DNA of 32,145 bases from an uncultured Gordonibacter sp. (GTDB lineage Bacteria > Actinomycetota > Coriobacteriia > Coriobacteriales > Eggerthellaceae), in NCBI GenBank assembly GCA_904420575.1, contig CAJFVW010000138.1, positions 1 through 32,145 on the forward strand, read 5' to 3'. This document shows, one piece after another, positions 1-32,145 of this stretch; position 1 is the first letter of the stretch, and each line of letters starts with the position of its first letter. The notes under the pieces are model-generated. The model did not search any database. It was not told where the DNA came from and saw nothing but the letters and a program-made list of their open reading frames with translations. Both the position numbers and the translations under genes were made by a program.

Positions 1-409
1 CCCGGTGGGCACGTGGGGCATCCGTGTGCAGACCGACGGCCCGTGGGACATGGGAGACGGCACGTTCAACTACAACTGCCTGCCGTTTCCCACCGACCTG
101 TGCGACCTGTGCGCTGCGCGCACGGCGGTGGGACGCGAGCCCACGTGCGTGCATCACTGTCTGGCGAACGTCATGTACTACGGCCCCGTGGAGGAACTGG
201 CGCGCAAGCTGGGAGAGAAGACCAAGCAGGTGCTGTTCGTGCCGCAGTACAAGCCGCTGGAGGCGCGCGGGTCGTTCCAGCCGCACAACAAGTTCAAGGA
301 AGGACGCCACGTGTTCGGTGCGGTGAACGTGCAGGCCAACGAACATTTCACCACCAGCAGCCAGCGTGCGGACAGCCGCACCAGCTTGGGTATGGAAGAC
401 GACGACTAG
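1..409 (+). CDS. 4Fe-4S ferredoxin-like subunit, C-terminal part (5' end outside window)
   Basis: The open frame enters from the left edge (first full codon at base 2) and ends at TAG 407-409, so only about the last 135 residues are visible. The motif CDLCAARTAVGREPTCVHHC is the last cysteine cluster typical of DmsB/NrfC-like electron-transfer subunits of molybdopterin oxidoreductases. Such proteins carry up to four 4Fe-4S clusters and pass electrons to or from a catalytic subunit. The tail after the cluster (VEELARKLGEKTKQVLFVPQ, then a polar end with DDD) has no cysteines. The catalytic partner is presumably upstream, outside the window. A GTG at 5-7 is in frame, but it is unlikely to be the true start because it would leave only one cluster. 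Confidence 0.75.
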   Translation, partial: PVGTWGIRVQTDGPWDMGDGTFNYNCLPFPTDLCDLCAARTAVGREPTCVHHCLANVMYYGPVEELARKLGEKTKQVLFVPQYKPLEARGSFQPHNKFKEGRHVFGAVNVQANEHFTTSSQRADSRTSLGMEDDD

Positions 410-534
410 GATCGGGCGAAAGGGCCGGCGTGCAGTCGTGCGGTCGTGTGAAGGGCATGCTGTACGCGCGACCGCGCAAGTTGGCAGGCATGAGGCATGC
501 CAGCCCCGGAACGCCCGGGCAGGGCGGCAGGAAC

Positions 535-999
535 ATGAAGCATCAGGAATATTCCGGCAAGACGGCGTACGTCCGCTACCAGGGCGGCCCGGTGGGCGAG
601 CCGGCACTGGAGGACTGCACTGCGGGGGAGCCCGAGCGCATCGTCATGGGCGCGGGCGAGGTGCCGCGCGGCATCGAGGAAGCGCTGTACGACATGGAGA
701 TAGGCGAGCAGCGCGACGTGGTGGTGCCCTGCGCCAAGGCCTACGGCGAGCACGACCCCGAAGGGGTGGTGCGCTACCTGCGGTCGTTTCTGGCCGAGGG
801 CGCGACGCTGCACGTGGGCGACCTTGTGGCGTGGGAGCATCCGGTGTCGCACCAGGTGGTTCCCGTGAAGGTGGTTGGCGAGACCGAGGACACGCTCACG
901 GTCGACTTCAACCACCTGCTGGCTGGCAAAGACCTGGCGTACCGGCTTGAGCTGGTGGACGTCGTGGACGCCGACGGAAGGTCGCTTCCCGGAAAGTGA
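535..999 (+). CDS. SlyD-like FKBP-type peptidyl-prolyl cis-trans isomerase
   Basis: A 154-residue protein with the FKBP/SlyD plan. An N-terminal FKBP strand region (YVRYQGGPVGEPALEDC) leads to the core motif GAGEVPRGIEEALYDMEIGE, then an insert-in-flap-like chaperone segment (about residues 70-120), then the closing motif DFNHLLAGKDLAYRLELVDV, close to the DFNHPLAGK of SlyD. SlyD proteins combine proline isomerase and chaperone activity and, in enterobacteria, bind nickel through a His-rich tail. That tail is absent here, so a metallochaperone role is not supported. The gene follows the iron-sulfur subunit by 125 bp on the same strand and may help fold that oxidoreductase, which is inference. 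The ATG at 535 has a modest AGGA-type ribosome site; the frame is open further upstream without homology. Confidence 0.8.
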   Translation: MKHQEYSGKTAYVRYQGGPVGEPALEDCTAGEPERIVMGAGEVPRGIEEALYDMEIGEQRDVVVPCAKAYGEHDPEGVVRYLRSFLAEGATLHVGDLVAWEHPVSHQVVPVKVVGETEDTLTVDFNHLLAGKDLAYRLELVDVVDADGRSLPGK

Positions 1000-1058
1000 G
1001 CGTCAGGGCGGGATGCGTGCGGGCGGCGGGGCGCGTGCGGCGGGGCCGTGCGCCCTTC

Positions 1059-1081
1059 GCGAGGCGTGCGGCGCGCCTCGC
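1059..1081. terminator. GC-rich hairpin between convergent genes
   Basis: GCGAGGCG (1059-1066) pairs with CGCCTCGC (1074-1081) around a 7-nt loop. It sits between the stop of the FKBP gene (999) and the stop of the histidine kinase (1083, opposite strand). There is no U-tract on either side, so it may be a weak or factor-assisted bidirectional terminator. Confidence 0.35.
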
Positions 1082-1082
1082 C

Positions 1083-2201
1083 CTAGACGTTCATCTTGGG
1101 GAACGTCATGTCGAAGCGCGCACCGCCTTCGGGCGCGTTCGAGGCCCGCAGCGTGCCCCTTTGGGCCGAAACGAGCGACTGCGCCAGCGCCAGCCCGATA
1201 CCGAAGCCCTGCGCCGACCGGGAGGCGGCGCGTCCCTGCGGCGCCGGGCAGGTGCGTTCGCCGGTGCCCTGCTCCTGCGGCTCGGCGCCCTGACCGGCGT
1301 CCCGCGCAGCGCCCTGTTCGACACGTTCCGCCTGCCCGCCCCGATAGAAGCGCTCGAAGACGTGCGGCAGGTCTTCCGGGGCAATGCCTGGGCCGGTGTC
1401 GGTGACGCGGATGCGGCAGGCGAGCGCGTCCTCGCGCACTTCCACGCGGATGGCGCCGCCGGAGGGCGTGTGTTCCATGCAGTTCTTCAGCACGTTCTCC
1501 AGCGCCTCGGCCGACCACGCGGCATCTCCGGTGAACGACGCGCCTTCCGAGGCGTCGATGGTGCAGGCGATGTCGTGCAGGTCCAGTGCGGCGGCAAGTG
1601 GCGAAAGCGCGTCGTGCGCCATGCGGGCGGCGTCCACGTGCACCTTCTGCACGCGGAATGCCCCGGCGTCCACCTTCGCCACCTTGAGCAGGGTGGAAAC
1701 CAGCCAGCCCACACGGTCGATCATGCGCTCCAGTTCGCGCAGCGTGCGCGTGCGTTCGGCGTCGTCGGTGCTCTTCTCGATGGCGGGCACCATGAGGCTC
1801 ATGGCCGTCAGGGGGGTGCGTATCTGGTGCGACACGTCGGCCAGCGCATCGGCCAGCGCACCCTTCTCCTTTTCCAGCCGCATGGTGGCGTCGCGCAGGG
1901 TCGCCACCATTTTGGACAGCTGGTTTTTCAGGATGGCCAGGTCGCCTTCGCGATAGTCCGAAAAGTCGATGCGCCGTCCTTCATGCAGCACCTCGTCCAC
2001 CTCGGATGCAAGGCGCATGACCTGCCGGGAACGCAAGGCGGAAAACAGCGCGAACAGCGCGCCCGTTGCCAAGCCCGCGCCCGCCGCCCACAAGGCGCAG
2101 CGGGCGCCGTCCAGGACGTAGGCCGCGGCGACTATCGCTGCCAGCACGACGATCATGATTCCCGCCTGCCGCAAGAACGACGGGTTGTGCGTCAGTCTCA
2201 T
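1083..2201 (-). CDS. Membrane sensor histidine kinase
   Basis: A 372-residue kinase, the sensor partner of the response regulator encoded just upstream on the same strand. Two hydrophobic segments lie near residues 12-30 and 34-55 with almost no extracellular loop, so it probably senses within or at the membrane. A linker and coiled coil follow. The H-box is DVSHQIRTPLT with His125, the N-box LENVLKN is at 234-240, the G1 box DTGPGI at 268-273 and the F-box FERFYRG at 282-288. The G2 box GFGIGLALA comes only after about 42 extra residues rich in Gly, Ala, Gln and Glu (289-330), which sit in the ATP lid. The start was chosen at 2201 because AGAGGA lies just upstream; an in-frame extension to 2315 has no homology. 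The stimulus is unknown. Confidence 0.88.
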   Translation of the reverse strand: MRLTHNPSFLRQAGIMIVVLAAIVAAAYVLDGARCALWAAGAGLATGALFALFSALRSRQVMRLASEVDEVLHEGRRIDFSDYREGDLAILKNQLSKMVATLRDATMRLEKEKGALADALADVSHQIRTPLTAMSLMVPAIEKSTDDAERTRTLRELERMIDRVGWLVSTLLKVAKVDAGAFRVQKVHVDAARMAHDALSPLAAALDLHDIACTIDASEGASFTGDAAWSAEALENVLKNCMEHTPSGGAIRVEVREDALACRIRVTDTGPGIAPEDLPHVFERFYRGGQAERVEQGAARDAGQGAEPQEQGTGERTCPAPQGRAASRSAQGFGIGLALAQSLVSAQRGTLRASNAPEGGARFDMTFPKMNV

Positions 2202-2400
2202 CTGGTCCTCTTTCGTTCGTCGGTCGCATGGGGGGCGCCGCACGCCGTTCCCTGCACCCTCGCGCGCCGTTTCCCGCGCCTCGCACGCCGCACGCCCTCG
2301 TGCTGTTCTCCGCATCCTCTCGCCGCCGCATGTTGCGCACTGCGTCGGGCGCTGCCGCCAGGCCGCTTGCCGCCCCGACGCCCGTCCGCCCTCGCGCGCC

Positions 2401-2421
2401 GCGACCCGCGACCTGCGACTC
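2401..2421. repeat. Three 7-bp imperfect tandem units in the regulator-kinase gap
   Basis: GCGACCC, GCGACCT and GCGACTC follow each other directly and abut the stop codon of the response regulator. They lie in a 221-bp pyrimidine-rich spacer (2202-2422) between the regulator and kinase genes. No gene is seen in the spacer, which is long for a two-component pair. Confidence 0.5.
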
Positions 2422-2422
2422 G

Positions 2423-3103
2423 CTACGATCCTGCCTTGTATCCCATGCCGCGCACGGTCTGGATGAGCTGCGGATGCGACGGGTCGCTTTCCACCTTGTC
2501 ACGCAGGCGCTTGATGTACACGTTCAGCGTGTTGTCGCTCACGTACTCGCCGGCGCTGTCCCAGATGGCGTTGCGCACCGCCTCGCGCGTGACCAGCTTG
2601 TCCGGATTCTGGGCGAACAGCAGCAACAGGCGGTATTCCAGCGCGGAAAGCGCCACCTCCACGCCGCCTTTGCGCACCACGGCCGCCGCTGCGTCTATCT
2701 CCACGTCACCCAGGGCAAGCACGGGGCTTGCGCCCGACGTGCGGCGCAGCGCCGCACGTATGCGGGAGAGCAGTTCGCGTGCGCGGAAGGGCTTGGCGAT
2801 GTAGTCTTCGGCCCCCATTTCCAGGCCGGCGACGGTGCTGTACTCGTCGTCAGAAGCGGTCAGGAAGATGACGGCCGGACTGGGAGTGGCAGCTTTGGCG
2901 GCCGCGCACACGGCGAATCCGTTGCCCTGCGCCAGCGACACGTCCACGAGCGCCAAGTCGAAGCGCGTCGATTCCAACAGCGCTACGGCAGCGTCTTGCC
3001 GGCCGGTCTGTTCTGTTTCGTACCCCTCGCTGCGAAGCAGGTTTGTGAGGGTGTCGACAATGGCGTCGTCGTCCTCCACCACCAGTATGCGCGCCATGGG
3101 CAT
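2423..3103 (-). CDS. OmpR/PhoB-family response regulator
   Basis: A 226-residue DNA-binding regulator. The receiver domain (about 4-118) has the acidic pair in ILVVEDDD (Asp11, Asp12), the phospho-acceptor Asp54 in LALVDVSL, Thr82 in FLTAS and Lys104 in IAKPF. A winged-helix domain follows (about 130-224), with the usual LSALEYRLLLLFAQNPDKLV and the recognition helix DNTLNVYIKRLRDKVE, ending in IQTVRGMGYK. It is the likely partner of the kinase at 1083-2201; the targets are unknown. The start at 3103 (MPMARIL) has AAGGAG 4-5 nt upstream; 3097 (MARIL) is an equally common start for this family and cannot be excluded. Confidence 0.9.
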   Translation of the reverse strand: MPMARILVVEDDDAIVDTLTNLLRSEGYETEQTGRQDAAVALLESTRFDLALVDVSLAQGNGFAVCAAAKAATPSPAVIFLTASDDEYSTVAGLEMGAEDYIAKPFRARELLSRIRAALRRTSGASPVLALGDVEIDAAAAVVRKGGVEVALSALEYRLLLLFAQNPDKLVTREAVRNAIWDSAGEYVSDNTLNVYIKRLRDKVESDPSHPQLIQTVRGMGYKAGS

Positions 3104-3527
3104 GTCTCTCCTTCTGTGGTCGTGTGCCTGTGCAAGGCTCCCTTCTTTCGAGCGCCTCAACCCTTCTGCCCGGCAAAAACTCTTCGATTCGGCTGTGTCG
3201 CCGGTGGCGTCGGAAGCGCTCCGTGCCTTTGAACCCTTGCGTCATTATATACGCGCTTGTTGCGCAGCCAGCGGGCGTGCGCGTGACCAATGTGTAATGC
3301 TCGCCGTCGACGCCCGCTTCTGTGCTGTCGTGCCGCCGACGTCCTCTCCCGCTCCGCCCGCCTCGCCGTCGACGCCCGCCGCCGACGCTCTCTTCCACGT
3401 CGTTTCCGACGTCCTATTCCACATCGTTCACGCCGTTCGCGTCGTCGGCTTCCGCCGTTCTCGTTGTCCGTTTCTGCACCGTTTCGCATCGCCTGTTTCC
3501 AACATTTCCTTTCGGAGGCGTCTTCCC

Positions 3528-3714
3528 TTTGGCAGTTTTTTACAGAAATGCGAGGATGGATTGAAAAATCCGGCTTCGCTTTACCGGATTGTCGTGCCTG
3601 CCGGCAATCGTAAACGACTTCCGTGCTTTTGAACAGGCGATTCGCGGGCAAGGATTTTTTGCCGGGATGACGATCGGCGATTTGCGGCTCGCATATCCGG
3701 CAAAAACTGCCAAA
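3528..3714. repeat. 187-bp element with imperfect terminal inverted repeats
   Basis: The ends read TTTGGCAGTTTTT (3528-3540) and its exact reverse complement (3702-3714). Extending inward, the two arms agree at about 23 of 27 positions, ending in ATGCGAG. Inside lie two further hairpins: AATCCGG / CCGGATT near 3567-3590, and TTTTTGCCGG / CCGGCAAAAA spanning roughly 3656-3706. No transposase frame and no clear target-site duplication are visible. It resembles a small non-autonomous or palindromic dispersed repeat, which is inference without a genome search. Confidence 0.5.
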
Positions 3715-3912
3715 CGGCACCATGTCTTGCGCCGAGCCGCCTCCGTGCCGGCAACGGCCCAACGAGGAAGCGTCGTGCTCTACGTTTGATCGCCGCCGAC
3801 ATGGAGGGCGACGCCATTCCTTCGGTTTTCCGGGCTCTCTCGTCAGTGCCCGCATGCGTCCGAAGTCTGTCGGCGTCTGCATGTGCTCGAAGCTTGCAGG
3901 AGGGAACAACCT

Positions 3913-4087
3913 GACATATGTCGGCTTTGGTTTGCCATGGGGATGTTCGCTCCATGGCAAGCCGTCATCGACGTGTCTGGACGCGGCTCGGGACATGTCG
4001 ATGGTGCCTTGGCAGGTTGACGGTGCTTGGTGCAGGTTGACGGCGATCCGGCGTGCACGGACGCATGCAGGATGCGGTCCGCCGCAT
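3913..4087. repeat. Cluster of palindromes and a 20-bp tandem repeat
   Basis: In order: the palindrome GACATATGTC (3913-3922); TTGCCATGG (3932-3940) with its exact reverse complement (3952-3960); CATCGAC (3966-3972) with GTCGATG (3997-4003); two near-identical units of 19 and 20 bp at 4003-4021 and 4022-4041 sharing GCAGGTTGACGG; and ATGCGG / CCGCAT (4072-4077, 4082-4087). The density of dyads suggests protein-binding sites or a structured RNA. The region lies about 600 bp upstream of the reductase start. Confidence 0.5.
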
Positions 4088-4389
4088 GCCAATGGGGCCC
4101 GGGCGCACTAATGACGGCTTGGCGCGCACCCATGGCGGTTCGGTCCGGCGGAGAAAAGGACGGCGCTACATTTTTGCCGGTTCCTGCGTCAGCTGACAAC
4201 CTGTTGGTGTCTTTCCGTTGAACAAAAAGGGAGGACGTCGGCAAAGTGCCTGATCGCAAGAGGGGCCTTCCTGGTCGATTCAACCGGTTTCCCCAGGCAC
4301 GCGTCGTTGCGACGCAGAAATCGGTGGATTTGTGGCATCGCGTTGCGATTCTGTGCCGATTCCGAATCGGAATGCGCCTAAATCTGTTC

Positions 4390-4453
4390 GGAAGGCCATG
4401 CGCGAGCGTGAGCGCGAGCGGAGGCCATGCGCGAGCGGAGGCCATGCGTGAGC
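4390..4453. repeat. 17-bp tandem repeats
   Basis: GGAGGCCATGCGCGAGC (4420-4436) is followed at once by a copy with one change (4437-4453). A third, expanded copy with an internal GCGTGAGCGC insertion precedes them (4390-4419). The array lies in the leader region of the flavoprotein reductase and looks like a small minisatellite. No frame through it resembles a protein. Confidence 0.65.
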
Positions 4454-4531
4454 GCATATGCGGCGCGGAAGGGCGAATGGAAAAAGGCAAGCATTCTGGC
4501 GACATTCCGTTCATCAGGCACGATGCGTATT

Positions 4532-4560
4532 TCACATCGGCTTTCACATTGCCGATGTGA
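4532..4560 (+). promoter_or_regulatory. Perfect 10-bp dyad upstream of the reductase
   Basis: TCACATCGGC (4532-4541) and its exact reverse complement GCCGATGTGA (4551-4560) flank a 9-nt spacer. TTTCACAT is also present as a direct repeat (4530-4537 and 4542-4549). The dyad lies 90 bp before the reductase start. It could be an operator, perhaps for a LuxR-type regulator such as the one encoded downstream, or an RNA hairpin in the leader. No convincing -35/-10 pair is visible next to it. Confidence 0.45.
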
Positions 4561-4649
4561 TCCCTTTTCGGATTCGGTGGCATAAGGTGTACCCGTTGTG
4601 CGGCGCGCTTGGCCGCACGTGGTATCGGTCTTTTATGCAGGAGGGAACC

Positions 4650-6209
4650 ATGGAGACACAGGTTTCGCGAAGGAGTTTTCTCGCCGGTGCGGGAGCGGCG
4701 GCAGGGCTGGCCGCATTGGGCATGTTCGGATGTGCGCCTAGCAGCGGCGCGGGGGCGGACAAGCCGGCGGCGGACGAAGGGACGTGGGATCAGGAGGCCG
4801 ACATTCTGGTCGTCGGCGCCGGAGGTGCGGGGCTGACCGCCGCCGTCGTAGCGGCGCGTGGCGGCGCGAACGTCGTGGTGCTGGAAGCTGCGGCCATGGC
4901 GGGCGGCAACACGGTGAACTCTTCCGGCGTCATTCAGGCTGCCGGAACGGAAGAGCAGAAGACGCTTGCCGGGGTGACCGACGACACGCCGGAGAAGCAT
5001 GCCGAATACTACCTGCAGTGCGGCGAGGGCCAGCTTGACGAAGATCTGGTGCGCTATGCGTGCGAGCAGGCGCCCTCCTGCATCGAATTCATGAAGGAGC
5101 TGGGAATCTCCTACGAAGTGGTGTATGGGAACGGGCCGGTTCCCAACGTGGACCCCGACCTTGTCAAGCCTCGCATCCATTTGGCGGGCACCGACGAGAA
5201 CGACCTCATGTACGGCCAGGCTCACGTGGCCGCGCTGCTGAAGGCCGCGGAAGACGAAGGCGTGGAGTTCGTGTACGACACGGCTGCCGAGCAGCTGGTC
5301 CAGAATGCCGACGGCGTGGTCACCGGCGTGGTGGCCAGCGACAAAAAGCGCTATCGCGGCAAGAAGGCCGTCATCTTGGCCACGTGCAGCTATGACCGAA
5401 GCGAGGAATTCGCAAAGGCGTTCAACTACCACATGGTGCAGGCTTTGAAAGACGGTCGCGCGCTCACGGCTGTTACGAACACAGGCGACGGCCTGCGCAT
5501 GGGAATGTCGGTCGGCGCGGCGCTCGCCGGCATGGGCGGGTTCATCGGCCTTTCCAACAACATTGGCGGCACGCCCACGCTTCCCGGTGTCCCCGAGGTG
5601 CCCGGCATCCTGGTAAACAAGTACGGCCGCCGCTTCGTCAGCGAGTCCGACCACTATGCGTGGGTGCTCCGTGCCGTCTTCGCGCAGGAAGACCACATCG
5701 CCTGGGGCGTGTTCGACTCGAAGGCCGCAGCGCTTGGCGGCACGGCGGTGGGAGGCGTCAGCCCCATGAGTGAAGACTTCTCGACGGAGATCGCCGACGG
5801 TTCGGTGCTCGTCGCCGATACCATCGAGGAACTTGCCGCCAAGATGGAGGTGCCGGCCGCGAACCTGCAGGCCGCCCTTGACACGTGGAACGCCGACATG
5901 TCTGCGGAGCAGAAGGCGGACAGCCAGTTCCCCACGCGCGTGTGCGGGCTGGAGACCATCGACACCCCGCCGTTCTACGCGACGCGCAGCTACGACTACA
6001 GCCTGGGCGCGCTTGGTGGCCTGAAGATCAACACGAAGGCTCAGGTGCTCGACACCGCGGACACGCCCATTCCTCATCTGTACGCGGCCGGGCAGGTGGC
6101 CGGCGGCTTCATGGGGTCGTATTATCCGGGAACCGGCACCGGCATACTCTCCACGCTCGCGTTCGGGCGCAGCGCGGCGGAAAACGCCTTGCAGGAAACC
6201 GAGGACTAA
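4650..6209 (+). CDS. Tat-exported FAD-dependent reductase of the fumarate reductase / ketosteroid dehydrogenase flavoprotein superfamily
   Basis: A 519-residue flavoprotein. The N-terminus has a twin-arginine signal, SRRSFLAGAG (Arg7, Arg8), a hydrophobic stretch and Cys28 in MFGC, so it may be exported folded and possibly lipid-anchored. The FAD-binding Rossmann motif is DILVVGAGGAGLTAAV (51-66), followed by GGNTVNSSGV. The C-terminus has LYAAGQVAGG and YYPGTGTGILSTLAFGRSAA. The fumarate reductase motif with catalytic His and Arg (GGxHGxxRLGGN type) is not there; the YPGTGTG form is closer to ketosteroid dehydrogenases. No haem CxxCH motifs or FMN domain are seen, so electrons must come from a separate protein. 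Eggerthellaceae carry many such paralogues acting on diverse small molecules; the substrate is unknown. AGGAGGG precedes the ATG at 4650. Confidence 0.85.
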   Translation: METQVSRRSFLAGAGAAAGLAALGMFGCAPSSGAGADKPAADEGTWDQEADILVVGAGGAGLTAAVVAARGGANVVVLEAAAMAGGNTVNSSGVIQAAGTEEQKTLAGVTDDTPEKHAEYYLQCGEGQLDEDLVRYACEQAPSCIEFMKELGISYEVVYGNGPVPNVDPDLVKPRIHLAGTDENDLMYGQAHVAALLKAAEDEGVEFVYDTAAEQLVQNADGVVTGVVASDKKRYRGKKAVILATCSYDRSEEFAKAFNYHMVQALKDGRALTAVTNTGDGLRMGMSVGAALAGMGGFIGLSNNIGGTPTLPGVPEVPGILVNKYGRRFVSESDHYAWVLRAVFAQEDHIAWGVFDSKAAALGGTAVGGVSPMSEDFSTEIADGSVLVADTIEELAAKMEVPAANLQAALDTWNADMSAEQKADSQFPTRVCGLETIDTPPFYATRSYDYSLGALGGLKINTKAQVLDTADTPIPHLYAAGQVAGGFMGSYYPGTGTGILSTLAFGRSAAENALQETED

Positions 6210-6237
6210 GTCCCCAAGGTCCGGCGGACACAGCGGT

Positions 6238-6265
6238 GCGCCCTTCCTCCCGTCGGGAAGGGCGC
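6238..6265. terminator. Hairpin between convergent reductase and LuxR genes
   Basis: GCGCCCTTCC (6238-6247) pairs perfectly with GGAAGGGCGC (6256-6265) around an 8-nt loop, 28 bp after the reductase stop. There is no U-tract; it is a plausible bidirectional terminator. Confidence 0.45.
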
Positions 6266-6349
6266 GCGCTTCGCCTAGCCCGACGCGTCGGCCACTACGG
6301 AGGGGTCGCAGCCAGTTTTCCCCTGTCGGGAAGGGCGCGCGCTTCGCCT
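6252..6349. repeat. 25-bp direct repeat, two exact copies
   Basis: The same 25 bp, beginning GTCGGGAAGGGCGCGC, occur at 6252-6276 and 6325-6349, offset by 73 bp. The first copy forms the right half of the hairpin at 6238-6265. The second ends 2 bp before the stop codon of the LuxR gene. The duplication fills most of the 141-bp gap between two convergent genes. Confidence 0.75.
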
Positions 6350-6350
6350 G

Positions 6351-7859
6351 TCAGGCTTTTGGATCTTGCTTCTCTGAGGCTTCCAACAGGTCGATCAGCT
6401 CTTGCTGGGAATGCACGTCGAGTTTGCGGTAGACGTTCTTCATGTGCGTGCGCGTGGTGTTGTCGGAAATGAAAAGCGTCTTCGATATGTGTTCCCTGTT
6501 GCGTCCCTTTGCCAGAAGCTCGAACACCTGCGTCTCGCGTGCGGACAGCTGGAACCGCTCCGCCAGCCGTTCCAGTTCGGCGCGCGTTTCCGTCAGGCGT
6601 GCGTTCGCAGGCGCGTCCTGCGAGCTTTCCTGCCTTGGCGGAAAGGCGCGCGTCCCCACAGGCGCCGCGCCTTCTTGTCTTTGTTGCTCGCGTCTGGCCG
6701 CCACCTGCCCGCGGTCGAACGAGAGCATGCCGGCCATGAGCAGCAGGTACACGACCACCAGGCACACGATGGCCAGTGACGCGTCGGAATCCGCGACGTT
6801 CGGAGCGATGCCCGACCCCAGCACCGACCCCAGCGACTCTGCACCCACCAGTACCAGCAGCCCCGCAATGAAGCGCGCTGGCAGCTGGGCGCCTTGCGCG
6901 TCGCTTGTCCACAGCGCCCAAACCATGAAGTAGAAGCTGTTGAAGCCCACGATGCATATGGACTGGGCGGCTTCCAGCCCGTCGGAGAACAAGGGCAGCA
7001 TGACGAATGCGACGCCAATGAGGGGAATGGCCACGAAGCAGATGAACTTAATCAGGGCGCGAGAATCGAAGAACAGGGCGGAAACGGCTATGATCAGGGA
7101 AGAAAGGAAGAACGAGGCGACGGTGGCGGCGCTTGCCCCCATGCCGTCTGCGGCATACACGTCGCCAACCAGGCGCTGCATGAGACCGTAAGCCAGTCCG
7201 ACGGCAAGGGGCAGCGCAACGGTGCGCACAACGCCGAACCTGGCAGGACAATGCTGCGGCGCATCGCGGCGCGGCGGCGAGGGCGAAGGGTTCTTTGATG
7301 CAGCGAAAAGGGCGATGCCGACCACGGGCATCAGCGACACCGTCATTGGCTTCAGTGTCGGCGGCAAGACGAGCAGCAAGGCGTCCATCAGCGAGGCGGT
7401 CGCCAGGGCAAGCGCCACGTCGATCAGCAGGATGCGCGGTCCTCGGGAGGCCAGGCTCACGCCGATCAGGGCGAGAAAGCCCCCGCATCCCGCGCCTGCC
7501 AGCACAGACCCCCACATCCTTGCGGCTTCGAAGGGGGCCAGCGCTGGCGCGAATGCGAACAGCAGCGTCCCGACGAACAGCAGCGTCCCGGCCACTGCGG
7601 CGGTTGCGCGCACGTGGCGGAGCAGCGGCCGGGACGCGGCGAGCATGACGAGAAGCGCCACCGCCTCGGTCGCCAGCCACAAGGCCCGCAGATGAAGGAT
7701 GCCGAACTGCGCCCCGGAAGGGTCGTTTGCGAAAGTGTCGCTCCAGTACATCCCGAACATCCAGGTCAGCAGGGTGGCGAACGACAGCCACGAAACGAGG
7801 TCTTCGCGGAATTGCAGCAAAACGATGTTGATGAATGATCGGGCTTCCGGTCGGGTCAT
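6351..7859 (-). CDS. LuxR-family regulator with polytopic membrane domain
   Basis: A 502-residue protein. About twelve hydrophobic segments fill residues 15-375, with a short polar loop near 187-200 dividing them six and six like an MFS fold. A charged linker (about 376-435) leads to a LuxR-type helix-turn-helix at 438-492: LSARETQVFELLAKGRNREH, then ISKTLFISDNTTRTHMKNVY and RKLDVHS. The protein should sit in the membrane and bind DNA from the cytoplasmic side, presumably sensing a small molecule. Genes of this architecture are common in Eggerthella beside reductases they control, so the neighbouring flavoprotein (4650-6209, convergent) or the OYE gene (8436, divergent) are candidate targets. 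AGGGAG lies just before the ATG at 7859; the frame is open to 8114, but that part has no homology. Confidence 0.87.
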   Translation of the reverse strand: MTRPEARSFINIVLLQFREDLVSWLSFATLLTWMFGMYWSDTFANDPSGAQFGILHLRALWLATEAVALLVMLAASRPLLRHVRATAAVAGTLLFVGTLLFAFAPALAPFEAARMWGSVLAGAGCGGFLALIGVSLASRGPRILLIDVALALATASLMDALLLVLPPTLKPMTVSLMPVVGIALFAASKNPSPSPPRRDAPQHCPARFGVVRTVALPLAVGLAYGLMQRLVGDVYAADGMGASAATVASFFLSSLIIAVSALFFDSRALIKFICFVAIPLIGVAFVMLPLFSDGLEAAQSICIVGFNSFYFMVWALWTSDAQGAQLPARFIAGLLVLVGAESLGSVLGSGIAPNVADSDASLAIVCLVVVYLLLMAGMLSFDRGQVAARREQQRQEGAAPVGTRAFPPRQESSQDAPANARLTETRAELERLAERFQLSARETQVFELLAKGRNREHISKTLFISDNTTRTHMKNVYRKLDVHSQQELIDLLEASEKQDPKA

Positions 7860-8435
7860 GCGTCTCCCTACTGTCGCTCGGTGTTCTGCCCGTTCGGCTT
7901 GGCCGGGGCATGCGGCATGGCGGCTGGCGGGCCGCGCTTGCCGTTGCAAGCAGTCTGCAACCGGCATTCCGCGCCCGCCGCTGCGCGCATCGATGCGGCC
8001 TGGCGGCGCATGGCCGGCGGGGCAGGCGTGGCAAGCGTCGGCGTGGCCTGAGGCTTTCTTGGCGGCTTCGCCCAGGGTCGTCGGCTTCCCCAGCAAACGC
8101 GGTGTTGACATCATACCGCATCTGGCCTGCCTGGGTGTGTTGCCGGCTTTTCAGAGGGGGATTTCCCGAGACTTGGCAGCCGGACGCTTTCGAGCGCTTC
8201 TGTGACCCCGCCTCCCTTCGCCGCCGCATTGCCTTTCCTTCCGCATAATTGCACGATGCGGGCAATCGCTTTGTTCTTGCTGTCGGAGCCTGGGTGTTTC
8301 GTCGCTCCCTGACGGCGTGCTGTTCCGTGTGCTGCCTTTGCCATTGGGTTACGTTATCTCCTGCGAAGCGATAGAATGGGCTTCTGAATCGGTAGCGCGG
8401 GCAGTCGAAGAATTGAAATAAAAGCGGGCGCAGAT
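7860..8435. promoter_or_regulatory. 576-bp divergent intergenic region between LuxR and OYE genes
   Basis: No gene is supported here. The region must carry the promoters of both flanking genes. A dyad, GTTGCA (7943-7948) and TGCAAC (7956-7961) with a 7-nt spacer, is the clearest candidate operator. A consensus -35 hexamer TTGACA occurs at 8103-8108, but no matching -10 is found at the right spacing. The end near the OYE gene is AT-richer (8375-8425). Confidence 0.4.
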
Positions 8436-9893
8436 ATGGATGCAAGTGCGAAAGCGGAGGCAGGTAGGGGCATGGGAGAGGAAACGTGCCCGGAAGCGGA
8501 TGCAGGAGAGGGCGTTCGCTCGAGAGCGGAGGCAGGTGTGACAGCGGAAGCGGGAGCGATGGCAGCGGCGGTGGCAACGGAGGCAACGGTGGCAGAAGAG
8601 GCAGCGGAAACAGTGGGGGCAGCAGCAGCGGGAGCGAGCACGCTGTTCGACGGGGTCTCCTTTGGCTCGCTGCGGGCGAAGAATCGCTTCGTCAGGGCGG
8701 CCACGTGGGAAGGCTTGGCGACCGACGAGGGACGCATGACGCCGGAGTTGTTGGAAGTCTATCGGGAGCTGGCAGCGGGCGGCGTGGGCACCATCTTGAC
8801 CGGCTATGCCCACATCGTCGCGGACGAACAGCCCAATCCGCGCATGATGGGCATCTACGATGACAGCTTTGTGGACGAGTACCGCGAACTGGTCGACGTC
8901 GTGCACGAGGCGGGCGCACGCCTCGTCTTGCAGGTGGCGTACGGCGGTTCGGCCACGCGGTTGGATCCTCCCAGCAAGCGCATTCTGGGGCCTTCGGCCG
9001 TGGCGAATCCCAAAACAGGCATCGTGCCGGTTGAGGCGAGCGAGGACGACCTGGCGTCTCTGCGCGACGCCTTCGCTGCTGCCGTCCGCCGTGCACGGGT
9101 GGCCGGGTTCGACGGCGTCGAACTGCATGCTGCCCATGGTTACCTGCTCAGCCAGTTCCTTAGTCCCCGCCTGAACCGCCGCACCGATGCCTACGGTGGC
9201 TCCATCGAGAACCGGGTGCGTTTCCTGGCCGAGGTGGTGGACGCCTGCCGCAACGCGGTAGGGGACCGCTTTCCGCTTCTGGTGAAGTTGAACTGCGCCG
9301 ACGAGCGCCGCGACCTCGATGATGCGGCAGGCGTGGGAGCGCCGTCTGTCTGTACGACCGAGGCGGATGCAGGAGCGTCGGGCGCAAATGCGGCTGCGGG
9401 GGACGCGGCGGCTGCGGCGGATGCCGCGCGCGTGGAGGGCGAGGCCTCGACGGCGGACGTGAGCGCCGCCGCGCCGGCCGCGCCCGCCACAGCCGAGACG
9501 CCGGAGCGCGGCCTCGTGCCCAAGGAAAGCCTCCGGGTGGCGGCTGTGCTGGCGGAACACGGGATCGACGCCATCGAAGTGAGCGGCGACTGGCACGCGT
9601 TCTCCCCAAAGGAATGCGCGGGCGAGCCGTTCTTTGCCTCGTTCGCCGCGCGCCTTGCGCGGCAGGTTCCCGTGCCGGTGATTCTGACCGGCGGGAACCG
9701 TCGCTTCGACGTCATGGAGCGCCTTGCGCGGGAAGACGGCATTGCTGCGTTCGGCCTGTGCCGCCCGCTCGTCTGCGAGCCTGACCTGGTGAACCGTTGG
9801 CAGAAGGACCCGCACGCAGCGCCGCGCTGCCTTTCGTGCAATGGCTGCAACAGCACGCCGGGGCACCGCTGCATCCTGCCGCCACGCAGGTGA
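8436..9893 (+). CDS. Old Yellow Enzyme-family NADH:flavin oxidoreductase with Ala-rich extension and insert
   Basis: A 485-residue frame with an FMN-dependent TIM-barrel ene-reductase core. Recognisable parts are the barrel start STLFDGVSFGSLRAKNRFVR (near 68), the active-site pair in HAAHGYLLSQFLSPRLNRRT, DAYGGSIENRVRF, and the FMN-phosphate region LTGGNRRFD to AFGLCRPLV. A C-terminal CLSCNGC plus a later Cys resembles the iron-sulfur-binding tail of 2,4-dienoyl-CoA reductase relatives, but the following domains are missing. Two parts are unusual: an N-terminal extension of about 65 Ala/Glu-rich residues, and a 65-residue Ala-rich insert (about 292-357) between barrel strands. The true start is uncertain: the ATG at 8436 has no good ribosome site, and in-frame ATGs further in, such as 8472, are possible. 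It reduces an activated C=C bond of an unknown substrate. Confidence 0.8.
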   Translation: MDASAKAEAGRGMGEETCPEADAGEGVRSRAEAGVTAEAGAMAAAVATEATVAEEAAETVGAAAAGASTLFDGVSFGSLRAKNRFVRAATWEGLATDEGRMTPELLEVYRELAAGGVGTILTGYAHIVADEQPNPRMMGIYDDSFVDEYRELVDVVHEAGARLVLQVAYGGSATRLDPPSKRILGPSAVANPKTGIVPVEASEDDLASLRDAFAAAVRRARVAGFDGVELHAAHGYLLSQFLSPRLNRRTDAYGGSIENRVRFLAEVVDACRNAVGDRFPLLVKLNCADERRDLDDAAGVGAPSVCTTEADAGASGANAAAGDAAAAADAARVEGEASTADVSAAAPAAPATAETPERGLVPKESLRVAAVLAEHGIDAIEVSGDWHAFSPKECAGEPFFASFAARLARQVPVPVILTGGNRRFDVMERLAREDGIAAFGLCRPLVCEPDLVNRWQKDPHAAPRCLSCNGCNSTPGHRCILPPRR

Positions 9894-9915
9894 CGGACGA
9901 GCCCGCCGGACGAAA

Positions 9916-9948
9916 AACGTCCCTGGTTCCGAACGAACCAGGGACGTT
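9916..9948. terminator. Strong bidirectional terminator
   Basis: AACGTCCCTGGTTC (9916-9929) pairs perfectly with GAACCAGGGACGTT (9935-9948), a 14-bp stem with a 5-nt loop. On the minus strand the stem runs into TTTTTCG, so it is a canonical intrinsic terminator for the phosphoglycerate dehydrogenase gene. On the plus strand GCTTTCGG follows, and it can also end the OYE transcript. Confidence 0.85.
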
Positions 9949-9974
9949 GCTTTCGGAGTCGTCTGTTCGCTGCG

Positions 9975-11141
9975 CTACTTCACCTGACGCACGCGGCGCA
10001 CGCCGTCGATGCTCGCGAGCTTGGTCAGGGCGGCTTCCGTCACGGGCTGGTCGAGGTCCAGCAGCGTGTAGGCATGCTCGCCGCGCGCCTTGTTCGTCAT
10101 GTCGGAAATGTTGATGCCCTCGTCGCCGAACGCATTGGTGATCTGGCTGATCATGTTGGGCACGTTCGCATGCATGACGGCCACGCGGCTGGTGCCTTCC
10201 CGTACCGGGCCCATGTCGCATGCCGGGTAGTTCACCGAGTTCTTGATGGTGCCGTTCTCCAGGTAGTCCATGAGTTCTCGCACGGCCATCATGGCGCAGT
10301 TGTCCTCGGCCTCGGCCGTGGAAGCTCCCAAGTGCGGCAGGACGATGGCGCCATCCATGTGCATGACCTCGGGCGTGGGGAAGTCGGTGAGGTAGGCGTG
10401 CACCTTGCCCGACTTCAGGGCGGCGGCCATGGCCTCGTTGTTCACCAGCGTGTCGCGCGAGAAGTTGAGGAACACGACGCCGTCCTTCATGACCTCGCAG
10501 GCGTGCGCGTCGATCATGCCGATGGTGCCTTCCATGGCCGGCACGTGGATGGTCAGGTAGTCGCAGGCGGCAAGCAGGTCGTCCAGGTTCTTCACGTAGT
10601 GCACGGCGCTCGCGATGTTCCATGCCGCGCCCACCGACACGTAGGGGTCGTAGCCGTACACGTCCATGCCCAGGTCGATGGCCGTGTTTGCCACCTGTGC
10701 GCCGATGGCTCCCAGGCCGATGACGCCCAGCTTCTTGCCCATGACCTCGCGTCCGGCGAACGCCTTCTTGGCCTTTTCGACCGTTTTGGCGATGTTCTCG
10801 TCTTCCGCGTTCTGGCGGCACCAGTCGATGCCTCCCACGATGTCGCGGCTGCCCAGCATCAGCGCGCACACCACCAGCTCCTTCACGGCGTTCGCGTTCG
10901 CGCCCGGCGTGTTGAACACCACGATGCCCTCTTCGGCGCAGCGGTCGAGCGGGATGTTGTTCACGCCTGCACCGGCGCGCGCGATGGCCCACAAGGTTTC
11001 GGAAAACTGCATGTCGTGCATGGCGGCGCTGCGGACCAGGATGCCCGACGCCTGGCTGGCATCCTCGGTGAGCTCGTACGCGTCGGTCAGCAAGTCGGTG
11101 CCGAACTTCGAGATGTTGTTCAAACAATGGATGTACTGCAT
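9975..11141 (-). CDS. serA: D-3-phosphoglycerate dehydrogenase
   Basis: A 388-residue enzyme catalysing the first step of serine synthesis, NAD-dependent oxidation of 3-phosphoglycerate. It is the short SerA type with one ACT domain. The substrate domain has AGAGVNNIPLDRC and NTPGANANAVKELV. The NAD site is GVIGLGAIGAQVA with YGYDPY after it. The catalytic Arg is in FLNFSRDTLVN, the Glu in PTPEVMHM and the His in LPHLGASTAEAEDN. The ACT domain (about 315-388) begins at SRVAVMHANVPNM and includes DEGINISDM, the usual serine-binding regulatory fold. AAGGAG lies 8 nt before the ATG at 11141. The gene follows the LysR gene by 149 bp on the same strand. A 2-hydroxyacid dehydrogenase of other specificity is the main alternative. 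Confidence 0.88.
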   Translation of the reverse strand: MQYIHCLNNISKFGTDLLTDAYELTEDASQASGILVRSAAMHDMQFSETLWAIARAGAGVNNIPLDRCAEEGIVVFNTPGANANAVKELVVCALMLGSRDIVGGIDWCRQNAEDENIAKTVEKAKKAFAGREVMGKKLGVIGLGAIGAQVANTAIDLGMDVYGYDPYVSVGAAWNIASAVHYVKNLDDLLAACDYLTIHVPAMEGTIGMIDAHACEVMKDGVVFLNFSRDTLVNNEAMAAALKSGKVHAYLTDFPTPEVMHMDGAIVLPHLGASTAEAEDNCAMMAVRELMDYLENGTIKNSVNYPACDMGPVREGTSRVAVMHANVPNMISQITNAFGDEGINISDMTNKARGEHAYTLLDLDQPVTEAALTKLASIDGVRRVRQVK

Positions 11142-11290
11142 GGCGACTCTCCTTCTTGCGGGCTGTGTAGGGGGAATGCAGCGCGCAATGCGTGCATCGC
11201 CGAAGTTGCGCGTTTCTCCCATATTGCCCGCGAAGACCTCCGCTGTCAACGAAAACCCGGAAGAAGAGCCCGCTCTTTCGGCCGAGAGGG

Positions 11291-12187
11291 CTACGAGTCT
11301 TCCTCCCGAACGTCCCTCCTTCGCGCACATTTCAAAAAGGCGGTGGCAATGGGGCTGGTGCCTTTGGAGCGATAGGCAAGGAACAGCGGCACGGAGAGAG
11401 GAACCGAAAGCTCTACCACGCTTACCCGGCTGCTCGACAAGAACCGGTCGCACATGAAGTCAGGCGCAATGAAGAAGGCGTCCATGTTGCCGACCGTGGT
11501 GGCCACCACTTCGATCTCGTCGACTACGGTGGTTCCCTTCGGCAAGAATCCTGCGGAGAACACCAGCTCGTTCAGCAGGTCCGTGGACTCCTTGATCGTG
11601 TGCACGACCAGCGTCTTGTCGGCAATGTCTTCGGGGACGGCATACCCTCGGACCGCCGCCGGGCAGTCCTTCGGCATCACGAACTTGATGGGGTCTTCGG
11701 CAATGACCTGATACGAAAGAAGCCCCTTGTCCTCCAGGCTTTTCTGCGGCGCGAACCCTATGTCGAGGCGGTTTTCCAACAGGTCGGCCACGATCTCCTG
11801 CGGCTTCTCGGTCTTGTAAGCGATGCTGACGTTCGGGTTCGCCTGCGAGAAGTCGTGGATGCACGGCCCCAGATAGCGATCGATGTCGGCGCCCAGGATG
11901 CCGATGCTCAACTGGCCCGACATGTGGTTCCTGTCGTCATGAGCCTGCATGCAGAAGTCGTCGTACTCGTCGATGATGGAACAGAACGCGCTATATGCCT
12001 TGTGCCCAAGGGGTGTGGGACGGATGCCCGTTGCCGTCCGCATGAAAAGCTGCGAATCGAATTCCTTTTCCAGATTCTGCATATGCTTGCTGAGAACTGA
12101 CTGGGTGATGAACAGCTTTCGCGCGGCATGGCACATGCTGCCTTCATCGACCACGGCGACGAATTCCCGCAAGTATTCTATCTGCAT
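11291..12187 (-). CDS. LysR-family transcriptional regulator
   Basis: A 298-residue regulator. The N-terminal winged helix-turn-helix occupies about 1-60 (MQIEYLREFVAVVDEGSMCH, then AARKLFITQSVLSKHMQNLE). An effector-binding periplasmic-protein-like domain follows (about 88-290), starting QLSIGILGADIDRYLGP. It is divergent from the molybdoenzyme operon with 243 bp between starts, the classic layout for a LysR regulator acting on its neighbour. It is therefore the best candidate to sense the aromatic substrate, which is inference. It could also affect the downstream phosphoglycerate dehydrogenase gene, but that link is weak. A G-rich stretch (six G) lies a few bases before the ATG at 12187. 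Confidence 0.9.
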   Translation of the reverse strand: MQIEYLREFVAVVDEGSMCHAARKLFITQSVLSKHMQNLEKEFDSQLFMRTATGIRPTPLGHKAYSAFCSIIDEYDDFCMQAHDDRNHMSGQLSIGILGADIDRYLGPCIHDFSQANPNVSIAYKTEKPQEIVADLLENRLDIGFAPQKSLEDKGLLSYQVIAEDPIKFVMPKDCPAAVRGYAVPEDIADKTLVVHTIKESTDLLNELVFSAGFLPKGTTVVDEIEVVATTVGNMDAFFIAPDFMCDRFLSSSRVSVVELSVPLSVPLFLAYRSKGTSPIATAFLKCARRRDVREEDS

Positions 12188-12430
12188 AGAACCCCCCGTT
12201 CTTTTCAGAGCAGAAACATGCGTTCGATCAGGCTTTATTCAATTTCAGAAAGCCACACTTGAAAAAATCTGCGCTACCGCGCAAAGCGGTTTAATTCTAG
12301 CATCAAATTGGTTCGAGCGGGACGCCGGTCGAACGTCGTTGTTTGCCGCAAGGCCACAGGCCCTGCGCGCACGCCCTGGGGAAGCACGACCGTCAACAAG
12401 CGCATTCAGGAGCAAAGGGGGTTTCGGTTG
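12188..12430. promoter_or_regulatory. Divergent promoter region between LysR gene and molybdoenzyme operon
   Basis: An AT-richer patch at 12235-12315 contrasts with its surroundings and probably holds both promoters. TTCAA (12238-12242) and TTGAA (12259-12263) form an interrupted dyad, and ACCGC / GCGGT (12276-12290) a second, compact one. The 16-nt gap of the first is longer than a standard LysR T-N11-A box, so it is only a candidate site. No convincing -35/-10 pair was found. Confidence 0.4.
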
Positions 12431-15013
12431 ATGCCAGAAGATAGAACCGTGTACAAATCGACGGGCATGAACGCGTTCGGCATTGGAGCCAATGTGGCCG
12501 AAGTCGACGTGTCGGGCGACAAGATCGTCCGTGTCCGTCCGATGCGCTACGACAAGAAGTATCCCATCGAGCAGTTGAAGCCGTGGACCATCAAGGCGCG
12601 TGGCAGCGAGTTCCATGCAACGTTGAAGGCGCTGCTGCCTCCGTACGCCTATGCGTACAAGAAGCGCGTGTACTCCGACCACCGCATCCTTCACCCGTAC
12701 AAGCGCGTCGACTGGGACCCGCAGGGAGACCGCCATCCAGAAAACCGCGGCAAATCGAAGTACGTGCAGATCACCTGGGACGAGGCGGCTCAGACAATCG
12801 CCGACGAAATCATGCGTGTGAAGGAGACCTACGGCCTGCCGTCCATCCTCATCCAAGGAGACGGCCACGGCGAGACCAAGGTGGTCCATGCATCCCACGG
12901 ATGCGCCACGCGCCTCATGAACCTGTTGGGAGACGACTGGACGTACCAGGCACGCCAGCCAGACAGCTGGGAAGGCTGGTACTGGGGCGCGAAGCACATG
13001 TGGGGCCAAGATCCTCTGGGCCAGTTCGACATGGGCAACCTGCTGCTCGACATTGCCGAGAACAGCGACATGCTGCTGTTCATGGGCTGCGACATGGAAA
13101 CCACGCCTTGGGGCTGGCAGGGCCAGATACCCAGCCAATACTGCTTCTGGCTGACCGAAATAGGCGTCAAGCAGGTCTATATCTGCCCCGATGTGAATTA
13201 CGGCGCGGCGGTCCATGCCGACAAATGGATTCCCGTGTACCCGAACACCGACGCCGCGCTGATGGCGGCGGTGGCTTACGTGTGGATGACCGAAGAGCTG
13301 TACGATCGAGACTACGTGGATACCCATTCGGTCGGTTTCGACTGGTTCGAGTACTACATATTGGGCAAGGAAGATGGCCAGCCGAAAACGCCTGAATGGG
13401 CCTCGCCCATCTGCGGAGTCCCTTCGCGCCAGATCAAGGCCCTTGCGCATCAGTGGGCCAAGCAGCGCACGAGCGTCGCGCATGGCAACGGAGGCTCGTT
13501 CATCCGTTCCACCTATTCCCACGAGCCCGCGCGCTTCGAGGTTGCGCTGATGACCATGATGGGGCTGGGCAAGCCGGGACGCAACGTGGTCAAGTTCATC
13601 GAATGGTACATGTACGGGCTTCCTTCCCAGCAGCCGGCTCCCTGCTATTCCAGCAACATGACGGTGGGTGCCGCCTACCGGGGATGGGACTTCGTGCAGA
13701 CCAAGTCGTCCATCACGAAAACGCTGGTGCCGGAAGCCATCTTGGGAAACTACGACGACGACCACCCGCTTACGTGGCAGGGATACACCGTGGCTGGATG
13801 GCCGCGCGAAGACCAGTTCAACACGTACCGGTATCCCATCGAGGGCGCGCAGGGAATCCATATGATCTGGACCGACACGCCTTGCTGGACCACGTGTTGG
13901 AACGGCGGCAACAAGATGATCGAGGCTCTTAGTTCGGAGCGGCTCGAGTGCGTGGTCGCCCAGCAGCCCTGGATGGAGAACGATTGCCTGTTCGCCGACA
14001 TCCTGCTGCCCATCAACACCAAGTACGAAGAAGAGGACATCGGGCAAGACAACGGCGCCGCGCCGTTCGGGCTCATCTACCACGAAGAGCAGGCGGTGCC
14101 TGCGCGGGGCGAGTCCAAGAGCGACTGGGAAGCCGTGGGCGAGGTGGCCAGGAAGCTCGGCCTGTACGACGCGTACGTCGAAGGCAAGGACGTGCAGGCT
14201 TGGATAAAGACGGGCTTCGAGGGTGCGGAGAAGCCCGAAGACGTGCCGTACGAGGACTTCCTGGAAAAGGGCTACTACATAGCGCCGACCCGCGACGACT
14301 GGGAAGAGCTGCCGCGCGGTTTCGAGCTGTTCTGCAACGATCCGGAAGGCCATCCGCTGTCCACGCCCACCGGGCTTGTCGAGTTCTACGCGACGGGCCT
14401 GGCGGAACATTTCCCTGACGACGACGAGCGTCCTCCCGTTCCCCATTACATTCCGTTCGGCAAGCGTCATCAGGAAAGCCTGCAGTGCGACCGAGCGAAG
14501 GACTACCCCTATCTTCTGGTGTCGAACCATCCGCGCTGGCGCATCCATGCCAACATGGACGACATTTCGTGGCTGCGAGAGATTCCCACCTGCAAGGTGA
14601 CCGGCCCGGACGGCTACAAGTACGAGCCGTTGTGGATCAACCCGGCAGACGCCAAGGGGTTGGGCCTCGAAAGCGGCGACATCGCCAAGCTCTACAACGA
14701 CCGTGGCTGGGTTCTGGGCGGCGTCATCGTGACCGAGCGCATCCGTCCTGGCGTGGTCTATCAGGACCATGGCGCGCAGCTCGATCCCATCGAGCCAGGC
14801 GTTTCCGACCGCGGCGGGGCGAACAACCTCATTGCCCCGACGAAGACGACGTCCCAGAACGCGCCCGGCGAAGTGACGAGCGGCTTTTTGGTCGGCGTCG
14901 AAAAGGTCGACGTGTTCCTGCTGGCGGAGCAGTACCCGGAGGCGTTCGGACGTCCCTACGATCCGCACAACGGCGTCAAGATGCACAACTGGATTCAGGA
15001 GGAATGCGAATGA
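12431..15013 (+). CDS. Molybdopterin oxidoreductase large subunit, pyrogallol transhydroxylase / catechol dehydroxylase type
   Basis: An 860-residue catalytic subunit expected to bind bis-MGD molybdenum. It lacks both a Tat signal and the N-terminal cysteine motif for a 4Fe-4S cluster, so it should be cytoplasmic and depend on the small subunit for iron-sulfur centres. Both traits fit pyrogallol-phloroglucinol transhydroxylase (AthL) of Pelobacter. From memory of that protein the match is close at ITWDEA, PDSWEGWYWG and KHMWG. The active-site His, Asp and molybdenum-ligand Ser (144, 174, 175 there) appear to correspond to His146, Asp178 and Ser179 here. Gut Eggerthellaceae use relatives to remove hydroxyl groups from catechols. 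The reaction could be transhydroxylation or reductive dehydroxylation of a polyphenol; sequence alone cannot decide. AAAGGGGG precedes the ATG at 12431; the stop overlaps the next start (ATGA). Confidence 0.85.
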   Translation: MPEDRTVYKSTGMNAFGIGANVAEVDVSGDKIVRVRPMRYDKKYPIEQLKPWTIKARGSEFHATLKALLPPYAYAYKKRVYSDHRILHPYKRVDWDPQGDRHPENRGKSKYVQITWDEAAQTIADEIMRVKETYGLPSILIQGDGHGETKVVHASHGCATRLMNLLGDDWTYQARQPDSWEGWYWGAKHMWGQDPLGQFDMGNLLLDIAENSDMLLFMGCDMETTPWGWQGQIPSQYCFWLTEIGVKQVYICPDVNYGAAVHADKWIPVYPNTDAALMAAVAYVWMTEELYDRDYVDTHSVGFDWFEYYILGKEDGQPKTPEWASPICGVPSRQIKALAHQWAKQRTSVAHGNGGSFIRSTYSHEPARFEVALMTMMGLGKPGRNVVKFIEWYMYGLPSQQPAPCYSSNMTVGAAYRGWDFVQTKSSITKTLVPEAILGNYDDDHPLTWQGYTVAGWPREDQFNTYRYPIEGAQGIHMIWTDTPCWTTCWNGGNKMIEALSSERLECVVAQQPWMENDCLFADILLPINTKYEEEDIGQDNGAAPFGLIYHEEQAVPARGESKSDWEAVGEVARKLGLYDAYVEGKDVQAWIKTGFEGAEKPEDVPYEDFLEKGYYIAPTRDDWEELPRGFELFCNDPEGHPLSTPTGLVEFYATGLAEHFPDDDERPPVPHYIPFGKRHQESLQCDRAKDYPYLLVSNHPRWRIHANMDDISWLREIPTCKVTGPDGYKYEPLWINPADAKGLGLESGDIAKLYNDRGWVLGGVIVTERIRPGVVYQDHGAQLDPIEPGVSDRGGANNLIAPTKTTSQNAPGEVTSGFLVGVEKVDVFLLAEQYPEAFGRPYDPHNGVKMHNWIQEECE

Positions 15014-15816
15014 AAGCTTTCGTCGTCGACTTGGGAAAATGCAACGGCTGCTACGCGTGCCAGCTGGCGTGCAAGGACGAAACGGTGGGAAACGAGTGGC
15101 CTCCGTATTCGAAGCCGCAGCCTGACACCGGGCAGTTCTGGCTCAAGATGTTCGAGAAGACCCATGGGCAGGTTCCGAAGGTGCGGGTGGAGTACCGGCC
15201 CCAGCTGTGCCGCCATTGCGGCAACGCGCCCTGCATGGACGCCGCGCCCGACGCCGTGTACCGCCGCGAGGACGGCCTGGTCATCATCGACCCCGCGAAG
15301 GCGGCGGGGCATTCGGAACTGGTGGACGCCTGTCCCTATGGCGCCATCTACTGGAACGACGACCTGGGCCTTCCACAAAAGTGCACGGGGTGCGCGCATC
15401 TTGTGGATGCGGGGGCGCTGCCCCACTGCGTGGACGCGTGTGCGACCGGCGCGCTGCAGTTCGGCGAAGAAGAGGACCTTGCCGACCTTGTTGCCCAGGC
15501 GACCGACGAGTACGACGTCGAAGGGACCGCTTCGCGGGTCCACTACCTGAACCCCTTCGGCCTGTTCGTGTCAGGCGAGGTGTGGAGCAAGGAAGACGAC
15601 CTGATCATCGAAGGGGCGCAGGTCACGCTCCGCGATTCCGAAGGGTCGGCGAGATCTGCCGAGACCGACGGGTTCGGGGATTTCTGGTTCAAGCATCTGA
15701 AGCCGGGCCGGTACGTTCTCTCCATCGAGGCCGAAGGCTTCGCAGGCGTCGGCGAACGTGCAATAGACCTCAAGGAGAGCCTGAACCTGGGCGATTTCCC
15801 GCTCGACAAGCGGTAG
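15010..15816 (+). CDS. Iron-sulfur small subunit with C-terminal Ig-like domain, transhydroxylase type
   Basis: A 268-residue electron-transfer partner of the preceding subunit. The N-terminal two thirds hold cysteine clusters: CNGCYACQLAC (11-21), CRHCGNAPC, CPYG and CTGCAHLVDAGALPHCVDAC. The second group lacks its fourth cysteine, so three 4Fe-4S clusters are expected rather than four, as in the Pelobacter transhydroxylase small subunit. The segment REDGLVIIDPAKA to VDACPYGAIYWND is very like that protein. The last 80 residues (FVSGEVWSKEDDLIIEGAQV, then LKPGRYVLSIEAEGF) form a carboxypeptidase-regulatory-like beta-sandwich, a hallmark of this subunit type and absent from DmsB. AGGAGG lies 7 nt before the ATG at 15010, which overlaps the previous stop; an ATG at 15004 is less well spaced. 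Confidence 0.88.
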   Translation: MKAFVVDLGKCNGCYACQLACKDETVGNEWPPYSKPQPDTGQFWLKMFEKTHGQVPKVRVEYRPQLCRHCGNAPCMDAAPDAVYRREDGLVIIDPAKAAGHSELVDACPYGAIYWNDDLGLPQKCTGCAHLVDAGALPHCVDACATGALQFGEEEDLADLVAQATDEYDVEGTASRVHYLNPFGLFVSGEVWSKEDDLIIEGAQVTLRDSEGSARSAETDGFGDFWFKHLKPGRYVLSIEAEGFAGVGERAIDLKESLNLGDFPLDKR

Positions 15817-15843
15817 AGCTGCCATCACACAAGGAGGAGCATC

Positions 15844-17091
15844 ATGGTTCAGAACGAAATCAAATTGAACAGCAGCCGCAGCTGGATGCAGTTCATCATC
15901 GTCTTTCTGGTGGGCATCACCATTGCGTCGGGCATGTTCAAGGTGCCCGTCAACATGCCGAACATCATGGAGTTCTACGGCGTGCCCATTTCCTCGGCCG
16001 GCCTGCTGATGTCGGTGGTAGGCTTCACCTGCATCTTCACGGCCCTTCCTGCCGGCGCCATCATGCAGAAGATAGGCGCGAAGAAGTTCGGCATCGTCGT
16101 CATTGCGTCGGCGATCATCGAAAACGTGGTCGGCGCGGCCGCTCCCACGTTCGAAGTGCTGCTGGCCACCCGGTTCCTCGAAGGCATTTCCTACGGCTGC
16201 ATGTCCATGGTGAGCGTTGCCATCATCACGGCCAACTTCACCTCGGACAAGCGCGGCCTGCCGAACGGCATCTGGGTGATCTGGGTGTCGCTGGCCCAGC
16301 TGGTGGTCGCGCAGCTGGCAAACCTCGTGGTTCCTTCGTTCGGATGGCAGGGCGAATGGATTGCCATCGGCATACTGCAGGCCATCATGCTGGTGTTCTT
16401 CGTCGCGTTCGTCAAGAACCCGCCCATGCCCGAAGCGAAGGAAGAAGCCTCGTCGGAAAAGAAGCAGTCCATCCTCGAGGGCTTGAAGGAGCCTGCCGTG
16501 TGGCTCATCTCCTTCTCCTGCCTGTTCCTGGCCGTGGGCTGCGGGTGCTTCACCGGCCTGTACCCGACGTATCTGCAGCAGGGGATAGGGTTCGACCCTG
16601 CCACCGCCAACAACATCATCTCGCTTTCCACCATAGGCGGCATCGTCGGCTCGCTGGCCGTGGGCTGGGTCATCAACAAGACGGCGGTGCGCAACCGCGG
16701 CATCCTGCTGGCCGTCGTGTGCGGCATCGCCATGGCGTGCTTCGCCATGCAGTTCCGCATGCCGTTCAATTTCGCGCTGGTGGCGCTTTTCGCCGCCGTG
16801 TACAGTGGCGTGACGCAGTTCAACATGCCCATCGCGTTCGCCATGGTTCCCGATGCCCTGAAGCGTCCCGAACTGCTTTCCATGGGCCTTGGCGTGCTCA
16901 TGATCGGCGCCAATGCGGGCGGCGCATTGTCCACCTTCCTGCCCGCGATGGTGGTGGAGAACGCTGGCGGCGTGTGGGCTGCCACCGACCTCATGGTCAT
17001 TGGCTTTGCCGTGCTGGCGTTGCTGTGCGCGGTTGGCGCCACGGCGTATCAGCGGCGGTGCGTTCTGAAGGAAGCCAAGAAAGAGGATTAG
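15844..17091 (+). CDS. Major facilitator superfamily transporter (first of two)
   Basis: A 415-residue membrane protein with about twelve transmembrane segments and a central cytoplasmic loop rich in Lys/Glu (about 198-215, PPMPEAKEEASSEKKQ). The segment-2/3 loop has GAIMQKIGAKKFG, a form of the MFS signature. It is probably an importer of the aromatic substrate or exporter of the product; anaerobic catechol-metabolising operons often include MFS genes. It is 27 bp after the small subunit, with AAGGAGGAG before the ATG. It is not a recent duplicate of the second transporter: the two sequences differ throughout. Confidence 0.88.
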   Translation: MVQNEIKLNSSRSWMQFIIVFLVGITIASGMFKVPVNMPNIMEFYGVPISSAGLLMSVVGFTCIFTALPAGAIMQKIGAKKFGIVVIASAIIENVVGAAAPTFEVLLATRFLEGISYGCMSMVSVAIITANFTSDKRGLPNGIWVIWVSLAQLVVAQLANLVVPSFGWQGEWIAIGILQAIMLVFFVAFVKNPPMPEAKEEASSEKKQSILEGLKEPAVWLISFSCLFLAVGCGCFTGLYPTYLQQGIGFDPATANNIISLSTIGGIVGSLAVGWVINKTAVRNRGILLAVVCGIAMACFAMQFRMPFNFALVALFAAVYSGVTQFNMPIAFAMVPDALKRPELLSMGLGVLMIGANAGGALSTFLPAMVVENAGGVWAATDLMVIGFAVLALLCAVGATAYQRRCVLKEAKKED

Positions 17092-17135
17092 GCGATAGGC
17101 CGGCCTCTGCTCCAGGCACGGTGCGATTTCCCGGC

Positions 17136-17263
17136 GCCCGCCGTGCGCGGCGTCGGGCCGCCGCCTGCTGGCCTCGCACGGCGGGCAGGTGCTGGGCAAC
17201 TGCGCATGACGGACATCGGGCAACCGTCTGTTGATCGCGCAAGGCGGTTGCCGGGCAATCGCC
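17136..17263 (+). promoter_or_regulatory. Structured spacer between the two transporter genes
   Basis: Two strong inverted repeats fill most of the 197-bp gap. GCCCGCCGTGCG (17136-17147) pairs exactly with CGCACGGCGGGC (17175-17186). GGCAACCG (17219-17226) pairs exactly with CGGTTGCC (17245-17252). The right arm of the second can instead pair forward: GGCGGTTG (17243-17250) with CAATCGCC (17256-17263), one G-U pair, loop CCGGG. The two pairings exclude each other, as in attenuators. The last hairpin ends 25 nt before the second transporter start. There is no U-tract. Roles in termination, mRNA processing or translation control are possible. Confidence 0.5.
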
Positions 17264-17288
17264 GGCCAATCCGAATGAAGTGGGAGCT

Positions 17289-18497
17289 ATGAAAAAAGAC
17301 TACACGGAAATGAACCCCTATGTTTTGGCGATTCCCGTGCTTGCCATTGGATTGCAGGATTCCGCTTCTGCGTGCATTTCGCCTGCGATCGCTTCCATAG
17401 CGGCATCGTATCCAGACGTTGCGGTTTCCACGGTGCAGCTTCTGGTCACGCTTCCCAGCATAGCGGTTTGCATCGTTTCTATTCTGTACGGCTGGCTTTC
17501 TGTGAGGATCAACCCTCGGACGCTTGTCGTCATAGGCCTGAGCCTGTTCGTGATAGGCGGCATGGCCCCCCTGTTCGTCACCTCGTTCGACGGCATACTG
17601 GCCTGTCGGGTGATCCTGGGCATGGGGGCGGGGTTGACGCTTCCCGCCTGCGACTCCATCATCCCGCGCCTTTACAAAGGCAGGATGCGGGAGAACATGA
17701 TGGGCTGGAACATGACCGCCGGCGCCATAGGCGTGACCGTGATGATATTCATCGGGGGTCAGCTGGCGGCCGTAGACTGGCACCTCAGTTTCCTTGGCTA
17801 CAGCGTGGGGCTCGTATCGCTGATCCTCGTGCTGTGCCTGCTGCCGCGCATTCCCATGGTGAAAAGCGAGAAGGACGGCAATAGGCCGGCCCTTTCCGAG
17901 GTCGTGACGAACATAAAATGGTTGGCCTGGGTGGAAATCATCGTGTACTTCGTGGGCAACCTGTTCGCGACCATGGTCACGTCGAACCTGTCGTTGTTCG
18001 TGGAAGGCGGCGGCATCGGCACGCCGGCAGATTCCGGGAATGCCCTTTCGTTGCAGATGGCAGGGGCGGCGCTGGGCGCCTTCGGATACGGGTGGCTGAA
18101 GAAGAACCTCGGCCACAACGTCATCCCGCTTGCTTGGTTGGTGATGGGTGCCGGGTTCCTGGTGGTGGCCCACAGTTCTTCGCTTGTCGCCGTCATGGCA
18201 GGCATGTTCGTGGCGGGCATGGGCGTAGGCGTCGTATGGCCTGCATACTGCATGCGCGTCACCGAGCTGACCAAGCCGGTTGCGCAGGCCATGGCAATCG
18301 CCGTGGCCGGGGCGCTGCAGGGCTTCGGCAACTTCTTCAATCCGGTGGTGGGCGGCTGGCTTGCCGGCCTGTTCGGCATCGGGTACGGCGCGGACATGAT
18401 CCGACTGGACTCATGGGTGATCGTCGCGATTGCCGTCGTCGTTTTCCTGGCAGGAACGTTTGGCGTGAGACGCGCCAAACAGAGAGTGAAAGGATGA
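17289..18497 (+). CDS. Major facilitator superfamily transporter (second of two)
   Basis: A 402-residue protein with about twelve transmembrane segments. The segment-2/3 loop reads LYGWLSVRINPRTLVVIG and segment 4 has RVILGMGAGLTLPACDSII, both usual for sugar- and drug-type MFS carriers. The start region is uncertain: ATG 17289 is preceded by GGGAG only 2 nt away, and a GTG at 17280 is in frame. It belongs to the molybdoenzyme operon but is set apart by the structured 197-bp spacer, which may make its level differ from the first transporter. Substrate import and product export by separate carriers is one reading of having two. Confidence 0.87.
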   Translation: MKKDYTEMNPYVLAIPVLAIGLQDSASACISPAIASIAASYPDVAVSTVQLLVTLPSIAVCIVSILYGWLSVRINPRTLVVIGLSLFVIGGMAPLFVTSFDGILACRVILGMGAGLTLPACDSIIPRLYKGRMRENMMGWNMTAGAIGVTVMIFIGGQLAAVDWHLSFLGYSVGLVSLILVLCLLPRIPMVKSEKDGNRPALSEVVTNIKWLAWVEIIVYFVGNLFATMVTSNLSLFVEGGGIGTPADSGNALSLQMAGAALGAFGYGWLKKNLGHNVIPLAWLVMGAGFLVVAHSSSLVAVMAGMFVAGMGVGVVWPAYCMRVTELTKPVAQAMAIAVAGALQGFGNFFNPVVGGWLAGLFGIGYGADMIRLDSWVIVAIAVVVFLAGTFGVRRAKQRVKG

Positions 18498-18877
18498 ACG
18501 TCATGTGTTTTAGACCACCGACCGCAACGCAGGGAGAGGGCAAGGAAGGCGCGGGTGCGCCTCCTGTTCCTGGGGCGCCCCGTGCGCCACAAGCGCCGGG
18601 GGTGCCTGGGGCCCCAAAGGTCCCCGGAGTGCCTGGGGCACCAAGAGTTCCGCAGGTGCCCGGTGCTTCGGCAGCTGACGCACCCGAGGTGTTGGGAGGG
18701 CCGGAAGCCTTTCAGGTCACCGGCGACGTTGCCGCAGCCCAGCAGCAGGAGGCGTCGGAGGGCGCCGCAGAGTTCATGGGCGACGCGCCCGGAGCGGCCG
18801 TCCAGTCGTGCGTTCCCACCATCAAGGCGAAGACCGAGCAGAAGAAGGTGGTGTTCGTCCCGCCTGCGCCCAAATAG
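18494..18877 (+). CDS. Small Pro/Gly/Ala-rich protein of unknown function, last gene of the molybdoenzyme operon
   Basis: A 127-residue frame whose ATG overlaps the stop of the second transporter (ATGA), with AAAGGATG forming the ribosome site. The start MNVMCFRPPTATQ is followed by a repetitive stretch at about residues 22-58 built from PGAP, PGVP and VPQVPG units, also visible in the DNA as repeated GTGCCTGGGGC. A less biased middle (EAFQVTGDVAAAQQQEASEG) and a basic end (IKAKTEQKKVVFVPPAPK) follow. It has two cysteines, no signal peptide and no membrane segment. The coupling to the transporter and the terminator right after it argue that it is a real gene. I do not recognise a family; the Pro-rich part may be a flexible linker or an interaction surface. 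Confidence 0.65.
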   Translation: MNVMCFRPPTATQGEGKEGAGAPPVPGAPRAPQAPGVPGAPKVPGVPGAPRVPQVPGASAADAPEVLGGPEAFQVTGDVAAAQQQEASEGAAEFMGDAPGAAVQSCVPTIKAKTEQKKVVFVPPAPK

Positions 18878-18916
18878 GCGATCGCGTTCTAAAGGCTGAT
18901 CGCCGATGAACGAGAA

Positions 18917-18942
18917 AGGCCAGCCGGCGATACGGCTGGCCT
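18917..18942. terminator. Intrinsic terminator of the molybdoenzyme operon
   Basis: AGGCCAGCCG (18917-18926) pairs perfectly with CGGCTGGCCT (18933-18942) around a 6-nt loop, followed by GCACCTTTTCT on the plus strand. On the minus strand TTTCTCG follows, so it may also end the tRNA transcript. Confidence 0.8.
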
Positions 18943-18952
18943 GCACCTTTTC

Positions 18953-19028
18953 TGGTGCCCCCGAGTGGACTCGAACCACCGACGCACGGTTTAGGAAACC
19001 GACGCTCTATCCGCTGAGCTACGGGGGC
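18953..19028 (-). tRNA. tRNA-Arg, anticodon CCT
   Basis: A complete 76-nt cloverleaf on the minus strand, with encoded CCA. The acceptor stem is GCCCCCG / CGGGGGC with discriminator A; the D stem is GCTC / GAGC; the anticodon loop is TTCCTAA with U33 and A37; the T arm GGTGG-TTCGAGT-CCACT is closed by one G-T pair. The outermost anticodon-stem pair (27-43) is a T-T mismatch. It reads the rare Arg codon AGG. No integrase or attachment-site duplication is seen beside it. Confidence 0.95.
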
Positions 19029-19090
19029 GCTGCATCGAACAGCGCATAGATTCTATCATTTCCGCCGGGGAAGTCCCCTTTGAAATTGAG

Positions 19091-19142
19091 GCAATGTTTG
19101 CCGTGGCAGGCGAAGAGCCATCCAGCAATGTTTGCCGTGGCA
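19091..19142. repeat. 18-bp direct repeat, two exact copies
   Basis: GCAATGTTTGCCGTGGCA occurs at 19091-19108 and 19125-19142, a 34-bp offset. The second copy overlaps the left end of the long inverted repeat at 19135-19337. Confidence 0.8.
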
Positions 19143-19337
19143 AGGCAGACTGCTGTGGTTCCTCAATGGCAAGGCTGACCGCTATGGCACGTTTTCGAGC
19201 CGATCTTCGCCGCCTCTTATTTTGCGACCTGGGGAAACAAGAGGTGTTTCACAGGCAAGGGCTTCGAAAGGGCCGAAATCCGTGCCATAGCGGTCAGCCT
19301 TGCCAAACGGGTCCCATGGCGGTCAACCTTGCCACGG
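19135..19337. repeat. 203-bp long inverted repeat with 57-bp arms
   Basis: The left arm (19135-19191) and right arm (19281-19337) are reverse complements without gaps. The inner 25 bp (19167-19191 and 19281-19305) match exactly; the outer part is imperfect but keeps CCGTGGCAAGG at the tip. Each arm also contains two diverged direct copies of a roughly 22-bp unit of the form TGGCAAGGCTGACCGCTATG, about 31 bp apart. The 89-nt centre has no gene. It lies 5' of the tRNA gene, in a gene-free 651-bp stretch (19029-19679). It could be a palindromic dispersed repeat or a MITE-like remnant, or be transcribed as a long hairpin. Confidence 0.75.
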
Positions 19338-19408
19338 GAGGCCTCAAACACGCCCAGAAAAAGGATCGGCCCGGGGAGAGGGGAGCTCCACCGGGCCACA
19401 AGGAGGGG

Positions 19409-19498
19409 ATGATGCGACGTTCAAGACGCCGCTACTGCTTTTATTGGGGAAAAAGCAGTGCAGTGATAAGGAGGGGAGCCTCATCAGCTGCTGGTTAG
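19409..19498 (+). CDS. Possible 29-codon leader or small protein
   Basis: A very good ribosome site, CAAGGAGGGG, runs into two adjacent ATG codons (19409 and 19412) and a short Arg-rich frame: MMRRSRRRYCFYWGKSSAV, then IRRGASSAAG. A hairpin with arms ACTGCTTTT (19434-19442) and AAAAGCAGT (19451-19459) lies inside it. AAGGAGGGGA recurs at 19468-19477 without a following start. It sits between the long inverted repeat and the methyltransferase-fold gene. Chance is a real alternative for such a short frame. Confidence 0.25.
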   Translation: MMRRSRRRYCFYWGKSSAVIRRGASSAAG

Positions 19499-19575
19499 CA
19501 TTATAAAAGTTGACCTTGAAAAACATATGGTTGGGACGTGTTCGTCTTATGGAACGGTCGCGAATGATCGGTGAA

Positions 19576-19587
19576 TTGTACGTACAA
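19576..19587. promoter_or_regulatory. Perfect 12-bp palindrome upstream of the methyltransferase-fold gene
   Basis: TTGTACGTACAA is a perfect palindrome 92 bp before the start at 19680, in an AT-richer patch. It is a candidate operator for a dimeric regulator. I cannot assign it to a known family. Confidence 0.4.
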
Positions 19588-19679
19588 ACAGAACGCCTGT
19601 CCGTTCGCCTTGCCATCTTCGCCGTTCGCCCCGAGGCCCCGGTTTTCAGGTATCATGGAAGGCGTCGAAAGGAACCGCC

Positions 19680-20666
19680 ATGCCCGATATCGCCTTGCGT
19701 CTCAACAAAGACATGCTCGTGCTGTCCGCTCCCCTGAACGCGCGGCTCGCGCGCCAAGGATTCGACGCCACGCGCGACGTGGAGTTCATCACCCTGTTCG
19801 AGCCCGACTCGGTGCGCGATGCCCTGCGCCTGGAAACCTTGGCGGGGGCGACGTGCCTGGTCACCAACACGGCAGACGTCACGCCTGCCCGTTTGGCGCA
19901 CCTGTCGATGGAAGCCCGCGCGCGCGAATTCGCCGTCGCCTCGCTGGACATCGCGCAGGCGCTGAGCCCGCAGCACGTGCTGGTGGAAATTGGTCCGTGC
20001 GGGCTGCCGCTCGATGCGGCCAGCAAGGCGTCCCTGAACGAGAACCGCAGCCAGTACGCGCGCGCCGTGCGGACGTTCGCCGACCTCTCGTTCGACGCGT
20101 TTTTCCTGAACGGCTTCGCGACGTGCGATGATCTCAAGTGCGCCCTCATGGGCGTGCGGCAGGCAAGCGACCTGCCGGTGTTCGCCTCCGTGGACGTGGC
20201 GGACGACGGCACGTTGAGCAGCGGCCGCGGCACGTTGGATGAGGCTGTGGCGGTCATGGACGAATACGGGGCGACGGTGGCCGGCTTCGAGACCAGAGCC
20301 GACGCCGAAGTGGCCGCTGGCCTCGTGCGGCGCATGGCGCAGGCGTGCGACCTGCCTCTGCTCGTGCAGTTGGCGGTGGCCGAACACGATCCCAAGCAGG
20401 GCGAGCCTACAAAAGAGAATCCCTATTACTGTCCCGACGTCATGGTGCAGGCCGCCGCGCGCCTGAGAGGTGCGGGCGCGCAGTTCCTGCGCGCGACGGG
20501 CGAAGCCACACCGGCGTATACGGGCGCACTTGCCGCCGCCGTGACGGGGTTCGACGTGGCCGACGTGGCCGACGCGGCGTCTCCCGAGCCCGACGAGGAA
20601 GCTCTGGAAGACCTTCTGTCCGCCGCCCGGGCGGAGATCGCAGCGGCCATCAAGAAAGCAGACTAG
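19680..20666 (+). CDS. Homocysteine S-methyltransferase-fold protein lacking the zinc cysteines
   Basis: A 328-residue protein that follows the homocysteine methyltransferase barrel (MetH N-terminal type) from end to end. Landmarks are GATCLVTNTADVTPARL (family: GAD-TNTF), VEIGPCGLP (GPTG region), LPVFASVDVADDGTLSSGRG, ATVAGFE (family: GxNC) and GAQFLRATGEATPAYTG (family: GGCCGTTP). At the GxNC and GGCC positions, where three cysteines normally hold the zinc that activates homocysteine, it has no cysteine. Ordinary homocysteine methylation is therefore unlikely; it may bind a methyl donor or corrinoid partner, or have a new role. AAAGGA precedes the ATG. It is followed after 1 nt by a small unknown gene, so the two are probably co-transcribed. 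Confidence 0.72.
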   Translation: MPDIALRLNKDMLVLSAPLNARLARQGFDATRDVEFITLFEPDSVRDALRLETLAGATCLVTNTADVTPARLAHLSMEARAREFAVASLDIAQALSPQHVLVEIGPCGLPLDAASKASLNENRSQYARAVRTFADLSFDAFFLNGFATCDDLKCALMGVRQASDLPVFASVDVADDGTLSSGRGTLDEAVAVMDEYGATVAGFETRADAEVAAGLVRRMAQACDLPLLVQLAVAEHDPKQGEPTKENPYYCPDVMVQAAARLRGAGAQFLRATGEATPAYTGALAAAVTGFDVADVADAASPEPDEEALEDLLSAARAEIAAAIKKAD

Positions 20667-20667
20667 C

Positions 20668-20928
20668 GTGAGCAAACCTTCGAACAAAGAGAAAAGCCCC
20701 TACTACGGTGCCTTGCAAGACGTGGTGGACGCGCTGTTCGTCAGCGACAAGACGGTGCGCAGGCTGGATGCCGTCCTCATGGCGGAATCGGTGGACCTGC
20801 CCGACGACCTGCGCGAGATCGTGGAGCTGCTGCCTCCGGGAACCTATACGCGCCAGCGGCTGTGCGACCAGATCAATTCCTCGATCACGGGGCACGCCTG
20901 GGGCCAGGTGTACGGAACGGTGGAGTAG
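20668..20928 (+). CDS. Small protein of unknown function, coupled to the methyltransferase-fold gene
   Basis: An 86-residue frame starting with GTG one base after the preceding stop, so translation is probably coupled. The sequence is charged and helix-rich (YYGALQDVVDALFVSDKTVR, then RLDAVLMAESVDLPDDLREI) and ends with a compact motif, PPGTYTRQRLCDQINSSITG, then HAWGQVYGTVE. There is one cysteine, no signal peptide and no membrane segment. I do not recognise a family. Normal codon use and tight spacing support it as real. Confidence 0.65.
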   Translation: MSKPSNKEKSPYYGALQDVVDALFVSDKTVRRLDAVLMAESVDLPDDLREIVELLPPGTYTRQRLCDQINSSITGHAWGQVYGTVE

Positions 20929-20961
20929 CGCCTCCCGTCCGCCGGCGGCCGTCCCGCGCCT

Positions 20962-21768
20962 CTACGGCTCCAGGAACAGCAGGTTCATGTCCACGGGGGT
21001 GGACACGCCCTGCACGTCGCCGCTGTTGGAGTACTGCCAAAGCGTGAAGTCGAACGGGGCGTTCGGCGTTGCCACGTGGTATTCGGCGAACCACACGGGG
21101 CGCCCGCCCAAGGCCGTCCTGTCGTAGCGGGCCATGTCGCCGGCATTGCCGTAGACCATGGTGGCGTACCCGGCCGCTTCCAGCCGTTCGCAGAACGCGA
21201 GCGCGCAGGCCGTGAGCGTTTGGCCATCCACCCTGTTGGCGCGGCCCGCTTCGTCCGGCACGGGCTCGTGGTCGAAGGCCACGGGCAGTTCCAAGGTGCG
21301 CCCGTCCAGAAGCTTCAAAGCGAGGTCGGCCTCTTCGAGAGCCTCTTCTACCGTGGTCGCCTGAGAGAAGAAATAGGCGCCGACGTCAAGCCCCGCCGCG
21401 CGTGCTCCGTCGAGGTTGGCGGCACTCTGCTCGTCGACATGCAGCGAGCCCTCGGTGTAGCCGCGGTTCCCCAGGCGCACCAGCGCGAAGTCTATGCCGT
21501 CGGCCGCCACGGCCTCCCAATCGACGGTGCCCTGGTGGCTGGACACGTCGATGCCAAGGCGCGAGCGCAGTGCGCCCTGCTCGTAATAGGCCAGCCGGTC
21601 GCCGTCGCGCTCCAGGCCGGCCCAGTCGTAGGGGCTCACGTATCCTGTCGCGGTGCCGGCCAGCTGCGCGCTGCTGCAGAACGCCGCTCCGCCGACGGCG
21701 CAGAGCGCGCCCGCGGCGACGAGTGCGAGCAGCAGGCGAAAAGGGTTTCTGGCACGGCGCTTGTTCAT
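20962..21768 (-). CDS. Secreted or membrane-anchored GH25 muramidase (lysozyme)
   Basis: A 268-residue protein. Residues 1-35 form a basic, hydrophobic signal or anchor (NKRRARNPFRLLLALVAAGA). The glycoside hydrolase family 25 domain runs from about 70 to the end. It starts LGIDVSSHQGTVDWEAV with the conserved Asp74, carries the acidic pair of FDHEPV with the likely catalytic Glu168, and later has YGNAGDMARYD and FTLWQYSNSGDVQGV. GH25 enzymes cut the MurNAc-GlcNAc bond of peptidoglycan; a chromosomal copy like this may act in wall turnover. The start at 21768 has GGTAGGATGG upstream; 21777 is also in frame. It is convergent with the small unknown gene. Confidence 0.88.
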   Translation of the reverse strand: MNKRRARNPFRLLLALVAAGALCAVGGAAFCSSAQLAGTATGYVSPYDWAGLERDGDRLAYYEQGALRSRLGIDVSSHQGTVDWEAVAADGIDFALVRLGNRGYTEGSLHVDEQSAANLDGARAAGLDVGAYFFSQATTVEEALEEADLALKLLDGRTLELPVAFDHEPVPDEAGRANRVDGQTLTACALAFCERLEAAGYATMVYGNAGDMARYDRTALGGRPVWFAEYHVATPNAPFDFTLWQYSNSGDVQGVSTPVDMNLLFLEP

Positions 21769-21893
21769 GTCGACCATCCTACCAGAGGGCAACGCCCGAA
21801 AAACACACCAAGGCGGGAAGCGCGCCGTTTATGAAGAATCGGTGATCGCCCTGCAGCTTTACGAATGATACTAAATTAGTTACAATTTAACCC

Positions 21894-21922
21894 TTGTTTT
21901 TTGCGGGGCGGACCGGTACTAT
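21894..21922 (+). promoter_or_regulatory. Likely nrdD promoter
   Basis: TTGTTT (21894-21899) and TACTAT (21917-21922) are separated by exactly 17 bp, in an AT-rich patch of an otherwise GC-rich region. Transcription would start near 21929, giving a leader of about 160 nt before nrdD. The -10 is overlapped by the first NrdR-like box. Confidence 0.6.
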
Positions 21923-21962
21923 ATGTCCACGTCAAAAGCCACAAAGACACAACATGTTGTGG
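21916..21962 (+). promoter_or_regulatory. Pair of NrdR-box-like operators
   Basis: The downstream 16-mer ACACAACATGTTGTGG (21947-21962) fits the NrdR consensus (ACAC-AT-rich-GTGT) and contains the perfect palindrome ACAACATGTTGT. Exactly 31 bp upstream, GTACTATATGTCCACG (21916-21931) keeps the left half of the consensus (ACTATAT). NrdR boxes usually come in pairs about three helical turns apart, which this spacing matches. NrdR is an ATP-cone repressor of ribonucleotide reductase genes, so repression of nrdD-nrdG when dATP is high is expected. Confidence 0.65.
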
Positions 21963-22090
21963 AAAATAGGCTTATAAGCGGTGGAAAGTTTGGGCAAAAC
22001 CAGACAAGAACCACTGCTCGTATGAGGAAACATGGCGCGATGCGCCGCACGGCAAACGGGAAACGAACACACCACAGGAGGATCGGGCGC

Positions 22091-24499
22091 ATGGTCACCA
22101 CCATCATCAAACGCGACGGCCGCACGGCGGAATTCAAGCAGGAAAAGATCGCCGAGGCCGTGGAGAAGGCTTTCCAGGCATGTGCCGCCATGCAGGACCG
22201 CGCGGTCGCCGAAGAGATCGCCGCGAAGGTGGTCGAGAAGCTGGACGCTGGCGCCATCGAGGGCATCCCTACGGTGGAGGGCGTTCAGGACCTGGTAGAA
22301 GAGACCCTCATCGAATCGGGCTTCGTGCAGACGGCGAAATCCTACATCCTCTATCGAGCCGAGCGCAGCCGCGTGCGCGACGTGAACAGCCGCCTCATCC
22401 AGACGCTCAAGGACATCACGTTCTCCAAGGCATCCGACTCTGACATGAAGCGCGAGAACGCCAACATCGACGCCGACACCGCCATGGGCACCATGCTCAA
22501 GTATGGCAGCGAATCGGCCAAGCAGTTCTACGAGATGTGCGTGATCGAGCCGAAGTACGCCCGCGCCCACCGGGAAGGCGACATCCACATTCACGACATG
22601 GACTTCTACACGCTTACCACCACGTGCTGCCAGATCGAGCTGCGCAAGCTGTTCAAGGGCGGCTTCTCCACCGGCCATGGCGTGTTGCGTGAGCCCAACG
22701 ACATCGCCAGCTATGCGGCGCTCGCCTGCATCGCCATCCAGTCGAACCAGAACGACCAGCATGGCGGCCAGTCGGTGTGCGACTTCGACTACGGCCTGGG
22801 TGACGGCGTGCGCAAGACGTACCGCCGCCTGTACAAGAAGCATCTTGCCGAAGCCCTCGACCTGCTGGCCGACCTGGACGATCCGCGCGAGGCGGCGCAA
22901 AGCCTGCTCGCGCGCGTGGAGGCGGAGACGGGCACGGTGGCCAGCCTGACCATGGACGCCGCATTCGCCCAGGGCGTTGCCCGCGAGCTGGAAAGCGTGC
23001 TGGCGGGCGGTCGTGCGAAAGAGGGTGCCGCCTCCGCCGCCGACGTACCAGCCGACACGGCCGCGCCGGCCGCTTCTGCATCCGCCGCCGACACGGCGCG
23101 TCGCATCATGGCCTACGCCGAAAAGAACGCCGCGGCCGACACCGACCGCGCGACGTTCCAGGCCATGGAGGCGCTCGTGCACAACCTGAACACCATGCAT
23201 TCCCGTGCCGGCGCGCAGACGCCGTTCAGCTCGGTGAACTACGGCATGGACACCAGCCCCGAAGGCCGCATGGTGGTGAGGAACATGCTGCTCGCCACCG
23301 AGGAAGGCCTCGGCTCCGGTGAGACGCCCATCTTCCCCGTGCAGATCTTCCGCGTGAAGGAAGGCGTGAACTACAATCCGGGCGACCCGAACTACGACCT
23401 GTTCAAGCTCGCCATGCACTGCTCGGCGAAACGGCTGTTCCCCAACTTCAGCTTCCTGGACGCGCCGTTCAACGCACAGTATTACAAGGGCACACCCGAA
23501 ACCGAGATCGCCTACATGGGCTGCCGCACGCGCGTGATGGGCAACGTGTTCGACCCCGACCGCGAGGTCACGCCGGGCCGTGGCAACCTGTCGTTCACGT
23601 CCATCAACCTGCCGCGCCTGGCAATCCGTGCGAAGGGCGATCTGGAACTGTTCTTCGACCTTCTGGACGCGAAGCTGGCGCTGGTGACGGGACAGCTGGA
23701 CGAGCGCTTCGAAATCCAAGCGCGCAAGAAGGTGTACAACGCGCCGTTCCTCATGGGTCAGGGCGTGTGGATCGATTCCGAGAACCTGGCGCCGGGCGAC
23801 GAACAGCGCGAGGTCCTCAAGCACGGCACGCTAACCACCGGTTTCATCGGCCTGGCCGAAGCGCTCGTGGCCTTGACAGGCAAGCATCATGGCGAATCGC
23901 CCGAGGCGCAGCGCCTGGGACTGGAGATCGTGGGGCACATGCGCAGCTACGTTGACCGGCTGTCCCAGGAGCGCGGCATGAACTACACGCTCATCGCGAC
24001 GCCGGCCGAGGGCCTTTCGGGCCGCTTCGTGCGCATGGACCGCGCCCGTTACGGATCCATCCCGGGCGTGACCGACCGCGACTACTACACGAACGGATTC
24101 CACGTGCCGGTGTATTGCGACATCAGCGCGTTCGACAAGATATCCATCGAGGCGCCCTACCATGCCCTCACGAACGGCGGCCACATCAGCTACGTGGAGC
24201 TCGACGGCGACCCGACCGACAACCTGGAAGCGTTCGAGGCCGTGATTCGCCACATGAAGGACTGCGGCATGGGTTACGGTTCGGTGAACCACCCCGTCGA
24301 CCGCGACCCCGTGTGCGGGTACAACGGCATCATCGAGGACGTGTGCCCACAGTGCGGCCGCAGCGAGGAAGAGCACGGGGTGCCCTTCGAGCGCATCCGC
24401 CGCATCACCGGCTATCTGGTGGGCACGCTCGACCGCTTCAACGACGCCAAGCGCGCCGAAGAGAGCGACCGTGTCAAGCATTCCGTTCCGTCGGCTTAG
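22091..24499 (+). CDS. nrdD: Anaerobic (class III) ribonucleoside-triphosphate reductase
   Basis: An 802-residue oxygen-sensitive enzyme making dNTPs from NTPs with a glycyl radical. An ATP-cone allosteric domain occupies about 3-90 (TTIIKRDGRTAEFKQEKIAE). The catalytic barrel has IHIHDMDFYTLTTTCCQIEL and SVNYGMDTSPEGR. The C-terminus has a zinc region DPVCGYNGII and VCPQCGR, then the radical site RRITGYLVG with Gly773 as the likely radical residue. An Ala-rich insert lies at about 308-337 (AASAADVPADTAAPAASASA). AGGAGG lies 9 nt before the ATG at 22091; the frame is open upstream to 21923, but that part is leader. The activase gene nrdG follows after 197 bp, and an NrdR-type operator pair precedes the gene. 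Confidence 0.93.
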   Translation: MVTTIIKRDGRTAEFKQEKIAEAVEKAFQACAAMQDRAVAEEIAAKVVEKLDAGAIEGIPTVEGVQDLVEETLIESGFVQTAKSYILYRAERSRVRDVNSRLIQTLKDITFSKASDSDMKRENANIDADTAMGTMLKYGSESAKQFYEMCVIEPKYARAHREGDIHIHDMDFYTLTTTCCQIELRKLFKGGFSTGHGVLREPNDIASYAALACIAIQSNQNDQHGGQSVCDFDYGLGDGVRKTYRRLYKKHLAEALDLLADLDDPREAAQSLLARVEAETGTVASLTMDAAFAQGVARELESVLAGGRAKEGAASAADVPADTAAPAASASAADTARRIMAYAEKNAAADTDRATFQAMEALVHNLNTMHSRAGAQTPFSSVNYGMDTSPEGRMVVRNMLLATEEGLGSGETPIFPVQIFRVKEGVNYNPGDPNYDLFKLAMHCSAKRLFPNFSFLDAPFNAQYYKGTPETEIAYMGCRTRVMGNVFDPDREVTPGRGNLSFTSINLPRLAIRAKGDLELFFDLLDAKLALVTGQLDERFEIQARKKVYNAPFLMGQGVWIDSENLAPGDEQREVLKHGTLTTGFIGLAEALVALTGKHHGESPEAQRLGLEIVGHMRSYVDRLSQERGMNYTLIATPAEGLSGRFVRMDRARYGSIPGVTDRDYYTNGFHVPVYCDISAFDKISIEAPYHALTNGGHISYVELDGDPTDNLEAFEAVIRHMKDCGMGYGSVNHPVDRDPVCGYNGIIEDVCPQCGRSEEEHGVPFERIRRITGYLVGTLDRFNDAKRAEESDRVKHSVPSA

Positions 24500-24696
24500 C
24501 GGCCGCCGGGATTACCCGGCCACCTGACGCTGCGAGCGGCCGTGGCGCTCGATCTTCGCGCTATGCTGCGAACTTGCGTACGAAGCACGCGACGTTCGCA
24601 CCATCCCACGAATCTCGGGCACCATGGCCGCCCTCGCTGACTTACTACGCCAACCTGCGATGCGATAGCGCCCTTGCGGGCGCATGCGAGGCTGCC

Positions 24697-25410
24697 ATGA
24701 CCACTCCTGAAACCATCCGCCTGTATGGCACGGCTCCGGATTCCATCGTGGATGGGCCGGGGCTGCGCTATGCCGTGTTCGTGCAGGGATGCACGCACGG
24801 TTGTCCGGGGTGTCACAACAAGGACAGCCAGCCGCGGAACGGCGGCACCGTGCTCGCCATCGACGACGTGGTGGCCGACATTCGGGCGAACGGCCTGGTG
24901 CATGACGTGACGCTTTCGGGGGGCGAGCCTTTCGAGCAGGCGGCCGCCGCGTCTGAGCTGGCCCGTCGGCTGAAGACGCTCGGCTATGGCATCTGGACGT
25001 ATACGGGCTACCTCTACGAAGACCTGCTTGCCTTGGCCGCATCCGCTGCATCGGCGCTTCCGTGCTCGCAGGGCACCGCGTGGACGCAGGGGGCGGGCAT
25101 CTGCCACAGCCCCGCCTTCGCCTCCACGCCCGTCTGCTCCTTGCAGCGTGCGTCTGCCGCTTCGGAGCACCCCGCTTTTTCGGCGGGCGCTTTCTCGCAG
25201 GGACTCGACCCTGCTGCCGTGCGCGCGCTGCTGGACGCCACCGACGTGTTGGTCGACGGCCCCTACGTCGCCAGCCTCCGTTCCCTTGGGCTTTCGTGGC
25301 GCGGCTCTGCGAACCAACGGTTGATTGACGTTTCTGCCAGCCGGGGGGCAGGCGCCGTCGTTTTATGGGAAACTCACGAGGACTTCCCCCGAAAACCCGC
25401 GTCGTGGTAA
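24697..25410 (+). CDS. nrdG: Anaerobic ribonucleotide reductase activating protein (radical SAM), with insert
   Basis: A 237-residue radical-SAM activase that generates the glycyl radical on NrdD. The cluster motif is CTHGCPGC (Cys32, Cys36, Cys39) within VQGCTHGCPGCHNKDSQ. SGGEP is at 74-78, and the C-terminal part has DVLVDGPYV and the WRGSANQRLIDV typical of NrdG. The family is usually 150-180 residues; here about 58 extra residues (roughly 113-170) rich in Ala, Ser, Pro and Gln, with three extra cysteines, lie between the YTGYLYEDLL helix and the LLDATDVLVDGPY strand. GAGG lies 5 nt before the ATG at 24697. A GCCGGG-ATTA-CCCGGC hairpin at 24505-24520 sits in the gap after nrdD. Confidence 0.9.
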   Translation: MTTPETIRLYGTAPDSIVDGPGLRYAVFVQGCTHGCPGCHNKDSQPRNGGTVLAIDDVVADIRANGLVHDVTLSGGEPFEQAAAASELARRLKTLGYGIWTYTGYLYEDLLALAASAASALPCSQGTAWTQGAGICHSPAFASTPVCSLQRASAASEHPAFSAGAFSQGLDPAAVRALLDATDVLVDGPYVASLRSLGLSWRGSANQRLIDVSASRGAGAVVLWETHEDFPRKPASW

Positions 25411-25465
25411 GGCCGCTGCCGCATGCGAATGGCGCGCGTGCGCCCGGCATGGTAGGATGGAACGC

Positions 25466-26416
25466 ATGGAGCAGTTCATACATCAAATAGACGGTCTGGT
25501 CCGAGCCGATTGGCTCAACACCGCCATCTCGGTCGTCGTCATACTGGGCATCACGGCTATCGTTGCGCGGCTGCTCACGCGGTTCTTGCGGCGGGTGCTG
25601 CATTTCAACGAGCAGAAAGACCTGCCTTCCAGTTCCATCTTCGTCAACATCGCGCGCGCCGCCGTTTGGGTGACGGGCATTTGCATCATGCTGTCCACCA
25701 GCTTCAACGTCAACGTGAGCGCGGCCATCACGGCGTTGGGCATCGGCGGCATCGCCATCTCGCTCGGTTTTCAGGACACCCTGTCCAACCTGATCGGGGG
25801 CTTGCAGCTGAGCCTGCTGCGCATCATCAAGCCCGGCGACAACATCACGGTCGGCAGCGAGTCGGGCGTGGTGCGCGACGTCACATGGCGCCACACCACC
25901 ATCAAGAACTCTGCCGGCGAGGAGATCATCATTCCCAACTCCATCATCAACAAGACGGCCCTCGTGCAGCTGCCGCCTCCTAACCAGACGGGTCTGCCGG
26001 TGGTGGTGACCACGAACGGAGAAGACCTCACGCGTACGGCCTCGGCCATCGAGAAGGCCGCCGACGAGGCGGCAAGCGCCGTCGGCAAGGTGAAGAAGAA
26101 GCCCGAGCTCATGTTCTCGGAGATCACCGGGACCGGTTTCAAAGGCTCGCTGGCCTTCACCATGGCCGATGCGCGCAACGTCTCGAAAGCCAAGGACGCG
26201 GTGCTGCGTGCCATCGCCCCGCTCACCCGCCCGTCGGGTCAAGGGGGTCCCGAGGAAGCCAAGCCCGGCGAGAAGCCGGCCCCGGCATCCGCCACGCCTC
26301 GTTCCCGGCAGGAGAGGGCGCATGGGCCTCGTCAGGGATCGGACGGGGGAGGGACGCCTGCGGACAGCAAGCCTGCCGAGTCCGCGAAACAGAAGGAACA
26401 TGCCAGGCACGACTGA
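25466..26416 (+). CDS. Small-conductance mechanosensitive channel (MscS family)
   Basis: A 316-residue membrane protein. Hydrophobic segments lie near 20-40, 62-85 and 87-110. The pore-lining helix and beta-domain start carry the MscS signature: ITALGIGGIAISLGFQDTLS, then NLIGGLQLSLLRIIKPGDNI, and WRHTTIKNSAGEEIIIPNS. MscS channels open under membrane tension to release solutes in hypo-osmotic shock. The last 50 residues are a disordered tail rich in Pro, Lys, Glu and Gly. The start at 25466 has TAGGATGG about 5 nt upstream; an ATG at 25457 is also in frame. It is 55 bp after nrdG and 18 bp before the DUF2804 gene. Confidence 0.88.
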   Translation: MEQFIHQIDGLVRADWLNTAISVVVILGITAIVARLLTRFLRRVLHFNEQKDLPSSSIFVNIARAAVWVTGICIMLSTSFNVNVSAAITALGIGGIAISLGFQDTLSNLIGGLQLSLLRIIKPGDNITVGSESGVVRDVTWRHTTIKNSAGEEIIIPNSIINKTALVQLPPPNQTGLPVVVTTNGEDLTRTASAIEKAADEAASAVGKVKKKPELMFSEITGTGFKGSLAFTMADARNVSKAKDAVLRAIAPLTRPSGQGGPEEAKPGEKPAPASATPRSRQERAHGPRQGSDGGGTPADSKPAESAKQKEHARHD

Positions 26417-26434
26417 AAGCGAGGAGGGGACACC

Positions 26435-27571
26435 ATGGCCATGCAGGACGAACGGGGTGAAACGAGGATCGACCAGCCGGGCCCGCTGCACAACGGCGAC
26501 GGGACCTTGGCCTGTCCGGGATACGCGACGTCCCTTCTGCTCGAATACCACCGCAAGAACGTGAAGGCGTCCGCCTGGCGCATCAAGGAGTGGGACTACT
26601 ACCTGGTCAACGATGACGAATACGCCGTGGCGCTCACGCTGAGCGACATGGGCTACGCCGGCCTCGTGTCGGTCTCGCTCATCGACTTCGCTCAAGCGGC
26701 CTACAAGACCACGAGCGTCATCACGCCGTTTCCCTTCGGACGCTTCCATCTGCCCGAGTCGTCGGCTTCAGGGGTGTCGTCGTTCGAGAACAGCCGCGTG
26801 GCCCTGAGTTTCGAAGCGGCCGATGGTCAGCGTCGGCTCCGCGCGACGTTCAGGCGGTTCGACGGCGACGAAGACCTGACGTTCGAGGCACTGCTGGACG
26901 AGGAGCCGCGCGACACCATGGTGATCGCGACGCCGTGGGCAGAGGACGAACTCGCGTTCTATTACAACCAGAAGATCGTGGCCATGCAGGTCCGAGGCAG
27001 TTTCAAGAAGGGCACCCTGGTGCATGGGTTCAGGCCTGAAAACTCGTTCGGACTTTTGGATTGGGGCCGCGGCGTGTGGACGCGCGACAACACCTGGTTC
27101 TGGGCCGTCGGCCAAGGTTGGCAGCACGGTCCGGTTCATAAGCAGGGGAAGGCGGGCGCCCGCCTTTCCGGGGCTTCGCAAGCCGGCGGGCGCCATCGGT
27201 TCGGCCTGAACCTGGGATACGGGTTCGGCGACACCTCGGCGGCCTCGGAGAACATGGCGTTTGTGGACGGCGCGGCCGTCAAGCTGGGGCGGGTCGATTT
27301 CGGCATTCCCCAGAAGCGGCGCGACGCGCGCAAGATCGCCGACCGCTACGAACTCATGCAGCCCTGGCACATGACCGATGGCGAAGGCCGCTTGGACCTG
27401 ATGTTCACGCCGGCCATCGACCGCATCGACTACATGGACTTCAAGCTCATCCGCTCCGACCAGCATCAGGTCTTCGGCACCTTCGACGGTACGGTGGTGC
27501 TGGACGACGGCACCCGTTTTCCCATCGAGGGCCTGCGAGGATCGGCCGAGGTCATTCACAACGTGTACTAG
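26435..27571 (+). CDS. DUF2804 family protein
   Basis: A 378-residue protein of a conserved bacterial family without assigned function. Family features are an N-terminal PGPLHNGDGTLACPGYA, RIKEWDYYLVNDDEYAVALT with DMGYAGLVSVSLIDF, a central FRPENSFGLLDWGRGVW and WFWAVGQGW, and a final FGTFDGTVVLDDGTRFPIEG. The pattern of strands and aromatic residues suggests a beta-rich fold, perhaps related to lipocalin-like hydrolases, which is inference. No signal peptide or membrane segment is seen. A strong GAGGAGGGG lies before the ATG, and the gene is probably co-transcribed with the channel. It ends 93 bp from the convergent molbindin gene. Confidence 0.85.
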   Translation: MAMQDERGETRIDQPGPLHNGDGTLACPGYATSLLLEYHRKNVKASAWRIKEWDYYLVNDDEYAVALTLSDMGYAGLVSVSLIDFAQAAYKTTSVITPFPFGRFHLPESSASGVSSFENSRVALSFEAADGQRRLRATFRRFDGDEDLTFEALLDEEPRDTMVIATPWAEDELAFYYNQKIVAMQVRGSFKKGTLVHGFRPENSFGLLDWGRGVWTRDNTWFWAVGQGWQHGPVHKQGKAGARLSGASQAGGRHRFGLNLGYGFGDTSAASENMAFVDGAAVKLGRVDFGIPQKRRDARKIADRYELMQPWHMTDGEGRLDLMFTPAIDRIDYMDFKLIRSDQHQVFGTFDGTVVLDDGTRFPIEGLRGSAEVIHNVY

Positions 27572-27610
27572 AGGGCGTGCCAGCGGGCACATCGAAAGCC
27601 CCAAAAGGAA

Positions 27611-27634
27611 GCGGCCTCCCGAAAGGAAGGCCGC
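27611..27634 (-). terminator. Terminator of the molbindin gene
   Basis: GCGGCCTCC (27611-27619) pairs with GG-A-AGGCCGC (27625-27634) with one bulged base and a CGAAA loop. On the minus strand the stem is followed by TTCCTTTTGG, a usable U-tract. It lies between two convergent genes and may also end the DUF2804 transcript. Confidence 0.65.
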
Positions 27635-27663
27635 CATGGAGTCTGCTTTGGGCTGGTTGCCGG

Positions 27664-27876
27664 CTAGTCGTCCACGCCGATGATGACGGACGAAGCCTTG
27701 ATGATGGCATAGGCTTCCTTGCCTACCTCCAACTCCAGGTCTTTGAGCGAGCCCATGGAAATGGACGACGTGATGAGTTGGCCACCTTCCAGCTCCATGA
27801 TGACGATGGCGTTCACGGCTCCCGGATGGATGGCGGTGATGGTGCCCTTGAGCTGATTGCGCGCGGAAAGTTTCAT
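27664..27876 (-). CDS. mop: Molybdenum-pterin-binding protein (molbindin, TOBE domain)
   Basis: A 70-residue single-domain protein that matches Mop molbindins over its full length: MKLSARNQLKGTITAIHPGA, VNAIVIMELEGGQLITSSIS and AYAIIKASSVIIGVD. Molbindins assemble as hexamers and hold molybdate in the cytoplasm for cofactor synthesis or homeostasis. This fits a genome with a molybdopterin enzyme at 12431 and the iron-sulfur subunit at 1. GAAGGGGGAA lies a few bases before the ATG at 27876. It is monocistronic and divergent from the pst operon. Confidence 0.92.
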   Translation of the reverse strand: MKLSARNQLKGTITAIHPGAVNAIVIMELEGGQLITSSISMGSLKDLELEVGKEAYAIIKASSVIIGVDD

Positions 27877-28113
27877 ATGCGGTTCCCCCTTCGTCTGAAA
27901 TTTCCTTCCCTGCCATTGTAACGCTTAGTTCACCTGTCATTGTCGAGAAGGCGACGGCGTCTCTGCGCCTTGCAGACTTTACCGAGATTTGACTTCCTTC
28001 CAACAGGGCTTTGATGCGCATTCCTCATCATGTCCATCATGCGCGGAGGCGATCGGTCTCTTGCCGCCGCGAAATCGAACACAGGCGAAAAGCTGCACGA
28101 TGAAAGGAACGAA

Positions 28114-29034
28114 ATGAAAAAGAAGATCATGATCCTGGCCGTGGGCGCCGTGCTTGCCCTGGGCGCGTTCGCCCTGGCCGGCTGTGCCTCGGGGAATAGC
28201 GCCGATTCGGGCCAGGCGGCTGGAGACGCCGCTGCAGCAGATGACGTGTCGCCGTCCGGCGAGGTTTCGGTGTACTCGCGCGAGGACGGGTCGGGGACCC
28301 GTAGCGCGTTCATCGAGCTCATGGGCGTCGAGGAAAAGGACGCGAGCGGCGAGAAGGTGGATATGACCACGCCCGCGGCAGCCATCACCAACTCCACGTC
28401 CGTCATGATGACTTCGGTGGCAGGCGACCCGAACGGCATCGGCTACATATCCTTGGGTTCCCTGAACGACACGGTGAAGGCCGTCGAGGTCGATGGCGTG
28501 GAGGCCACGGCCGAGAACGTGAAGAGCGGCACGTACAAGGTCGCGCGCCCCTTCAACATCGTCACGAAGGACGGCCTGTCCGACGTGGCGCAGGACTTCA
28601 TTGACTTCATCCTGAGCGCCGACGGCCAGGCCATCGTGGAAGAAGAAGGCTACATTGCCGTCGAAGACGGTGCTGCCGCCTATGTCGGCTCCGGCGTGTC
28701 CGGCAAGATCGTGGTCGCCGGGTCGTCTTCGGTGACGCCCGTCATGGAAAAGCTGGCCGAGGCCTATCAGGCCATCAACTCCGGCGTGACCATCGAGGTG
28801 CAGCAGTCCGACTCCACCACCGGCGTCAACATGGCGACCGAAGGAACCTGCGACATCGGCATGGCTTCCCGCGAGCTGAAGGACTCCGAGTCCGCCGTGA
28901 CCGGCACCGTCATCGCCCAGGATGGCATCGCCGTCATAGTGAACAAGGATTCTTCCATCAAAGGCCTGACGTCCGACCAGATCAAGTCGATCTACACGGG
29001 CGAAATCACGACCTGGGAAGAAGCGTTGGCCTAG
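28114..29034 (+). CDS. pstS: Phosphate-binding lipoprotein PstS with circularly permuted domain order
   Basis: A 306-residue exported lipoprotein: signal MKKKIMILAVGAVLALGAFA and lipobox LAGC with Cys24. It binds periplasm-side phosphate for the PstCAB importer encoded next. Every PstS element is present, but the halves are swapped. Residues 50-190 hold what is normally the C-terminal half: VSVYSREDGSGTRSAF, GIGYISLGSLNDTVKAVEVD, ENVKSGTYKVARPFNIVTK and ADGQAIVEEEGYIAV. Residues 197-306 hold the usual N-terminal half: GKIVVAGSSSVTPVMEKLAE, TCDIGMASRELKDSES, DGIAVIVNKDSS and IKSIYTGEITTWEE. The stop falls where canonical PstS would continue into VYSREDGSGTR. AAAGGA precedes the ATG. Confidence 0.9.
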   Translation: MKKKIMILAVGAVLALGAFALAGCASGNSADSGQAAGDAAAADDVSPSGEVSVYSREDGSGTRSAFIELMGVEEKDASGEKVDMTTPAAAITNSTSVMMTSVAGDPNGIGYISLGSLNDTVKAVEVDGVEATAENVKSGTYKVARPFNIVTKDGLSDVAQDFIDFILSADGQAIVEEEGYIAVEDGAAAYVGSGVSGKIVVAGSSSVTPVMEKLAEAYQAINSGVTIEVQQSDSTTGVNMATEGTCDIGMASRELKDSESAVTGTVIAQDGIAVIVNKDSSIKGLTSDQIKSIYTGEITTWEEALA

Positions 29035-29036
29035 TC

Positions 29037-29897
29037 ATGTCGCGCCTTCAGATAAAAGAAGGCCTTGCGCGGGCGCTGTTCATGGCAGCTGCAGGGATTT
29101 CCCTCCTTGCAGTTGCCCTGATCTGCGTCTTTCTGTTCGCCAACGGCGTGCCGGCCATCGCGCAGATAGGCCTTCCCGATTTTCTGTTCGGCACCACTTG
29201 GCGTCCGGCGAACGACATCTACGGCATCTTCCCCATGATCGTGGGCAGCGTCTACGTGACGGCGGGCGCCCTGCTGATCGGCGTGCCCACCGGGCTTCTG
29301 TGCGCCATCTTCCTGTCGCGGTTCGCGCATGGCAAGGTGGCGGCCCTGCTCAAGCCGGGCGTCGAGCTTCTGGCGGGAATCCCTTCGGTGGTGTACGGCT
29401 TCTTCGGCCTGGTGGTCATCGTGCCGTTCATCCGCGAGAACATGTCGGGGCGGGGTCTTTCGCTGTTGGCGGCGTCGGTGCTGTTGGGCATCATGATCCT
29501 GCCTACCATCATCACCGTTGCCCAAAGCGCGCTCGACGCGGTGCCGCGCAAGCACTACGAAGGGGCGCTGGCCCTGGGCGCCGACCACGAGCGCTCGGTG
29601 TTCCGCGTGGTGGTGCCTGCGGCGTCGTCGGGCATCATGGCGGGCATCGTGCTGGGCGTGGGGCGCGCCATCGGCGAGACCATGGCGGTCATCATGGTGG
29701 CCGGCAACCAGACCCTCATACCCTCCAGCATCTTCGAGGGCGTGCGCACCATGACGGCCAACATCGTGTTGGAGATGGGCTATGCGGCCGACCTGCATCG
29801 CGGCGCGCTCATCGCCACGGGCGTGGTCCTGTTCGTGTTCATCCTGCTCATCACCACGCTGTTCAACCTCATCAGGAAGAGGGGCGAGGCCGCATGA
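29037..29897 (+). CDS. pstC: Phosphate ABC transporter permease PstC
   Basis: A 286-residue inner-membrane permease with about six transmembrane segments. It has the region IPSVVYGFFGLVVIVPFI and the cytoplasmic coupling loop EGALALGADHERSVFRVVVP, which contacts the PstB ATPase. The start is 2 nt after the pstS stop with no good ribosome site, so it is probably translated by coupling. It forms the channel with PstA, whose start overlaps its stop (ATGA). Confidence 0.92.
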   Translation: MSRLQIKEGLARALFMAAAGISLLAVALICVFLFANGVPAIAQIGLPDFLFGTTWRPANDIYGIFPMIVGSVYVTAGALLIGVPTGLLCAIFLSRFAHGKVAALLKPGVELLAGIPSVVYGFFGLVVIVPFIRENMSGRGLSLLAASVLLGIMILPTIITVAQSALDAVPRKHYEGALALGADHERSVFRVVVPAASSGIMAGIVLGVGRAIGETMAVIMVAGNQTLIPSSIFEGVRTMTANIVLEMGYAADLHRGALIATGVVLFVFILLITTLFNLIRKRGEAA

Positions 29898-30916
29898 CGT
29901 CGAAACCGACCGTAGCGCTGGAGGCGGCAGGCTTTGGCCCTGGCCGCCCCGGCCCTCAGCTTCCGGGGCCATGTGAAGGCGTAGCCGGGGACGACCGTCT
30001 GGCGGCGCTGTTCGCGGCCGCCGAGGCGCGCCATGCGAAAACGCGCAGGGTCGTGGCGGCCCTGTTGCGGTGGCTCGTGTACGTCGGGGCGTTGCTGACC
30101 ACGCTGGTATTGCTCTTCCTGGTGGGCTACATCCTGGCGAACGGCGTGCCCTACCTCACGCCCAGCCTGTTTGCCTGGGAATACACGTCCGACAACGTGT
30201 CGCTCATGCCCGCTCTGGTGAACACGTTGCTTATGGCTGCGTTGGCCCTGCTCATGGCGGTGCCCGTTGGCGTGGGTTCGGCAATATACCTGGTGGAATA
30301 CGCGCCGCGCGGCAACCGCTTCGTGCAGATGGTGCGCATTACCGCCGAAACGCTGCAGGGAATCCCCTCCATCATCTACGGCCTGTTCGGCATGCTGTTC
30401 TTCGTGACGACGCTGAAATGGAACCTTTCGCTTATGGCGGGTGCCTGCACGTTGGCCATCATGGTGCTGCCGGTGGTCATGCGCACGACCGAAGAGGCGC
30501 TTCTGGCCGTGCCGGACGCCTACCGCGAAGGCGGGTTCGGGCTGGGCGCGGGGCGCCTGCGCACGGTGTTCCGCTGCGTCATGCCTTCGGCCGTGCCGGG
30601 CATCTTGGGCGGCGTCATCCTTGCGCTGGGGCGTTGCGTGGGCGAAGTGGCCGCGCTCATGTTCACGGCAGGCTCCATCGCCCAGGTGCCCGATTTCATA
30701 GGCGGCTTGGCCGAAGGTGGTCTGGCTGGGCTGGGAGCCCACTTCTTCGATTCTGCGCGCACGCTCGCCGTGCACATGTACGTACTTGCCAGCGAAGGCC
30801 TGCACATGAACGAGACGTATGCCACGGCGGTGGTGCTGCTGGTCATGGTGGTGCTGCTGAACCTGCTGGCCACCTTCGCGGCCAAAAGAATGGAGAAAGG
30901 GAACAAGCATGACTAA
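29894..30916 (+). CDS. pstA: Phosphate ABC transporter permease PstA
   Basis: A 340-residue permease, longer than the usual 280-300 because of about 55 cytoplasmic residues before the first membrane segment, including a Gly/Pro-rich part ([14 protein letters not shown]). Six segments follow. Family motifs are [15 protein letters not shown] and the ATPase-contact loop [20 protein letters not shown], then [20 protein letters not shown]. It overlaps pstC by 4 bp and pstB by 8 bp, a tight operon. Confidence 0.92.
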
Positions 30917-31799
30917 CGCGACGCTGGAAGCGCAGGACGTGCTGTCTGCACGCACGTCCGGAAAGGAGCCGGGCGTTCCTGCATACGTGGCCCGCCGGAC
31001 GGAGGCCGCCGCACGTCCTGGCAGCCGCGCGGACAGGGAAGCTGCTGCACGTCCGAAGATGGCCGTGCGCGACCTGAACCTGTACTACAAGGACTTTCAT
31101 GCTCTGAAGGGCATCGACCTGGAGTTTCCGGAGAACCAAGTGACGGCGCTCATCGGCCCGTCGGGCTGCGGCAAGTCCACGCTGCTGAAGAGCCTCAATC
31201 GCATGAACGACCTGGTGGAGGGGTGCCGCATCGAAGGCGAGGTCACGTTGGACGGCGTCGACGCGTACCGGGCCGTGGACGTGAACAACCTGCGGCGGCG
31301 CGTGGGCATGGTGTTCCAGCAGCCCAATCCCTTTCCCATGAGCGTGTACGACAACATCGCGTTCGGCCCGCGCACGCATGGCATCAAGAAGCGCGCCGAT
31401 TTGGACGAGATCGTCGAGCGAAGCCTGCGCGATGCCGCCATCTGGGACGAACTGAAGGACCGCCTGAAGAAGAATGCCTTGGGGCTTTCGGGCGGACAGC
31501 AGCAGCGCCTCTGCATCGCGCGCGCTCTGGCCGTGCGCCCCGAGGTGCTGCTGCTGGACGAATCCACCAGCGCGCTCGACCCCATCTCCACGGCCAAGAT
31601 CGAAGAGCTGGTAGGCGAACTCAAGCAGAAGTACACTGTCATCATGGTGACGCACAACATGCTGCAGGCGTTGCGCGTGTCCGACAAGACCGCCTTCTTC
31701 CTGATGGGCGAAATGGTGGAGGCCGGCACCACCGACGACATTTTCACGAACCCCCGCGATTCCCGCACCGCCGACTACGTTGCCGGGCGGTTCGGATAG
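30909..31799 (+). CDS. pstB: Phosphate ABC transporter ATP-binding protein PstB
   Basis: A 296-residue ATPase powering phosphate import. It has Walker [10 protein letters not shown], the Q-loop [19 protein letters not shown], the signature LSGGQQQR, Walker B LLLDES and the H-loop VTHNM. In the D-loop region it reads [12 protein letters not shown] instead of the common DEPTSALDP; the catalytic Asp and Glu are kept. About 50 Ala/Arg-rich residues precede the first beta strand ([16 protein letters not shown]); a start nearer the domain (ATG codon of MAVRDL, at 31059) is possible but has no better ribosome site. GAAAGGGAA precedes the chosen ATG. Confidence 0.93.
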
Positions 31800-31850
31800 C
31801 GGGCGCGCCCTCGTTGCGCTCTGGGCGCCTCTTGCCGCCGCGCCGCGCAT

Positions 31851-31926
31851 CGCCGCCGCGCGCGGCGGCGCGTGTTCGACAGGCACGGCGGGCGGCAGGT
31901 GCATGGCTCGCCCGACAGGCACGGCG
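31851..31926. repeat. 20-bp perfect palindrome and 14-bp direct repeat after pstB
   Basis: CGCCGCCGCGCGCGGCGGCG (31851-31870) is a perfect palindrome about 50 bp after the pstB stop. CGACAGGCACGGCG occurs at 31877-31890 and 31913-31926. The palindrome could end or pause transcription, but no U-tract follows. The gap 31800-32028 contains no gene. Confidence 0.6.
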
Positions 31927-32028
31927 CGCGGCGGCTTTTACGCAGATTTGACCCTGTCGTCCGCCCATGGCTTTTCTGCTGTTCTACAATAGGCCAAGAC
32001 GACAAAGCCGAACGGAAGCGATGCGCCT

Positions 32029-32145
32029 GTGATCTACTACGTTGAAGACGACACCAATATTCGCGACCTGACCGTGTATGCCCTTCGTCAGGCGGGCTAC
32101 GAAGCGAAGGGGTTCGCAAACGCCGGCGACTTCTTCGCTGCGTGC
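32029..32145 (+). CDS. Response regulator, N-terminal fragment (continues past window end)
   Basis: A GTG-started frame runs open to the last base: 39 codons reading MIYYVEDDTNIRDLTVYALR, then QAGYEAKGFANAGDFFAAC. The YYVEDD and IRDLTVYAL pattern is the start of a receiver domain, with the acidic pair at Asp7-Asp8. GGAAG lies 10 nt before the GTG; an ATG at 32021 hits a stop after three codons. Placed behind pstSCAB, it is probably the PhoB/PhoP-type regulator of phosphate starvation, but the DNA-binding domain is outside the window. Confidence 0.75.
   Translation, partial: MIYYVEDDTNIRDLTVYALRQAGYEAKGFANAGDFFAAC

Follow-up and report, generated by a model that had tools for sequence, protein, structure and literature searches.

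A conserved LysR–LS–MFS gene unit with an AthL-like molybdoenzyme in an uncultured Gordonibacter sp., and its possible role in the metabolism of hydroxylated aromatics

Gene organization of the locus

The window analysed here is the whole 32,145-nucleotide stretch of contig CAJFVW010000138.1 (uncultured Gordonibacter sp.). The unit described here consists of five genuine, translation-verified genes, all with coding-like GC3 values (0.78–0.87), which are listed below together with an inverted repeat in the LysR–L intergenic region.

11291–12187, minus strand: LysR-family regulator, 298 aa (Pfam HTH_1 and LysR_substrate)
12311–12334: inverted repeat, 24 bp, GTTCGAGCGG-GACG-CCGGTCGAAC
12431–15013, plus strand: L, catalytic bis-MGD large subunit of the AthL-sister clade, 860 aa
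15010–15816, plus strand: S, electron-transfer small subunit of the AthS type, 268 aa
15844–17091, plus strand: MFS1 transporter (Pfam), 415 aa
17289–18497, plus strand: MFS2 transporter (Pfam), 402 aa from ATG 17289

The stop of L and the start of S overlap by four bases, S and MFS1 are separated by 27 bp, and a gap of 197 bp lies between MFS1 and MFS2. The best start for MFS2 is the ATG at 17289, the mechanical ORF beginning at GTG 17280. The LysR gene, divergent as an earlier, sequence-only reading had described, lies 243 bp upstream of L. That reading delimited the operon as 12431–18877; its genes stand, but the start omits the LysR gene and the end extends over a short repeat ORF rich in Pro, Ala and Val (18494–18877), which is not counted within the unit. 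The two MFS carriers are, as it had held, unrelated, with no detectable kinship by BLASTP (E 0.03). The first half of MFS1 is ~30% identical to an MFS protein of the ellagic-acid (eam) cluster of G. pamelaeae.

A sigma-70 promoter scan gave two hits in total, none of them upstream of L. The 24-bp inverted repeat (one in the window against 0.04 expected) was found post hoc, was not detected in two orthologous loci (Raoultibacter timonensis and genome G081), and is a candidate operator only.

Conservation of the gene unit

Raoultibacter timonensis (strain Marseille-P3277, whose L orthologue lies at C1:1245582–1248146) has the same L-S-MFS1-MFS2 order and a neighbouring LysR gene, at identities of 83% (L), 73% (S), 72% (MFS1), 74% (MFS2) and 43% (LysR), the LysR gene there being on the operon strand. 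In a third genus (G081), LysR-L-S-MFS1 recurs with a divergent LysR gene (33% identity), and the place of MFS2 is occupied by an MFS gene of just 25% identity. The outer flanks differ between the loci that share the gene order. Since the order is kept in R. timonensis and largely in G081, the genes represent a conserved module, beyond chance, in agreement with the self-contained module envisaged earlier. No catabolic, ring-cleavage or beta-oxidation-like genes were seen within the unit in the three genera compared.

The large and small subunits

The first Cys of L is residue 158 and an RR pair is absent from residues 1–60, so that the protein has neither a Tat signal nor an N-terminal Fe-S motif; both absences, and the presence of PDSWEGWYWG in the translation, had been read correctly from the sequence. 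Pfam matches are Molybdopterin, Molydop_binding and AhtL-like_1st, the AthL-like first domain (PF21423) scoring 34.3 bits against a cut-off of 27 bits. The top PDB match by sequence is AthL, of pyrogallol-phloroglucinol transhydroxylase (3.4e-121; ~35% identity), ahead of the best DMSO reductase at 3.5e-67 and of acetylene hydratase at 5e-15. A fold comparison likewise ranks AthL first (E 4.6e-74, Z 37.9; 796 residues superposed at rmsd 2.2), with a Z only ~1 above DMSO-reductase types, and it is therefore sequence and tree that decide the placement of L. For S, the best PDB match is AthS (E 8.7e-52), with 12 of 12 cluster Cys in register (three [4Fe-4S]) and a C-terminal beta domain in which CarboxypepD_reg is detected, which bears out the three cluster motifs and beta-sandwich previously attributed to it.

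Residues H146, D178 and S179 of L align with H144, D174 and S175 of AthL. Loss of their equivalents had been named beforehand as an observation that would count against the assignment; all three are present, and they are invariant in 95 of 95 homologues. D144 and H146 stand opposite the Tyr and Trp of DMSO reductase. Two further AthL residues, Tyr404 and Tyr560, reportedly bind substrate. The Tyr404 loop is missing in all 95 window-clade homologues, while Tyr560 is gapped in the more careful alignment, an earlier one having paired it with Phe546 of L. Both tyrosines are retained by the controls, two proteobacterial AthL relatives from a plasmid search (~50% identity). Tyr152 and Arg153 of AthL are replaced in L by Ala and Ser. 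The alignable AthL pocket positions are identical in L, R. timonensis and G081 except for F357 (Tyr in G081), and pocket positions vary across the numerous paralogues.

Phylogenetic position

In an IQ-TREE phylogeny of 36 rows, L and AthL grouped with 100/100 support, apart from the other bis-MGD enzymes, and a DMSO-reductase-like enzyme of the same genome (L003) branched off immediately below the AthL family. The tree and the PDB rankings by sequence and fold agree with the original preference for a transhydroxylase type over a DMSO-reductase type, and L almost certainly belongs to the RhL/PgtL (AthL-like) family. The match to pyrogallol-phloroglucinol transhydroxylase thus holds for the family but does not extend to orthology: judged by its sequence, L is not the AthL orthologue, and sits in a deep sister clade without the Tyr404 and Tyr560 loops. 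Eggerthellaceae have expanded this sister clade, which occurs in 44 of 138 genomes at up to about 12–14 copies; a literature search found no member with tested activity.

Catechol dehydroxylases of the Cdh type, including the eam-cluster enzyme, formed a separate clade (support 100/99). Identity between L and twelve Cdh-type proteins, among them three eam-cluster enzymes, is 22–26%; the published criterion, set on five query enzymes, is >30% identity to a characterised Cdh (PMC11585353). The gut catechol dehydroxylases had been taken as relatives of L, and a joint 'transhydroxylase/dehydroxylase clade' had been assumed. Neither idea survives, given the separate clade and an identity of about 23%; AthL and Cdh types also fall apart in Maini Rekdal 2020, where catechol dehydroxylases lie away from Pht/AthL and beside acetylene hydratase (PMC7028382). 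The eam-cluster enzyme, which stands for the gut catechol dehydroxylases in this comparison, was traced in three genomes, those of Gordonibacter sp. 28C, G. pamelaeae and Ellagibacter (L156, L157, L158), and is of the Cdh type in all of them, ruling out Gordonibacter-type catechol dehydroxylases as members of the L family. At 15 of 57 loci LS has a Cdh-type gene no more than 6 kb away, but this proximity was set aside as evidence because the genomes are Cdh-rich and the set of loci counts some genomes more than once.

Comparison with known systems

AthLS (PgtL) of Pelobacter acidigallici (PDB 4v4c) is like LS in overall fold, in the Ser ligand of Mo with Asp and His, in being cytoplasmic, in lacking an N-terminal Fe-S cluster, and in a small subunit with 12 Cys and a beta domain. 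Apart from the ~35% identity, the missing loops and the Ala/Ser replacements, the window unit differs in having its own LysR gene and two MFS genes. RhLS, the resorcinol hydroxylase of Azoarcus anaerobius, which is likened here by published description rather than sequence, also has a Ser ligand, is cytoplasmic and acts on phenols (PMC10100899), but has a respiratory role with resorcinol as electron donor. The DMSO/TMAO reductases (DorA, TorA, MtsZ) share the Ser-ligated bis-MGD fold and the lack of an N-terminal cluster; their Tyr/Trp active-site pair is Asp/His in L, which is without a Tat signal and has an Fe-S partner.

Gordonibacter-type catechol dehydroxylases resemble LS as cytoplasmic two-subunit bis-MGD enzymes encoded beside MFS genes and a local regulator, likewise in gut Eggerthellaceae and with many paralogues per genome; Gordonibacter urolithinfaciens has served as a host for work on such enzymes (PMC11887054). 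They belong to a different clade, and Cdh-type proteins differ in size (about 730–830 aa, with an Fe-S partner of 110–117 aa); the one scanned against Pfam (L062) has an N-terminal Fe4S4 domain. Cytoplasmic catechol dehydroxylases, too, adjoin MFS genes thought to import substrate, with products found in the culture medium (PMC12771579), and these parallels, with the likeness of MFS1 to an eam-cluster MFS, favour a similar role for the window unit. The regulators usually tied to them are LuxR-type (PMC12771579, PMC11585353), and the LysR gene of the window unit counts against the analogy with a dehydroxylase cluster.

Proposed function and alternatives

L probably acts on a hydroxylated aromatic. 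Family membership leaves the direction of the reaction unset, as AthL is net redox-neutral and RhL is an oxidative hydroxylase (PMC10100899). The unit may be a substrate-inducible, cytoplasmic aromatic-hydroxyl module performing import, most likely reductive dehydroxylation, and export, a reading to which we give a probability of about one half. MFS1 and/or MFS2 would import a polyhydroxylated aromatic, seemingly a phenol of plant type, and LysR, to judge from its position, would sense the substrate and switch on L-S-MFS1-MFS2. L is predicted to bind Mo-bis-MGD via Ser179 and, in the manner of AthL, to act on a ring hydroxyl that His146 and Asp178 keep in place, with S linking this site to cytoplasmic electron carriers via its three [4Fe-4S]. 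Reductive removal of the hydroxyl would provide an electron sink, and the second MFS could export the product. The unit would then parallel a Gordonibacter-type catechol dehydroxylase cluster in its working, while relying on an enzyme of the AthL-sister clade. Reductive dehydroxylation as the net reaction is put forward tentatively, at somewhat short of even odds; it is favoured, together with product export, because none of the three genera showed a catabolic gene with the unit.

The same absence, here of ring-cleavage and beta-oxidation-like genes, speaks against an oxidative, RhL-like ring hydroxylase, taking the hydroxyl from water and passing electrons out through S. RhL and AthL do form one family of Ser-ligated, cytoplasmic enzymes (PMC10100899), but in gut Eggerthellaceae it is as electron acceptors that aromatics are better known (PMC7028382), and this direction is considered unlikely. 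A genuine transhydroxylase, moving a hydroxyl between two phenols in the manner of pyrogallol to phloroglucinol, with no net redox change, would suit an enzyme whose nearest characterised relative is AthL and which retains the Ser/Asp/His site and an AthS-type subunit. It is quite unlikely, as the Tyr404 and Tyr560 loops kept by the ~50% AthL relatives are missing throughout the window clade, Tyr152 and Arg153 are replaced, and no phloroglucinol catabolic gene was recognised within the unit.

It is improbable that L is AthL-like by ancestry only and reduces some other oxygen-bearing compound (an S- or N-oxide, or a non-aromatic). The position of L003 just below the AthL family and the variable pockets of the numerous paralogues would fit such a role, but Asp144/His146 replace the Tyr/Trp pair, His146 and Asp178 are invariant, and L scores far under the cut-offs for bisC_fam, dmsA and torA (TIGR00509, 324.8 vs 1017; TIGR02166, 304 vs 778; TIGR02164, 268 vs 1465). 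That LS alone forms a unit, with the MFS and LysR genes as chance neighbours, is very improbable, for although most paralogous LS pairs are without these genes and 197 bp precede MFS2, the gene order recurs in R. timonensis and, up to MFS1, in G081, between differing flanks.

Implications for gut Eggerthellaceae

The fate of many dietary polyphenols is decided by gut Eggerthellaceae, and published work has centred on one branch of molybdenum enzymes. The AthL-sister clade is a second branch of similar layout (cytoplasmic, transporter-linked, with many paralogues). It is possible, though less than an even bet, that aromatic dehydroxylases arose a second time in these bacteria, as a class built on this clade, with up to about a dozen paralogues per genome differing in substrate. 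If so, the clade would lie outside Cdh surveys using the 30% identity cut-off. Cultured R. timonensis carries all five genes of the unit in its genome, which makes it practical to look for the substrate by induction.

Gene unit and its conservation

The window corresponds to contig 138 of 245 in a 2.96 Mb assembly that belongs, like Ellagibacter and Raoultibacter, to the Eggerthellaceae. Five genes make up the unit, all of them described in the sequence-only reading and all present and coding-like:

11291-12187, minus strand, divergent LysR regulator gene (LysR)
12431-15013, plus strand, large subunit gene of a bis-MGD enzyme (L)
15010-15816, plus strand, small subunit gene (S)
15844-17091, plus strand, first MFS carrier (MFS1)
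17289-18497, plus strand, second MFS carrier (MFS2)

L and S share 4 bases, and 27 bp separate S from MFS1 and 197 bp MFS1 from MFS2. The end point proposed earlier took in a short ORF rich in PGAPxVP repeats (18494-18877), immediately 3' of MFS2 and excluded here. In Ellagibacter, a Gly/Ala/Pro-rich ORF (L081:7838-8332) likewise lies near a pair of AthL-like L and S genes (LS pair).

Among the 138 Eggerthellaceae genomes of a family-wide search, L has a close orthologue in two: one taken to be that of the cultured species Raoultibacter timonensis (Marseille-P3277; 83%), and one from a third genus (G081, 81%). The former locus carries, in order on one strand, LysR (43%), L, S (73%), MFS1 (72%) and MFS2 (74%), and the latter a divergent LysR (33%), L, S (70%) and MFS1 (55%), followed by another MFS gene (25%) in place of MFS2. 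With gene content largely kept between differing outer flanks, the unit is a conserved one, though less strictly for MFS2 and for the orientation of LysR. A 24-bp dyad between LysR and L (12311-12334; 0.04 expected in the window), noticed by inspection, is a candidate regulatory element, and was not found in either orthologous locus.

Relationship to pyrogallol-phloroglucinol transhydroxylase

By sequence, the best PDB match of L is AthL, the large subunit of the Pelobacter acidigallici transhydroxylase (4v4c; E 3.4e-121), ahead of DMSO reductase (3.5e-67) and acetylene hydratase (5e-15). The AlphaFold model (mean pLDDT 85.8) also has AthL as first Foldseek match (E 4.6e-74) and superimposes on it with Z 37.9 and rmsd 2.2 over 796 residues. 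DMSO-reductase types score only about 1 Z unit lower, a near tie, so placement rests on the tree and the active-site residues. A 36-row tree unites L, its relatives and AthL (support 100/100), which bears out the proposed transhydroxylase rather than DMSO-reductase type. In a 97-row tree, 94 members of the clade holding L (the window clade) split at 100 from AthL and two plasmid-borne proteobacterial relatives. L is an uncharacterised AthL-sister enzyme at the core of a conserved module.

AthL residues were read from the L/AthL sequence alignment, with whose numbering eleven AthL active-site residues described in the literature agree. His146, Asp178 and Ser179, named in the sequence-only reading, correspond to AthL His144, Asp174 and Ser175 and are invariant in 95 of 95 homologues. 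DMSO reductase has Tyr and Trp at the positions of Asp144 and His146 of L (HMMER alignment). AthL Trp176 is retained in 90 of the 95, Tyr152 and Arg153 are replaced by Ala and Ser in L, and the segment bearing Tyr404 is missing from all 95. Tyr560 pairs with Phe546 of L in one alignment and falls in a gap in a more careful one, while Cys557 corresponds to Ala543 in both. Both AthL relatives of about 50% identity retain the Tyr404 and Tyr560 segments, indicating that segment loss marks the window clade and is not noise.

S matches the small subunit AthS (E 8.7e-52). Its cysteines 11, 14, 17, 21, 67, 70, 75, 108, 125, 128, 140 and 144 all align with those of AthS (12/12), a pattern that fits three [4Fe-4S] clusters. 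S also has the C-terminal beta domain. Both features are as first described.

Catechol dehydroxylases

Kinship with catechol dehydroxylases (Cdh) was examined because these enzymes, too, work in the cytoplasm, have MFS genes beside them and are numerous in Gordonibacter (PMC12771579, PMC11887054). The ellagic-acid (eam) cluster, recognised by published gene content rather than sequence look-up, was found via the amidohydrolase and its neighbours in Gordonibacter sp. 28C, Ellagibacter and G. pamelaeae. The molybdoenzyme of this cluster, about 800 aa long, falls among other Cdh-type proteins (support 100/99) and shares 23-24% identity with L, placing Cdh outside the clade of L; Maini Rekdal 2020 (PMC7028382) reported the same separation of catechol dehydroxylases from Pht/AthL. 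The earlier appeal to related gut enzymes that dehydroxylate catechols therefore fails, and of that account the observation is confirmed and the interpretation right only in part.

Cdh-type genes do occur near LS pairs. With an Fe-S partner, one adjoins an LS pair at L062:2095-4702, L067:7090-9663, L094:18536-21178, L185 and L187, in several genomes that span different phyla. A Cdh-type gene lies within 6 kb at 15 of 57 loci, a raw count. At the contig edge, nt 2-406 of the window appear to be the end of a Cdh-type Fe-S subunit (about 45% identity to such proteins; Pfam Fer4_11 match under cut-off), whose catalytic gene would lie off the contig. A 511-516 aa protein with similar N-termini is found both beside an LS pair and in the ellagic-acid cluster, and possibly represents an accessory step common to the two:

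L185:12068-13615, copy with no Pfam match
L156:14686-16218, copy at an eam locus
L158:2855-4387, copy at an eam locus

Proposed function

Reductive dehydroxylation is the favoured net reaction (probability about 0.45), on three grounds: the unit is not followed by a catabolic gene in any of the three genera, it includes two carriers, and Eggerthellaceae use aromatics as electron acceptors (PMC7028382). A phenol would be imported into the cell and the unit induced through LysR; hydroxyl chemistry would occur at the Mo of L, with electrons flowing through S, and export would follow. Oxidative hydroxylation is unlikely, but is kept as a reading because resorcinol hydroxylase (RhL), a characterised member of the enzyme family, performs it. 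Transhydroxylation, kept because AthL, also characterised, performs it, is less likely again.

Spread of the clade and neighbouring genes

The window clade occurs in 44 of the 138 Eggerthellaceae genomes (E <= 1e-200), and the interest of the module lies in the size of this uncharacterised clade in gut bacteria. With the threshold relaxed to E <= 1e-50, matches number 14 in R. timonensis (two of them partial), 9 in the genome of the window, representing 8 genes, several truncated at contig ends, and 8 in G096, where some genes are divided over two rows. No AthL-like first domain was found in two other genomes of the same family (G004, G006) or in any of 14 control genomes. Named relatives come from Clostridia, Dehalococcoidia, Desulfobacterota and others; for Dehalococcoidia, an earlier paper describes enzymes that bear the annotation pyrogallol hydroxytransferase (PMC4959651). 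Matches to molybdopterin oxidoreductase (PF00384) number 63 in the 2.96 Mb genome of the window, although some are truncated at contig ends or are fragments that belong to a single gene.

Nucleotides 4458-9893 of the window are a possible second substrate-reduction unit:

4458-6209, plus strand, FAD_binding_2 oxidoreductase
6351-8114, minus strand, LuxR-type GerE regulator
8436-9893, plus strand, FMN oxidoreductase of the old yellow enzyme family

Membrane LuxR-type regulators are the class tied to catechol dehydroxylases, and the gene at 6351-8114 is of the LuxR type.
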